Below are positions 1-64,000 of a DNA stretch of 64,000 nucleotides, one piece after another. The position numbers and the translations under genes were made by a program. Location of the stretch: positions 99,741 through 163,740 of the forward strand of contig NZ_CRPU01000004.1 of assembly GCF_001096185.1 (NCBI RefSeq), given 5' to 3'. The first letter of the stretch is position 1, and every line of letters begins with the position of its first letter. The notes under the pieces are model-generated. The model had not been told where the DNA came from and searched no databases. It saw nothing but the letters and a program-made list of their open reading frames with translations. This DNA is from Streptococcus pneumoniae (GTDB taxonomy: Bacteria; Bacillota; Bacilli; Lactobacillales; Streptococcaceae).

Positions 1-397
1 TAAGAAAACTGACAATAATGACCAAGATAGCACAAATCAATCCTCCCAACCAAAATGGCAAACCAAATTGTTGGTTAAGGTTTGAACCAGCCCCAGCAAT
101 CATAACAAAACCAATTACAAAGCAGGAAACAATTAAAGCAAAATCAAGAATCTTATTAGTAATAGGCCCCGCAATTTGGGAAAGAACTTCAAAATGATCA
201 TTTGAACGGAAATAGCTTCCTAAGGTAATGATAATTTTACCAAAAATAATACTTATGATTCCAAGAACAATCGTTCCAATGATACCCCATTTACCAAAAC
301 TAACAAAGTATTGCATTAAATCTTGGCCTGAAGATAATCCAGCACCAATAACAACACCGACATAAGCTAATGCTATATTTAAAATACGTTTTAACAC
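1..397 (-). CDS. YkvI-family membrane protein, 5' part only
   Basis: The first about 132 codons of a membrane protein that runs off the left edge. It starts at a GTG (397-395) preceded by AGGAG six bases upstream. The visible part is very hydrophobic, with at least three likely membrane helices. It begins LKRILNIALAYVGVVIGAG and then has SSGQDLMQYF, which resembles the G-A-G-x-x-S-G-Q pattern of the YkvI group in the APC transporter superfamily. The substrate of that group is not established. A consensus promoter lies upstream. It is transcribed away from the integrase relic. Confidence 0.75.
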   Translation of the reverse strand, partial: MLKRILNIALAYVGVVIGAGLSSGQDLMQYFVSFGKWGIIGTIVLGIISIIFGKIIITLGSYFRSNDHFEVLSQIAGPITNKILDFALIVSCFVIGFVMIAGAGSNLNQQFGLPFWLGGLICAILVIIVSFL

Positions 398-442
398 TAT
401 TTTCTCCTAACCGTTATCACTACAATCAATGACTGTCTATTT

Positions 443-471
443 AGTATACTATTTTCTTATATTATTGTCAA
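443..471 (-). promoter_or_regulatory. sigma-A promoter for the YkvI-like gene
   Basis: On the minus strand there is a perfect -35 TTGACA (471-466), a 17-base spacer and -10 TATACT (448-443), about 45 bases before the GTG start. Confidence 0.75.
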
Positions 472-573
472 AAATATAGGTATTAGAACCATGTACATAG
501 AAATATTTATACACGATATAACAAGACAACACAAGGACTAGTCAGCTACTAATTAAAATTCTATGGTAATCAG

Positions 574-1086
574 TTGTTGGCTGGTCTTACACTAGAGAAA
601 TATCACAAAGATAGGCAGACATTGGATATCCACACAACATTCAACCGATACATTCCAGATGATGACGGTACTAAGACTTTTGCAAGCTTTCGAACTACCC
701 ACTTAACTAAAAGAGAAATTGTGATACTAGACAAAATGATTGAACTGAACCAGCTCAGTGAAAATACTGACCCAAATTGGTACAAGAGCACTCGTATATT
801 CGTCACAAACACTGGTAAGTTAATCCATAGTTCAATTCTAAGCAAATCTCTCCAGCGAGCAAACGAACGCCTTAAAAAACCAATTCCCAAACATCTGTCC
901 CCTCACATCTTCAGACACACCACTATTAACATCTTAGCTGAAAATAAAATTCCTTTAAAAACAATCATGGATAGGGTTGGACATTCTGATTCTGATGTTA
1001 CTAATTCCATCTACACCCACGTCACAAAGAACATGAAAGATGAAGCAATCAATGTACTGGATAAAGTTATGAAAAAGATTTTTTAA
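574..1086 (+). pseudogene. tyrosine integrase, C-terminal fragment
   Basis: C-terminal catalytic part of a phage or ICE-type tyrosine recombinase. The active-site box HIFRHT (H-x-x-R) is near residue 113, VGHSDSDVT follows, and the nucleophile tyrosine is in YTHV about 22 residues before the end. The first catalytic arginine box (usually G-L-R-x-G-E) and the whole arm-binding and core-binding domains are missing; an in-frame TTG at 574 is only where the open frame begins. It is therefore almost surely inactive. It lies tail to tail with eno, which suggests an old integration next to the eno 3' end. I see no matching excisionase, attachment repeat or cargo nearby. Confidence 0.85.
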
Positions 1087-1113
1087 AAAGTTTTGCCCCC
1101 TAAATACAAAAAT

Positions 1114-1140
1114 AGCCCTTCGGATAAAATCCGAGGGGCT
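1114..1140 (-). terminator. intrinsic terminator of eno
   Basis: A 12-bp stem (plus strand AGCCCTTCGGAT / ATCCGAGGGGCT, one G-U pair) with a short A-rich loop. On the minus strand it is followed by TATTTTTG, so it serves eno. Confidence 0.85.
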
Positions 1141-1162
1141 AGAAACGTTGTTAAATCAACGG

Positions 1163-1212
1163 CCGAACTTTTGAGTTTCAAGGTTCGGGATAAAATAGTT
1201 CACTGAACTATT

Positions 1213-1214
<2 letters not shown>
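1163..1214 (-). other. two hairpins in the eno 3' UTR
   Basis: A 10-bp perfect hairpin (1192-1214, arms AAAATAGTTC / GAACTATTTT) begins at the eno stop codon. A second (1163-1188, CCGAAC / GTTCGG with further pairing inside) follows before the terminator. On the minus strand the segment reads ATCCCGAACCTTGAAA; almost the same words occur after rpmA (see 23814-23913). Confidence 0.6.
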
Positions 1215-2520
<1,306 letters not shown>

Positions 2521-2555
2521 TTACTCTCCTTATGAGTTAAATTTTTTACACCTCT

Positions 2556-2584
2556 ATAATACCTTAAAACACCTCCTTTTTCAA
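2556..2584 (-). promoter_or_regulatory. eno promoter
   Basis: Minus-strand -35 TTGAAA (2584-2579), 17-base spacer, -10 TATTAT (2561-2556), about 40 bases before the eno start. Confidence 0.7.
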
Positions 2585-2668
2585 GAAAAAACGTTATCTT
2601 TGTGCAAATTTTCCTTAACTTTATAAAGTAATCGCTTTCTTTTGTCTGTTTTATTCTAACTTTTATGA

Positions 2669-2683
2669 TATACTGTTTTCATG
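2669..2683 (+). promoter_or_regulatory. extended -10 abutting the yueI start (likely leaderless)
   Basis: TGATATACT: an extended -10 with TATACT at 2669-2674, then six bases, then the ATG at 2681. The usual 7-base distance puts +1 on the A of the ATG. No SD precedes the start. Confidence 0.65.
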
Positions 2684-3127
2684 ACAGATTTATCAAAACA
2701 ATTACTTGAAAAAGCTCATGGTGGGCCAAAATTAAATCCGGATGAGCAAAGACGCTATCTTGGTACCTTTGAGGAAAGAGTTCTTGGATATGCAGATATT
2801 GACACAGCAAATAGCCCTCAGTTAGAAAAAGGTTTTTTATCTATTTTAGAAAATCTTCAGGAAAAAGCAGATCCACTATTTGTGAAGATTTCACCAAACA
2901 TCGAATTTGACAAGCAAGTTTTCTACTTAAAAGAAGCAAAAGAAATCGATAGTCAAGCAACCATCGTATCTGAAGACCACGCTTCTTCTCCTTTTGGCCT
3001 GATTATCCATAGCAATGCACCAGTACAAGTAGAAGAAAAGGATCTTCGACTTGCTTTTGCAAAACTTTGGGAAGTTAAAAAGAAAGAACCATCCAAAACA
3101 TCCTTCTGGAAGAAATGGTTTGGCTAA
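2681..3127 (+). CDS. YueI-family protein (DUF1694)
   Basis: A 148-residue cytosolic protein recognised as the YueI/DUF1694 family of Firmicutes by its N-terminal [20 protein letters not shown]. The function of the family is unknown. It has no membrane segment and ends in a basic, aromatic tail (SFWKKWFG). The start is fixed by family length and alignment, yet there is no SD: an extended -10 lies only six bases upstream, so the mRNA is probably leaderless. Its stop codon overlaps the end of the convergent glycerate kinase gene by four bases. Confidence 0.85.
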
Positions 3128-4239
3128 ATCTTATTCAGACTTAATAAACGCCCAATATTGGCAGCCGTGTGCTCCAGATAGAGACTGGCATCTTTCAAAC
3201 TCTCTTCTAAAGGTTCACTTTTCTCCAAAATAGAAAAGACAGCTTGGATATTTTCAAAGGGTAGGGAAGGTAAATCTTCAGCAAGACTACCACAAATAGC
3301 AATGACAGGAACTCCGACAGGGGTTCTTTTTGCAACACCTATAGGCGCTTTACCTGCTAAACTTTGACGATCTAGCCTTCCTTCTCCTACAACTACCAAG
3401 TCAGCATCTGCAACTTTCTTATCAAAGTTGATTAAGTCCAAGCAGGTATCAATTCCAGACACGATACTTGCCTGAGCAAAGGCACACAAACCACCAGCAA
3501 GGCCTCCACCAGCCCCTGCTCCTTTAATTTCTAATGTTGCAGGCGAAACTTTTTCATAAAAATCTTGGATTGCTTGATCGACATCTGCAAACATAGTAGG
3601 ATGTAAGCCTTTTTGCTTGCCAAAAATGTAGGTCGCACCTTGAGGACCACATAAGGGACTCACGACATCTGCTAAAATACGAATTTGAACATCTTCAGGA
3701 ATTTCATAGCGATTTTCTGTTGACATAGAAGCTAAGTTTAATAAGGACTGACCGCAGGCGAGCAAGACATTTCCATCCCTATCATAAAATCGATAACCTA
3801 AACCAGCAGCAATCCCAATACCTCCATCATTACTGGCCGTACCACCAACACCGATATAGATATCGTTAATCCCTTGAGCAATGAGATGGCGAATCAATTC
3901 CCCTATTCCACGAGTTTGGATTTGAAGTGGATTTCGTTTCTCTAGCGGAATTTTTCCAAGGCCAACCAAATCAGCAACTTCAAATAGTGCCAGTTGTTCT
4001 TTTTGAAAATAGCGCATGGGTTCTTTTTGACAAAAAGGTCCTGTCACTTTGATCCATTTTTCTTCAAGGTCAAGAGAATGTCGAATAGCATCAACAGTAC
4101 CTTCCCCACCATCACCAATAGGGCAGAGAAGACATTCTACATCTGCTATTGATTGTTGGAAGCCTCTTTTTATTGCTTCAGCTACCTGTTGAGCGGACAA
4201 GCTCTCCTTAAACGAATCCGGTGCAATTACAATCTCCAT
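3124..4239 (-). CDS. glxK: glycerate kinase (GlxK/GarK type)
   Basis: Phosphorylates glycerate at the expense of ATP, feeding 2- or 3-phosphoglycerate into lower glycolysis. About 371 residues from the preferred ATG, the usual size. Family signs are [12 protein letters not shown] at the N-terminus, [22 protein letters not shown] and [11 protein letters not shown]. An ATG at 4251 overlaps the upstream stop as ATGA, but the SD GAGGGA sits just before the ATG at 4239, so I choose the latter. It is the second gene of a pair with the SerB-like phosphatase. A role next to eno and the phosphatase in three-carbon metabolism is inference. Confidence 0.9.
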
Positions 4240-4247
4240 ACTTTCCC

Positions 4248-4892
4248 TCATTCTAAAAAATCAATCAAAGGAAGAACTTCTAAAAAATCCCTCTTGTCAA
4301 CATGATGTGGTATTTCTTTTTTGAGAACTTCTTTAGCACAAAAGGCAATTCCTAGCCCCGCCGACTTCAACATCAATAAATCATTGGCCCCATCACCGAT
4401 TGCAACCGTTTTTTCTTTAGAAAGTTTTAGTTCCTCTCTCCATTTTTCCAGAGTCTCTTTTTTGACCTGGGGACTGATAATTTGTCCAATCAATTTTCCA
4501 GTTAAAAGACCATCTTTGACTTCAAGTTGATTGGCAGAGAAATAGGCAATACCGAGAGATTTTGCTAATCTCGCAACTATTGGTGTAAATCCACCAGACA
4601 CCAGACCAACTAGGATTCCATTCTTTTGGAGAATGGAAATGAATTCCTGGGCATTTGACGTTAGTTGGATAGACTTGAAGACTTTATCAAAGACCGAAAT
4701 AGGAAGACCTTCCAACAAGGAAACTCTTTTTCTTAAACTGCTTTGAAAGTTCAACTCTCCTCTCATTGCCCGACTTGTAATCAGCGAAATTTCCTCCTCA
4801 CGACCTGCTTCTCTACCCAAAAGATCAATCACTTCTTCTAGGATTAAGGTTCCATCAACATCCATAACACACAAACCTTTTACTTGAGACAT
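4248..4892 (-). CDS. serB: SerB-like phosphoserine phosphatase (HAD family)
   Basis: HAD-superfamily phosphatase of 214 residues. Motif I is DVDGTL (residues 11-16), motif II is in GLVSGGF, and motif III/IV is [12 protein letters not shown]. The overall pattern matches phosphoserine phosphatase, last step of serine synthesis, removing phosphate from L-phosphoserine. The substrate is inferred from family only; other HAD members of this size use different phosphomonoesters. SD GAGGAGAA precedes the ATG. It is first in a two-gene operon with the glycerate kinase, starting just past the glg terminator. Confidence 0.85.
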
Positions 4893-4917
4893 CAGTTCTC
4901 CTCTCTAAATAGCCTAA

Positions 4918-4944
4918 AAATCGTATGAAGTCATCATACGATTT
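4918..4944 (-). terminator. terminator of the glg operon
   Basis: Perfect 11-bp stem (AAATCGTATGA / TCATACGATTT) with a 5-base loop, just after the glgA stop; T-rich on both sides, so it may work in both directions. Confidence 0.85.
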
Positions 4945-4950
4945 TATCTA

Positions 4951-6384
4951 TTAGTTAACTAAACTATGGTACAAGTCAAGGTATGACTTACAGGCTGTAT
5001 CCCATGAGAAATCACACTCCATAGCTTGTTTTTGTAGGTTTCTCCAAATGTCTGGATGATTTCTATACAAGTCCAAAGCTGTTTGGAAAGTCCAATTTAA
5101 CCAATAAGGAGATAGATTGTCAAAGCTAAAACCAGTACCGCTTCCTTCGATTGGATTGAAAGCGCGAACGGTATCTCGCAAGCCTCCAACTTCATGGACC
5201 AATGGCAAGGTTCCGTAACGCATCGCCATCATCTGAGACAAGCCACACGGTTCGAAACGACTTGGCATGAGGAAGAGGTCACAAGCAGCATAGATTTCTT
5301 GAGCTAGTTTGACATCAAAAGTGATATTTGCTGATAGCTTGTCTGGGTAAATCTGAGCAAACCATGAGAAAGCTCCTTCAAAGGCTGGATCGCCAGTTCC
5401 CAAAAGAACAATCTGAACATCATTTTGCAAGATATGGTGAAGACTTTCCACCACCACATCAAAACCTTTTTGACGTGTCAAACGAGAAACAATTCCCACC
5501 AGTGGAACATCAGCTCTAACAGGCAAGCCAACTCTCTCTTGTAATTTTGCCTTATTCTGGGCTTTTCCTGACAAATCTTCCTGATTAAAATGATAGTCTA
5601 AAAGGGCATCCGTCTGAGGATTATACAGGTCAGCATCAATCCCATTCACAATACCAGAAACTTTACCAGACTCCATTCGGAGAATCTGATCCAAGTTACA
5701 TCCGAACTGACTGGTCATAATTTCATGAGCATAACTAGGTGAAACGGTTGAAACACGGTCAGCATAAAGAATACCAGCCTTCATCCAGTTCAGACAGTTG
5801 TTCCATCGAAGGGTACCATCAGCATAACGTTCAAAACCGACTCCAAACAAATCCCATAACATTCCTTCTGAAAATTGTCCTTGGAATTCCAAATTATGAA
5901 TGGTTAAAACAGTTTTTATTCCTTGATAGGCTTGAATCCAACGGTATTTTTCCTTTAACAAGAAAGGTATCATAGCTGTATGGTAGTCATGAACATGGAG
6001 AAGGTCAGGAATAAAGTCAATTCTTTCCATAGCCTCAATGGCAGCAAGTTGGAAGAAAGCAAAGCGTTCTCCGTCATCAAAATCACCGTAAACATGACCA
6101 CGGAAGAAATAATATTGGTTGTCAATAAAGTAGAAGGTTACACCGTTTAAGACTGTTTTCTTAATCCCACAATACTGTCTACGCCAACCGACACTCACCT
6201 CAAAATGAAGAACATCTTCAATTTGATTTCCAAATTTAGCCTCTACCATATCATAGTAGGGTAAAATCACTGCAACTTCGTGCCCAGCTTTTACCAGTGA
6301 TTTGGGAAGAGCGCCAATAACGTCTCCCAAACCACCTGTTTTTGAAAAGGGTGCACCCTCTGCTGCTACAAATAAAATTTTCAT
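4951..6384 (-). CDS. glgA: glycogen synthase
   Basis: ADP-glucose:alpha-1,4-glucan glucosyltransferase (GT5), 477 residues. The N-terminal ADP-glucose-binding K-x-G-G-L motif is KTGGLGDV (residues 17-24), and the C-terminal catalytic region has [12 protein letters not shown] and [16 protein letters not shown]. It extends glycogen chains from the ADP-glucose made by GlgC/GlgD. It is last in glgB-glgC-glgD-glgA; its start overlaps the glgD stop by four bases (ATGA), so translation is probably coupled. A terminator follows. Confidence 0.97.
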
Positions 6385-7520
6385 GAATGAATATCCTCTG
6401 TTACTTTGCTACCTTTCTTAACGACAACTGGATGTTCTGCAGTTCCTCGAATCACAACACCAGGCTCAACTTCAACACCCTTGTCCAAGATAGCATACTC
6501 TACCTGAGCCCCTTCTCCAATGACAACACGAGGGAAGAGCAGGCTATCTTTAACCAAGCTATCCTTGTGAACATGAATATTACGTGATAGAACAGAATGA
6601 GCCACTTGACCTTCAATGATACTACCAGACGCAAACTGAGAAGTGCTTACTTTAGATGTGTTAGCATAGTAAGTTGGTTCTTCGTTTTTAACCTTTGTAT
6701 AAATCTTTTGGTTTGGTGAGAAAAGAGAGTAGAATTTTTGCGATTCAAGCATATCTTTGTTAGCTTGGTAATAAGACTCTACAGAGTGAATATTTGCCAA
6801 ATAACCTGTGTATTCGTAGGCAAAAGCCCCTTCTTTTGCAGCCAAATCCCGCAAAACATAGCGCAATTTCTCTGGATGTTCTTTCTTAGCTTCTTCTTCC
6901 AATCGTTCGATCAACCAAGGTGTGTCAACGACAAAGATATCTGTGGACATATTGTAAACTTCATCTGTTGATTTGCCATCAAAGAGTTTATGAGAACGAA
7001 CATGGTCTGTTTCATCCACTTCTAAGATTGCATTTACTTCTGAAATATCTTTCTTAGCTAGTTTTTTATAAACTACAGTGATAGGCCCTTTTGTTGTACT
7101 ATGTAGGTGGAAAACTTGGTTCAAATCAATGTTAATCAGAACATCGCAGTTGAGGGAAACCGTTTGGTTTGACCCAGAACGTTTCAAATAAGTAAGAAGC
7201 TGTTGGTAGTATTCTTTTCCAACTGTGCTACTTTCCACACGGGTATTGTAAATACCTAGATAATAGTGGCTAAGAAGGGTTGACAAGCCCCACTCACGCC
7301 CTGAACGGATATGGTCAAAGACAGAACTGATATTATCTTGTTGGAAAATACCAAAGATACTACGGACACCTGCATTAGCAAGACTTGAAAGTGGGAAGTC
7401 AATTAAGCGATATTTACCTCCAAAAGGCAAACTAGCTACTGGACGGTGATCCGTCAGTGTTGACATATCATGAAAACCAACTGTATTTCCTAAAATGGCA
7501 GAATATTTATCAATCTTCAT
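6381..7520 (-). CDS. glgD: ADP-glucose pyrophosphorylase, GlgD subunit
   Basis: A 379-residue GlgC paralogue. The N-terminal Gly-rich ATP/Glc-1-P loop of GlgC ([11 protein letters not shown]) is replaced by [19 protein letters not shown], as expected for the GlgD subunit. In Firmicutes GlgD pairs with GlgC and activates it. The C-terminal left-handed beta-helix repeats ([18 protein letters not shown]) are present. It overlaps glgC by 11 bases and glgA by four, keeping subunit stoichiometry tied to the operon. Confidence 0.95.
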
Positions 7521-8652
7521 CTGTTGCTACCCCCACTACTTCATCATATCCTACAACTTGTACTTCATCTGTTCCATCAATTTCGACACCGTCAGAAATA
7601 ATCGCACCTTCACCAATAATGGCACGTTTAATCTTAGCTCCTTGACCAATGATAGCTCCACTCATGATAACTGAATCAACAACTTCCGCTCCTTCACGAA
7701 CTTGCGCGCCTGTTGAAAGGATAGAATGTTTAACAGTTCCATCAACGAAACATCCGTCTACAACTAATGAGTCTTCCACATCAGCATTTGCCCCGAGGAA
7801 GTTTGGTGGTGAAATTAAGTTTCTTGAGTAAATCTTCCATTGACGGTTACGACTATCCAAGGCATTTTCTGGAGAAATGTACTCCATGTTCGCTTCCCAA
7901 AGCGACTCAATCGTACCAACATCTTTCCAGTAACCGCTAAATTCATAAGCATAAACACTTTCACCTGACTCAAGGTAATTTGGAATGACATTTTTACCAA
8001 AGTCTGACATATCTACATTGCTCTTTTCAGCAGCGACTAACATATTACGAAGGCGTTGCCAATCAAAAATGTAGATTCCCATAGAAGCTTTTGTAGATTT
8101 AGGTTGAGCTGGTTTTTCTTCAAATTCAACAATACGGTTATTGGCATCTGTGTTCATGATACCAAAACGGCTCGCTTCTTTAAGAGGGACGTCTAAAACT
8201 GCTACTGTCAAACTAGCATTATTATCCTTGTGAGACTGGAGCATATCATCATAGTCCATTTTATAGATATGGTCCCCAGACAAAATCAAGACATACTCAG
8301 GGTTGACACTGTCGATATAGTCGATATTTTGGTAAATAGCGTGACTAGTCCCCTCAAACCAACGATTTCCTTCACTGGCAGAATAAGGTTGAAGAATAGA
8401 GACACCAGAATTGATACCATCTAGTCCCCAGCTTGAACCGTTCCCAATATGATTGTTGAGAGCAAGAGGTTGATACTGTGTAATGACCCCCACATTATGA
8501 ATCCCTGAGTTGGCACAGTTTGATAGGGCAAAGTCAATGATACGGTAGCGCCCACCAAATTGCACAGCTGGTTTTGCGATGCTTTGAGTGAGTTTACCGA
8601 GACGAGTTCCTTGCCCACCAGCAAGAATCAAAGCTAACATTTCATTCTTCAT
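7510..8652 (-). CDS. glgC: glucose-1-phosphate adenylyltransferase
   Basis: Catalytic subunit making ADP-glucose from ATP and glucose-1-phosphate, the committed step of glycogen synthesis. 380 residues. The nucleotide loop [14 protein letters not shown] is at residues 8-21; [14 protein letters not shown] gives the metal-binding Asp; [11 protein letters not shown] and the C-terminal beta-helix ([15 protein letters not shown]) complete the fold. It overlaps both glgB upstream and glgD downstream by 11 bases. The cre site before glgB should place it under CcpA control. Confidence 0.97.
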
Positions 8653-10570
8653 TTTCTACTCCTTTTTGGTTTTTACTTGTGACGGTTTTTGCAGATTTCA
8701 AGCGGCGTTTGATTTTCCAAACACTAGCCCCCATAGCCGGTAGGGTAAAGGTTAAGGTCTGCTCATAATCTTTCCATAGTCCTTCTTGCGTTTGAACAGT
8801 TTGATTATGTTCTTTCCAAACGCCTCCCCACTCTTCTAACTCAGTATTCCAGACTTCTTCATAAATTCCTGCAACAGGCAGACCGATTGTAAAATCTTTT
8901 CGTTCAACAGGTGCCATATTAAAGACGCAGACTAGCATGTCGCCCTTCTTACCCTTACGGATGAAGGAAAGAACACTCTGGTCTCGATTATCCGCATCAA
9001 TGATTTCAATACCATCATAGCTGGTATCAATTTCCCACAGACAGCGGTTGTCTTTGTAAAACTGGTTTAGCTGAGAAGTGAAATACTTCATCTTAGCATT
9101 CATTGGGTCTTCTAGGTTAGACCATTCCAACTGTTCTTCAGATTTCCATTCTAGGAATTGACCGTATTCGCTACCCATAAAGAGCAATTTCTTACCAGGG
9201 TGACAAATTTGGTAAGTGTAGAGATTGCGCAAGCCTGCGAATTGATTGTAACGATCTCCCCACATCTTATGCATCATACTCTTCTTGCCATGAACCACTT
9301 CATCGTGCGAGAATGGCAAGAGATAGTTTTCATTGAAAACATACATAAAGCTGAACGTCACCAAATTAAAGTCATATTTACGATAAATCGGATCTTCTTC
9401 GTAGAAACGGAGGATATCATTCATCCAGCCCATGTTCCATTTGTAGTCAAATCCTAGACCACCTAGCTCTTTCGTCCCCGTAATCTTGGTTGCAGACGAA
9501 CTTTCTTCTGCAATCATCATCACATCTGGATATTCTAACTTAATAATATCATTCAAGCGTTGAAGGAAATAATAACCTTCATAGTTGAGATTTCCCCCAT
9601 CTTTGTTAGGTGTCCATGGAGCATCATCATAGTCCAAATAGAGCATGTTGCTAACTGCATCCACACGAATACCATCCAAATGATAGACATCGATCCAATG
9701 CTTAATGCAAGAAATTAAGAAGGACTGGACTTCATTTTTTCCAAGGTCAAAATTAAGGGCACCCCAACCATAGTTATGAGCCTTATTATGGTCTTGGTAT
9801 TCAAAAGTCGGTGTCCCGTCATAATAGGCTAAGGCATCATCATTGATGGTAAAGTGACCGGGTACCCAGTCTACAATAACCCCAATATTATGGATATGAC
9901 ACTCCTCGACAAAATCTTGAAACTCCTCTGGTCTACCATAGGCATGCTCTAAAGCGAAGTAACCCATAAGCTGATAACCCCAACTCAAGCCCAAAGGATG
10001 GGACATCAAGGGCATAAACTCAATATGAGTATAGTTCATCTCAACTAGGTAAGGAATGAGTTCATCTTTCAATTGGGCAAAACTATAAGGACTGCCATCA
10101 GGATTTCTTTTCCATGAGCCAGCGTGAACTTCATAGATATTGACAGGACGTTCAGCAAAGCCCCAACGTTTTCTTCGTGCCAGCCAAAGTCCATCCCTCC
10201 ATTTCTTCTCAGGAAGCTCTGTTACGATTGCCCCTGTTCCTGGACGAGCCTCATATCTGACAGCAAAAGGGTCAATCTTCATCAGTTGATGACCATTTTG
10301 ACGTGTGACATGATATTTGTAAATATGCCCTTCTTGAGCCATATTGGTAAAGACTTCCCAGACCCCAAAGTCATTTCTTACCATTGGAATCTGACCCTCA
10401 ATCCAGTTGGTAAAATCACCAACCAAGTGGACAGCCTGAGCATTAGGTGCCCAAACACGAAATGTATAACCATACTCTCCATTCACTTGCTCTTTATGTG
10501 CTCCTAGATAATGCTGAAGGTGAAAATTTTCTCCTGTCATAAAGGTGCGCAAAGCTTCTCTTTTATCCAT
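8642..10570 (-). CDS. glgB: 1,4-alpha-glucan branching enzyme
   Basis: GH13 branching enzyme, 642 residues, introducing alpha-1,6 branches into glycogen. A CBM48-like N-terminal domain ([20 protein letters not shown]) precedes the (beta/alpha)8 barrel. Catalytic residues are the nucleophile Asp in [10 protein letters not shown], the acid/base Glu in MIAEESS, and the third Asp in [10 protein letters not shown]. It is the first gene of glgBCDA, with SD GGGGG before the ATG. Its promoter carries a consensus cre site, so glucose repression is likely. Confidence 0.97.
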
Positions 10571-10586
10571 AATACCCCCTCTTTTC

Positions 10587-10637
10587 TGTAAGCGTTTTCT
10601 ATGTTTTTATTATACTACCTTTTTAGAGAAGATTCAA
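10587..10637 (-). promoter_or_regulatory. glg operon promoter with CcpA cre site
   Basis: Minus-strand -35 TTGAAT (10637-10632), 17-base spacer, -10 TATAAT (10614-10609). Just downstream, 10587-10600 reads TGTAAGCGTTTTCT (plus strand), a full match to the Gram-positive cre consensus TGWAARCGYTWNCW. It covers the expected transcription start, so CcpA binding should repress the glg operon. Confidence 0.85.
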
Positions 10638-10951
10638 GTAAATTACTATACTTCTTTAAAATTATTTTGAAAATCTACAAAAAGTTCACTTTCTCGTTCA
10701 ATTGTAAAGCAATATTTTTTCAAAAAAATGTGAAAACGCCTTTCTTTTCTCTACTATAATACCAAAAAGTTCGTATTTTTGCTACCAATATTGTTTTTTT
10801 ATAGCAAAAAATAAAACCAGGAAAACAATTTCCTGATTTTACACGTTTGATGAAAATATTTATCAAATTTTCTATACAAGTGAGTTATCAGCTAAGTTCT
10901 TTCTATTCGTTCACTTCCAATGATGTGTTAAGATAGTGAGATAGATGGTAT
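10638..10951. other. glgB-pulA intergenic stretch
   Basis: AT-rich sequence without a credible ORF. It holds the pulA terminator; otherwise I see no feature. A weak cre-like word near 10733 deviates from the consensus at three or more positions and is not called. Confidence 0.6.
10813..10840 (-). terminator. pulA terminator
   Basis: Stem AAAATCAGGAAA / TTTCCTGGTTTT as read on the minus strand (one U-G pair that would be a C-A mismatch on the other strand), followed by TATTTTTTG. It lies about 110 bases after the pulA stop. Confidence 0.75.
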
Positions 10952-13231
10952 TTATAAAACACTCAAGACGGCTAGACTAATATCATCTAAAACATTATCT
11001 TCTTTTGAACGACTATTAGTTACCAACATGGCTAAATTTCCTGCATTTTCAAATTGATAGGGTTCTGATTTAGCATTCACAACAACCAAGAGGTGTTCTT
11101 TCCCATGAACTTCATAGATAAGGCAGCCGCTATGTTCAATCGCAGAATGCACAAAGACATGATGGTAAATTTCATCATAGCTAGAGTAAGAAAAGGCACC
11201 AGTTTTTGTCTTCAATCGGATGACTTGACGAATAAATTCAATACTGTCTTGACGCTCATTGATCAAATCCCAGTTGACTTGGTTCACACTGTCAGGAGCA
11301 TTATAGCTATTCATCGCACGCTCTCTATCATCATGGGTCAACTCACCATTCTCACCAGTCGCAACCAGTTTGGTACGACCAAATTCTTGACCGATTTCCA
11401 TAAAGGCCATCCCTTGCATGAGTAGGTTCATAGCTGTGGCTGTCTCAACCTTGCGCATGATTTGTTCTGAACTTTGGTCTGGATGAAGGGTTGCCAATAA
11501 ATCATGAAGATTGTAATTGTCATGGGCTTCCACATAGTTAAGCACTTGATTTGGATGTGTATAGGTTCCTAATTCACGACTTCCTAGGATTGCTTTAGCT
11601 AGAATTGGCTCTGTCGCAGCACCACTGACAAAACCTGATTTAATTGCACCGTAAACTTCTCCACCTTTGACAGCATCACGCTGATTGTCATTAAAGAAAC
11701 CAATATTTGGCATTTCGTAGGCGTTGTCTTTCTTAGCCTTATCATAAGGGGCAAGACCTGTTCCCATGTCCCAACCTTCTCCATAGAGGATAATGTTAGG
11801 GTCGATTTCATCCAAACTCTGACGAATCATCTGCATAGTCTTGACATCATGAATCCCCATCAAGTCAAAACGGAAGCCGTCAATATTGTATTCTTGCACC
11901 CAGTATAGAAGAGAATCAATCATATACTTGCGGAACATTTCGTGTTCACTGGCTGTTTCATTTCCAACACCCGTTCCATTCTGGAAGGTACCGTCTGAAT
12001 TCATACGATAATAATAGTCAGGGACAGTTGTTTGGAAAGGTGCATCAACAACTGAGAAGGTATGGTTATAGACCACATCCATAATAACACCAATACCCGC
12101 ATCGTGGTAAGCTTGAACCATGGTCTTCAAATCACGAATGACCTGAGCTGGATCCTCTAGATTAGTTGAAAAACTAGTTTCTGGTGCGTTATAGTTTTGT
12201 GGATCATAACCCCAGTTGTAGGTTACATTTCCATCCTCATCGTATTCTTTATGACGGTCTGCAATTGGTTGCAACTGAACATAATTGTAGCCCAGCTTCT
12301 TGATGTGATCAAAAGCAGTTGACTGGCCATACTGGTTAACCGTCCCTGTCTGAGCCGCACCCAAGAAAGTTCCTCGAAGATGTTCATCCACACCTGAGGT
12401 CGGTGATTTGGTCAAATCACGAATGTGCATTTCACAAATAACTGCCTTACATGGATTTGCCAAGCGCCAAGTAGCATCAGAACCGTGCTTGACCTCAAAA
12501 TGTTCAACTTGCTTTTCTGCATGACTCAGGATAGCTGATCGTTTGCCATCAGGACTGGTCGCAATTGTATATGGGTCACGTGTCAGTGTTTGGTGATGGG
12601 GGAATTGAACTTGATACTGATAAGTCTTACCTGTCAAATCTTCCTCAACATCCAAACTCCAGACACCGATTGTATTGTCCTCATGATTATAAGAGTAGCG
12701 ATTGCCTCTTTCCATCTCAAAAGTTTTCCAAACAGGTGCATCGTTAGCAGCTGATTCATAAATCACAACCTGCACTGCTGTCGCTGTAGGAGCCCAAAGG
12801 GCAAAATGAGTCTGATTGTCCTCTACACGGCAACCCAATTCCCCTTGGTAACCCCAATGATGGTCAAAACTAGCACTGTTAATGGCCTTATCAAAGGCAA
12901 AAGGATTTTGATTTTTATAGAAAGGACTGGCAATAGCAGGATTTTCAGAGTAATAAATCCGATCATCGCCTTCCAAAATCCAGACCTCTGTTAATAGGGG
13001 ATAGTGATTAAAACGGATAGCATATTCTTTACTGGTTTGGCCGGTATGAACCACAAAATTCAAGCTTTCTAAGGGATGAGCACTTGGGTGTTCAAAGCTA
13101 AATAAGGCTCCAAAATAATCTTCTTGGTAAGTTAGTAAATCAATTCGTTGATCCTTACTCTTTACAAAAGAGCAAGTGTCGTATTCACCATTTTTACGAT
13201 GGTAATGAATGCGCATAGGATAAGTATACAT
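10952..13231 (-). CDS. pulA: type I pullulanase (cytoplasmic debranching enzyme)
   Basis: GH13 alpha-1,6-debranching enzyme, 759 residues. It has an N-terminal beta-rich region, a CBM48-like domain (WGYQGELGCRVEDNQTHFAL), the pullulanase signature YNWGYDPQNYN, and catalytic motifs GVIMDVVYNH, GFRFDLMG (nucleophile Asp), LYGEGWD (acid/base Glu) and EAHDNYN. There is no signal peptide, LPXTG or N-terminal Cys, so unlike the large surface pullulanase of streptococci this one acts in the cytosol, on limit dextrins and glycogen branches. It lies near, but outside, the glg operon and has its own terminator. SD AAGGA. Confidence 0.93.
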   Translation of the reverse strand: MYTYPMRIHYHRKNGEYDTCSFVKSKDQRIDLLTYQEDYFGALFSFEHPSAHPLESLNFVVHTGQTSKEYAIRFNHYPLLTEVWILEGDDRIYYSENPAIASPFYKNQNPFAFDKAINSASFDHHWGYQGELGCRVEDNQTHFALWAPTATAVQVVIYESAANDAPVWKTFEMERGNRYSYNHEDNTIGVWSLDVEEDLTGKTYQYQVQFPHHQTLTRDPYTIATSPDGKRSAILSHAEKQVEHFEVKHGSDATWRLANPCKAVICEMHIRDLTKSPTSGVDEHLRGTFLGAAQTGTVNQYGQSTAFDHIKKLGYNYVQLQPIADRHKEYDEDGNVTYNWGYDPQNYNAPETSFSTNLEDPAQVIRDLKTMVQAYHDAGIGVIMDVVYNHTFSVVDAPFQTTVPDYYYRMNSDGTFQNGTGVGNETASEHEMFRKYMIDSLLYWVQEYNIDGFRFDLMGIHDVKTMQMIRQSLDEIDPNIILYGEGWDMGTGLAPYDKAKKDNAYEMPNIGFFNDNQRDAVKGGEVYGAIKSGFVSGAATEPILAKAILGSRELGTYTHPNQVLNYVEAHDNYNLHDLLATLHPDQSSEQIMRKVETATAMNLLMQGMAFMEIGQEFGRTKLVATGENGELTHDDRERAMNSYNAPDSVNQVNWDLINERQDSIEFIRQVIRLKTKTGAFSYSSYDEIYHHVFVHSAIEHSGCLIYEVHGKEHLLVVVNAKSEPYQFENAGNLAMLVTNSRSKEDNVLDDISLAVLSVL

Positions 13232-13348
13232 TTTTATTTTTCCTTTTTACTTTTTAATTTGTTTCTATTTCACTAATAAATTCTTGACCGATTTTATCCC
13301 GATTAACAAACATAGTCAAATTATCCAAACTCTGTTTTTAAACGTTCA

Positions 13349-15343
<1,995 letters not shown>

Positions 15344-15399
15344 ACGAGAAGGGCGGAAAAAACACTTAGATTGGAATTATTTTTAAAACTCAAGCAGCC

Positions 15400-16578
15400 T
15401 TATATCAATTTTTCAAAATGAGTTCGAACATAAATAAACGATATACAAGACAAGATGATAACACCACTTCCAATTATCAGGAAAGAAGAGAGAGATACAC
15501 TTGGCAAGACTGTCATAAATCCTTTTGCAATAGGCATAAATAGAATAGCTAAGGTAAAAATTGTACTTAGTACTCTCCCAAGAAATTCGCTCTCAACCTT
15601 GGTTTGTACTTGAGTAAAAAAGTGAATATTGAAAATCGTCATAAACAATTCACAAACGAAATTACCTGAAAAAGTAAGATAGGATGGGAGGGAAAATCCC
15701 ATTATCATCACCCCAAGTCCAGTCAGAGCCAATAAAAACAGAAGCATTTTCATACTGGCTTTAATTTTACTAGCTAGAAGAGCCCCAATGATGGAACCAA
15801 TAGCCCCCATAGTTAAAATACTTGCATAGGCTCCTTCTGACCCGTAAAGCTGATTCGAAAAGGGGAGGAGAAATTCAAAAGCGGCAAAAAAGAAATTAAC
15901 GCTGGAAGCTACCAGCAAAAGGAAGAAAATTTCTTGCTGATGCCAGATATAGTGTAACCCATCCTTGATATCTACAAACATATCTCTCCCAGTAAAAGCC
16001 TTTTTCTCTTGAACTTTTGCTTCCTCTTTTGGAAGGAAAGCCACTAGAACAAAAGCAATGAAAAAAGTCAGCGAGTCTAGCAGTAGCGTCATATGAAGAC
16101 TTGCAAATTGTAAAACAAGGAAGGAAAGAACAGGAGAGCTAACACCTACAACCTGCAAAACCAGCTCTAAGCGAGAGTTATAGATCACAATCTCATCTTT
16201 CTCCACCACTTCAGTTATGATAGCTTTATTGGCTGTACGAGAAAAGGCAAAAGCAACAGCCTGAACAATGTTAGCAACAATCAAAGCGCCAATCATCCAG
16301 CTATCATTCCTTATGAAAGAAATAGCCAAACAAAGAATCCCACAAACAAGGTCCGTCGCCATTAAAATCCTACGACGAGAAAAACGGTCTGAAACGACTC
16401 CGCCAAAAGGATTTACGAGAATAGATGTGACGAGTTCAGAAATCTGATACATTCCTAAAACTGTCTGTCCGATAGTCCCCATGGAAGCCAACCAGACACT
16501 ATTTCCATAATCATAGAGCATATTCCCTATCTTGTTAACAGCTCCACGGCTAATCAACTGTACTGCATAGCGATTCAT
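15400..16578 (-). CDS. MFS transporter (drug-efflux type)
   Basis: A 392-residue integral membrane protein with about 12 predicted helices. The loop 2-3 MFS motif is GGVVSDRFSRRRIL (residues 57-70). The N-terminal part resembles the macrolide-efflux (Mef-like) branch of the major facilitator superfamily, but substrate cannot be read from sequence. SD GAGAGGAG precedes the ATG. It follows the rgg-type regulator on the same strand after a 79-base gap, suggesting that Rgg may control it; this is inference. Confidence 0.88.
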   Translation of the reverse strand: MNRYAVQLISRGAVNKIGNMLYDYGNSVWLASMGTIGQTVLGMYQISELVTSILVNPFGGVVSDRFSRRRILMATDLVCGILCLAISFIRNDSWMIGALIVANIVQAVAFAFSRTANKAIITEVVEKDEIVIYNSRLELVLQVVGVSSPVLSFLVLQFASLHMTLLLDSLTFFIAFVLVAFLPKEEAKVQEKKAFTGRDMFVDIKDGLHYIWHQQEIFFLLLVASSVNFFFAAFEFLLPFSNQLYGSEGAYASILTMGAIGSIIGALLASKIKASMKMLLFLLALTGLGVMIMGFSLPSYLTFSGNFVCELFMTIFNIHFFTQVQTKVESEFLGRVLSTIFTLAILFMPIAKGFMTVLPSVSLSSFLIIGSGVIILSCISFIYVRTHFEKLI

Positions 16579-16657
16579 ATAAAAACTCCTCTCAAATTTT
16601 GAAACTATTGTATCAAAACTGAAAGGAGCTTTTTATTTTTTCCCTTATTTGGGAAAA

Positions 16658-17521
16658 TTAACTTTTGATAAATTTTTCGTAGTGTTCTTGATAGTAGGCT
16701 ACTTGCTCTGGGAGACCTAGTACGTCAAAAATACGCATGGCCTCTTGCATCTGCTTACAGCCTTCTTTACACTGTCCTTTTTGGTACAAGGAAAAGCCTT
16801 TTAGATAATGGAAAATATTACGCTCATACAGTTTGATCCCTTTACCAATAATCTTCTCTGTATAAGTCTCAAAATAGCTTGCATTGTCAAAAGAAAGATG
16901 CTCTAAACAATGCTGGTAACAATTGAGGGCCAAAATCAACACTAATCTCTTATGGCGACCAATCTCTTGGTAAAATTCCTCCCTCTCCATAACTTCTCTA
17001 CCAATCCGAGTGACATAGTCCACATCGTAGAAACTATAGAGGTTACCGAAAAGAATCAACTCATACATGGTCCATTCTTCTGTTTTGAAGAGATAATCTG
17101 CTACCTTATCCAAATCATCCTGCTTCATATCATAAGTCGCATCTCTTTGACAAATCAGACCTTGTAGCAAAATCCAGTTCAGCTCAAAATAGAGAGGATT
17201 GGTCGAACTCTTAGCCTTTTCAAGTTGTTCTTCTTGAAGCTTTTGAAAACCTGCAATATCATTTGAGTAGTAAAGCGGGATAATCTGTGCCATCATAGCA
17301 ACATGTTCATGATTTTGAAAATCCCTAGCCTTGTCCATGAAATTTTCAATGGTCACATGAATATTATCCAAAATCTCAAAGAAACGCGAGACTGCTAGGT
17401 CAGACTCCCCAAGCTCAAAGCGAGATAACTGAGAGGTTGAACAGGACTCGCCTGCAGCCTCCTTTAAAGAATAATTTCCACTTGTCCGAAATTCACGAAA
17501 TACTTTTCCAAGATGTTCCAT
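16658..17521 (-). CDS. Rgg/GadR/MutR family transcriptional regulator
   Basis: Helix-turn-helix regulator of 287 residues. HTH near the N-terminus (SLKEAAGESCSTSQLSRFELGESDLA, residues about 13-38) followed by a TPR-like helical domain that in this family binds short peptide pheromones. The open frame extends upstream, but the family start is MEHLGKVFREF at 17521, one base after the ABC-F stop, so it is probably co-transcribed with ABC-F. I find no short hydrophobic (SHP-like) peptide gene beside it, so a peptide partner is not evident. The MFS gene downstream is a plausible target. Confidence 0.88.
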   Translation of the reverse strand: MEHLGKVFREFRTSGNYSLKEAAGESCSTSQLSRFELGESDLAVSRFFEILDNIHVTIENFMDKARDFQNHEHVAMMAQIIPLYYSNDIAGFQKLQEEQLEKAKSSTNPLYFELNWILLQGLICQRDATYDMKQDDLDKVADYLFKTEEWTMYELILFGNLYSFYDVDYVTRIGREVMEREEFYQEIGRHKRLVLILALNCYQHCLEHLSFDNASYFETYTEKIIGKGIKLYERNIFHYLKGFSLYQKGQCKEGCKQMQEAMRIFDVLGLPEQVAYYQEHYEKFIKS

Positions 17522-17522
17522 C

Positions 17523-19424
17523 TTACACCTGCTCTGACAATTCTTCCCACTCAAGCATGGCTTCTTCCTGACGGTGGCTGATTTTGTCCAGTTCAGCCTG
17601 TAATTCCATCAGTTTGTCGGCATCGTTTGTTTCCAACATTTGTTCAGAAATGGCTTGGCTTTGACTTTCTAACTCTTCGATTTCAGCTTCTAGACTTTCA
17701 ATTTGCCGCATGAGTTTGCGAACTTCTTTTTGACTTTCTTTCTGAGCCTGATAGTCGTTGACTGGACTTGCTTCTTTTACTTGATTGTTAGTTGAACCTT
17801 CCTCAGTCTGAGTCATTTCTACTTCTGCTTTCTTTTCAACATAGTAGTCGTAATCTCCAAGGTAGAGAGTTGATCCATTCTCAGACAATTCCAGTACATG
17901 AGTTGCCACACGATTGATAAAGTAGCGGTCGTGGCTGACGAATAGAAGAGTTCCATCAAAGTCAATCAAAGCATTTTCCAACACTTCCTTGCTATCAATA
18001 TCCAAGTGGTTGGTCGGCTCGTCAAGGATCAGGAAGTTGTTGTTTTCCATAGACAATTTAGCTAAAAGCAAACGAGCTTTTTCGCCACCAGACAGCATGC
18101 CGACTGATTTTTTAACATCATCTCCTGAGAAAAGGAAAGCACCTAGACGGTTACGAATTTCAACTTCTGGTGTCAGTTTAAAATCATTCCAGAGTTCATC
18201 CAGCACCGTATTACTTGGTGTCAGCTTGCTTTGAGTCTGATCATAGTAGCCAACCTCAACATTGGCGCCAAAGCGCTTCTCACCCTTGATAAAAGGAATC
18301 TGGTCTACTATAGACTTGATAAAGGTTGATTTCCCAATACCATTTGGACCAACGATGGCAACAGCATTCATCTTACGAAGGTCTAGGTTGATAGGCTCTG
18401 ACAGCACTTCCCCATCATAACCAATGGCCGCATTTTCAACAGTCAAAACAACATTACCAGACGTTTTTTCAGACTGGAAAGCCATGTTGGCTGCTTTCTT
18501 ACCAGCTTCAGGCTTGTCCAAACGTTCCATTTTTTCCAGTTGTTTACGACGGGATTGGGCACGTTTGGTCGTCGAAGCACGGACTAGATTACGATTGACA
18601 AAGTCTTCCAGAGCAGCGATCTCCTTCTGCTGCTTTTCATAATTTTTTGCCTCAGTAGCTAGTTTTTGCTCCTTCAACTCAACAAAACGAGAGTAATTCC
18701 CCACATAGCGATCCAAGGAATGCTTGGTCAAATCTAGCGTAATTGTCGCAACCTTGTCTAAGAAATAACGGTCGTGGCTGACAATAATGAGGGCACCGCT
18801 ATAGTTTACCAAGTAATTCTCTAGCCAGGCAATGGTTTCAATATCCAAGTGGTTGGTTGGTTCGTCCAATACCAAAAGATTGGGCTTTTCAAGTAGCATT
18901 TTGGCTAGAGCCAGACGGGTGTTTTGACCACCAGAAAGCTCAGCAATTTTCATCTGCCACATAGATTCGTCAAACTTGAATCCATTTAAAATCGCTCGAA
19001 TATCAGCTTCATAAGTGAAACCACCTGCTTGGCGAAAATTCTCAGATAAGCGGTCGTAATCTGACATCAGCTTATTCAAGTCCTCACCAGACTTTTCACC
19101 CATCTCCAGCTCCATCTGACGAAGTTGTTTCTCAGTCCGACGCAAGTCATCAAAGACATGAAGCATCTCATCGTAGATGGTATTTTCAGACTCAAAACGG
19201 CTATCTTGAGCTAGGTAAGACAGAGAAATATCTTTTTTCTTATTGATTTCTCCACTAGTTGGCTCCTCTTCTCCAACCAAAAGCTTCAAAAGAGTAGACT
19301 TACCTGCACCATTTTTCCCAACAAGGGCAATCCGATCTCGTTCATCAACTTGCAGATTGATATTATCAAAAAGAACCTCTCCTGCAAAAGAACGTTCAAT
19401 TTTATTAGCTTGTAAAATAATCAT
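17523..19424 (-). CDS. ABC-F family ATPase (YdiF-like)
   Basis: A 633-residue protein with two ABC modules and no membrane domain. Walker A motifs are GKNGAGKST and GPNGIGKST; signature motifs LSGGQNTRLALAK and LSGGEKARLLLAK; Walker B LLVLDEPTNHLD and FLILDEPTNHLD. A linker rich in basic and coiled-coil residues (about 235-310) joins them, and the C-terminus is another coiled coil (RKLMRQIESLEAEIEELE). ABC-F proteins act on the ribosome, as translation factors or antibiotic-protection proteins; which one this is cannot be told. It lies upstream of rgg. Confidence 0.92.
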   Translation of the reverse strand: MIILQANKIERSFAGEVLFDNINLQVDERDRIALVGKNGAGKSTLLKLLVGEEEPTSGEINKKKDISLSYLAQDSRFESENTIYDEMLHVFDDLRRTEKQLRQMELEMGEKSGEDLNKLMSDYDRLSENFRQAGGFTYEADIRAILNGFKFDESMWQMKIAELSGGQNTRLALAKMLLEKPNLLVLDEPTNHLDIETIAWLENYLVNYSGALIIVSHDRYFLDKVATITLDLTKHSLDRYVGNYSRFVELKEQKLATEAKNYEKQQKEIAALEDFVNRNLVRASTTKRAQSRRKQLEKMERLDKPEAGKKAANMAFQSEKTSGNVVLTVENAAIGYDGEVLSEPINLDLRKMNAVAIVGPNGIGKSTFIKSIVDQIPFIKGEKRFGANVEVGYYDQTQSKLTPSNTVLDELWNDFKLTPEVEIRNRLGAFLFSGDDVKKSVGMLSGGEKARLLLAKLSMENNNFLILDEPTNHLDIDSKEVLENALIDFDGTLLFVSHDRYFINRVATHVLELSENGSTLYLGDYDYYVEKKAEVEMTQTEEGSTNNQVKEASPVNDYQAQKESQKEVRKLMRQIESLEAEIEELESQSQAISEQMLETNDADKLMELQAELDKISHRQEEAMLEWEELSEQV

Positions 19425-19476
19425 ACAAGTAGTATAGCATGTTTCCCTAAGGCATTCAAGATAATGATAAGTATTT

Positions 19477-19536
19477 TAGCGAAGGATTTGTAACATAAAA
19501 TAAATTATGTATATTTTATGTTAGATTCCTTCGCTA
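19477..19536. repeat. 60-base imperfect palindrome
   Basis: Outer arms TAGCGAAGGA / TCCTTCGCTA (perfect, 10 bp) and inner arms AACATAAAATA / TATTTTATGTT (perfect, 11 bp) around a 9-base loop. No T-run follows either side. Function unknown; it could be a small palindromic repeat or a cruciform/terminator structure. Confidence 0.7.
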
Positions 19537-19623
19537 TCTTGTTGGATTTTCTAACAAGCTAATCTTTCTTCAAATAGTTATCGCACAATTCTATTATTTA
19601 ATTCTTTTCATTATATACGTACG

Positions 19624-19729
19624 TATAGCAGATTGAAATAAGATGAGAACAAATCGATTGAGGAAGTAAAATTAATTTCTATAAATGTTTTAGAAATTGT
19701 TTCGTACTATTTTAGATTCAACTACTATA
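19624..19729. repeat. RUP-like element
   Basis: 106 bases bounded by related inverted ends (TATAGCAGATTGAAATAAGA and, reversed, TATAGTAGTTGAATCTAAAA). Size and ends fit the 107-base RUP of pneumococcus, thought to be mobilised by an IS630-type transposase. Confidence 0.65.
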
Positions 19730-19789
19730 TATACAATATTTTTGGAGCATTCAACTTTTTAACTCTATTTATTACTAGATTTCATAATT

Positions 19790-19836
19790 AAAAAGCCTAC
19801 TGCCCAAGCTAGAAAGCTTGATACAATAGGCTTTTT
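19790..19836 (-). terminator. hup terminator
   Basis: AAAAAGCCTA / TAGGCTTTTT outer stem with an inner AAGCT / AGCTT-type stem, right after the hup stop. Confidence 0.8.
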
Positions 19837-19845
19837 AAAGGCTGA

Positions 19846-20121
19846 TTATTTAACAGCGTCTTTAAGAGCTTTACCAGCTTTGAATGCTGGAACTTTAGAA
19901 GCTGCAATTGTCATTTCTTTACCAGTTTGTGGGTTGCGACCTTTACGTTCTGCACGCTCACGAACTTCAAAGTTACCAAAACCGATCAATTGAACTTTTT
20001 CACCAGCTGCAAGGTAATCAGCTACTGCTGCGAATACAGCTTCAACTGCTGCTGCTGAGTCTTTCTTAGTCAATTCTGTAGCTTCTGCTACTTTAGCGAT
20101 CAAATCTTGTTTGTTTGCCAT
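19846..20121 (-). CDS. hup: histone-like DNA-binding protein HU
   Basis: 91-residue HU homodimer subunit. N-terminal helices ([21 protein letters not shown]), the conserved [18 protein letters not shown] arm region with the DNA-intercalating proline, and the C-terminal [12 protein letters not shown]. It bends and compacts DNA and supports replication and recombination; it is the only HU seen here. SD GGAGG, strong promoter and terminator show a monocistronic, highly expressed unit. Confidence 0.97.
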
Positions 20122-20161
20122 GTTAACGATTCCTCCAAATAATTTCTAATTAACAAATATA

Positions 20162-20190
20162 ATCATATCCTAAAATCCCTTTTAGGTCAA
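20162..20190 (-). promoter_or_regulatory. hup promoter
   Basis: Minus-strand -35 TTGACC (20190-20185), 17-base spacer, -10 TATGAT (20167-20162). Confidence 0.7.
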
Positions 20191-20227
20191 GTTAAAAACG
20201 CTATTTCTTCCCATTTTATTTATTTTT

Positions 20228-21067
20228 TTAGGAGTGGTAACGTACCAAAATAGCCCAAGCATTCTCACCTGTGTGAGTTTGAATAATGGAACCCGTTTCC
20301 AAAACAGAAATTGGCTTTTCAACATAGGCTTGTAAGCTTTCTTTCATCTCTTTTGCCCAATCATCACTACCAGAATATGAAATTCCAATCTCTGCTACAG
20401 AACGTTCAGAAAGCGATGTTGTCAACTCATCTAACCATTTTTTAAAAGTTTTAGCTCCACGACCTTTAACCATTGGCTGCAATTCATGGTCTTTCATTTG
20501 CATGACAACACGGATATTGAGAAGGGAGCTCAACAATCCAGTTACACGGCCAATTCGTCCACCTTTGACAAGATTTTCCAAAGTTGAAACGCCAATATAG
20601 AGTTCTGTGTGGTTTTTAACCTCTTCTACATGAGATAAGATTTCCTCCAACTCTTTGCCTTCTTGCGCTAATTTTGCAGCCTCAACAACTTGGAATTTCA
20701 AGGCTTGGTCAGTGAAGGAACTATCAACAACAGTCACATCTGCAGTAGATAAACTAGCACCTTGACGCGCTGCTTCTACAGTACCCGAAAGAGCATGGGA
20801 CATATGAATAGCAAGAATCTGGCTACCATCCTTAGATAGGTCTTCAAACACTTCAGCAAAGACGCCTACAGGTGGCTGACTTGTTTTCGGAAGATTCTTA
20901 GCTTCTTGCATCAACTGAAGAAATTTACCTTCTTCTTTCAAATCAGCATCAGAATAAACAACATTATCAATCATTACAGATAATGGAACAATTGTAATAT
21001 CTAATTGCTTTACTAGTTCTGGTTCAATAGTAACAGATGAATCGGTTACAATCTTAATTTTTGTCAT
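20228..21067 (-). CDS. DegV family fatty-acid-binding protein
   Basis: 279 residues, DegV/FakB fold. TDSSVTIEP near the N-terminus, [10 protein letters not shown] (the T-S-Q-P motif), [13 protein letters not shown], and KGGRIGRV are characteristic. DegV proteins bind a fatty acid; FakB types present it to FakA kinase for phospholipid synthesis. Whether this paralogue is a FakB cannot be settled without comparison. It is divergent from the yitT gene; both use TGATATAAT-type -10 boxes. Confidence 0.88.
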
Positions 21068-21208
21068 AGTATCAATCTTTCTATTTTAGGATTCAGATTG
21101 GTTTTCTTACTTTTAATTATATCAAAAAAAGATTAAAAATCCTAATGGAGTCACTCAAATTTTCCGTAAAAATTTGATATAATCAACTTATAAGAAAAGA
21201 GGTGTCCT

Positions 21209-22057
21209 ATGATTAAAAAAATTTATCCCATTTTAACCATTTTACTAGGTGCTGCTATTTATGCTTTTGGGTTGACTTATTTTGTAGTTCCTCATCATCT
21301 CTTTGAAGGAGGGGCGACAGGTATTACCCTCATCACCTTCTATCTTTTTAAAATCCCTGTTTCCCTCATGAACCTGCTGATTAACATTCCCCTTTTCATC
21401 CTAGCTTGGAAAATATTTGGAGCAAAATCTCTCTATTCTAGTCTGCTTGGAACCTTATCTTTGTCCGCCTGGTTGGCTTTTTTTGAGCGTATTCCCCTTC
21501 ATATTGATCTTCAAGGTGATTTACTAATCACAGCCCTTATAGCAGGAATCCTATTGGGAATTGGCCTTGGAATTATTTTTAATGCTGGAGGTACAACTGG
21601 CGGAACTGATATTCTAGCTCGTATTCTCAACAAATACACTCATATATCAATGGGGAAACTACTTTTTATCTTAGATTTTTGTATTCTCATGCTCATTCTC
21701 CTTATCTTCAAGGATTTGAGATTGGTTTCCTACACACTCTTATTTGATTTTATCGTTTCGCGTGTTATTGATTTGATTGGCGAAGGTGGCTACGCAGGTA
21801 AAGGATTTATGATTATCACAAAACGTCCTGACCAACTCGCTAAGGCGATTAATGATGACCTAGGTAGAGGCGTTACTTTCATCTCAGGTCAAGGCTATTA
21901 TAGTCAAAAAGATTTGAAAATTATCTACTGTATTGTCGGAAGAAATGAAATTGTGAAAATGAAGGAAATGATTCATCGAATCGATCCTCAAGCCTTTATA
22001 ACTATTACAGAAGCCCATGAAATCCTTGGAGAAGGATTCACCTTTGAAAAAGAATAA
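21209..22057 (+). CDS. YitT family membrane protein (DUF2179)
   Basis: 282 residues: five or so N-terminal membrane helices (residues about 8-190, with YFVVPHHLFEGGATGITLI and GTTGGTDILARIL) and a soluble C-terminal DUF2179 domain (YSQKDLKIIYCIVGRNEIVKMKEMI split across strands). The function of the YitT family is unknown. SD GAGGTG. A strong complex terminator shared with convergent ribF follows. Confidence 0.88.
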   Translation: MIKKIYPILTILLGAAIYAFGLTYFVVPHHLFEGGATGITLITFYLFKIPVSLMNLLINIPLFILAWKIFGAKSLYSSLLGTLSLSAWLAFFERIPLHIDLQGDLLITALIAGILLGIGLGIIFNAGGTTGGTDILARILNKYTHISMGKLLFILDFCILMLILLIFKDLRLVSYTLLFDFIVSRVIDLIGEGGYAGKGFMIITKRPDQLAKAINDDLGRGVTFISGQGYYSQKDLKIIYCIVGRNEIVKMKEMIHRIDPQAFITITEAHEILGEGFTFEKE

Positions 22058-22129
22058 AAAGAGGTAATGTCGTGACCTCAAAAGTTAGACTAAATCATCT
22101 ATCTTTTGGGTTACAGACAACCTCTTTTT
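22056..22129 (+). terminator. branched terminator after yitT
   Basis: Outer stem AAAAAGAGGT / ACCTCTTTTT around an inner stem (22072-22084 with 22103-22114, GTGACCTCAAAAG / CTTTTGGGTTAC), then a T-run. It lies between convergent genes and may serve both. Confidence 0.75.
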
Positions 22130-22144
22130 TGTTTACTCAAGCTC

Positions 22145-23062
22145 TTAAGACCAATTCCGAGCAACTTCTTCATCTGCCTTTAACTGATCCACTAATTGGT
22201 CAACTGAGTCAAATTTGGTCATATCTCGAATGCGATCAAGCCAATAAACCATGACGGTTTCCCCATAAATATCTTGATTAAAATCAAAAATATTGACTTC
22301 AAAACGTGCTTCTTCTCCATCAAAGGTCACATTTTTCCCGACACTAGCCATAGCACGATACTTCTGTCTTTGAATCTCAACATCAACAACATAAACGCCA
22401 TCTGCTGGCATATAAGTACGGTCTAAAAGCACTAAATTAGCTGTTGGATAACCAATCGTACGACCACGAGCGTTACCATGAACCACCATACCTCTTGATG
22501 GAAGCGGTGCCCCCAAAAGTTCTCCTGCTTCTTTCACATTTCCATCTAAAATAGCTTGACGGATACGTGTTGAACTAATCTTTCCTTTCTCATCTTCTAC
22601 AGGTGGAACAATGATAACTTCTCCATCAAAGTAATCCTTTAAATCTTCTGCTGTTTTTTTGTCAGAACCAAATGTATAATCAAAACCTGCAACAATAATT
22701 TTGGCATTCATAGCCTTGATATAAGTTGCAAAAAATTCTTCTGCCGTGAGACTAGCGAATTGACTACTAAAATCAAGGAGATATAATTCTTCTACACCTT
22801 CACGCTTTAATTTTCTCTCGCGTTCAGCAGGGTTCAAAATATGTAAAAACAGATCAGGATGATAAGGCTCTAAAGCGATCTTTGGAGATTCATTAAAGGT
22901 CATAACGACGATAGGTAATAAATCCTTTCTCGCAGCCTTATTGGCAACACGAAATAATTCTTGATGCCCCTTGTGTATACCATCAAAATAGCCAAGAACT
23001 ACGACTGAATCAGATGGTGTGCCAATATCTTTTTGGTTTTTTATAGGAATAGTAATAATCAT
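22145..23062 (-). CDS. ribF: bifunctional riboflavin kinase / FAD synthetase
   Basis: 305 residues. N-terminal FMN adenylyltransferase domain (GYFDGIHKGHQELF nucleotidyltransferase motif, ISSTRIRQAI) and C-terminal riboflavin kinase domain (GYPTANL, PADGVYVVDV). It converts riboflavin to FMN and FAD. No SD: the extended -10 TGATATAAT ends six bases before the ATG, so the mRNA is probably leaderless. Confidence 0.96.
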   Translation of the reverse strand: MIITIPIKNQKDIGTPSDSVVVLGYFDGIHKGHQELFRVANKAARKDLLPIVVMTFNESPKIALEPYHPDLFLHILNPAERERKLKREGVEELYLLDFSSQFASLTAEEFFATYIKAMNAKIIVAGFDYTFGSDKKTAEDLKDYFDGEVIIVPPVEDEKGKISSTRIRQAILDGNVKEAGELLGAPLPSRGMVVHGNARGRTIGYPTANLVLLDRTYMPADGVYVVDVEIQRQKYRAMASVGKNVTFDGEEARFEVNIFDFNQDIYGETVMVYWLDRIRDMTKFDSVDQLVDQLKADEEVARNWS

Positions 23063-23077
23063 AAAATAATTATATCA
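23060..23077 (-). promoter_or_regulatory. ribF promoter, likely leaderless start
   Basis: Minus-strand TGATATAAT, with TATAAT at 23074-23069, then TATTTT, then the ATG at 23062. Confidence 0.65.
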
Positions 23078-23280
23078 TAGCGATAGCTATTTCTGGAACA
23101 GAAAATCTGAAATGTCGTTTTTTTCACCTGAAGTGTACCTATTTTCAAAAAGCACTTCACTCTATCGTTGCTTAACTATGAATTTTGCAATATTCTTCTC
23201 AAAAACTTGTAGGACATCTTCAAAAGTTTGAAAGGAGTGATTAGACTTGTTCGGTAACCCTAAAGTGTCATACTATGCTT

Positions 23281-23379
23281 ATGTATGAAAAAGCAATGCA
23301 ACTAACTCCTGAGAACTTTAAATTACTAATTGGTGTCGAAAAGGTAGAATTTAGAATCGAGGTACACCTATGGCTGTAA
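23281..23379 (+). pseudogene. transposase relic, IS5-like N-terminus
   Basis: 32 codons beginning MYEKAMQLTPENFKLLIGV, like the start of IS5-family OrfA proteins, then an immediate loss of frame. A second, more decayed copy lies at 26690-26780 on the other strand. Confidence 0.55.
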
Positions 23380-23573
23380 AATTTACAAAACGAGATAACT
23401 TGGGCAAGATATTTGAAGAGTTTCCTAAACTCCCTGATTTGAAGCAAGTCACTTTCCCTGATGACAAAGAAAAAAGCCAAAGCAGTAAAGAAAAACTAGA
23501 TGACTGCTTTTCAACAACTCCCATCCAGTGTGCTTCAGATTGGAGCTATTTTTCTCTCCATCTGTTAGCTTGA
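23370..23573 (+). pseudogene. small ORF of unknown origin, probably degenerate
   Basis: 67 codons with an SD-like GAGGT before the ATG. The first 40 or so residues (KRDNLGKIFEEFPKLPDLK...) look protein-like and charged, while the last 20 look like out-of-frame sequence. It overlaps the transposase relic. I do not recognise it. Either a fragment of a longer lost gene or part of a decayed element. Confidence 0.35.
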
Positions 23574-23688
23574 ATTCTCAGACAGTTTCAGCTAAAGAAT
23601 ATCTTTTCCCTTATCAGAAGGGACGAATCAAGCCATTCAGACAAGTGAAGGGACGACAAGCCAATATTTGAAACCAGATACCAGTTCT

Positions 23689-23778
23689 TATAGTCAATTG
23701 AAATAAAATCTGAAGAAATCGAGTAGGAAACTCAAATCATTTTTTAGCAGTGTTCTATTCCAGATTCAATCCACTATA
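23689..23778. repeat. RUP-like element, shortened
   Basis: 90 bases with inverted ends TATAGTCAATTGAAATAAAA and, reversed, TATAGTGGATTGAATCTGGA. Shorter than the 107-base RUP, so probably an internal deletion. Confidence 0.6.
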
Positions 23779-23813
23779 AATATTAAAAAGTATGGGTATC
23801 AAAACAAAAAAAT

Positions 23814-23913
23814 AGGCTCTCCGAAAACTCGGAAAGCCTTATTTAATGCTATTTCTAGCCTCCTCGCCTTTACATTTCAAGGCTCGGGATAAAAAGGTTC
23901 ACTGGACCTTTTT
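23814..23913 (-). terminator. rpmA 3' UTR hairpins and terminator
   Basis: A hairpin over the rpmA stop (23891-23913, AAAAAGGTTC / GGACCTTTTT), then ATCCCGAGCCTTGAAA, then the terminator 23814-23839 (AGGCTCTCCGA / TCGGAAAGCCT) followed on the minus strand by TATTTTTTTG. Same order and similar words as behind eno. Confidence 0.75.
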
Positions 23914-24205
23914 ATTTAGCGATTGGGTAAACAGAAACTTGTTTTTTATCGCGTCCTTTACGTTCAAAGCGTACTACGCCTTCAACTTTAGCGAACAAAG
24001 TATCGTCTCCACCACGTCCAACGTTCACACCTGGATAGATGTGTGTACCACGTTGACGGTAAAGGATAGATCCACCTGTTACAGTTTGTCCATCAGCTGC
24101 TTTAGCTCCAAGACGTTTTGCTTGTGAATCACGTCCGTTTGATGTAGAACCTCCACCTTTTTTGTGGGCGAAAAGTTGCAAGTTGTTAAGAGTCATTTTT
24201 AACAT
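23912..24205 (-). CDS. rpmA: 50S ribosomal protein L27
   Basis: 97 residues, larger than mature L27 because of a nine-to-twelve-residue N-terminal extension [12 protein letters not shown] before [16 protein letters not shown]. In Firmicutes this extension is removed by the protease Prp, whose gene is next to it. The glycine- and lysine-rich N-terminus of mature L27 reaches the peptidyl-transferase centre. Last gene of rplU-prp-rpmA. Confidence 0.98.
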
Positions 24206-24221
24206 AATGTTTTCCTCCGTG

Positions 24222-24575
<354 letters not shown>

Positions 24576-24581
24576 TTAAAA

Positions 24582-24896
24582 TTAAGCGTTGATTGCGTTG
24601 ATGACAACTTTTGTATATGGTTGACGGTGACCTTGTTTACGGTGGCTACCTTTTTTAGGTTTGTACTTGTAAGTAACCACTTTCTTTTGTTTTCCTTGTT
24701 TTTCAACAGTTCCAACTACAGTAGCTCCAGCAACAAGTGGAGTTCCGACAACAGTGTTTTCACCACCAACAAGAACAACTTCGTTAAAAGTAACTTCTTG
24801 ACCAGCTTCAACGTTCAATTTTTCAACGTAAACTGCTTGACCAACTTCAACTTTAACTTGTTTTCCGCCAGTTTTGATAATTGCGTATGTGCTCAT
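24582..24896 (-). CDS. rplU: 50S ribosomal protein L21
   Basis: 104 residues starting [17 protein letters not shown] at 24896, with SD AGGAGG nine bases upstream; the open frame extends 25 codons further but that is leader. The C-terminal [19 protein letters not shown] is typical. First gene of rplU-prp-rpmA. A structured leader of about 135 bases precedes it. Confidence 0.97.
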
Positions 24897-25032
24897 TATG
24901 CACCTCCTATGATTTTTATGGGTTTCCCCGATTTTTTGTGAAGACTCGCCTAGCATCGTGGGACGAACCACTTAAACTTGAATAATCAAGCAACGATGTT
25001 CGTGCGGTTGCACAGGAACGTGCATAGTCAAC
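24897..25032 (-). ncRNA. probable L21 leader (autoregulatory 5' UTR)
   Basis: About 135-base leader between the promoter and rplU, GC-richer than its surroundings, with a long-range pairing (ATCGT ... ACGAT) around a stem-loop and a conserved-looking CTAGGCGAGTCTTCAC segment. Its place and size match the Firmicutes L21 leader family, which is thought to bind L21. Assigned by position and partial structure only. Confidence 0.6.
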
Positions 25033-25038
25033 TCTCTA

Positions 25039-25067
25039 AGTATAGCATATCTCCTATTTTCTTACAA
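25039..25067 (-). promoter_or_regulatory. rplU operon promoter
   Basis: Minus-strand -35 TTGTAA (25067-25062), 17-base spacer ending TGC, -10 TATACT (25044-25039). Confidence 0.7.
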
Positions 25068-25077
25068 GTAATAACAC

Positions 25078-25770
25078 CTAAAATGAAGCTTTTTCTTTTA
25101 CTTTTTTCCGCCACGAGGCAAAAAGCATACTGAGATAAAAAATGCTCATCATAATAGGAACACCAAGAATGGTCTTTTCATGATAGAAAATCGTCAAATA
25201 AGCTGAAAAGACAACACCAAGGACAAAACTACTAAGCAGGCTAACAAATATGAACCCTTCACGCAAAAAAGGTGTGTGCTTGGTTCGGAAATAATCCCCA
25301 AAAGCTAGCATGGTTCGTTTGATATTCCCTGTCATAAAAGCGTTATTGTAGGCAATACCCGATACTTCTCCAAAAGCAGTTGTCACCAGTCCCATACAGA
25401 AGGCCAAGGGCGGCACTAGATAGATATTATCTACAGTCTGCGGAACAAAACCAATAACTATTGATAGGATTGCCAAAGGAATCAGTGACAGAATTGGCTT
25501 TTTTACAATTCTCAATTTTTCCTTATAAATGGTTAGTAAAAAAACTCCCAGCATAAATGCTATTAAAGTTAAAAGCTTATCCCTAACATCCGAAACATTA
25601 TTCTGTATTAGCTCTACCGAAAGAAAGACAACATTTCCAGTTTGTCCAGCTACAAGGGTATTCCCGCGAACAATAAAAGTGTAAGCATCCACATATCCAG
25701 CACAAAACGTCAAAAAAAGTGCTAACCTTTTAGACTGACGTGATATTTTTCTTATAGGTAATAACCTCAT
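25078..25770 (-). CDS. YoaK family membrane protein (DUF1275)
   Basis: 230 residues with about six membrane helices. FLTFCAGYVDAYTFIV and VAGQTGNVVFLSVEL are the family hallmarks (G-x-x-D-A, T-G-N). Function unknown. The open frame starts at 25839, but an extended -10 (TGGTACAAT, 25809-25801) places the transcript start near 25794, and the SD GGGAGG precedes the ATG at 25770, so I use that start. Confidence 0.85.
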   Translation of the reverse strand: MRLLPIRKISRQSKRLALFLTFCAGYVDAYTFIVRGNTLVAGQTGNVVFLSVELIQNNVSDVRDKLLTLIAFMLGVFLLTIYKEKLRIVKKPILSLIPLAILSIVIGFVPQTVDNIYLVPPLAFCMGLVTTAFGEVSGIAYNNAFMTGNIKRTMLAFGDYFRTKHTPFLREGFIFVSLLSSFVLGVVFSAYLTIFYHEKTILGVPIMMSIFYLSMLFASWRKKVKEKASF

Positions 25771-26183
25771 TTTCCCTCCCATTGTATTTTCTCTTAGAAT
25801 ATTGTACCATTTTCTTTCTAAAAAATCGTAGGCTACCATTTAGATTTTACTATTAGCATAAAAATAATAATAGACAACTATTTATCTAAAAATAGATAGA
25901 GGTAACATGTTTGTAAACAAATCATACGAACCTTTAGTAAAATCATTTCCATGAAACCAGAATAGAGCCCCTCTTAGCAAAAATCATTATTTTAATTTAT
26001 TTCTAATCACCCTTTGACATAAATAACTCTTACCAATAAAAGACTATGTCTTCAAAAAATGGTATAATAAAATCAATACTTGGGCTTGATGGCTATGCTA
26101 CTAATAACAATTAGGATAGAAGATCAGGCACTTGTTAACAACAAGGATTATCCCCTTGAGATGAAAGGAACTTTAGAAATCTT
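25771..26183. other. yoaK-ybaB intergenic stretch
   Basis: Divergent promoters. Toward yoaK: TGGTACAAT. Toward ybaB: TGGTATAAT (-10 at 26063-26068) followed by a leader of about 110 bases. Two short palindromes, TATCTAAAAATAGATA (25882-25897) and TTTGTAAACAAA nearby, could be operators. No ORF seen. Confidence 0.55.
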
Positions 26184-26483
26184 ATGATGAACATGCAAAA
26201 CATGATGCGTCAAGCACAAAAACTTCAAAAACAAATGGAACAAAGTCAAGCTGAACTTGCAGCTATGCAATTTATTGGCAAATCTGCTCAAGACCTTGTC
26301 CAAGCGACCTTAACTGGAGATAAGAAAATTGTCAGCATTGACTTTAATCCAGCTGTCGTTGACCCAGAGGACCTTGAAACTCTTTCTGATATGACCGTTC
26401 AAGCCATCAACTCTGCTCTTGAACAAATCGATGAAACTACCAAGAAAAAACTGGGTGCTTTCGCTGGGAAATTGCCATTCTAA
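26184..26483 (+). CDS. ybaB: YbaB/EbfC family nucleoid-associated protein
   Basis: 99 residues. The N-terminus [20 protein letters not shown] and central tract [14 protein letters not shown] fit the YbaB/EbfC family of small dimeric DNA-binding proteins. In many bacteria it sits beside recR or dnaX; here it stands alone with its own promoter and terminator. Confidence 0.92.
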
Positions 26484-26544
26484 AAACAAGGACCTAGAAC
26501 AATACTTGTCGATAACAAAGGCTAAGAAAGGTGCAAAAATTATA

Positions 26545-26594
26545 AAAAACGCATAATAGCAGGTGTACAAAAAACACTCAATATTATGCGTTTT
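26545..26594 (+). terminator. ybaB terminator
   Basis: Stem AAAAACGCATAATA / TATTATGCGTTTT with a 23-base loop, T-rich tail. Confidence 0.75.
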
Positions 26595-26689
26595 CTCATG
26601 AAAAAATTCTCTTTTCATACTCATTTAAAATCAAAAAGGGAATTTACCGTTTTACGGACATGTATATTACAGATGTCTATAGGTCGTAT

Positions 26690-26780
26690 ATAGACAGGAT
26701 ATTATCGCTTGGAAGTTGTCCTTTTTGACACCAATCAGTAATTTAGTTCTCAGGAGTTAGTGGCAGTGCTTTTCGTACAT
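26690..26780 (-). pseudogene. second IS5-like transposase relic
   Basis: On the minus strand ATGTACGAAAAGCAC..., then CTAACTCCTGAGAACT and ATTGGTGTCAAAAAGGA, nearly the same words as the relic at 23281, with small deletions and an in-frame stop. Remnant of the same IS type. Confidence 0.55.
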
Positions 26781-26827
26781 AGTTTCATAACTACAGTATA
26801 GCATAGTATATCGCTTTATAGTTTTCA

Positions 26828-27802
26828 CTATTGATGAACAGCTTGGGCTGCTGTGATAAGGGTCAACTTGTACACATCATCAGCATTACATCCACGAGAG
26901 AGGTCGTTAACTGGCTTGTTCAAACCTTGCAAAACAGGACCAACTGCCGCAAAGCCACCAAGACGTTCAGCCATCTTGTATCCGATATTTCCTGCCTCGA
27001 TACCTGGGAAGATGAAGACATTTGCTTGACCAGCTACCGTACTTCCAGGAGCTTTCAAAGCTGCAGTTTCAGGAACAAAGGCTGCATCAAATTGCAACTC
27101 ACCATCGATTTCAAGGTCAGGGCGCAAGTCGTGAGCAATTTTAGTTGCTTCAACGACCTTATCAACGCTTTCACCAAAACCTGAACCTTTAGTAGAATAG
27201 CTTAGCATAGCAATTTTAGGCTCAATGCCAAACATCTTAGCTGTGATTGCTGAGTTGATGGCAATTTCAGCCAAAGCTTCCGCGTCTGGATTGATGTTGA
27301 TGGCACAGTCTCCAAATAGGTAACGTTCCGTACCACGAACCATGAGGAAGGCTCCTGAAGTACGAGTAACATTAGGACGAGTTTTAATGATTTGAAGGGC
27401 TGGACGAACTGTTGCAGCAGTTGAGTGAAGTGCACCTGAAACCATACCGTCAACCAAGCCCATATATACTAGCATTACACCAAAGTAGTTAACGTCTTCA
27501 CGTAAGAGTCTAGTAGCTTCTTCTTCTGATATCTTACCGTTTCGACGTTCAACGAGCGCAGCAACCATTTCGTCAAACTTAGCGTAGTGGTCAGGATCGA
27601 TGACTTCATAACCCTCGTGAATCCCTTCAATTTCAAGGTAAATTTTAATTTTTTCTGGTTTACCAAGCAAGACTGGAATAACATCTGTTTCTTTTACCAA
27701 GCGTTTCGTAGCTTGAAGAATACGAGGTTCTTTTCCTTCAGGTAGAACAATGCGGACATTTTTACCAACTAGGTTGGCTCTTAGACTTTCAAAAACTTCC
27801 AT
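26828..27802 (-). CDS. pta: phosphate acetyltransferase
   Basis: 324 residues, single-domain Pta. It interconverts acetyl-CoA and acetyl phosphate; with AckA it yields ATP and acetate, and in pneumococcus it works alongside the acetyl phosphate made by pyruvate oxidase. Typical stretches: IVLPEGKEPRILQA, GMVSGALHSTAATVRPALQII, LSYSTKGSGFGESVDKV, and the C-terminal GLNKPVNDLSRGC. Last gene of relQ-nadK-rluD-pta, with an SD AAAGGAG and a possible internal -10 (TATAAT, 27832-27827). Confidence 0.96.
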   Translation of the reverse strand: MEVFESLRANLVGKNVRIVLPEGKEPRILQATKRLVKETDVIPVLLGKPEKIKIYLEIEGIHEGYEVIDPDHYAKFDEMVAALVERRNGKISEEEATRLLREDVNYFGVMLVYMGLVDGMVSGALHSTAATVRPALQIIKTRPNVTRTSGAFLMVRGTERYLFGDCAININPDAEALAEIAINSAITAKMFGIEPKIAMLSYSTKGSGFGESVDKVVEATKIAHDLRPDLEIDGELQFDAAFVPETAALKAPGSTVAGQANVFIFPGIEAGNIGYKMAERLGGFAAVGPVLQGLNKPVNDLSRGCNADDVYKLTLITAAQAVHQ

Positions 27803-27844
27803 GAGTTTTCTCCTTTAAAATAATAAATTATACTCTAATATTTT

Positions 27845-28741
27845 TTATTGAGTATTAGTTGATAACTGAGTAATAAGGTTGCTGAAATCATCCGGCAAGG
27901 GACTTTCTAACTGCAAGTCTTGCTCTAAAAATGGATGATAAAAGGATAGGTAATGGCAATGCAGGGCCTGACGTTGGATGCCGTCGTCCAGACTACCGCC
28001 ATACAAATCGTCTCCCAACAAAGGAAAACCAATATGAGAAAAATGGACTCGAATTTGGTGGGTTCTTCCAGTATGCAGGCGAATGTCTACCAAGTGGATA
28101 TTTCCATAAGAAGCTACAAGCTTGTAAGAAGTATGGGCATACTTTCCACCTTTAGCCACCCGTCTGGTGATAATAGAGTCTTCATCACGCGCAATAGGAG
28201 CAATAATTTCCCCATCTAGCTCCAAGTATCCATCACCTTTAACCAAAGCAAAGTAGCGCTTCTCGATAGATTTCTTCTGCAACTGCTTGTCTAACCGTGC
28301 ATGGGCATAGCCGTGTTTGGCAAAGAGCATCAAGCCAGAAGTATCCCTATCAAGCCTGGTCACAATGTGAACCTGCTGATTTTCATAATTTTGCTTGACA
28401 TAGTAACCCTTAATAAAATTGGCAATGGTATTGGAGTGGTTAACACTAGGAATAGAGGCAACTCCATAGGGTTTATTCAAGACTAGAAAGTGGTCATCCT
28501 CATAGAGAATATCCAGTGGACGCTCGATAGCTTCTAGAGTTTCAAAGCCTTCCTCAGCAGGAATATCGATGATAACTCGGTCTCCAATGTCCAATAGATA
28601 AGTTGCATTTTGCGGTTGGTCATTGACTAGAATAGCTCCACCTCGAAACTTAATCTTGGCCAGAAGCCCCTTAGAAACCTCGTGCTTTCTTAAGAAGGTC
28701 TTAACCTTGACATGTTCATCTGCGATAAATTCAAACCTCAT
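27845..28741 (-). CDS. RluA/RluD family pseudouridine synthase
   Basis: 298 residues. N-terminal S4-like RNA-binding region and the catalytic motif [18 protein letters not shown] containing the essential Asp (R-L-D-R), plus [12 protein letters not shown]. It converts uridine to pseudouridine in rRNA or tRNA; the exact site is unknown, as RluD-like paralogues in Firmicutes vary. It overlaps nadK by four bases. Confidence 0.93.
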
Positions 28742-29556
28742 TCATCCACCTCGCCGATAAAGGCATCCTTAACACGGTTCCAGAAGCTGGTATGGCTAGG
28801 AGTCGCGACAAAGTGAATCTTATGATGATCAATTTGATACTCGATTCGCTCGATACTACGGAAAGAATAAACGCTATTGTCAACCGAAATAGTATGGTAA
28901 TCGTTTCTTGTTGGAATGAGTTCAATCTTATCCTTCTTAGGCACAATAATGGACGAACCCAGCGTTCGATAGACACGATTATTAAGGCTGGCAATTTCCG
29001 TTAATTGCAAAGCTTCAATGGTGGGGTGTAAAACAGCACCGCCAAGAGACTTGTTATAGGCAGTACTACCAGTCGGTGTCGAAACTGTTAGCCCGTCTCC
29101 ACGAAAACGTTCAAAGGGAACACCATTGATGACAATATCTGCCACCATGGTTCGATCAGACCTGCGGATGCTGGCTTCATTGAGGGCACGAAAAATCTTG
29201 ACCTCTCCATTTCCAAGAAAAACCTTCACATTTAGAACAGGGTAAGAAACCCTTGCTCCGGTATCTAGCTGCAAATTGGTCATTAACTTATCCAACTCAA
29301 AATCACGATAATCGGTATAAAAGCCCAGATGTCCTGTATGAAGACCGATAAAGCGTACCTTATCAAGTTGGTCTTCGTACTTATGAAAGGCCGACAAGAG
29401 CATGCCATCTCCACCAATGGAAATGACAATGTCCGGACTGCTATCATTGAGTATAAACTGATTTCTCTTCAAACGATCTCGCAATTCATACAAAACCCTT
29501 TGACTCTGCGGTTTTCTATTGGCTATCAGATCAATTCGTTTACCTGTATTCTTCAT
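28738..29556 (-). CDS. nadK: NAD kinase
   Basis: ATP-NAD kinase making NADP. 272 residues from [17 protein letters not shown]. Diagnostic motifs are [12 protein letters not shown] (G-G-D-G) and [20 protein letters not shown]. Its start lies inside the end of relQ (about 17-base overlap), implying translational coupling. The open frame has four further codons upstream, less likely to be used. Confidence 0.96.
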
Positions 29557-30211
29557 CTGTATCGTCACTGTTTCCTACACCATCATTTAATTTTCTGCTC
29601 AAAGGATCAAAAAGTGCCTGAGCTTCTTGAATATCATCACGAATTTTACCCATTTCTTCATCCAACTGATGGGCAATTCTAGCTGTAATTTCCAGTCGCT
29701 TCTTAATCTCCTCTGGGAAATCCCCTTGGTACTTGTAGTTGAGAGAATGTTCTATCGTTGCCCAGAAATTCATGGCCAAGGTACGAATCTGAATTTCCGC
29801 CAAAATGGTCTTGGCTCCATTGATGGTATCAACTGTATATTCTACTACCACATGATAGGAACGGTAGCCTGAGGCCTTTCGATGAGTAATGTAATCTCGC
29901 TCCTGTATGATTCTCATGTCCTGACGTTTGCGCAAAATTTCCACTACTTCCTTAACGTCATCTACAAACTGAACCATCACACGCAAACCTGCAATATCCT
30001 GTAAATCGTGTTCCAAGGTCGCATAAGTAATGCCACGACGAGCCATTTTTTCCTTGATACTCTCAATTGGCTTGACTCGACCAGTCACAAACTCAATCGG
30101 AGAATGCTTATTTTGTTTACGATATTGCTTACGAATACCACGTAGTTTAATTTTTAACTCACCAACAGCTTGAATGTAAGGATCTAGAAATTCTTCCCAT
30201 TCTAAGGTCAT
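29540..30211 (-). CDS. relQ: small alarmone synthetase RelQ
   Basis: 223-residue GTP pyrophosphokinase with only the synthetase domain. [28 protein letters not shown] and [13 protein letters not shown] are the RelA/SpoT synthetase motifs; there is no HD hydrolase and no TGS/ACT. It makes (p)ppGpp independently of the ribosome; RelQ forms tetramers and binds RNA in relatives. First gene of relQ-nadK-rluD-pta; its minus-strand extended -10 is TGGTATAAT (30302-30294). Confidence 0.95.
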
Positions 30212-30339
30212 ATCTTCTCCCTTGTTCTCATATTATCCTTCAAAAATATCTTTGATTTTTTCTCCAGATTCATATACAATAAATACAATACTTATTATAC
30301 CATAAATCCGCTTTCAACGATAAAGAAAAGGTAAGAAAA

Positions 30340-30909
30340 ATGAAACATTTAGAAATTGAATTGAAAACACTATTGAAAAAAGATGAATACAATCGTCTAA
30401 AAAACCAGTTCACAGGTGTCACTCCTGTTCTTCAAAAAAATTACTACATAGACACGCTTGATTTTGAACTGCGAGAAAAGAAAGTTGCTATGCGCATTCG
30501 AACCTTTGAAGACTGGGCAGAATTGACACTCAAAATCCCACAAAGTGTCGGAAACATGGAATACAATCAACAATTGCAACTAACAGATGCTGAAAACTAT
30601 CTGGCTAAGGAAGAACTTCCTCAGGGACTGGTTCTTGATGAATTGGCAAAACATGGTATTAAAACAAGTGAATGGCAGATCCTTGGTTGTCTAACGACAC
30701 TTCGCTATGAAATGCAAACAACTATTGGCCTCATGGCACTGGATGAAAGTCAGTACTTTGATATTACAGATTACGAATTAGAGCTCGAAGTGGAAAATCA
30801 TGAGCAAGGCAAACAGGATTTCCAACAATTTTTAGAGGAAAATCAGATTTCCTACCAAAAAGCCCCTTCAAAATTGGTTCGATTTGTCAAAAGTATGAAA
30901 AATAGCTGA
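30340..30909 (+). CDS. CYTH domain protein
   Basis: 189 residues. The N-terminal E-x-E-x-K signature is HLEIELKTLL, followed by charged strands typical of the triphosphate tunnel fold. CYTH proteins bind triphosphates and metal (thiamine triphosphatase, polyphosphatase or adenylyl cyclase); the substrate here is unknown. In Firmicutes it commonly neighbours relQ, as here, in divergent arrangement. Confidence 0.9.
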   Translation: MKHLEIELKTLLKKDEYNRLKNQFTGVTPVLQKNYYIDTLDFELREKKVAMRIRTFEDWAELTLKIPQSVGNMEYNQQLQLTDAENYLAKEELPQGLVLDELAKHGIKTSEWQILGCLTTLRYEMQTTIGLMALDESQYFDITDYELELEVENHEQGKQDFQQFLEENQISYQKAPSKLVRFVKSMKNS

Positions 30910-30925
30910 AATAATCTCCATTTTT

Positions 30926-30934
30926 TGGTAAAAT
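30926..30934 (+). promoter_or_regulatory. prs operon extended -10
   Basis: TGGTAAAAT (TAAAAT at 30929-30934), leaving a leader of about 80 bases before prs. Confidence 0.5.
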
Positions 30935-31021
30935 AGAAAAGATAAAAATACACGAATCCCAGTTCATATATGTAAGGCAAATATCACTAGGATTTATAAA
31001 GTTTACAGAGGACGGTCTATA

Positions 31022-31981
31022 ATGTCAGATAGAAAAAACATGAAACTTTTCGCACTCAACTCTAACCAAGAGATTGCACAGAAAATTGCTGAAGCTGTTG
31101 GTGTCCCACTTGGAAAACTATCATCACGTCAATTTTCAGACGGAGAAATCCAAGTGAATATCGAAGAAAGTGTCCGTGGTTATGATGTTTACATCATCCA
31201 ATCAACAAGTTTCCCTGTTAACAACCACCTAATGGAATTGTTAATCATGGTCGACGCTTGTGTGCGCGCAAGTGCCCACAGTATCAACGTTGTCCTTCCA
31301 TATTTTGGCTATGCACGTCAAGACCGCATTGCTTCACCACGTGAGCCACTTACAGCAAAACTAGTTGCCAATATGCTGGTTAAGGCTGGGGTTGATCGTA
31401 TCCTGACTCTTGATTTACATGCCGTTCAGGTTCAAGGTTTCTTTGATATTCCAGTGGATAATCTTTTCACTGTTCCCCTATTTGCAAAACATTACTGCGA
31501 TAAGGGACTACTCGGTTCAGATGTTGTTGTCGTTAGCCCTAAAAATTCAGGTGTCAAACGTGCGCGTAGCTTGGCTGAATATCTTGATGCTCCTATCGCC
31601 ATTATCGACTACCCTCAAGACGATGCAACTCGTAACGAAGGTTATATTATTGGTGATGTTGAAGGTAAGAAAGCCATCTTGATTGATGATATTCTGAATA
31701 CTGGACGTACCTTCTCTGAAGCTTCTAAAATCGTTGAACGTGAAGGAGCTACAGAAATTTATGCTGTTTCTAGCCACGGTCTCTTCGTCGAGGGAGCTGC
31801 TGAACTTCTTGACAATACTAAGATTAAAGAAATTCTTGTGACTGATTCAGTAGCAACAAAAGAAAAAACTCCTAAAAACGTGTGCTACATCACTGCTAGT
31901 GAGTTAATTGGTGATGCCATCGTCCGTATCCACGAAAGAAAACCAGTCAGCCCACTCTTTGCCTACAACAAAAAGAAATAA
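31022..31981 (+). CDS. prs: ribose-phosphate pyrophosphokinase
   Basis: PRPP synthetase, 319 residues, class I. ATP-binding and catalytic parts are [40 protein letters not shown], and the PRPP loop [16 protein letters not shown] feeds purine, pyrimidine, NAD, histidine and tryptophan synthesis. SD GAGGACGG before the ATG. The cysteine desulfurase follows after nine bases, so the two are co-transcribed. Confidence 0.95.
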
Positions 31982-31990
31982 GGTGATTCT

Positions 31991-33106
31991 TTGATTTATT
32001 TGGACAATGCTGCGACAACTCCTATGTCAGCAGTTGCTATTTCAGCTATGACCAAGGTGATGCAAGAAACCTACGGAAACCCTTCTAGTATTCATGGTCA
32101 TGGTCGTCAAGCTGGCAAACTCTTACGAGAAGCCCGTCAGGAACTAGCTCAGTTACTGGGGACAAAACCTCAACATATCTTTTTCACTTCTGGTGGGACT
32201 GAAGGCAACAATACTGCTATCATTGGCTACTGCCTTCGTCACCAAGAACAAGGAAAACATATCATCACAACTGCCATTGAGCACCATGCTGTCCTTGAAA
32301 CGATTGATTACTTGGTTCAACACTTTGGGTTTGAAGCAACCATTATCCAGCCAGAAAATCAAGAAATCACCGCCCAGCACATTCAAGAGGCCTTACGTGA
32401 CGATACGATTTTGGTTTCTACCATGTTTGCCAATAATGAGACTGGAAACCTACTGCCCATTGCTGAAATTGGCCAAATACTCAAGCAACACCCTGCTGCC
32501 TATCACGTCGATGCAGTTCAGGCTATTGGTAAAATCCCTATTCATCCAGAAGAATTGGGCATTGATTTTCTCACTGCTTCTGCCCACAAGTTCCATGGTC
32601 CTAAGGGAATCGGCTTTCTCTACGCATCTAGCATGGACTTTGATTCCTATCTCCATGGTGGAGACCAAGAACAGAAAAAGCGCGCAGGGACTGAAAATCT
32701 GTCTGCCATCGTAGGCATGCTTGCAGCCCTAAAAGAAGACCTAGAAAAGCAAGAAGACAATTTTCAACATGTACAAAATCTAGAAACTGCCTTTCTGACA
32801 GAGCTAGAAGGAATTCAGTATTACGTGAATAGAGGAGAACATCATCTCCCTTATGTTCTCAATATTGGATTTCCTGGTCAGAAAAATGATCTCTTACTCC
32901 TTCGTCTAGATTTAGCTGGAATTTCAATCTCTACTGGCTCAGCCTGCACTGCAGGCATTGTCCAATCCAGCCATGTTCTTGAAGCCATGTACGGGGCAAA
33001 TTCAGAACGTCTGAAGGAATCCGTTCGTATCAGTTTGTCGCCACAAAATACTGTTGAAGATCTACAAACCCTCGCAAAAACCTTAAAAGAAATTATCGGA
33101 GGTTAG
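31991..33106 (+). CDS. cysteine desulfurase (NifS/IscS type)
   Basis: Pyridoxal-phosphate enzyme of 371 residues starting at TTG with SD AAGGTG. The PLP lysine is Lys200 in SAHKFHGPKG, and the persulfide cysteine is Cys319 in STGSACTAG on a long loop, as in the NifS/IscS group. It delivers sulfur from cysteine, in pneumococcus most likely for tRNA thiolation, since Fe-S assembly is served by SufS. The downstream DUF1831 protein is its usual partner gene. Confidence 0.93.
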   Translation: MIYLDNAATTPMSAVAISAMTKVMQETYGNPSSIHGHGRQAGKLLREARQELAQLLGTKPQHIFFTSGGTEGNNTAIIGYCLRHQEQGKHIITTAIEHHAVLETIDYLVQHFGFEATIIQPENQEITAQHIQEALRDDTILVSTMFANNETGNLLPIAEIGQILKQHPAAYHVDAVQAIGKIPIHPEELGIDFLTASAHKFHGPKGIGFLYASSMDFDSYLHGGDQEQKKRAGTENLSAIVGMLAALKEDLEKQEDNFQHVQNLETAFLTELEGIQYYVNRGEHHLPYVLNIGFPGQKNDLLLLRLDLAGISISTGSACTAGIVQSSHVLEAMYGANSERLKESVRISLSPQNTVEDLQTLAKTLKEIIGG

Positions 33107-33110
33107 CCAT

Positions 33111-33458
33111 ATGGCATTTGAAAAAACCATTCAATTAAAAAATTGTCGTTACGACTATACTCTTAGCCCTTCTGTAAAAAAATTCACCCTCAAAGACAAC
33201 ACATTTTTTGAGACAAAAGTTGGTAACTATGAACTGACTCGCCTTTTGGAAAAAGTGCCAAACAGCGGTGAAGGCTTCCAACTCAAAATCATCATTAACA
33301 AGGAACTTACAGGGGCTAAAATCAATATCACTGACAAGTTTGGCCTTCGTCTAGTTGATATTTTCAAATCAGAAGACCACCACATTCATCAGGAAAAATT
33401 CTACTTCCTCATGGATAGCTTAGTAGAACGTGGTGTCTTTACAAAATCTGAAAGATAG
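33111..33458 (+). CDS. DUF1831 protein
   Basis: 115 residues, conserved directly after the cysteine desulfurase in lactobacilli and streptococci. No catalytic motif is seen; C-terminal part is charged. Starts five bases after the desulfurase stop, so it may be an accessory factor of that enzyme, which is inference. Confidence 0.85.
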   Translation: MAFEKTIQLKNCRYDYTLSPSVKKFTLKDNTFFETKVGNYELTRLLEKVPNSGEGFQLKIIINKELTGAKINITDKFGLRLVDIFKSEDHHIHQEKFYFLMDSLVERGVFTKSER

Positions 33459-33465
33459 GTCCCAT

Positions 33466-33681
33466 ATGTTTGAACTGACCTATAAGGATAACTATCATGT
33501 AGAGCGGACTCTCAAGTATGAGGACTACGAGGCACTCATGCTGGCTTTATCAGGATGTGTGACCCTACCAGATACACTTTATGTGACTTCTTTAACCTTT
33601 AAGAACCAGGAAGTTTACCAAGGTCTGGTCGGAGACCTCTACCGTTTTCTATCACATGCAAATTTTTTACATCAAAACTAA
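33466..33681 (+). CDS. DUF4649 small protein
   Basis: 71 residues, MFELTYKDNYHVERTLKYED..., a streptococcal family of unknown function. The start is taken at 33466 because it follows the DUF1831 stop with no overlap and matches family length. A terminator follows at once. Confidence 0.8.
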   Translation: MFELTYKDNYHVERTLKYEDYEALMLALSGCVTLPDTLYVTSLTFKNQEVYQGLVGDLYRFLSHANFLHQN

Positions 33682-33699
33682 GATTTTTCTTAGTTTTTT
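33676..33699 (+). terminator. terminator of the prs operon
   Basis: Stem AACTAAGA / TCTTAGTT, 4-base loop, followed by TTTTC; it overlaps the DUF4649 stop codon. Confidence 0.7.
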
Positions 33700-33706
33700 C
33701 TTGTTT

Positions 33707-33738
33707 TTGTTGATTTTTTCACAATGTTTCTATAAAAT
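33707..33738 (+). promoter_or_regulatory. rex promoter with Rex-type operator
   Basis: TTGTTGATTTTTTCACAA (33707-33724) matches the Rex consensus TTGTGAANNNNTTCACAA except at two positions. It covers the -35 TTGATT (33710-33715), with -10 TAAAAT (33733-33738) 17 bases away. This suggests redox-sensitive autoregulation. Confidence 0.65.
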
Positions 33739-33763
33739 AGAAGAATAGAAAGGTTGTGATTTT

Positions 33764-34405
33764 GTGAAAGATAAACAGTCTGCTATTCCAAAAGCTACAG
33801 CGAAAAGACTCTCTCTCTACTATCGAATTTTTAAGAGATTTCATGCAGAAAAGATTGAACGTGCCAACTCTAAGCAAATTGCAGAGGCTATCGGTATTGA
33901 TTCAGCGACCGTACGTCGTGATTTTTCCTATTTTGGTGAACTTGGTCGTCGTGGCTTTGGCTATGATGTCAAAAAACTGATGACGTTTTTTGCCGATTTG
34001 CTCAATGATAACTCCATCACCAATGTCATGCTGGTTGGTATTGGAAATATGGGCCATGCCCTTCTCCACTACCGCTTCCATGAGCGCAACAAGATGAAGA
34101 TTATCATGGCCTTTGACCTTGATGACCATCCTGAAGTCGGTAGCCAAACTCCTGATGGGATCCCCATTTACGGAATTTCTCAAATCAAGGATAAAATCAA
34201 GGATGCCGATGTGAAGACTGCTATCCTGACCGTTCCCAGCGTCAAGTCACAAGAGGTCGCTAATCTCTTGGTTGATGCTGGCGTGAAAGGAATTCTCAGT
34301 TTTTCACCAGTCCATCTGCATTTACCAAAAGACGTGGTCGTTCAGTATGTTGATTTGACAAGTGAACTTCAAACCCTCCTCTACTTCATGCGAAAAGAGG
34401 ATTAG
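33764..34405 (+). CDS. rex: redox-sensing repressor Rex
   Basis: 213 residues, starting at GTG with an AAGG-type SD. N-terminal winged helix ([35 protein letters not shown]) and a Rossmann domain with the NADH-binding G-I-G-N-M-G-H. Rex senses the NADH/NAD ratio and represses fermentation genes when NAD is high. Its own promoter carries a Rex-like operator. Confidence 0.97.
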
Positions 34406-34422
34406 AAAGCGAAAATCATTTT

Positions 34423-35112
34423 ATGAAAAAACCAATTATAGGGATTACAGGAAACGAAAAAACTCATCCAGATGATGACATCATGATGAGCTACGCAGCA
34501 AAAGGCTTTGTTGAAGGCGTTAAAGACGCTGGAGGGATTCCCATCATCCTACCGATTGGTAATCAAGAAATGGCCTGCCACTATATCAGTATGATTGATA
34601 AGCTCATCTTGACAGGTGGGCAAAATGTTGATCCAAAATTCTATGGTGAACCAAAAACCATCGATAGCGATGACTACCACCTTCAAAGAGACATCTTCGA
34701 ACTGGCCCTCATCAAGGAAGCGATTAAACAGAAAAAGCCAATTTTTTCTGTCTGCCGTGGGACTCAGCTTTTTAACGTTGCCATGGGTGGAACTTTGTAT
34801 CAAGATATCGAAGATCACTGGCAGGATTGTTCTGCCGAGTACACAACTCAACGCTTGGTGACAGAACCTGATACTGTTCTTCGAGAAATCTATGGAGAAA
34901 TCTCCCATATCAACTCTTTCCACCACCAGAGTATTAAGGATTTAGCACCAAATTTAAAGATTGCAGCTCATGATCCTAAAGATGGTATCATTGAAGCTGT
35001 CATGAGTACGGATGATGTCTCCTTTCTCGGTGTCCAATGGCACCCAGAATTTCTTTTTGAAAATCGCCCCAAAGATAAAAACCTCTTTGACTATGTCGTT
35101 AATGAACTTTAG
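34423..35112 (+). CDS. class I glutamine amidotransferase-like (PuuD family)
   Basis: 229 residues, resembling gamma-glutamyl-GABA hydrolase. The nucleophile Cys is in [16 protein letters not shown], the His/Glu pair in GVQWHPEF. Substrate is not known in streptococci. It is 17 bases after rex. Its stop overlaps that of convergent radC by four bases. Confidence 0.88.
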
Positions 35113-35789
35113 ATTAAATCTGTCTTTTCACGGTAACTAAAGTAACTAGATTGTGAGACAATCAAATGGTCCAAGAGGACAATCCCCATCAGTTCGCAGG
35201 CTTCTTTTACAAGTTTAGTGACATGATCATCATTTCGGCTAGGCGCTACCGCTCCTGAAGGATGATTGTGGACCAAGATGAGTGAAGTCGCCATATGCTT
35301 GATAGCATAGTGAAGAATCTCTCGCGGTTCAGCGATACTACGAGTTGCAGAACCGATGAAAATGGTCTGTTGATGGATGATTTGATTTTGAGTATTGAGA
35401 TAGAGCGCCACCAGGTGCTCTTGTTTTTTGTCCCCCAATTCCTGCTGCATCTTCTTGGCCAACTTTTGACTGCTGAGAATACTTTCCATCTCAAGAGTCT
35501 CATGTTTATGAATACGATGGCCCAGTTCAATCATAGCTTGTAACTCTATAGCCTTAACACGACCGATACCAGATAGACTCTGCAATTCCTGCAGGGTCAT
35601 TTTTTTTAAATCCGTTAGGCTTGAAAGATTGCTCAAGACTTTCTGAGCAATTTCAAAAACGCTAGCTTGCCGTGTTCCTGTTCTGAGTAGAATAGCTAGT
35701 AACTCTTGATTACTGAGCGCTTCCACTCCTTCTTGGGTCAGTCTCTCTCTTGGTAATAATGAATCTTCTTGGAATGAAATACTGTACAT
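35109..35789 (-). CDS. radC: RadC family protein
   Basis: 226 residues from ATG at 35789 (SD GAGGAGG). N-terminal helix-hairpin-helix ([15 protein letters not shown]) and a C-terminal JAB/MPN metalloprotease-like domain with the H-x-H-P-S-G...D motif [16 protein letters not shown]. The biochemical role of RadC is uncertain; in pneumococcus it is not needed for repair. Its SD lies in the 3' arm of the terminator-like hairpin after pcrA, so translation or transcription may be held back. Confidence 0.93.
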
Positions 35790-35825
35790 AAAAATCCTCC
35801 TCACTTTATTATTCGTGAGAAGGAT
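35790..35825 (-). terminator. pcrA terminator containing the radC SD
   Basis: Minus strand ATCCTTCTCAC / GTGAGGAGGAT, an 11-bp stem with one U-G pair, 10-base loop, then T5 immediately before the radC ATG. The 3' arm contains the radC SD GAGGAGG. Confidence 0.75.
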
Positions 35826-35831
35826 GAAAAA

Positions 35832-38123
35832 TTAGATTTTTTTCTCAATTGGAGCCACACTAGCTAAAAGTTTTTTCAAACCTACTTCTGGGAAATTGAT
35901 TTTTAATTCCTGAGTAGCACCGCTACCTGAAACTTCCAGAACAGTTCCCTCTCCCCATTTCTTGTGGAGAGCAATATCTCCAATGGACCAATTTGACTCA
36001 CTAGACTCTGATTTTGCCCCAGCTGTAAATTGACCAAATGGGAGACCGCTTGACTGGATAGTTTTTGGAGCAGCACTGCGTTTACGGTCTTGAAGAGCCT
36101 GAGCCAAACTCATTCCTTGACCGAAGGAAAGGCCACCACTGCTATAAGATGCCTTAAAGCTTGTATTTGCTGGACGAGCCAGACCTTGATACTCAAGCAA
36201 GTCTGAACTGATTTCGTTAATAAAACGAGTCGGACGGTTGTAGTTGGTACGACCAAAAAGCAGGCGTGAGTTGGCATTTGTCAGATAGAGGATTTTCTCT
36301 GCACGCGTGATACCTACATAGGCTAGACGGCGCTCTTCTTCTAATTCATCTGGATCTTCAGCCGCACGACTAAGTGGAAAGACATTTTCTTCCATCCCAA
36401 TCAAAAAGACAACTGGAAACTCGAGACCTTTGGCAGCATGCAGGGTCATCAAGGTCACTTCTGATGTCTCCTGACTACCTGAATCTGTGTCGGCAATCAA
36501 GGCCAAGTCATTTAAGAAACGACTCAGTTTGTCCAGACCAGTTTCCTCTTCTGGCCCATCAGAGGTGTCATCAAAGTTTTTCGTTACAGAAAGGAACTCT
36601 TCGATATTTTCAACCCTAGCCTTGCTTTCTAAGGTCGCTTGAGCATTAAGAATATCGACGTAACCTGTTTTTTCTAAAACAGCCTCAACCAACTCTGTAA
36701 TATTTAATTGATCTAGCTGCTCTCGTAAATCTAGAATCATATTGGCAAAATCCCAGATAGACTGGGCTGCTTTACCCTTGATACCAGATAACATGATATT
36801 GGTTGAAGCATCTAGCATGGACATGTCTTGCATATTCGCAAAGTCACGGATTTTCTCAACTGTACCTGGGCCAATTCCACGTTTCGGTTCGTTGATAATA
36901 CGCTCAAAACTGATATTGTCACTCAAATTAGCAATAAGGTTGAGATAAGCGATAATATCACGAATTTCCTTACGGCTGTAGAACTTGGTTCCTCCAACCA
37001 TGGTATAAGGGATATTCGACTTGAGCAGGGCTTCCTCAATAGTACGGGACTGGGCATTAGTCCGATAGAGAACTGCAAAATCCTTGTGAAGGAAGTTTTG
37101 ACTCCGACCAAGTTCATCGATGGTTTTGGCTACAAATACAGCCTCATCCAGCTCATCATTGGCACGATAGTAAACGATTTGCTCCCCATCAGCATTTTGA
37201 GTCCAGAGATTCTTAGGACGGCGGTTTTTATTGTTTTTAATGACCTCGTTGGCCGCTTGGAGAATGGTTTTGGTGGAACGGTAATTCTCCTCCAACAAAA
37301 CAACCTTGGCTTGGGGATAATCTTTCTCAAAATCCAAAATATTCTGCATATCAGCACCACGCCAACCGTAGATAGACTGGTCCGCATCCCCAACCACACA
37401 GATATTTTTAAAACGGGAAGCCAAGAGTTTGACCAGTTGGTACTGAGCGTGGTTGGTATCTTGGTACTCATCAACATGGATGTATTGAAACTTCTGCTGG
37501 TAGTAGGTCAAAACATCAGGATTTTGATCAAAGAGACGCAGGGTCAGCATAATCAAATCATCAAAGTCAACCGACTCCGACTGACGCAGTTCTTTTTGGT
37601 AAACCGTGTAACACTGGGACACGATTTGCGTATACATATCGCCAGCTTGGGAAGCATAAGCCACATCATCAATCAAATCATTCTTAGCATTGGAAATGGT
37701 TCCCAAAATAGTTCGTTCATTCCATTTTTTAGGATCCAAGTTCAACTGCTTGAGAATGCGTTTCATGAGAGTTCGCTGTTCACCAGGATCTACAATAGTG
37801 AAATTGCGGTTGTAGCCAATATGGTCCGCATCGCGACGCAAAATACGCACACACATGGAGTGGAAGGTCGCAATCAAACAGTCCTGAGTGGCTGGATTGA
37901 GGCTATAAGCACGTTCCTTCATCTCACGCGCAGCCTTGTTGGTAAAGGTAATGGCCAAGATATTCCAAGGATTGACCAGCTTTTCATCAATCAAATAAGC
38001 GATACGGTGGGTCAAAACTCGGGTCTTTCCAGAACCAGCCCCCGCCATGATCAACAAGGGACCTTCTGTCGTTTGCACCGCTTCAGCCTGACGGTCATTC
38101 ATTCCATTCAATAATGCGTTCAT
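35832..38123 (-). CDS. pcrA: ATP-dependent DNA helicase PcrA
   Basis: Superfamily 1A 3'-5' helicase, 763 residues. Motif [15 protein letters not shown], Ia [89 protein letters not shown]. It removes RecA and helps in repair, rolling-circle plasmid replication and transcription-coupled repair. The C-terminal Tudor-like patch ([14 protein letters not shown]) contacts RNA polymerase in relatives. Confidence 0.97.
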
Positions 38124-38205
38124 CTTCTCTTCCTTACTCTTGAAGTCAATATTTCTATTATATCAGAAATCAGGGAAAATAGAAACTTTATGGGGAGTAG
38201 CAAAA

Positions 38206-38300
38206 TATAGTGGATTGAAACTAGAATACTACACTGTAGGTTTCTAAAACACTCGACTCTTTCACTCAATTTTTTCATAAACTAGCTCAATACTTCAATA
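38206..38300. repeat. degenerate RUP-like element
   Basis: Left end TATAGTGGATTGAAACTAG is like the other RUP ends in this window; the right end (reversed TATATTGAAGTATTGAGCTAG) matches only weakly. Confidence 0.4.
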
Positions 38301-38531
38301 TAAAAAAGGTAAATTTAAGATTGGCAATACGAACGTTAAACAGAATTCCATTTCTCTTTTTAGAATCAAAACGACAATATTGTGGAACCTCTACAGAAAC
38401 AATAGATTGCGACACTAAAATATTCTCCCCTAGTTTTGCTTTACTAATAGTATATAGGAGGAGAGCCCTGAATCCTAGATCCTCTATTATGATGTGGTTA
38501 CAAACAGAGTTGAAAAAAATCTTAAAATCAG

Positions 38532-38578
38532 AAAAACGCATTATACCAGGCATTAAAAGCTTGATACAATGCGTTTTT
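38532..38578 (-). terminator. terminator of the murA2-GNAT-ytoI-map operon
   Basis: Outer stem AAAAACGCATT / AATGCGTTTTTT with an inner paired segment, 60 bases after the map stop; T-runs at both ends. Confidence 0.75.
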
Positions 38579-38639
38579 TATGAAAAGATTCAATGGTTTT
38601 TCTAACAAAATGAATTTCCAGCAGTATTTCCGCTTTCTA

Positions 38640-39500
38640 TTAATAAGTTCCTTCTTCACCTTGACTAGTCAAGATAATAGGTCCATCTTTCGTAATCACG
38701 AATTGGTGTTCATACTGGCATGACAGTCCACCGTCGATGGTCTTATGGGCCCAACCGGTCTTCATATCTGTATCAATTTCCCAGTCACCTGTATTGATCA
38801 TTGGTTCAATAGTCAAGACCATTCCTTCACGAAGACGGAGTCCTCGACCTGCAATACCATAGTTAGGGACCATTGGTTCTTCGTGCATGGTTGGGCCAAC
38901 ACCATGACCAACCAAATCACGCACTACACCGTAACCACGACTTTCAGCGTATTCTTGAATCGCCGCACCGATATCACCGATACGATTTCCAACAACAGCT
39001 TGCTCAATCCCCTTATACATGGCTTCTTTAGTTACATCCATCAAGTTTTTCACTTCTTCGGACGGTGTACCAACAGCATAAGCCCAACATGAGTCTGCGA
39101 GACCACCAGAATAGCTCTGAGTGTATTTCTTCATTTGCTCAACATTGTTGAAGTTTAATTTTGAGACATTCAGGTCAGATTTAGCAATAGGACCTCCCAA
39201 AACCATATCAACTTTGAGCAAATCACCATCTTTCAAGATATAGTGACGAGGGAAAGCATGAGCCACTTCATCATTAAGAGAGCAACAGGTAGCATAAGGA
39301 TAGTCCATCATTGCACCGTCAACTCCAATCTGAAGCGGAAGGAAATTTTCTTCCTTACAACGACGGCGAACGTATTCTTCAACTTCCCACATATCTACGC
39401 CTGGCTTAATCAAATCACGTAAGCCGATATGAATACTTGCTAGAAAATCTCCAGCCTTGTCCATAGCTTCGATTTCACGAGCTGATTTTAATGTTATCAT
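38640..39500 (-). CDS. map: methionine aminopeptidase
   Basis: 286 residues, type I MetAP. Removes the initiator methionine. Metal ligands: Asp in KVDMVLGGPIAKSDLNVS, His in LVGHGVGPTMHEEP, Glu in GMVLTIEPMI and the C-terminal YEHQFVIT. An insertion in the middle (about residues 105-130) is typical of streptococcal MetAP. SD AGGAG. Last gene of the murA2 operon. Confidence 0.97.
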   Translation of the reverse strand: MITLKSAREIEAMDKAGDFLASIHIGLRDLIKPGVDMWEVEEYVRRRCKEENFLPLQIGVDGAMMDYPYATCCSLNDEVAHAFPRHYILKDGDLLKVDMVLGGPIAKSDLNVSKLNFNNVEQMKKYTQSYSGGLADSCWAYAVGTPSEEVKNLMDVTKEAMYKGIEQAVVGNRIGDIGAAIQEYAESRGYGVVRDLVGHGVGPTMHEEPMVPNYGIAGRGLRLREGMVLTIEPMINTGDWEIDTDMKTGWAHKTIDGGLSCQYEHQFVITKDGPIILTSQGEEGTY

Positions 39501-39515
39501 CTTTTCTCCTAGTTT

Positions 39516-40793
39516 CTAATTAATTTTAACAGTCACATTTGCTTTTGAAACAATCTGATGACCATGATAAATATCGTAATCAATAATAGCTGATCGTCTA
39601 GTATGATGGATAATGCGTGCCTGAATGCGCAATATATCATCTATCTGAACAGCCTGCAAAAAGTAGATCAGCATCTGCTCGATAATGAGATTGCGACCAC
39701 TATTCACAACTAAATCTTGAGTCATATGGGTCAAAATTTCTGCCAATACACCATTAGCCAAAACACCGTTTTTCTCAAGCATAAAGGGTTCCACTGTAAT
39801 AACTACTTCATCATGGTGATAAGAAAGTTTTTGACCAATTTGCTCAGAAAAAGTCGGTAGAGCAGAAACTTGGGAACGACTCATCTTCTCCATGACATCT
39901 CGTCGTGTCACAACTCCAAGCAAGGTTTGATTATTCCGAACAACCGGTACCATTTCGAAGTCTTCAGCAATCATCCGTTGACTCACATTGGCAATATTTG
40001 TCGATAATCCAACTAAAAATAAACTACGAGACATGACCTTGTCAATTGTGGTACTTGGTGACTTATCACCAGCATCTCTCATGGTTACAACACCAACAAC
40101 GGCCTGATGTTGATTGATAACAGGGAAACGACTGCTACGATTCTTGCGTACCAAGTCCAAATAATCTTTGACTGTATCAGTCTCTCTCAAAAAACCATAC
40201 TCATGACTTGGACGATAAAGTTTCTCAACTGTCAGAATATCCGTTTTAATTTGAACATTTGACAGGGCTTTATTGATCATGGTCGCGACGGTGAAAGTGT
40301 CATGCTTACTTCTCAGAACAGGAATCCCTTTTTGATTGGCCAGTTTAAGTACATCATCATGAACCTGAAATCCCCCTGTAACCAGAACTGCATTTTCATT
40401 TTCCAAGGCTAGCAACTGAATACGGGTTCGGTCTCCGACAATCAAGAGCCCCCCATCGTGAAGGTAAGACAAAATATTTTGTTCAGTCATAGCACCGATT
40501 GAAAACTTACTAAATTCTCTCTCTAAACCTTCTTGTCCAGCCAGAACCTCAGAAGAAGTCACTTCTGCAATTTCAGCAAAAGTTAATCTCTCTATAGCAA
40601 CTTTCTGGGATTTAACGCGGATAGTACCACTTCTAGGACGGGTCTCCACAATTCCACGGTTTTCAGCTTCTTTAATAGCCCGATAGGCTGTTCCATCACT
40701 AACTCCTAGATGGTTGGAAATGCTACGAACACTGACCCTTTTACCTACTGGTAATTCTTCCAAATAGCTTAGAATTTCTTGGTGTTTACTCAT
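39516..40793 (-). CDS. YtoI-like CBS/DRTGG regulator
   Basis: 425 residues, multidomain: N-terminal helix-turn-helix (VSVRSISNHLGVSDGTAYRA), a DRTGG-type domain, two CBS motifs (about residues 195-310, VVGVVTMRDA and LLGVVTRRDV) and a C-terminal hot-dog thioesterase-like domain (VLANGVLAEILTHMTQDLVVNSG...). This layout equals B. subtilis YtoI. Probably a ligand-sensing transcription factor; ligand unknown (adenine nucleotide or acyl-CoA are guesses). It overlaps the GNAT gene by eight bases. Confidence 0.85.
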   Translation of the reverse strand: MSKHQEILSYLEELPVGKRVSVRSISNHLGVSDGTAYRAIKEAENRGIVETRPRSGTIRVKSQKVAIERLTFAEIAEVTSSEVLAGQEGLEREFSKFSIGAMTEQNILSYLHDGGLLIVGDRTRIQLLALENENAVLVTGGFQVHDDVLKLANQKGIPVLRSKHDTFTVATMINKALSNVQIKTDILTVEKLYRPSHEYGFLRETDTVKDYLDLVRKNRSSRFPVINQHQAVVGVVTMRDAGDKSPSTTIDKVMSRSLFLVGLSTNIANVSQRMIAEDFEMVPVVRNNQTLLGVVTRRDVMEKMSRSQVSALPTFSEQIGQKLSYHHDEVVITVEPFMLEKNGVLANGVLAEILTHMTQDLVVNSGRNLIIEQMLIYFLQAVQIDDILRIQARIIHHTRRSAIIDYDIYHGHQIVSKANVTVKIN

Positions 40794-41343
40794 TAACTTC
40801 TCCCTTTACAAAGCGAAACTCAAGATAATCTCGCATTTTCCTTGTATAGCGATCACTTCCCTTAAACTGACGAAACAAACTAAATCCAGACTTAAGAGCA
40901 ACCTTTTGACTAGCTTCATTTTCAAGGTGGGTAATGATGGATAATTGTTTTAAGCCAAATTCTTCAAAAGAAAGTTGACAAATTTTTCTAACAACCTCTG
41001 TCATAAATCCTTGCGACCAAGCATCTTTTCTCAAAAAATAGCCAAGTTCTGCTTCTTTTTTGATTTCATCTAACTTTTCAAATTTAATAGAACCAATCAT
41101 TTTTTCAGTTTTCTTGTCACAAATAGCCCATACTCCCAAAGGGGACTTCATAAAGTAATTGGCCAACGCATATTGGCTCTCTTCCAGACTTGCCTGAGTT
41201 GGGAAAATAAATTGAAGATTTTCTGGATTCGAAGCTATCTCATGGAAGTCCTGACTATCACTAAAAAAGAAAGGACGCAAATACAAGCGATCCGTTTCAA
41301 AAAAAGAAAACATTGCTAATTTGGTCCAAATATTCATAAACAC
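40786..41343 (-). CDS. GNAT family acetyltransferase
   Basis: 185 residues resembling RimJ/RimL-type N-acetyltransferases: TDRLYLRPFFFSDSQDF, a conserved EAELGYFLRKDAWSQGFMTE (acetyl-CoA pyrophosphate loop) and LENEASQKVALKSGF. Target unknown. Between murA2 and the YtoI-like gene, in one operon. Confidence 0.9.
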   Translation of the reverse strand: MFMNIWTKLAMFSFFETDRLYLRPFFFSDSQDFHEIASNPENLQFIFPTQASLEESQYALANYFMKSPLGVWAICDKKTEKMIGSIKFEKLDEIKKEAELGYFLRKDAWSQGFMTEVVRKICQLSFEEFGLKQLSIITHLENEASQKVALKSGFSLFRQFKGSDRYTRKMRDYLEFRFVKGEVNE

Positions 41344-41352
41344 CTCTACGGT

Positions 41353-42612
41353 TTAATCCTCAACAAGTGTAATATCCGCTCCTAGATTACGTAATTTTTC
41401 AATAATATCAGAATAACCACGTAAGATAAACTCGATATTTGTAATTTCAGTTTTACCTTCAGCCATCAAACCAGCAATGACAAGTGCAGCCCCAGCTCGT
41501 AGGTCAGTCGCTTTAACACTGGCTCCACGCAAATTACGTCCACCCGTGTACAAAATATGACCATTTGTTGTCGAAATATCCGCATCCATCTTTGCTAGTT
41601 CAAAAACATGATTTACACGTTTTTCGTAAATCGTATCAACAATTGTACCACGACCATTAGCTGTTAGTAAAAGAGGGGTAAGCGGTTGTTGCAAATCAGT
41701 TGCAAAGCCTGGGTAAGGAGCTGTCTTAATATTGATTGCTTTCAAATTAGACTGTTCCTCGACAAAAATGCTGTCTTCAGATACAGTCATTCTCACTCCC
41801 ATTTCTTCCAGCTTAGCAATAAATCCTTCTAGGTGTTCGTAAAGTACATTATTTATACGAATTCCCTTACCAACTGCAGCAGCTAAAGATATATATGTTC
41901 CAGCTTCAATGCGGTCTGGAATCACCTGATGACGGGTCCCATGTAATCTTTCAACACCATCAATAATGATGATATTAGTTCCTGCTCCACGGATATGGGC
42001 ACCCATATTATTCAAGAGAGTAGCTACATCAATAATCTCAGGTTCACGGGCTGCATTTTCAATAATAGTACGACCATTCGCTTTAACCGCAGCAATCATG
42101 GTATTGATTGTTGCACCTACACTAACTGTATCCATGTAAATACTTGCGCCATGAAGTCCTGTATCTTTAGCAGATAACTTCATGTTATCTCCCTCGTAGC
42201 TAACAGTGGCACCCATAGCTTCAAACGCCTTAAGGTGTAGGTCAATTGGGCGAGGACCAAGGTCACATCCTCCCGGTAGACCAACTGTCGCTTCACCAAA
42301 ACGGCCTAAGAGGCTCCCATAAAAATAGTAAGATGCACGAAGACTGTTGATTTTTCCATAAGGCATTGGAATATTTTGAACACCTCTTGGATCAATCTCC
42401 AATACATCGTCATAACGCTTAACAGTAGCTCCCATCAATTCCATGATTTCGACAAGACTGGCTACATCCGAAATATCTGGAACGCAATCCAAAGTCACCA
42501 CATCATCAGCCAAGATAATAGCCGGAATTAAGGCTACAACACTATTTTTAGCACCACTAATAGTGATTTCACCTTGCAGTGGTAATCCACCATTGATAAC
42601 AATTTTTCTCAT
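41353..42612 (-). CDS. murA2: UDP-GlcNAc 1-carboxyvinyltransferase (second MurA)
   Basis: EPSP-synthase-fold enzyme of 419 residues that adds enolpyruvate from PEP to UDP-GlcNAc in the first step of peptidoglycan synthesis. ISGAKNSV with the catalytic Lys-Asn, and Cys116 in [11 protein letters not shown], the residue attacked by fosfomycin. Low-GC Gram-positives have two MurA paralogues; gene order here corresponds to the one called murA2 or murZ in pneumococcus. First in an operon with GNAT, YtoI-like and map. -10 TGATATAAT about 55 bases upstream. Confidence 0.95.
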
Positions 42613-42749
42613 TCTAAGTTTTCAATACTCTTTCAAGATTTCTAATAAGGTCTTTAAAATAAATTATATCATAAGTGCAACCTTTTTTCCATCCTTTTCA
42701 ATTTTATTGGATAAATCAAAGTTGACGAGTTAGTAACTGAATTACTAAT

Positions 42750-42898
42750 ATTCAATGAAAATCAAAGAGCAAACTAGGAAGTTAGCCGCAGGTTGCTCAA
42801 AACAATGTTTTGAGGTTGTGGATAGAACTGACGAAGTCAGTCACATATATACGGCAAGACGATATTGACGTGATTTGAAAAGATTTTCGAAGAGTATG
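42750..42898. repeat. BOX element
   Basis: About 149 bases reading TTCAATGAAAATCAAAGAGC ... GATTTTCGAAGAGTATGA, including GACTTCGTCAGT-type dyad words and an ACGGCAAGACGATATTGACG stretch close to the BOX consensus. The inverted counterpart is at 54181-54330. Confidence 0.85.
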
Positions 42899-43538
42899 AA
42901 TTACTAATCTTTCTCGAATCGCTATTGCCCTTTTTTGTCCCCTGAAACCGAGTAGGAGCTAAGACTAGCTCCCTTATCTAAGTATCGGAATACGCCTGTT
43001 CAACTAAATTTTAGCAAGAACTTCTCCCCCTTCTCTCAGTTCACAGAAGCGTTTGATACATACCGTCCTATATTTCATGAACAAGACGTTTTCAGGCTAG
43101 CATCCTATCAGACAATCTATTTTAAAGATAACCGTGACTCAGGATCACTTCTATCTGTCATTTTCTCTTTATAGTGATAGACCTCACGGGATAAGTCGTA
43201 CATCTTTCCTCGTGTATATAAGATATGAGGACGTTAAAAGGTTACAGTGAAAATAAGAAATCTTAGTACGAATTCAATTACTCTCGTGCTTTATGTATAT
43301 AGGTTACGACTACCTTTTTGGAATTTAGAGTTTTGAGCCCCCTTATCTACTATATACGCCTTACTATCACGTTCCTGTTCGTAGAGCCACGATTTCGCTA
43401 TCCCTTCCTCTGACGATTCTTATTTCCAGCATCAGACTTAAAACGGTCTGGGGATAGACCGTTTTAATCCGCTACCTCACGATAGTCAGGCTTGGGAATC
43501 GCTATTTGACTCGCCGAGAACTTTGACATCAGATATAC
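42899..43538. other. 640-base unexplained stretch between murA2 and obg units
   Basis: No gene with start and SD. It contains a 72-codon open frame without Met on the plus strand (42956-43174) whose translation looks protein-like (e.g. QFTEAFDTYRPIFHEQDVF), possibly a decayed gene, and a perfect hairpin AAAACGGTCT / AGACCGTTTT (43440-43465). GC and codon-like composition are higher than in usual spacers. Confidence 0.5.
43440..43465. terminator. perfect 10-bp hairpin, terminator-like
   Basis: AAAACGGTCT / AGACCGTTTT with a 6-base loop GGGGAT. Palindromic with A and T tails, so it could end transcription in both directions, but no gene lies right next to it. Confidence 0.5.
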
Positions 43539-43645
43539 TATAACAAAGTGAAATAAGAATTAAACAATTTAATTTTGAAATTCAAATCAATTTATAACAA
43601 TATTTTAGAAGATATGCTGTGCTATTCCAGATTCAGTTTGCTATA
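43539..43645. repeat. RUP-like element (107 bases)
   Basis: Inverted ends TATAACAAAGTGAAATAAGA and, reversed, TATAGCAAACTGAATCTGGA, exactly 107 bases apart, which is the described RUP length. Confidence 0.65.
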
Positions 43646-43664
43646 CATGCCCGTCGTACCACAA

Positions 43665-43692
43665 AATTCCGTGTCTGATGGGGCACGGAATT
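43665..43692 (-). terminator. terminator of the cpoA-obg operon
   Basis: AATTCCGTG / CACGGAATT, 10-base loop, T-run on the minus strand (TTTTGTGG), 12 bases after the 52-residue gene. Confidence 0.8.
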
Positions 43693-43703
43693 GTTTAGCT
43701 TCT

Positions 43704-43862
43704 TTACTGAGATGGATTGTCTTTTTTAATTCGTGCCAATCTCAGAGCACGATTTGGATTGAGACGATTAAACAGTTCTTCCAATTTCTTTTCATTCCAA
43801 ACATCTGCGGCGGAAACAAAATTACCATCCGCATCTCTGAAAGATATCGGTTTATCTCCCAT
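43704..43862 (-). CDS. small conserved streptococcal protein, 52 residues
   Basis: Reads MGDKPISFRDADGNFVSAAD..., ends ...ARIKKDNPSQ. SD AGGAGA nine bases before the ATG, start only nine bases after the obg stop, terminator just behind. Position, SD and codon pattern show a real gene at the end of the obg operon. Acidic N-terminus, basic C-terminus, no membrane segment. Function unknown; I recall similar proteins after obg in other streptococci. Confidence 0.8.
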   Translation of the reverse strand: MGDKPISFRDADGNFVSAADVWNEKKLEELFNRLNPNRALRLARIKKDNPSQ

Positions 43863-43871
43863 ACCAGTCTC

Positions 43872-45182
43872 CTAGTCTACAAATTCAAACTCAAATTTAC
43901 CAATGCGAACCAAGTCACCATCTTTAGCACCACGCGCACGAAGAGCTTCATCAACTCCCATACCACGAAGTTGGCGGGCAAATTTCATGACTGATTCGTC
44001 ACGATCAAAGTTGGTCATATTAAAGAGTTTCATGAGTTTTTCACCAGAAAGTACCCATGTCGCATCGTCATCACGACTAATTTCAAAGGCTTTCTCTTCC
44101 TCGTCAAATCCATAGTAAGCTTCTTCTTCCATATCTGACTCGTCGTAGAGTAAGAATTCTGGTGTCTTGTCTAACAATTCAGCTGTAGCATCCAAAAGCG
44201 TTGCCAAACCTTGCTTGGTCAATCCAGAAATTGGGAAAATAGCTGGTAACTCTTCAAATTCATCATAATTTTCAGCCAATTTTTTCTTGAATTCTTCAAG
44301 ATTTTCCTGACTCTCAGGCATGTCCATCTTATTGGCTACAATGATCTGTGGACGCTCCATGAGGCGAAGATTGTAAGACTCCAGCTCTTTATTGATAGCT
44401 AGATAGTCCTCATAAGGATCACGGCCTTCGCTAGCTGACATATCAATGATATGGAGGATGACACGTGTACGCTCAATGTGGCGGAGGAACTGGGTTCCCA
44501 AACCAACACCTTGACTAGCCCCTTCAATCAAACCTGGCAAGTCGGCTACTGCAAAGGATTCACCTGATTGGGTACGAACCATACCTAAATTTGGTACAAT
44601 AGTGGTAAAGTGGTAAGCACCAATTTTAGGTTTAGCTGAGGTAATAACACTTAAAAGTGTTGATTTCCCAACAGATGGGAATCCTACTAAACCGACATCT
44701 GCCAAGATTTTTAGTTCCAATTGTAACTCACGTTCCTGACCTGATTCTCCATTTTCAGAGATTTCCGGTGCAGGATTTTTTGGTGTCGCAAAGCGGATAT
44801 TTCCACGTCCACCACGACCACCGTGGGCAACGATAAATTCTTGACCATGTTCAATCAAATCTGTCAAGACCTTGCCAGTTTCTGCATCACGAACGGTCGT
44901 ACCTTGTGGTACACGAACTCTAAGGTCCTCAGCACCACGACCATGCATCCCTTTGGTCATCCCTTTTTCACCAGAATCAGCCTTGAAATGGCGATTGTAG
45001 CGGAAATCCATCAAGGTACGTAAACCTTCGTCTACAACGAAGACCACATTTCCACCACGACCACCGTCACCACCCCAAGGTCCACCATTAGGGACATATT
45101 TTTCACGACGAAAGGCAACCATGCCATCGCCACCATTACCAGCCTTGACCTTGATCTTGGCTGTATCTAAAAACATACTCAT
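43872..45182 (-). CDS. obg: GTPase Obg
   Basis: 436 residues in three domains: glycine-rich Obg fold ([20 protein letters not shown]), G domain with G1 [11 protein letters not shown]3 [11 protein letters not shown]4 NKMD, and the C-terminal OCT domain (after about residue 350). Essential; works in 50S ribosome maturation and the stringent and stress response. Part of the operon that starts with cpoA. Confidence 0.97.
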
Positions 45183-45245
45183 TTTTTCTTCTCACTTTAA
45201 AAAAGGGATGGGAAATCCCAGTCACAAAATTTTCTTAAATCTATT

Positions 45246-45380
45246 TTATAGATTACTGAGGGCACCAATTGCAGTTGCAAAAATTCCCAATAAACTTGCT
45301 ACTAGCATGATAATCACGATAAACAAGGTTATTTTCTCAAACATAGTTTTTTTACGATTTCCATTATCTCCAAATGCCAT
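45246..45380 (-). CDS. DUF4044 small membrane protein
   Basis: 44 residues: MAFGDNGNRKKTMFEK, then one membrane helix (ITLFIVIIMLVASLLGIFAT), short tail. SD GGAG seven bases before ATG. The DUF4044 family of single-span proteins is typical of streptococci and lactococci; function unknown. Lies between the PspC-like gene and obg in the cpoA operon. Confidence 0.85.
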   Translation of the reverse strand: MAFGDNGNRKKTMFEKITLFIVIIMLVASLLGIFATAIGALSNL

Positions 45381-45438
45381 TTTTTTCTCCTTCGTTACAT
45401 TCTATTTTCTATTATCTTAGCATGAATTTAGCTAGTTT

Positions 45439-45630
45439 TCAATAGTCACTTGCTACTGGTGCAATAATCCATAAAATGATATAGGCTACAATTCCCGCTC
45501 CGTAACAGCAAGCAAGAACACCCCATATTACGCGAACAATAGTAGGATCCATATCAAAATAATGGGCTACCCCAGCACAAACACCAGCAATCTTTTTATC
45601 ACGACCGCTTCTCATTAATTGTTTTTTCAT
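45439..45630 (-). CDS. PspC domain protein
   Basis: 63 residues, almost all one PspC domain: RSGRDKKIAGVCAGVAHYFDMDPTIVRVIW followed (split here) by a hydrophobic helix GIVAYIILWIIAP. Phage-shock PspC proteins sense membrane stress; this minimal type may do so or anchor partners. Fits an operon about glycolipid synthesis. SD GAGGAAC. Confidence 0.9.
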   Translation of the reverse strand: MKKQLMRSGRDKKIAGVCAGVAHYFDMDPTIVRVIWGVLACCYGAGIVAYIILWIIAPVASDY

Positions 45631-45644
45631 AGCTGTTCCTCTTT

Positions 45645-46970
45645 CTATTCTTCATGGTCTTTCCAATAATCTCTTATGCTGATTAACTGTGTTTTTGAAG
45701 CCTTCAGCATGCGTCTAGAGCCTTTTACCGGTACAGCGACCACCTTTTGCGGTAGATACAAAACTGTCTTAAAGATACGCTGACTAACCGTATCATCTTT
45801 AGCCAAATCTTTCTGGAAGTTATTTGAAATAATGGCATCCAGATAAAACTCATGCACCCGTTTCCCAAAGTTCTCAGCCGAAATCTCATACAATTTCTCT
45901 GATAAGGTATGCTCATTCATATCTGGTGTTGCAATCAGGGCCTCCAGAATAGCTCCAGCCAAATCATGTTCACCGTAATACAAGGTTCCAAACATTTTAT
46001 CGCTGATCAGATTGTCCAGATAAGGATTTCCATGAGCAATGACAGGTGTTCCACTGGCTAAGCTTTCCAAGTATGTCAAACCTTGCGTTTCACTTGTCGA
46101 TGCCGAGATGAAGAAATCCGCCGCCTTATAGTAGAGAGCTGTCTCACTAGGAGCAATCATCCCTGTAAAGACAACAGAATCTTGAATCTCTAGTTTCTGG
46201 GCTTGCTCTTTGAGTTCATCCAGATAAGGTCCATCCCCAGCAATCACCAGTTTAACCTTGTCTTCTTCTTTCAGAACTTCTGCAAAGGCTGCTAATACTG
46301 CTTGAATATTTTTTTCATAGGAAATTCTGGAAAGACTAAGCAACATCTTTTCATCATCTTGAATTCCTAGTTTACTACGTAGTTCTTTCAGATTTTCCTG
46401 CTTGATTTCCGGACGCTCAAACTTGGCTAATTCAATCCCAGTTGGAATGACCCGTTTTTCAACCTTGACCTTATAGTCAGATAGCAAGTCTCGGACAATC
46501 TCACTCGGGCAAATGACTCCATCCACATCATGCAGGAAACCTCTAACCAGATACTTGACCATACTAGGACGAATCAACATCCCCTTAGCAATATAGTGGA
46601 CATAGTCTTCGTATTGTGTGTGATAGGTATGGATGACTGGAATCTTCAATTCACGCGCAATCCAAATCCCCAACAAGCCAAGAGAAAATTCTGTCTGAGT
46701 ATGGATAATATCCAGCTGATACTGTTTGGCAATTTCAAGCGCCTTGCTGAAACCTCGGTAGGCAAAGCGGCGATCCTTAAAAGCAAAGAAAGGAACACTT
46801 GGAATGCGGATAATTTGCCAATCTTCATAGCGATTGACATCCTTATCTGTCGTCGTAAAGATAAAAACAGCATGTCCCTGTTTTTCAAGTTCTGTTTTCA
46901 AGGTTCGAATACTGGTCGCAACACCAGAAACCTGAGGAAAATAGGTATCTGTAAATAAACCAATTCGCAT
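45645..46970 (-). CDS. GT4 glycosyltransferase, glucosyl-diacylglycerol synthase type
   Basis: 441 residues, GT-B fold. N-terminal FTDTYFPQVSGVATSIRTL, the sugar-nucleotide region GDGPYLDELKEQA and STSETQGLTYLESLASGTPVI (E-x7-E). Basic C-terminal tail (QLISIRDYWKDHEE) suits membrane contact. In pneumococcus R6 the gene at this position, after cpoA, is the glucosyl-diacylglycerol synthase. It would make the precursor used by CpoA. Fifteen bases separate it from cpoA. Confidence 0.88.
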   Translation of the reverse strand: MRIGLFTDTYFPQVSGVATSIRTLKTELEKQGHAVFIFTTTDKDVNRYEDWQIIRIPSVPFFAFKDRRFAYRGFSKALEIAKQYQLDIIHTQTEFSLGLLGIWIARELKIPVIHTYHTQYEDYVHYIAKGMLIRPSMVKYLVRGFLHDVDGVICPSEIVRDLLSDYKVKVEKRVIPTGIELAKFERPEIKQENLKELRSKLGIQDDEKMLLSLSRISYEKNIQAVLAAFAEVLKEEDKVKLVIAGDGPYLDELKEQAQKLEIQDSVVFTGMIAPSETALYYKAADFFISASTSETQGLTYLESLASGTPVIAHGNPYLDNLISDKMFGTLYYGEHDLAGAILEALIATPDMNEHTLSEKLYEISAENFGKRVHEFYLDAIISNNFQKDLAKDDTVSQRIFKTVLYLPQKVVAVPVKGSRRMLKASKTQLISIRDYWKDHEE

Positions 46971-46985
46971 AGATTACCTCACTTT

Positions 46986-48029
46986 TTACTTTCTCCCTAA
47001 AGCGGCTTGTTTCTCATAAAATCCCAACCAGATTTGCAACAGATGCTCTTCAGAATACTCTCTAGAAATATTCTTAGCCTTTTCTTTAAGATCTTTTAAG
47101 GCAGCAGGATTTGCTTGATATTCCAAAATAGCCTCTTTCATCTCTTCTCTATCTGCTGTCGCCCGATAATTTCCCTCCAAAATTACCTTATAAAGATCTA
47201 AATCACGCAACATGATAGGAGCTTCACAACTGGCAGCTTCTAGGATAGTCATAGGAAAGAGTTCATTGTAACTAGGAAGCAAGAAAAGATCCGCTAGGGC
47301 ATACAATTCGCGCATCCGCTCTGGCGATACAATACCTGGAAACATCAAATTTTTAGGAGGATTTTCCATAATTTTCTTATAGCGTTCATAACCATCTGTC
47401 ATACCACCAAAAGAGAAGCCACCGGCCCAGATAAAGGTAATATGAGGCAATTCCTCAGCCAGACGGATAAAATCGTCAATCCCTTTGCGTTTCTGAACTT
47501 GACCAGCACCTACTACGATAAACTGATTGTCACTAAGACCTAGCTCCGTTCGCAGTCTCGCTACCTCTTCTTGTTGAAGGGGATGCCATTTTTCCTTATT
47601 GACAAAGTTAGGGATATAGGTCACTTTTTCACGTGGAATACCAGCTGCCACTAAATCCTCGATAAACATAGGATTGACCACAACCAAGTGCTCCATCCGG
47701 TTGTAAAAAGAAAATACATAGCGTTTCACAATTCCCTTTAAGAAAAATGGAATTTTCAAACTCCCCTCAAGAGTATCAGGTAAGAAATGCACATAGCCAA
47801 TTTTCCTTCCTGAGCGTTTCTTTTGAAATGTTGATAAATAATAGGGGAAATCAATTGTATGAAAGTGAGTCACATCGGCTTCGATTGGAAGATTTTCTGT
47901 AACAATCAATTGGTCCTTGGCATCACGGTGAAGAAGACGAACTAATTCACGGTAAGCACCTGAAACTCCTTGTCCTGCTACTTTCTCACTTGAACTCAAC
48001 ATATTGATGCGTAATTTCTTTTTTTCCAT
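46986..48029 (-). CDS. cpoA: glycolipid glycosyltransferase CpoA
   Basis: GT4 glycosyltransferase of 347 residues. INMLSSSEKVAGQGVSGAYRELVR at the N-terminus and LPSYNELFPMTILEAASCEAP (E-x7-E motif) in the C-terminal half. In pneumococcus CpoA adds a galactose to glucosyl-diacylglycerol, and cpoA mutations change beta-lactam response. The open frame reaches 48110, but the known protein starts MEKKKLRINML at 48029; no SD precedes it and an extended -10 ends seven bases before, so it is probably leaderless. Confidence 0.92.
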   Translation of the reverse strand: MEKKKLRINMLSSSEKVAGQGVSGAYRELVRLLHRDAKDQLIVTENLPIEADVTHFHTIDFPYYLSTFQKKRSGRKIGYVHFLPDTLEGSLKIPFFLKGIVKRYVFSFYNRMEHLVVVNPMFIEDLVAAGIPREKVTYIPNFVNKEKWHPLQQEEVARLRTELGLSDNQFIVVGAGQVQKRKGIDDFIRLAEELPHITFIWAGGFSFGGMTDGYERYKKIMENPPKNLMFPGIVSPERMRELYALADLFLLPSYNELFPMTILEAASCEAPIMLRDLDLYKVILEGNYRATADREEMKEAILEYQANPAALKDLKEKAKNISREYSEEHLLQIWLGFYEKQAALGRK

Positions 48030-48045
48030 AACTACTATTATATCA
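48027..48045 (-). promoter_or_regulatory. cpoA promoter, likely leaderless start
   Basis: Minus-strand TGATATAAT (TATAAT at 48042-48037), then AGTAGTT, then ATG at 48029. Confidence 0.65.
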
Positions 48046-48075
48046 TTTTCTTTGAATAAAATCAGCAAAAGAAAG

Positions 48076-48127
48076 GAGAGACTAGAGGAAAAGAAGGGAA
48101 ATTTCCTCACTTTTCCAATGGTCTCTC
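48076..48127 (-). terminator. terminator of the dnaG-rpoD operon
   Basis: Long stem: GAGAGAC / GTCTCTC outside, AAAAG / CTTTT and GGAAATTTCC inside; followed by CTTTCTTTTG. Confidence 0.7.
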
Positions 48128-48143
48128 ACATGCTTCTATTTTT

Positions 48144-48473
48144 TTACTTAATGCCTAGGGCAATGCGTGCATAGCGACTCATTTTTTCAACAGTCCAGGC
48201 TGGATACCAAACTAATTTAACTTCAGTATCAGTTACTTCTGGCACCTCTGTCATGGCATCATAAATCTGATCCGTCAAAAGGTCTGCCAGGGGACAACCC
48301 ATAGTTGTCAAAGTCATATCAATCTCTGTTTGCCCCGTGTCGCCGTCAAAACGAATCTCATAGATCAAACCAAGATTGACAATATCGATTCCCAACTCAG
48401 GGTCAATAACTTCTTCCAAGGCTGATAAAATTCGTGTTTTGATGTTTTCAATTTGCTCTTCTGTATAAGCCAT
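48144..48473 (-). CDS. MIP18/PaaD-like (SufT type) protein
   Basis: 109 residues from MAYTEEQIENIK. DUF59 fold with EVIDPELGIDIVNLGLIY and TLTTMGCPLADL, the conserved cysteine near the end of the core. Stand-alone members help Fe-S cluster maturation (SufT). Last gene of dnaG-rpoD; SD GTGAGGAT lies in the short gap after the rpoD stop. Confidence 0.88.
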   Translation of the reverse strand: MAYTEEQIENIKTRILSALEEVIDPELGIDIVNLGLIYEIRFDGDTGQTEIDMTLTTMGCPLADLLTDQIYDAMTEVPEVTDTEVKLVWYPAWTVEKMSRYARIALGIK

Positions 48474-48487
48474 ATTCATCCTCACTC

Positions 48488-49597
48488 TTAGTCTTCAATA
48501 AAATCACGAAGCGGTTTGCTGCGACTTGGTTGACGTAGTTTTCTCAAAGCTTTAGCCTCAATCTGACGGATACGTTCGCGAGTCACATTAAAGACTTTAC
48601 CCACATCTTCAAGGGTACGCATTTTTCCATCATCTAATCCAAAACGTAGACGCAGAACATTTTCTTCACGGTCTGTAAGAGTATCCAAGACCTCATCCAA
48701 CTGCTCACGCAAGACGATACGAGTTGTATAGTCCACTGGATTTTCAATCACTTCATCTTCGATAAAATCTCCAAGGTGGCTATCATCCTCTTCACCGATT
48801 GGAGTTTCAAGAGATACTGGTTCTTGGGCAATCTTCAAGATTTCACGAACCTTGTCAGGGGTCATATCCATTCGTTCAGCAATCTGTTCTGGTGTCGGAT
48901 CTTGTCCCAATTCTTGAAGGAGATTCCGCTGTTCACGAACCAATTTATTGATAGTTTCAACCATGTGAACTGGGATACGGATGGTACGAGCTTGATCCGC
49001 AATAGCACGAGTGATAGCCTGACGAATCCACCAAGTTGCATAAGTTGAGAACTTGAACCCTTTAGAATAGTCAAACTTGTCAACTGCCTTCATCAAGCCC
49101 ATATTTCCTTCTTGAATCAAGTCAAGGAACTGCATACCACGGCCAACATAGCGTTTGGCAATAGAAACAACCAAACGAAGGTTGGCTTCCGCAAGACGTT
49201 GTTTGGCTTCGATATCGCCAGCTTCAACTGCTAGTGCTAATTCTTTTTCCTCTTCATTGGTCAAGAGAGGAACGACTCCGATTTCTTTCAAGTACATACG
49301 GACAGGGTCATTAACCTTAGCCGAAGTTGAACCAATCAAATCCTCATCACTGAGTTCTGGCTCTTCTTCAGTGCTAAGAACACGCGCACTTGGATTTCCT
49401 TCATTATCTGTGATAGAAATCCCTGCATCCTGAATTCGTTGCAAGAGATCTTCAATCCCATCAGCATCCAAGGTAAAAGGAATCACCAGACTCGCATTAA
49501 TTTCATCATCAGTTGCTGTCCCTTTTTGTTTATGATTACGGATAAATTCTGCTACTTGTACGTCAAATGTTGTTACTTCTTTTTGTTTTGTTGCCAT
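48488..49597 (-). CDS. rpoD: primary sigma factor RpoD (SigA)
   Basis: 369 residues. Regions 1.2 ([16 protein letters not shown]), 2 ([51 protein letters not shown]), 3, and 4 ([45 protein letters not shown]). The housekeeping sigma factor. In the dnaG-rpoD macromolecular synthesis operon, two bases after dnaG. Confidence 0.98.
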
Positions 49598-49599
49598 TA

Positions 49600-51360
49600 T
49601 TACTCCATTCTTCTCTTTTGGGAAATTAAACGTTCCAATTCTTCTAGGGCTGTGTCGGTATCTCCTACATGGCTAGCTTCCTGCACCTTCTTTTTGATTC
49701 TCATATTGTCCTGATTCAAGAGAGCCTTGTTTCGAGTCATTTCTACTTCACTAAGTTCCTGCGGCGACATCTCAGCAGGCAAATCCTGAGCTAAAACCTG
49801 ATACCAGGCTCTTTCAACTTCTTCTGGCTGTTCTGCTAAAACTTCTGGAGGAAGATTTCCATACTGACCGAGCAAGTCATATAAGACCTGAAATTCAGGT
49901 GTATCGAATGAAAAGTCTTCTCGCAAACGGTAATCGTTCAAAACAAGAGGGGATTCCATCATTCTATAAAGTAGATGGGCTTCTGCCCTCATAATAGCCG
50001 ATAACTGCTTGGTGATAGGCATAGTGATTTGCGTCGGTCTGGAAATTCCTTCCATGCGATTCTGCCTTTGTGCCTGACGGCTCTCATTAACAATCTGCTC
50101 AATCTGGGCATAATCAAAGGACGCCAGACTGTCAGCTAAAATATGAATATAGCTGTTTTGAGCAGTAATAGACTTTTCTTGAACAATCAAGGGAGCTATT
50201 TTTTCAATAAACTCAATTTGAGCCTGCAGATTTTCACTGTTTTCAGGCTTGTACTGGTGAATATAGAACTCAATCGGACTAATACGAGTTTTCGTTAATA
50301 GATAGGCCAAGTCTTCTGGACCATTTTTTTGTAGATACTCATCTGGATCCAAGTTATCAGGCATGCTGACAATTTGCACAGGCATATCACCAATTTCATC
50401 CAAGGCTTTCAATGTCGCGGCTTGCCCAGCCTTATCGCCATCGTATACCAGAACCAACTTCTTGGTTAACCTTTTCAGATGCTCAACATGCTCACGACTT
50501 AAGGCCGTTCCCATAGACGCTACAGCATTTTCGATTCCAGCCCGATAAGCTGCAATGACATCCATGAACCCTTCCATCAGGTAAATCTCACTGGTTTTAC
50601 CAGAAGATTTTTTTGCCCTATCCATATGATATAATTCGTAACTTTTGTTAAAAATTGCAGTCGATCGGCTATTTTTATACTTAGAAGTTTGTGAATCCGT
50701 TTTCTGCCAGATACGACCTGAGAAGGCAATAACCTTTCCTTGGTCATTTGTCAGGGGAAACATAATCCGATTGTGAAAGGTATCTACAAATTGATTAGCA
50801 TCCGATAGATAAAACAGTCCCGAATCCAAAAAATCCTCTTCACGATATTGACCAGACAAACGTTGATAGAGATAGTTTCGTTCTGGAGGTGCTAAACCAA
50901 TCCGAAAATGCTTGAGCACTTCATCTGTCAAACCACGCTGATAAAGGTAGTTTCTGGCCTCTTCGCCCATGGTCGTTGTCATGAGAATAGCATGATAAAA
51001 TTTGGCAGCATCTTTGTGCATATCATAAAGAGCTTGGTGAGGAGAAACTGGCTTCTGTTCACTATAAAGCGGTTTTTCAACCTCAATCCCAACACGCTGA
51101 CCTAAGATTTGGACAGCCTCCATAAAGGGAACCCCTTGGTACTCCTCGATGAACTTAAAGACATCACCTGAGCGACCACAACCAAAACAGTGGTAAAACT
51201 GCTTATCCTCAACAACGTTGAAAGAAGGTGTTTTTTCACCATGAAAAGGACAGAGCCCTAGATAGTTCCGTCCTGCCTTTTGTAAAGAAATCACATCTCC
51301 TATGACTTCCACAATGTTGGCATTGTTTTTGATTTCTTCAATGACTTGTTTGTCAACCAT
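49600..51360 (-). CDS. dnaG: DNA primase
   Basis: 586 residues from the ATG at 51360, which has GGAGG eight bases upstream; the open frame begins five codons earlier. Zinc-binding domain [11 protein letters not shown]...[11 protein letters not shown], the TOPRIM centre ([22 protein letters not shown]) and a helicase-binding C-terminus. It makes Okazaki-fragment primers. Confidence 0.97.
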
Positions 51361-51397
51361 ACACAATACCTCCATGTTATCATAGTTTACTTTATAT

Positions 51398-51426
51398 AGT
51401 ATACTTTATTTCAGAAAAAAAGTAAA
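51398..51426 (-). promoter_or_regulatory. dnaG operon promoter
   Basis: Minus-strand -35 TTTACT (51426-51421), 17-base spacer, -10 TATACT (51403-51398). Confidence 0.55.
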
Positions 51427-51449
51427 CCATTTCACTCATTTTCCCTACT

Positions 51450-52208
51450 TTATTCAAAGAGTTGATAATAATCAGAGATTTTCATTTTTGCTTTTTCTTC
51501 TTGGTTCAAATCTTGGATAATTCGTCCTTCTTTCATGACAATTAAGCGATTGCCATACTTAAGAGCATCTTCCATGTGGTGAGTAATCATAAGAGCTGTC
51601 AACTGGTCTTTCTTGACAAATTCATCCGTCAATTCCATGAGTGCGACACTTGTCTTTGGATCAAGGGCTGCAGTATGCTCGTCTAACAAGAGTAATTCAG
51701 GACGCTTCAAGGTTGCCATCAAGAGACTCAAGGCTTGTCTTTGACCACCTGATAAAAACTCAATCGGTGTATTCAAGTGTTTCTCAAGACCATTTCCTAC
51801 TTTTTCAATGGTTGACTGAAATTCATCCTTATAACTAGTCAAGCGTCGTGGAAATAGTCCACGCTTTTCACCACGAAACTTGGCAATCAAGAGATTCTCT
51901 GCCACTGTCATACGAGGAGCTGTTCCCATCTTTGGATCTTGGAAGACTCGAGACAGATACTTAGCCCGCTTCTCTGGTGAAAACTTGGTAACATCCTCAC
52001 CTAAAATACGGATAGTTCCACTGGTTAATGATAAGGTTCCTGCAATGGTATTAAAGAGTGTCGATTTCCCAGCACCATTTCCACCTAAAATCGTGATAAA
52101 GTCCTGTTCAAAAATTTCTAAGGAAACATCATTTAAAATAATCTTTTCTTCATCAAAGCCATTTTTAACGATTTTGGTTGCATTTTTTAATTCTACAATT
52201 GCTGTCAT
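51450..52208 (-). CDS. trpZ: tryptophan ABC transporter, ATPase
   Basis: 252 residues. Walker A GGNGAGKSTLF, signature FLSGGQRQALSLLMA, Walker B LLLLDEHTAALD (His after Glu rather than the commoner Pro), switch ITHHMEDAL. Energises the importer formed with the permease and binding protein upstream. It overlaps the permease gene by four bases. Substrate inferred from the T-box and binding protein. Confidence 0.88.
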   Translation of the reverse strand: MTAIVELKNATKIVKNGFDEEKIILNDVSLEIFEQDFITILGGNGAGKSTLFNTIAGTLSLTSGTIRILGEDVTKFSPEKRAKYLSRVFQDPKMGTAPRMTVAENLLIAKFRGEKRGLFPRRLTSYKDEFQSTIEKVGNGLEKHLNTPIEFLSGGQRQALSLLMATLKRPELLLLDEHTAALDPKTSVALMELTDEFVKKDQLTALMITHHMEDALKYGNRLIVMKEGRIIQDLNQEEKAKMKISDYYQLFE

Positions 52209-53071
52209 TTGCTTAACTTGGCTCCTTTCAAGATTGTTTGCTTAAATGTTGGAATCATGAGGCAGACTGCTAAAATCACTGCACTGTATAGACGAAGGTA
52301 ACTTGTGTTAAAGCCAAGCGCGATAACTGCCCATACTAAGAATTGATAGGCGATAGAACCGACAACAATGGTAACCAAACGCTCTGCCAAGCTCAAGCTC
52401 TTAAAGATAACTTCTCCAATAATCAAACTTGCAAGCCCCACAACGATAACCCCGATTCCTCGAGACACATCAGCATAGCCTTCTTGCTGGGCAATGAGGG
52501 CACCTGCAAGGGCGATCACACCATTTGATAAGACCAAGCCCATGAGCTCCATGCGTCCAGTATGAATCCCGAAACTTCTAGCCATATCAGGATTGTCACC
52601 TGTAGCAATATAGGCTTGTCCGAGTTTGGTGTCCAAGAAAAAGAGCATGAGAGCAATGACAAGACTGACAAAGATAAGACCTGTCAAGAGTTGATTCATG
52701 TCTGAAGCAAAAGGCAAAACATCCTGGATTTGCTTTGTTCCAAGCAAGCCTAAATTGGCACGTCCCATAATCAAGAGCATGATAGAGTGACAGGAAGTCA
52801 TCACCAAAATCCCTGATAGCAAAGTTGGGATCTTCCCTTTTGTATAAAGAAGTCCTGCTGCCATTCCAGCCAAACAACCTGCTCCTACAGCAAGCAGTGT
52901 CGCTAAAAAAGGGTTCACGCCTTTGGTTATCAGAGTGACAGCAACAGCTCCCCCAAGAGGGAAGGAACCCTCTGTCGTCATATCTGGAAAGTTCAAAATC
53001 CTAAATGTCATAAAGATTCCCAGACCTAGAATAGCCCAGACAAATCCTTGAGAAATAATGGAAACAATCAT
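52205..53071 (-). CDS. trpY: tryptophan ABC transporter, permease
   Basis: 288 residues with 8-10 membrane helices, of the branched-chain/ribose-type permease fold (DMTTEGSFPLGGAVAVTLI; GLASLIIGEVIF). It forms the channel of the importer. Second gene of trpX-trpY-trpZ. N-terminal helix starts at once, no signal peptide. Confidence 0.88.
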   Translation of the reverse strand: MIVSIISQGFVWAILGLGIFMTFRILNFPDMTTEGSFPLGGAVAVTLITKGVNPFLATLLAVGAGCLAGMAAGLLYTKGKIPTLLSGILVMTSCHSIMLLIMGRANLGLLGTKQIQDVLPFASDMNQLLTGLIFVSLVIALMLFFLDTKLGQAYIATGDNPDMARSFGIHTGRMELMGLVLSNGVIALAGALIAQQEGYADVSRGIGVIVVGLASLIIGEVIFKSLSLAERLVTIVVGSIAYQFLVWAVIALGFNTSYLRLYSAVILAVCLMIPTFKQTILKGAKLSK

Positions 53072-53139
53072 ATTTTATTTAATCCTTTCTATATTCATCT
53101 TTTTAAAAAATGGGAAGAGTCTCCTCCTCCCTACCTTAT

Positions 53140-54135
53140 TTATTCGATGACTTGTCCTGCTTCTTTGAGAACAGACTCAGGAATAGTAATACCTAGTTCT
53201 TGTGCTATTTTTTTATTGATGACTGACTTACCAGTTGAAAAGACATTGACTGGGGTATCGGCTGGTTTTGCACCTTTCAAGACTTGCGCAATCATTTTTC
53301 CAGTTGCCACACCAAGGTCATGTTGGTCAACTACAACAGATGCCAAACCACCTACTTCTACCATAGCTGTCGCACTTGGATAAATTGGTTTCTTAGAACT
53401 TTGATTGCTAGAGACAACCGTTGGAAATCCTGATGCAATGGTGTTATCAATTGGAACCCAAATAGCATCTACCTTGCTAGTCATAACAGTGACAGTTGAG
53501 GCAATTTCATTTGTTGAAGGAACTGCAAATGTTTCCACTGTCAGACCTGCTTTTTCAGCATAAGCCTTAAATTCTTCGACCTGTGTTTTTGAATTGTCTT
53601 CGCTACTTGAGTAAAGAGCTCCGATTGTTTTCACATTCGGTGTCAGAGCCTTGATGAGTTCAACTTGTTGTTGAGCTGGATTGTGGTCAGATACCCCTGT
53701 AATGTTGCCACCTGGTTTTTTCAAATCTTTGACCAAGTTAGCACCAATTGGGTCTGTAATAGCAGCCATGATAACCGGTAGGTCTTTTGTTGCACTAGCC
53801 AAACCTTGAGCAGCTGGTGTCGCAATACCAACCACAAGGTCATTCCCATTTGCAACCAATTGTTTACTCATTGTCGCAACCTTACTTTGGTCACCTTCTG
53901 AGTTCATAAAATCGATTTTTACTTGATCATCTTTATAACCTTCTTCTGTAAGTCCATCTTGAATTCCTTTATAAATCAAATCAAGAGATGGATGGCTCAC
54001 AAACTGAAGAACACCAACTTTGGCAACTTTCTTCTCATTCTTAGCTTCTGGTTTATTCATTGAAGAGTAAATTAAGCTTCCTGCTACTAAGACTGCTAAT
54101 GCAGCGATAATTCCAATTAAACGTTTATTTTTCAT
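53140..54135 (-). CDS. trpX: tryptophan ABC transporter, binding protein
   Basis: 331 residues, COG2984 family. An N-terminal hydrophobic segment (IGIIAALAVLVAGSLIYSS) anchors or exports it, but there is no lipobox cysteine, unlike most Gram-positive binding proteins, so it may remain as a membrane-anchored protein. Mature part starts VAKVGVLQFVSHPSLD. The pneumococcal orthologue is, to my memory, known to bind L-Trp; the T-box upstream agrees. SD AAAAGGAG. Confidence 0.88.
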   Translation of the reverse strand: MKNKRLIGIIAALAVLVAGSLIYSSMNKPEAKNEKKVAKVGVLQFVSHPSLDLIYKGIQDGLTEEGYKDDQVKIDFMNSEGDQSKVATMSKQLVANGNDLVVGIATPAAQGLASATKDLPVIMAAITDPIGANLVKDLKKPGGNITGVSDHNPAQQQVELIKALTPNVKTIGALYSSSEDNSKTQVEEFKAYAEKAGLTVETFAVPSTNEIASTVTVMTSKVDAIWVPIDNTIASGFPTVVSSNQSSKKPIYPSATAMVEVGGLASVVVDQHDLGVATGKMIAQVLKGAKPADTPVNVFSTGKSVINKKIAQELGITIPESVLKEAGQVIE

Positions 54136-54180
54136 TCTATTTCTCCTTTTTATGTCCTTTAAAATACTTCACTTATCTAA

Positions 54181-54330
54181 TACTCTTCGAAAATCTCTTC
54201 AAACCACGTCAGCGTCGCCTTACCGTAGGTATATGATACTGACTCTGTCAGTTCTATCCACAACCTCAAAACAGTGTTTTGAGCAGCTTGCGGCTAGCTT
54301 CCTAGTTTGCTTTTTGATTTTCATTGAGTA
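54181..54330. repeat. BOX element in the trpX leader
   Basis: 150 bases from TACTCTTCGAAAATCTCTTC to TTTTCATTGAGTA; contains CGTCAGCGTCGCCTTACCGT, differing at one base from the classical BOX primer site. It lies between the T-box terminator and the trpX SD, so it is transcribed in the leader mRNA. Confidence 0.92.
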
Positions 54331-54361
54331 TAAACAAGCGACGCCATCGTTTTCTTTCCAT
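54302..54361 (-). CDS. 19-codon leader ORF after the T-box
   Basis: Reads MERKRWRRLFILNENQKAN with SD GGAGG seven bases before ATG, just after the T-box terminator. The last eight codons come from the BOX element, so the BOX insertion truncated or created it. One Trp and many Arg codons. Could be a leader peptide, or the beginning of a gene broken by the BOX. Confidence 0.45.
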   Translation of the reverse strand: MERKRWRRLFILNENQKAN

Positions 54362-54372
54362 ACTAACCTCCA

Positions 54373-54612
54373 TTAAAAAAATCCTCACACAAAAAACTTG
54401 TGTGAGGACGTCGATGCGCGGTACCACCTCAATTATAGGGAATTTCCCTATCGCTCTGTCTCGCAATAACGAGATGCACTGTAAGGTGTGCTCACCGAAT
54501 TTTTATGATTTCAAATTCTAAATAGCATTCAGCCCAATTTTCATCATCACCACTTATCTGTTTTCAGCTACCACAGACTCTCTTGAAAGTTTGTACGATT
54601 ACTTTTCTGAAT
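54373..54612 (-). promoter_or_regulatory. T-box riboswitch, probably tRNA-Trp
   Basis: About 240-base leader with the canonical T-box AGGTGGTACCGCG (54429-54417, minus strand), an AGAGAG near the 5' end, and a terminator (54382-54408, TCCTCACACAA / TTGTGTGAGGA, then T7). A TGG followed by G (54536-54534, in AATTGGGCT) is a likely Trp specifier, agreeing with the transporter downstream. Uncharged tRNA should favour read-through and so transporter synthesis. Confidence 0.9.
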
Positions 54613-54618
54613 GGTTAA

Positions 54619-54646
54619 ATTATATCATTTTTAAACTACTTGTCAA
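54619..54646 (-). promoter_or_regulatory. promoter of the T-box/trpXYZ unit
   Basis: Minus-strand -35 TTGACA (54646-54641), 16-base spacer ending TGA, -10 TATAAT (54624-54619). Confidence 0.8.
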
Positions 54647-54687
54647 TAGTCTATTAGAATTTTTTTCATCTTCACTTTTGAAAATGA

Positions 54688-57384
54688 TTAGCCTGAATTA
54701 CGCAATCCTGTTGCAATTCCGTTGATGGTGATATGAATCAATCGTTCTTGATCACTGGATAATTCTCCACGACGTTGGCGTTTGATCAACTCCAACTGAA
54801 TATAGTTGAGAATATTAAAGTAAGGCATACGGTAATCCAGACTAGCTTTTAGATATGGATTGTCAGCTAAGAGTTCGTCATGTCCTTCAATAGCCAAGAT
54901 AACGTTCTTAGTAACTTGCCATTCATTTAAAATAGTCTCATAGATGGCCTTAACTTGCTCGTCTTCACAAAGTTTAGCATATTCAAAAGCAATATTCATA
55001 TTTGATTTTGACAAAACCATATCAACATTTGAAAGAAGCGATTGGAAGAAAGGCCAATTTTGGTACATATCTCGTAAGATAGCAATATTCTCTGGATTTT
55101 TATCGATAAATTCCTTGAAGCTTGAACCAACCCCGTACCATCCAGGGAACATAACACGACTCTGTGACCATGAGAAGACCCAAGGGATGGCACGCAAACC
55201 ACCGATTTCAGTAATCGTCTTACGAGCGGCTGGACGAGAACCAATATTAAAACTTGAAATAGCTTTGATTGGACTTGACTCGAAGAAATAATCATAGAAA
55301 TGCTCATTACCGAAGACCAAATCACGGTAGATATCGTAACTACGTTCCACTACTTGATCCATAATGGCTTCATAACGATTTGAGGTATTGGTATCGCTCT
55401 TCTTCTGCGTAATCATACGGTTAATAGCTGCCGATACTAGCATTTCAAGATTATAGTAAGCGGCGTCTTTATTACCGTATTTATTGCCAATTACTTCTCC
55501 TTGCTCCGTCAAGCGGATACGATCCTTGATAGACTTGAGCGGTTGAGAGGTGATGGCTTCATAGGTTGGTCCACCACCACGACCAACAGTACCACCACGA
55601 CCATGGAAGAAGGTAATCTTAACGCCAAATTCATCTCCAATAGCAGTCAATTGTTGTTGAGCCTTGTAGAGAGTCCAACATGATGATAGGTAACCACCAT
55701 CTTTATTACTGTCAGAGTAGCCAAGCATGATTTCTTGGTAGTTATTACGTGAAGCAATCCATTTTTTGGCAAGAGGAAGAGAAAGATATTGTCTCATTGT
55801 TTCCTCTGAATGATCCAAGTCTTCAATTGTTTCAAAAAGGGGAACAATCTGAACACGCGCCCTTTCCGTATCCACCAGTCCTACTTCTTTTAATAGGACA
55901 GCTAATTCTAGCATATCAGAAAGGCTGGTTGCATGTGAAATGATGGTCTGACGGATGACATCATCTCCCAACTTATCTTTCAAAACACGAGCCGTCTTAA
56001 AAATAGCTAGTTCTTTTGCTAATAATTCTGATTTTTCTGCGTGAGTCGCAGAAAGAATTCGGGGATCTTCTTCTAATTCTTTCAAGAGAAGGTCACACTT
56101 TTCTTCTTCGCTCAACTCGCTATAACGAGAATGAATTCCTGCTGATTTCAAGAGTTCTGCCACACAGGCTTCATAGACGCTAGAGTCTTGTCGCATATCA
56201 ATTGATGCTAGGTAAAAACCAAATATCTCTACTGCCTGCAATAATTCCACAAAATCACCTGAAATCAAGGACTCTCCCTTATTTTCTAGTAGAGAATCTC
56301 GAATGGCAATCAAATCCTTGTAGAAATCATTGGCTATTTCATAACGAGTCCCAACTTCCTTATCCTCAATCAGATAGGTTTTAGTTGCCTGGATTTTTGA
56401 TTGAATATCAAACAAGGCACGACGGTAAAGCTCTTTTTCGCGGTAAATCGAGTTATCCTTGGATTGACGAGCCATTTCTCTGACTTGCTTACTTACATTG
56501 ACAATGCTAGTTGAAAGAGAAAATTCACGATAAAGTTGGTAAATCTTTTCATCATAGTAGTTCATGATGACTTCACACTGAGTGAGTGCAGACTGCTTCA
56601 AGGTCTCTGCTGTAACAAATGGATTTCCATCACGGTCACCACCTATCCACATACCCATGGTGATTGGTTTAGCCTGTTTTAAATTCAGACCATGGGCTTG
56701 CGCTAAGCGCTTATACTCCGTCGTCAAATGAGGTACAGCTTTCAAAAAGGAGCTGTTGTAATATTCCATAGCATTCGTGATTTCGTTAGTCACTTTTAAT
56801 TTTTTCTCACGAATCATGTCTGTCTGCATGATAATTTCGATATAACGACGCAAATCATTGTGCCATTTTTCTTTATTGATTAACCCCAACTTAACATCAC
56901 GGTATTTACGCAAAAGACTATGAATATGATTTGTTAAATCCAACATACTTTTGCGTTGCACTTGTGTTGGATGGGCTGTCAAAACAGGGACAACATTCAA
57001 GTGTTCAAGAATTTCAACGGCATTTTCTTTTTCAGCAACCATTTTGATCGTTGTAGATAATTTACCTAAATAGTCCTGATCAATATTATTTTGATGATTG
57101 ATTTCATAAGCTAAATCCACATCCTCTGAAATATTAATCAAAAGAGGTAAGATTGAAAAATAGCGTGAAATATAGACCATTTCATCATTTGATAAGCTAG
57201 TCACTAGACGGTTTAGACCTTGATAATCTTCCTGCGTTGATAATTCTTTCAACTGCATGATTTTTTCAAAGGTCTCTGGGGCAAGCATGTTTTTAGTAAT
57301 ATCTTCCAGTAATTCTGTTAGAATCAAGACTTCTTCTTGCACAACACTTTTATTACTATAATTTTCTAATTTTTGAAGAGACAT
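54688..57384 (-). CDS. ppc: phosphoenolpyruvate carboxylase
   Basis: 898 residues; carboxylates PEP to oxaloacetate, an anaplerotic route to aspartate. Catalytic His in [22 protein letters not shown], the [14 protein letters not shown] loop and the C-terminal [10 protein letters not shown] with its final Gly. SD AAAGGAT. 24 bases after ftsW, so the two genes are probably one transcript. Confidence 0.97.
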
Positions 57385-57408
57385 AGACTATCCTTTCTTT
57401 ATTCTACT

Positions 57409-58632
57409 TCACAGAAGGTTCATTGGTTGATTTTCCAATTCTCGGTACAATTTAGCGCGTTTTTCACTGGCATCAATATTTAAGACAAAGGCCACTGCCA
57501 CTGACAAGACTAGAAGACTATTTCCCCCCTGGGATAAGAAGGGAAAGGTTACTCCTGTAGATGGAATCAAGCCCGAAATCCCTCCGATATTGACAAATAC
57601 CTGAACCAACATCATCCCTCCGACACCGAGTGCAACCATGGCATTGAAAGGATTCTCCGCTCGGATACCGACCAAGATAATCCGCAAAATCATGAAAAAC
57701 AAAAGAGCTAAAATAAGACTGGCACCAACAAAGCCAAATTCTTCAATCACGATAGAAAAGACAAAGTCTGTATGAGCTTCTGGTAAATAACCTCGTTTTT
57801 CAATCGAGTTTCCAAGACCTAGACCAAACCAACCGCCATTGACCATGGCAAAATAAGAATTAGATAACTGGTGACCTGCATCAGCACGATCGGCAAAAGG
57901 ATTAAAAAAGGCACTAAAGCGCTTGGCTACATAGCCAAATACTGGAATTTTTGAAAAGGTCTCAACACCGATTAGGCTGATAGTGGTCAAGACAAAGACA
58001 GAAGTGGCAGATACGAGCGCCAGAATGGTTGAAAACCAGCGATAAGCGATTCCACTAACTGTATACATAATCAAGGAAACCAAGACTAAAATAGTCGCAT
58101 TCCCTAAATCAGGGAAAATTCCCAAACTTCCAATCAGAACTAGGAGAACGAATCGCCAATCATTAAAAGCACGAGGAAGCCATTGATTTTGAGTCAAAAC
58201 TTGAAAATCATAAATAGCTATTTCTTCTTGCTGTTTGGAGAATCGGTGAGCCAAATACCAAATAATAATGATTTTTAAGTACTCAGCTGGCTGAATAGTT
58301 ACTCCTGCAACCGAAATCCAACCGTATGCCCCGTTTACGGAAATACCAATAAAACGAGCCAAGAACAGTAAAAGCATTTCTATCAATATAACTAAAATGA
58401 TTAGTCGCTCATTTCTCAAAAAATCTAGTCTCAATTTATAAATTAAGGCAATCAGTATCAAACTAACAATCCAAAAGATTCCTTGGTTTCGAACCAATTG
58501 CAAGGCGCTCTTGCCTTCTTCGATTAAAATAGCGCTGGTGGTCGAATAGACCACAATCAAGCCCAAAATAGATAAAAGCAAGTAGGGAATCAAGATGGAA
58601 TAATTTAATAAGTGCCTCTTACTAATCTTCAT
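57409..58632 (-). CDS. ftsW: cell-division glycosyltransferase FtsW
   Basis: 407-residue SEDS protein with about ten membrane helices. IGISVNGAYGWISVAG, QPAEYLKIIII, HTDFVFSIVIEEFGF and TFPFLSQGGNSLL are SEDS/FtsW motifs, including the Asp of the large loop used for glycan polymerisation. Works with class B PBP2x at the septum. An extended -10 TGGTATAAT lies near 58704. Upstream begins the accessory DNA. Confidence 0.96.
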   Translation of the reverse strand: MKISKRHLLNYSILIPYLLLSILGLIVVYSTTSAILIEEGKSALQLVRNQGIFWIVSLILIALIYKLRLDFLRNERLIILVILIEMLLLFLARFIGISVNGAYGWISVAGVTIQPAEYLKIIIIWYLAHRFSKQQEEIAIYDFQVLTQNQWLPRAFNDWRFVLLVLIGSLGIFPDLGNATILVLVSLIMYTVSGIAYRWFSTILALVSATSVFVLTTISLIGVETFSKIPVFGYVAKRFSAFFNPFADRADAGHQLSNSYFAMVNGGWFGLGLGNSIEKRGYLPEAHTDFVFSIVIEEFGFVGASLILALLFFMILRIILVGIRAENPFNAMVALGVGGMMLVQVFVNIGGISGLIPSTGVTFPFLSQGGNSLLVLSVAVAFVLNIDASEKRAKLYRELENQPMNLL

Positions 58633-58703
58633 AGTATCACCACTCTACTAGGATACAGACAAATCTGTTCCAAATTCCGTTTTATTTTCTAGTTTTGATT
58701 GCT

Positions 58704-58712
58704 ATTATACCA
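58704..58712 (-). promoter_or_regulatory. ftsW extended -10
   Basis: Minus-strand TGGTATAAT, about 72 bases before the ftsW start. Confidence 0.55.
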
Positions 58713-58766
58713 TTTTTTCAGAAAGAAAAAAACTCTTACCTTACAATCCTTCGAATTTTACTGTTT

Positions 58767-59090
58767 TTACAGAATTAAGGCAGAATTTGAAATCGTAAAA
58801 CCATTTTGAATAAGAGTTTCTTCAACCCATTGACTTCGACTAATTAAGTTGCTTTCGTGAATGCCAAAATCAGCCGCAATTTGTTCATAAGTGCGCTATT
58901 CTCGCATGTATTGAATAGTTACCTTGAGGAGATCGTCTAGGCTTAATTTGGGTTTTTGTCCACCTTTTGCGCGTTTACGTTGATAAACTGTTTTTAACAC
59001 AGCTAACATCTCTTCAAAAGTCGTGCGCTGAACACCTACAAGGCTCTTGAAACGGCTATCGCTCAATTGTTTACTTGCTTCATCATTCAT
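58767..59090 (-). pseudogene. IS1381-type transposase OrfA, with stop
   Basis: IS5-family first frame: begins MNDEASKQLSDSRFKSLVGV and goes on to RTYEQIAADFGIHESNLISR after an in-frame TAG (58898-58896) where IS1381 has a Tyr codon. The frame then closes at 58769-58767. The second half of the transposase is missing. The element is dead and marks the border between ftsW and the accessory genes. Confidence 0.85.
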
Positions 59091-59202
59091 AGTTTTATTG
59101 TATTATATTTTTGTTTCGCAGAAAGTCTATTATCCCTTTCGTTCAAAGGTTTTTACGCTTTTTCAAGTAATCCTACACACTCCACGTGTGGTGCTAGCAA
59201 AC

Positions 59203-59232
59203 TTCTATATTATAGAACGAAAGTATGTAAAA
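59203..59232. repeat. palindromic direct repeat, left copy
   Basis: TTCTATATTATAGAA (59203-59217) is a perfect 15-base palindrome; followed by CGAAAGTATGTAA. 28 of 31 bases (from 59202) are shared with the right copy at 61753-61783. A third partial copy, TATAGAACGGAACTATT, is at 59252. Confidence 0.8.
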
Positions 59233-59272
59233 GTGATTTTGGAATAATACTATAGAACGGAACTATTAAAAT

Positions 59273-60442
59273 TTATTTAGTAAGGAAATCCCCTAATTCA
59301 CTGACCAATCCTTGCTTTATAGAACAGAAATCAATACTCTGAACTTTCGTCGCACGTAATGTAATTTTTTCTGCAGTAGTATAAAAATCTAATTCATCTT
59401 GAGTGAAGAAATCTACTGCATCATATCGACGTATAGGTATAAGTTTTTCATTATAATAAACCAGCATTTTAATCGGATTGACTCGCAATACCTCAGCCAC
59501 CCCAGAATCCGCAGTTGCGAAATAATGGAGATAAATCACATCTGAGTTTTCAATACAATTGAATAAAGTACTTTGTTCCAATAGTCTTATATGAAAAATA
59601 TCCCATGCTGTATTATGTATTTTATCGATTAAATTCTTAGCCCCTAGCTGCAACTTTTTAAATATTTCTTGAACAGCACTATCATTTTTCAAAAAAAGTA
59701 TTAATAAAGTCATTTCCAATTCTAAAAATACGCATAAATCCTCAAAACAATAGCGTTTAAACTCAGCGACTTTAACTTTTGTAGAAAGATTTTTTGTATT
59801 TTTCAAAATGAATGCTTTCAATATATAGCAACACACTGCCTCATACTGTTGTATCACCTCATCATTGCTTAGGTAGTTTTCTGCATCTTCCCAGATTTCT
59901 TTCATCCAAATATATTTATCTAGTTTTAGAGTCTGAGGCACATTAGATTGAAAAACTTCAAAATCAGTGCTATCAAAATAAACATAACTTTCAATCATTT
60001 TGGCTAATAATTCACGATTTAGTGGGGTGGTATATCTTTCCATTAAAGCAGTTGAAATATTATTTGTTAGACGCAACGATTTAATCTCGTGTAAAAACTT
60101 AATTAAATTCTCCTTATCAGGGACATTTCTCCCTCTATATAAATCATGTATGTAGGTAAAAATGTTTAAGTCATAATTGATAATTCTGGCAACAGGTAAG
60201 AAATTATCCTTAGCATTCACAGTATTTTTATCAATAACCCAAATTTTTTGGTAATCTCCCAAACCAATCAGATTAAACTTTCCATAGCTAAATGATTTGC
60301 CTATGTTACCAAAATTTGACTTTTCTTCATCAAATAGAAAAACTCTACACTCATGAAGGTTCCATCTATTGAAAACTTCTATTTTCTGTATGGTCGTTTC
60401 ACACTTAACTAGCTCCTGAATAAAAGGATATATTTCAAGCAT
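59273..60442 (-). CDS. unknown 389-residue protein, PIN-like features
   Basis: I do not recognise the family. No membrane segment or P-loop. Three spots look like a PIN-nuclease acidic triad, spaced widely: Asp91 in RIINYDLNIFTYI, Asp281 in AWDIFHIRLLEQ and Asp312 in HYFATADSGVAEVL, the last like the end of a PIN strand 4. The middle is helical. SD GGGAGG ten bases before ATG. It starts 23 bases after the HEPN-like gene, so the two form an operon. AT-rich codons unlike the core genes suggest transfer. A toxin/effector or RNA-cleaving defence protein is my guess. Confidence 0.5.
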   Translation of the reverse strand: MLEIYPFIQELVKCETTIQKIEVFNRWNLHECRVFLFDEEKSNFGNIGKSFSYGKFNLIGLGDYQKIWVIDKNTVNAKDNFLPVARIINYDLNIFTYIHDLYRGRNVPDKENLIKFLHEIKSLRLTNNISTALMERYTTPLNRELLAKMIESYVYFDSTDFEVFQSNVPQTLKLDKYIWMKEIWEDAENYLSNDEVIQQYEAVCCYILKAFILKNTKNLSTKVKVAEFKRYCFEDLCVFLELEMTLLILFLKNDSAVQEIFKKLQLGAKNLIDKIHNTAWDIFHIRLLEQSTLFNCIENSDVIYLHYFATADSGVAEVLRVNPIKMLVYYNEKLIPIRRYDAVDFFTQDELDFYTTAEKITLRATKVQSIDFCSIKQGLVSELGDFLTK

Positions 60443-60465
60443 AGGTGTTTAACCTCCCAAAATAC

Positions 60466-61446
60466 TTAGTTGTCTTGTTCATAATGAATAACTTCTTCCC
60501 AATAATCATACTCATCACAAATATACAACATTGCATTAAATAACTTCAAAAACTCTTGTTCTTCGATTTCTTTCTCCCACCGACCATGACTAATCATATG
60601 ACGATTTGGTTCATCAAGTGTAAATCTATTAGTATCTTTGAAGAAACTATACAGCCAGTGCATCAGTCCTACATCGCTAAACGACTTATCAATAAATATA
60701 CTATCAATTTCTTTAATCGCTCGGTGACCTACTGGTATTTTTTTCTCTAATGAAGTCATTTCTGAAATTCTATTTAGTGCACCATCAATTACCAAACTTC
60801 CCAGAGTGTATGCTACATAAAAGTTTCGATTAAAGTAGCAATCAACCATTGATTTTACAAGAGGAGCTGAATAACACGGCGAATTTTGTAAGTCAATAAT
60901 AAAATCCTCATTTTTTAGTTTATCCCTAAGCAGCTCTATCCATTCGTCCTCCAAGGTATTCCATTCCTCAGCAAGTAAACGTTGATAAACACTTCTATCA
61001 CGAAAATAAATAACCCATCCATTTTCTGCCAGCAGTTGAACTCGAGAAATAATCTGCTCAATTTCTTCTTTTGTATAAATCGAAGGCAGTGATTTTAAAA
61101 GTTCATTGATGCCACTAAAAATCTTTGAATAATCAATTTGATAGCTAGCAATTAAATTTTTTGCAGAATCTGCAATGTTTTGAATTGCTTGCAAGTGTGT
61201 ACTTGATAACGTTTTATTGTACGACGCAACCACTTCTGACATGACATTAATAGCGCTTTTTTCCACTTGAATTAATGAAGGAAGACTTACTAAAGGAGTC
61301 GTCAAATTAGCAAAATTTACTAATTTAGCTGAACTTAATACATTTGAAGTTGCAATTAATTCTGAAATAATATTAGCATTTACAGTTGCTTGAAAGTTAC
61401 TAAAGGTATCAGCCAAAACAGAAATAGATGTAGTATTTTGTCCCAA
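60466..61446 (-). CDS. HEPN-like protein, main frame (5' end frameshifted)
   Basis: 326 residues from a TTG; helical throughout. Near the C-terminus LDEPNRHMISHGRW carries R282-x4-H287, the Rx4-6H active-site motif of HEPN RNases, in the N-R-H-x-I-x-H-G form seen in many HEPN proteins of defence loci. The frame is open 5' of the TTG for 14 more codons to a TAA. A better start, ATG 61535 with SD GGGAGG, reads 18 codons and stops; a one-base shift at A6 (61493-61488) would join the two. So it is either a broken gene, a slippage-controlled gene or a sequence error. First gene of the HEPN/389-residue operon. Confidence 0.6.
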   Translation of the reverse strand: MGQNTTSISVLADTFSNFQATVNANIISELIATSNVLSSAKLVNFANLTTPLVSLPSLIQVEKSAINVMSEVVASYNKTLSSTHLQAIQNIADSAKNLIASYQIDYSKIFSGINELLKSLPSIYTKEEIEQIISRVQLLAENGWVIYFRDRSVYQRLLAEEWNTLEDEWIELLRDKLKNEDFIIDLQNSPCYSAPLVKSMVDCYFNRNFYVAYTLGSLVIDGALNRISEMTSLEKKIPVGHRAIKEIDSIFIDKSFSDVGLMHWLYSFFKDTNRFTLDEPNRHMISHGRWEKEIEEQEFLKLFNAMLYICDEYDYWEEVIHYEQDN

Positions 61447-61478
61447 TTTTATCTTCTCAGAGACGTTTGTTGAGCTGT

Positions 61479-61535
61479 CTAAGGGAATTTTTTAGAGTCT
61501 ATTTCAACTTTCTTCACTTTAATACTATCAGTCAT
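61479..61535 (-). pseudogene. 5' end of the HEPN-like gene in another frame
   Basis: MTDSIKVKKVEIDSKKFP then TAG. Strong SD (GGGAGG, five bases before ATG) and a promoter (TGGTATAAT, 61578-61570) show this is the natural start of the unit. Adding one A to the A6 run gives SKKIPLDSSTNVSEKIKL and continues into the HEPN frame. Confidence 0.6.
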
Positions 61536-61897
61536 TTCGTCCTCCCAAAACAGCTTATTCATATTGTTTATTATACCACTAAAACTACAAAAAGACCTTA
61601 ACCATTAAGAAGTTCAACTCGAACAACCACTTTGATACTAATTTCTCCTGAACAATAAAAATTTTATTTTCATAAAATCTTACTATTTTGATTTATAGAA
61701 AGATTTTAGAATTTAACAAGCAGTGATAGTGACTAAACATAGTGCCAGGAATCTTCTAAATTATAGAACGAAAGTATATAATATACTGCCTTTTATTAAA
61801 GACCAATTTATAATAAATGTGTAAAATGATTTATTAATAGTTTAGTTAATCATTTACTCTAATAACACTTCGATTTGTAAAAATCCTATTAACAAAG
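61536..61897. other. spacer before the HEPN/389 unit
   Basis: Contains the HEPN promoter (extended -10 at 61570-61578), the right copy of the palindromic direct repeat, a second palindrome AGTATATAATATACT (61773-61787), and a terminator-like stem GTAAAATGATT / AATCATTTAC (61821-61857) after the upstream unit. No other gene seen. Confidence 0.6.
61753..61783. repeat. palindromic direct repeat, right copy
   Basis: TTCTAAATTATAGAACGAAAGTATATAATA; same as the left copy except three bases. The two copies bracket the HEPN/389 unit exactly. Confidence 0.8.
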
Positions 61898-63181
61898 TTA
61901 CCAGTAGTACCTTTTCTCACTCAGATATTGTTCTTTTTGTTCTCTAGAATTTTCATGATTTCTAATTCCCAGTAATTCGTCTGTTGAAGAAACTATGGGG
62001 TCAATCCAGTCAGCTTTGGATCTAATCCAATCAACTTCCTCTTTACTAAGTTTCCCTGCTATCTCCAATTTATCAGCCATCAATCTTAAATCATTTGCTG
62101 TTTGAAAATCTTCTAGTATATTCAGAAGAGACATTGTTCGCTTCTTCTCTTCTTCGATTCTATTTTGTAATTTTCTTTTTCGCTCTTGTTCCTCTTCGTA
62201 TAGTCTTGCTTTCTCTTCACGTTCAAGGCGTAAATTCTTAACTTTATAATACTCTTGGTAAATTAAAATAATTATTTCTGGTATTGATTGTTCAAGTGTG
62301 AATTCTTTAGTATCTTTAATGTATTTACTATCTATTAACTTAAATCTAAATTTTCCGTTTGGTATATAGTCATACTTCTTTATTTTTGGCTTAAAAGCAT
62401 ATCCATTAAACTTAACGCTATCATTGTACTCTGCTAGTTCTTTAGCTTCTTCTTTTGTTAATTCATGAGTTACTTTGTCTGTTGATTCTATAACTTCAAA
62501 ACGAACAATATCCTTTTCAATTTGAATATCCCAATTTGAAGTTACATTGTCACCGATTTTTTCAATAACAGTAACTAGTGTATCTAAAAAGCGATATAAA
62601 CGTGGAAGAGAATTTAGTGAAATACTTTTTACAAATTTAGGTTCTTTTAAATCATTATATCTGTGCCTAGAATCAAAGTAAGGATAAGAAGCTGCTTTTT
62701 CCCTCTTATTCCACTCTGTAATTTTATCTCTTAGATTAGCTACAGATTTATGTAATCTCTTATTTGGAGCCTGGTTTAGGTTTAAAACTGCTTCAATAAT
62801 ACGTTCTATTTTATCGTCCTCTATAAATGATAATGAACTTCTTATACTAGTTGTATCAAGTTTAACAGTATCTCCGTTTTTATCTTCCATACTATCTTCT
62901 TTATGTTTACTAGGTTTTATTCTATTGTTCTTTAGACTTTTTCTATCAATATGAACCTCATTTACGTCATTTTGTGGTAATGGAATAATAAGTTCACTTA
63001 AATCTTGTCCAGTATTCTTACGATACCAATAACTACCATTTGGAATTGGGATTTCAAATTCTTTGCATTTCTTGAGTAAGTCTGAATAGCTTAAATCATA
63101 TTTCAATGAAACTTGTTTTGCACTTATCTCCCAGATTTCTTCATAGAGTTCTTCTCTAGAAAAGGTCTTTATCATCTTCAT
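61898..63181 (-). CDS. putative DNA-binding protein with N-terminal HTH
   Basis: 427 residues. N-terminal TFSREELYEEIWEISAKQVSLKYDLS... and FEIPIPNGSYWYRKNTGQ are a widespread N-terminal module (S-R-E-x-L-Y-x-x-V-W ... G-Y-W) of uncharacterised bacterial proteins, HTH-like. Residues about 330-365 are a charged coiled coil (EREEKARLYEEEQERKRKL). No enzyme motif seen. ATG at 63181 has AAAGGTG upstream; a GTG nine bases earlier is also possible. Follows the 114-residue gene on the same strand. Confidence 0.6.
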   Translation of the reverse strand: MKMIKTFSREELYEEIWEISAKQVSLKYDLSYSDLLKKCKEFEIPIPNGSYWYRKNTGQDLSELIIPLPQNDVNEVHIDRKSLKNNRIKPSKHKEDSMEDKNGDTVKLDTTSIRSSLSFIEDDKIERIIEAVLNLNQAPNKRLHKSVANLRDKITEWNKREKAASYPYFDSRHRYNDLKEPKFVKSISLNSLPRLYRFLDTLVTVIEKIGDNVTSNWDIQIEKDIVRFEVIESTDKVTHELTKEEAKELAEYNDSVKFNGYAFKPKIKKYDYIPNGKFRFKLIDSKYIKDTKEFTLEQSIPEIIILIYQEYYKVKNLRLEREEKARLYEEEQERKRKLQNRIEEEKKRTMSLLNILEDFQTANDLRLMADKLEIAGKLSKEEVDWIRSKADWIDPIVSSTDELLGIRNHENSREQKEQYLSEKRYYW

Positions 63182-63256
63182 TTGAAACACCTTTACCCTT
63201 ATATTTTACATCACCGTTTTTATATTTACCAAGCGAAAACGCAAATTCAAAAACTT

Positions 63257-63601
63257 CTAATTCTTCACTTCTGTATTTTCGCTTAATATAAAAAGTAAAT
63301 CTTGTTTTAAACCGTTAAATTCCTCTATTATTTTATCTAAACTAGTTTCAATATTTTCAACACGGATCTCTGATAGCTTACCATGATTGTATGAAATCAT
63401 TCTTTCAGCGATAATATGATATGACCAACTCTCAGTGAAACGTCTGTCTCTTTCTTCGTTATGAATAGCAAAACCAATTGGAAGAAGATTATTTCTAAGA
63501 CCTATCGCAACTGCTTGTGAACTTATACCTAAATAATCACCAGCAATTTTTAATGTGATTTTATTTAATTTTCTAATATCTTCGTCGGTATATGTCGGCA
63601 T
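63257..63601 (-). CDS. phage-type small DNA-binding protein
   Basis: 114 residues: TYTDEDIRKLNKITLKIAGDYLGISSQAVAIGLRNNLLPIGFAIHN (split) resembles small excisionase/HTH proteins of streptococcal phages and islands, where ITLKIAGDYLGIS is the helix-turn-helix. SD AAGGAG seven bases before ATG. The last codons may be altered: the -1 frame continues protein-like to 63156 and overlaps the next gene by a few codons. Autoregulator of this two-gene unit is likely. Confidence 0.65.
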   Translation of the reverse strand: MPTYTDEDIRKLNKITLKIAGDYLGISSQAVAIGLRNNLLPIGFAIHNEERDRRFTESWSYHIIAERMISYNHGKLSEIRVENIETSLDKIIEEFNGLKQDLLFILSENTEVKN

Positions 63602-63621
63602 GTTAGTACTCCTTTGTTATA

Positions 63622-63635
63622 ATTGCAAATGCAAT
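63622..63635. promoter_or_regulatory. palindrome before the HTH unit
   Basis: ATTGCAAATGCAAT: perfect arms ATTGCA / TGCAAT. It lies just upstream of the SD, in the promoter region between the HTH unit and the divergent AbiH gene; a possible operator. Confidence 0.5.
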
Positions 63636-63755
63636 ATTATCTAATTTAAAATATCTTGATGGGCTACTTCTAGTTGTTTTCGCTACCAATCAAATTAATA
63701 AGTTCCACATCTTAAAATATGTAATATAGGTCTACTACTATTTATCTCAATAAGT

Positions 63756-63777
63756 TGGTATAATATATTTCAGGAGG
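63756..63777 (+). promoter_or_regulatory. AbiH promoter and SD
   Basis: Extended -10 TGGTATAAT (63756-63764) and a consensus SD AGGAGG (63772-63777) eight bases before the TTG. The transcript start would lie at the SD, giving a very short leader. Confidence 0.6.
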
Positions 63778-63785
63778 TAGAAAAC

Positions 63786-64000
63786 TTGAATACACTTTTT
63801 ATTATTGGAAATGGGTTTGATATGGCACATCAATTAAACACAGGATACAATGATTTTAGAAAGTTCATAATAGACACTTGTAAAGAATTTGGTAGTAAAT
63901 TTGACTTTAATAATGCTATTAATAGAATTGAACTTGAAGATTTTAAAAATTTAACTATCCCTGAAGTCGATGAAGACAGCAAAAAATCATTTAAAGATGG
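63786..64000 (+). CDS. abiH: AbiH-family abortive-infection protein, 5' part
   Basis: 72 codons, cut by the window end. Starts at TTG: NTLFIIGNGFDMAHQLNTGY, then NDFRKFI. I-I-G-N-G-F-D-x-A-H is the hallmark of the AbiH family, described from a lactococcal plasmid as giving phage resistance by abortive infection. It is divergent from the HTH genes. Domain completeness and downstream partners are beyond the window. Confidence 0.85.
   Translation, partial: MNTLFIIGNGFDMAHQLNTGYNDFRKFIIDTCKEFGSKFDFNNAINRIELEDFKNLTIPEVDEDSKKSFKD

Follow-up and report, generated by a model that had tools for sequence, protein, structure and literature searches.

What is a compact pair of genes, encoding a HEPN-like and a PIN-like protein, doing between direct repeats in the DNA bordered by ftsW in Streptococcus pneumoniae? 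The original prediction regarded the pair as a candidate anti-phage or toxin-antitoxin module with the repeats as its own borders. We analysed a window of 64,000 nucleotides, the whole stretch of DNA containing the pair, and found both open reading frames at the predicted place on the minus strand (59273-60442 and 60466-61446). The features of the region are as follows.

58896..59090, minus: IS5-type transposase relic, 64 aa (NCBIfam transpos_IS5_4, E=0.0018, far below the model cut-off; phrog_17599, 4.2e-28)
59175..59192, minus: rum-type attachment core, left site; 15/18 identical to the S. pyogenes attB core published in PMC4288039 (excerpt)
59191..59275, minus: element arm adjoining the 389-aa gene, kept in 12 loci including the window; contains the left repeat (59202-59232) and a near-palindrome
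59247..59271, no strand: third, partial repeat copy (80% over 25 nt)
59273..60442, minus: PIN-like protein, 389 aa, ATG at 60442; D91, E135, D281 and D312 invariant in 13 divergent proteins
60466..61446, minus: HEPN-like protein, 326-aa open frame, TTG start at 61446; R282-H287 in PNRHMISHGRW; phrog_15273, 3.9e-177
61447..61563, minus: 5' part of the HEPN gene, 39 codons, as in near-identical relatives (compared with the 365-aa ORF of L074); the window's frame is broken here and the distal limit approximate
61742..61781, minus: right repeat copy, consisting of the element arm and a decayed rum-type core (best 10/18)
61898..63190, minus: 430-aa gene (ORF) of a neighbouring cassette; also in G272 with a single repeat copy and without HEPN-PIN
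63257..63601, minus: 114-aa gene of a neighbouring cassette (phrog_6058, 9.9e-11)
63786..64000, plus: AbiH, running off the contig end (PF14253, E=4.3e-11)

The bracketing repeats are attachment-site scars of rum prophages

The predicted direct repeat is present and brackets both genes, with 28 of 31 positions identical as counted on the sequence (59202-59232 versus 61753-61783); the third, weaker copy had escaped the earlier account. A longer match is identical at 35 of 40 positions (59191-59230 versus 61742-61781), and 60 dinucleotide-preserving shuffles of the 4-kb region, in which repeat pairs were required to share an exact 9-mer, gave a maximum of 28/40. Allowing three mismatches, the window has three copies of TTATAGAACGAAAGTAT, two of them exact, against 0.30 expected. 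Among 284 genomes, the 19-base repeat pattern was matched with at most two mismatches in 26, many at unrelated places, and with at most one mismatch only in G000, G020, G091, G107, G171 and G272.

In 12 loci, counting the window, the PIN-like stop codon leads directly into a conserved arm, roughly 85 bp long, and a 3' end resembling that of rumA; the rum tail encoded by the scar reads HVE[C/A]VxLL. The 18-bp rum attachment core scores 15/18 at the left site, 10/18 at the decayed right site, and 18/18 and 16/18 at rumA, the 18/18 copy being beside rumA on contig C3. A single repeat copy in a genome lacking the genes, which the original prediction had anticipated, was found in G272, and the flanks of this empty site match the outermost copies of G091. 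The bracketing repeats are thus attachment-site scars of prophages inserting at the 3' end of rum/rumA. Their proposed role as borders specific to the two-gene unit was ruled out, since the arm is also found with other cargo. The palindrome is not a terminator either; a terminator scan found none there.

The window's own arm matches 8 phage records and the S. suis version of it matches 21, phi-m46.1 (FM864213.1) included; the arm of the latter is 90.5% identical to that of the S. suis phage over 84 bp and 77.4% identical to the window's over 83 bp. According to excerpts of PMC4288039, phi-m46.1-type phages target the rum 3' end, as in the window, and mef(A) lies at the end of phi-m46.1 opposite the arm. 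The arm end of phi-m46.1 holds tet(O), whereas the window represents the cargo end only and lacks the recombinase. Cargo near the arm varies among the phage records, comprising tet(O), copper genes or Mrr-HEPN-PIN, and the arm-side slot of another locus (L174) contains a DUF3800-like gene. Genes in the S. suis phage phi-SsuFJSM8_rum are ordered serine recombinases, Mrr, HEPN, PIN and arm, with Mrr upstream of the pair replaced by a split Abi_2 in S. merionis. Serine recombinases adjoin the pair in L040 and are present also in L145 and L146. None was seen by eye among the window ORFs between 52 and 64 kb or detected in the five proteins scanned, and the unit in the window is therefore a remnant rather than an element. 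Mobility of the HEPN-PIN locus is suggested by G020, whose PIN-like protein is 99.7% identical to the window's while ftsW is 68% identical. Pneumococcal pathogenicity island 1 extends from rumA to ftsW as described in an excerpt of PMC4321634, and the window shares with it the ftsW border and rum-type scars. Since rumA lies on a different contig, the window does not reach the far end of the island, and continuity between the two is putative.

Both proteins conserve residues of candidate RNase sites

The RHMISHG motif, read as HEPN-type in the original prediction, corresponds to R282-H287 of the 326-aa ORF and passes a conservation test: PNR-x-M-x-x-HGRW, in fuller form PNR[H/N]M[I/V]x-HGRW, is kept in 16/16 HEPN-family sequences and in 12/12 of a second set. 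These sequences obey the HEPN superfamily rule given in an excerpt of PMC3710099 (R-x4-6-H with a polar residue after R). The same excerpt describes HEPN RNases of abortive-infection systems that resemble the window's protein in being long and having, towards the C-terminus, an R-x4-H motif whose R is followed by a polar residue; by contrast with these, the window's family matched no named HEPN family profile, the only hit among HEPN models being PF18737 in 1/16 members at E=0.23. Sequence searches of the PDB matched no HEPN protein. The gene is under purifying selection in distant comparisons, and the motif suggests a HEPN fold and RNase activity for the 326-aa protein. Near-identical relatives have a HEPN gene 39 codons longer at the start (365 aa). 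Because the reading frame of the window is interrupted within this 5' part, its TTG-initiated ORF may represent a gene that has been damaged or has acquired a new start. HEPN relatives were found near an NgoFVII-type enzyme (L086) and fused to Endonuclease_NS (L042).

For the PIN-like protein, alignment with 12 relatives at 18-26% identity to it gave six invariant columns, M1, L208, D91, E135, D281 and D312. The originally proposed Asp91/Asp281/Asp312 triad is therefore invariant in all 13 proteins, and E135 completes a PIN-type acidic quartet that makes up four of the six columns. dN/dS was 0.14 against the S. merionis copy and 0.17 against the S. suis phage copy, indicating purifying selection (G060, whose two-codon offset invalidates its comparisons, was left out of the table). 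None of the 12 family members searched was matched by a PIN model from Pfam or NCBIfam. Profile comparison with seven VapC-type PIN proteins scored 18.2, against a maximum of 14.0 for shuffled decoys and 15.4 for the reversed control. Comparison with PIN_12, performed without L176, whose ORF as cut lacks the PIN start, scored 22.9, and 40 column-shuffled decoys reached 23.1; D91 and E135 fall on the D and E of PIN_12 in this weak alignment. All PIN profile-profile probabilities were below 10%, and the full-length comparison gave 0.1% with no sensible register. The invariant quartet suggests a PIN fold and RNase activity for the 389-aa protein. D91/E135 and D281/D312 are separated by about 145 residues, which by described layout alone resembles DS-3 of DefensePredictor, a PIN split between the N- and C-terminus; the excerpt of PMC13092281 presents DS-3 as a one-protein system, whereas the unit in the window has two genes.

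The PIN-like family ranges over Firmicutes and Gammaproteobacteria, and genes found near its distant relatives encode a SMODS cyclase (in L163), SLFN_AlbA_2 (in L168) and an integrase (in L164). Scans of viral sequences with the distant PIN-like alignments found none, as did a plasmid search with L169, and E. coli genomes contained nothing matching the DNA of an Enterobacter relative. One further candidate (G412/L170, E=6.4e-4) was dropped; by eye its ORF is presumably an unrelated YbbR-type protein.

The two genes are paired in close relatives

Wherever a close HEPN gene is intact and its downstream DNA available (7/7 loci), the PIN-like gene comes next. Order and adjacency are kept down to 62% (HEPN) and 78% (PIN-like) identity, with 0-24 bp between the genes. 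The pairing expected by the original prediction thus holds among close relatives; distant members of each family occur alone, with 12 distant PIN-like loci having no HEPN-family match nearby and nine HEPN loci of divergent sequence, one of them on a plasmid and the other eight in genomes, no PIN-like match. Since both families also occur apart, an obligatory two-gene system is only putative. Searches of Pfam, PADLOC, NCBIfam and PHROGs with hmmscan placed neither protein in a known housekeeping family, and neither family has a supported Pfam, NCBIfam or PADLOC assignment. Weak PADLOC matches were AbiTi (0.0086, 1/12 members), Cas11 (0.041, 2/16) and, each in 1/16 members, Cas5_IIId (0.0017), PD-Lambda-2_C (0.0028) and PDC-S27 (0.019). 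Among the papers listed in literature searches none describes this HEPN and PIN-like pair, which does not establish that it is absent from print.

These data led us to weigh several explanations. We hold with middling confidence, on sequence grounds, that the pair is prophage-borne anti-phage cargo of two RNases, left by a phage of the phi-m46.1 or '_rum' kind. Attachment scars, a slot with varying cargo, adjacency in close relatives and the conserved residues are what this reading builds on. A toxin-antitoxin pair, with HEPN as the toxic RNase restrained by the PIN-like protein (for example by binding HEPN or cutting its transcript), appears unlikely. The PIN-like gene is full-length in nine close loci, of which five have an intact HEPN gene and four a damaged one (G000, G020, G060 and G173), and the reverse was unseen; this one-sided decay only hints at such a relation and also fits a costly or dispensable HEPN gene. 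The short spacing of the genes agrees with a toxin-antitoxin operon, but the PIN-like partner keeps a nuclease-type quartet, matches no MNT nucleotidyltransferase model of the HEPN/MNT type II systems, and has many distant relatives apart from HEPN, as HEPN has apart from it. Usual antitoxins are also smaller.

Of much the same low probability is the view that two independent single-gene defences share a cargo slot and transcript by chance. Each family does occur without the other and the upstream slot gene changes, but the pair stays adjacent in the same order through considerable divergence despite that changing neighbour. A role in phage lysogeny, lysis timing or transfer, suggested by the serine recombinases adjoining the pair in prophages, is improbable given the unrelated cargo near the arm in sister phages and the several distant PIN-like relatives that have restriction, AlbA or cyclase genes around them. 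That two ordinary genes are flanked by chance repeats, conceivable in an AT-rich region (GC 0.316 in the HEPN-PIN unit versus 0.398 in window positions 1-58000), is refuted by the shuffle controls, the arm and scar in 12 loci and the G272 empty site, leaving it scarcely any likelihood.

A model for two RNases as prophage cargo

Under the prophage-cargo reading, a temperate phage of the phi-m46.1 or '_rum' kind would integrate into the rum (rumA) 3' end, carrying at its arm-bearing end a slot of exchangeable genes just inside the attachment site, here HEPN-PIN. The remaining phage would then be lost and the two cargo genes stay on the chromosome. Repeated insertions would line up successive cargo cassettes, every one closed by an arm and a rum 3'-end scar, and these arm and scar units would be the bracketing repeats originally noted. 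Both RNases would be kept inactive until infection by another phage. The PIN-like protein, with a putative metal-dependent D-E-D-D site, would be the autonomous core and the HEPN protein, with a metal-independent R-x4-H site, a co-expressed second cutter; joint cutting of host and/or phage RNA would abort the infection. An excerpt of the HEPN review (PMC3710099) suggests that RNases team up for multiple cuts, and describes eukaryotic Swt1, which combines PIN and HEPN as the window pair does; Swt1 is a single fusion with a probably inactive HEPN, whereas the window encodes two proteins with the HEPN motif intact.

More speculatively, and rather doubtfully, an unnamed cross-phylum family of split PIN-like nucleases, acting alone in most hosts, may have become joined in streptococcal rum phages to a HEPN RNase that is likewise unnamed, forming an obligate two-nuclease immune complex whose two chemistries attack one RNA at different sites and defeat phage RNA repair. 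If the cargo reading is right, the rum-phage end that carries tet(O) in phi-m46.1 also trades immunity genes between phages, the slot could be read by its short arm sequence, and it would become testable whether bacteria stack unrelated RNases against phage repair of cuts. Naming the PIN-like family, which no Pfam, NCBIfam or PADLOC model matched here, would extend defence annotation.

Neighbouring features

A promoter scan gave a background level (15 found versus 15.1 expected), and the 430-aa gene of the neighbouring cassette matched no family from Pfam, PADLOC, NCBIfam or PHROGs. The AbiH neighbour named in the original prediction was borne out by its PF14253 match up to the contig end; the IS relic is weakly supported by its NCBIfam match and by phrog_17599, a family of unknown function. 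DNA similar to the relic is labelled 'mobile element protein' in the satellite phage record Javan428.

The two-gene unit and its members

The HEPN-PIN pair is a real, mobile two-gene cargo unit that is very likely prophage-derived; genomic context makes an anti-phage role probable. Both predicted ORFs were confirmed in place.

59191-59275: conserved ~85-bp arm
59202-59232 and 61753-61783: direct repeat, 28 of 31 bases identical
59273-60442 (-): PIN-like gene, 389 aa
60466-61446 (-): HEPN-like gene, 326 aa, TTG start

Pfam, PADLOC and NCBIfam gave no supported match for either protein. The 326-aa protein matched phrog_15273 (3.9e-177), a PHROG without known function. The motif proposed for it stood up: PNR[H/N]M[I/V]x-HGRW is kept across 16 family sequences, whose most divergent member shares 32% identity with the first, and fits the published R-x4-6-H rule, under which R is followed by a polar residue (PMC3710099). 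By this motif the protein would be HEPN-like, with predicted fold and activity. Near-identical relatives start 39 codons earlier, where the frame is interrupted in the window; other genomes carry intact copies. Other HEPN relatives neighbour an NgoFVII-type gene (L086) or a DUF5677 gene (L085). In the S. salivarius plasmid pSaLI10 (L042, 5086-6891), a HEPN-family domain is fused behind Endonuclease_NS (DNA/RNA non-specific endonuclease, PF01223, 7.2e-6).

Relatives of the PIN-like protein were recovered from 12/284 genomes in a Streptococcus search, 13/395 in a Lactobacillales search (four of them Streptococcus, one rejected) and three plasmid records. A PIN site requires the four acids of a D91/E135/D281/D312-type quartet. 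Six columns, M1, L208, D91, E135, D281 and D312, were invariant in an alignment of 13 sequences (the window's and 12 at 18-26% identity). The predicted triad D91/D281/D312 is retained, with E135 as the fourth acid. PIN models matched none of 12 family members. The quartet is split by a ~145-residue insert. In profile-profile comparison D91 and E135 fell on the corresponding PIN_12 residues, with a score of 22.9 against 23.1 for the best of 40 shuffled decoys (mean 12.3). Comparison with seven VapC-type proteins gave 18.2 (shuffled decoys ≤14.0, reversed controls ≤15.4), and an earlier run 25.8 against 11-12 for reversed decoys. Because the PIN_12 score was no better than the best shuffled decoy, the putative PIN identity is based on the acidic quartet. 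Given DS-3, described as a one-protein split-PIN defence (PMC13092281), a solo PIN-like defence would be plausible.

Near distant PIN-like relatives, Pfam identified genes for a SMODS cyclase (L163), an integrase (L164) and SLFN_AlbA_2 (L168); restriction genes (L167, L168) and housekeeping-like neighbours (L162, L165) were recognized by eye. Relatives of 418 aa occur in Gammaproteobacteria on Enterobacter, Legionella and Pantoea plasmids (L221, L222, L223), without a HEPN-family neighbour; the Enterobacter copy is flanked by genes for a zeta toxin and HicA.

Pairing, decay and selection

Nine Streptococcus genomes carry a close full-length PIN-like gene (74-100% identity; G000, the window's genome, G020, G060, G086, G091, G107, G171, G173 and G242). 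In five of them the neighbouring HEPN gene is intact; in the other four it is damaged, with an interrupted 5' frame in G000, a split gene in G020, and fragments in both G060 and G173. In G156 the PIN-like gene is shortened and HEPN gave no match; G052 retains a fragment of PIN; G137 carries a distant PIN-like gene at full length and no HEPN; and in G023 a broken HEPN gene occurs with no PIN-like match. These losses suggest that, of the two genes, HEPN costs more or is easier to dispense with. Two viral records, MN270265.1 (S. suis) and IMGVR 2551306247, hold both genes intact, the proteins of the second showing the same identities to the window's as those of the first; IMGVR 2663763501 ends 21 bases past its HEPN gene, short of where a partner would lie.

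Conserved pairing, as originally predicted, held among close relatives: an intact close HEPN gene is followed by the PIN-like gene in 7/7 cases with downstream sequence present. It did not extend to distant loci, where tblastn (E 0.01) found a HEPN-family match at 0/12 PIN-like loci and a PIN-like match at 0/9 divergent HEPN loci; these loci count against obligatory pairing. For both genes dN/dS was 0.13-0.18 between near-identical copies (six PIN-like, five HEPN) and the S. merionis or S. suis phage copies, with HEPN dS of ~1.5 to 1.8, near saturation, in the distant comparisons; HEPN dN/dS in close pairs reached 0.57, on few changes. Because the PIN-like proteins of G020 and the window are 99.7% identical and their ftsW only 68%, the unit has moved between species.

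Attachment-site scars and exchangeable cargo

The unit lies downstream of ftsW, and the end of the 64-kb window of this Streptococcus genome (G000:C4:99741-163740) coincides with the contig end. The rumA-ftsW interval is described as pathogenicity island 1 in Streptococcus pneumoniae (PMC4321634). The strain's rumA is on a separate contig (C3:2717-4069); therefore what the window contains is probably the ftsW-side end of an island of this kind.

On the minus strand the left flank codes for HVECVGLL, with which a RumA-type protein ends. At 12 loci, counting the window's, the arm comes after the PIN-like stop codon and leads into a rum-type 3' end with a tail that varies from locus to locus; the S. 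hyointestinalis scar is degenerate. An 18-bp attB core is published for the rum-inserting phage phi-m46.1, with variant cores listed by species (PMC4288039). It matched 15/18 at 59175-59192 and 10/18 in the right repeat copy, while matches at rumA on C3 were 18/18 and 16/18; best matches in the other 11 arm loci were 8-15 of 18 against this S. pyogenes reference, for which species variants are published (PMC4288039). Serine integrases of ICEs are reported to exchange the 3' part of rumA (PMC4701971). The repeats had been read as borders of exactly this unit, which needed correction, with arm and rum-type scar shared by 12 loci and the arm also beside other cargo; the biological guess of the original prediction was good. 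The satellite phage Javan428 record (L218) holds an IS relic and two tandem rum-type attachment sites at 220-600, one of which looks identical to the published core by eye.

Searched against 50,697 phage records, the S. suis phage arm gave 21 matches, all Streptococcus and including phi-m46.1; the window's arm gave eight. Nine of the 21 were inspected for cargo: Mrr-HEPN-PIN in phi-SsuFJSM8_rum (L040), a PIN-like C-terminal remnant in L041 and, near the arm in seven further records by Pfam or record annotation, tet(O) with small ORFs (three), copper genes (two), a methyltransferase (one) and a colicin-DNase-type cassette (one). An eighth region inspected alongside these seven belongs to a satellite-phage record. 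A PIN-like C-terminal remnant is retained beside the arm in both S. gallolyticus records. Scanned for the exact arm, viral contigs yielded three: one with HEPN-PIN, one whose DUF3800-like gene fell marginally below the cut-off (PF12686, E=0.001), and one where, as judged by eye, a cytosine methylase accompanies a membrane protein. In S. merionis (L079, 1258-2257) an Abi_2 gene split across two frames lies upstream of HEPN-PIN, in the position that an Mrr-type gene takes in the S. suis phage.

A single repeat copy in a strain lacking the genes, as anticipated, was found in G272, together with a 430-aa/123-aa cassette. G272 and G091 share a left neighbour (a hydrolase); the left flank of G272 matches the outermost left repeat copy of G091, and its right flank the outermost right copy. 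The arrangement would be expected after either successive insertions or deletions between copies. G091 has three repeat copies, two of which enclose a further cassette, suggesting a row of cargo cassettes; by eye, this cassette (L074, 2338-5964) holds HEAT-like, MFS, peptidase E-like and acetyltransferase genes. In the window, a neighbouring cassette (61898-63601, -) encodes 430-aa and 114-aa proteins of unassigned function and has its own attachment arm. The cassette stands without HEPN-PIN in G272 and adjoins it in G020, G091 and G107.
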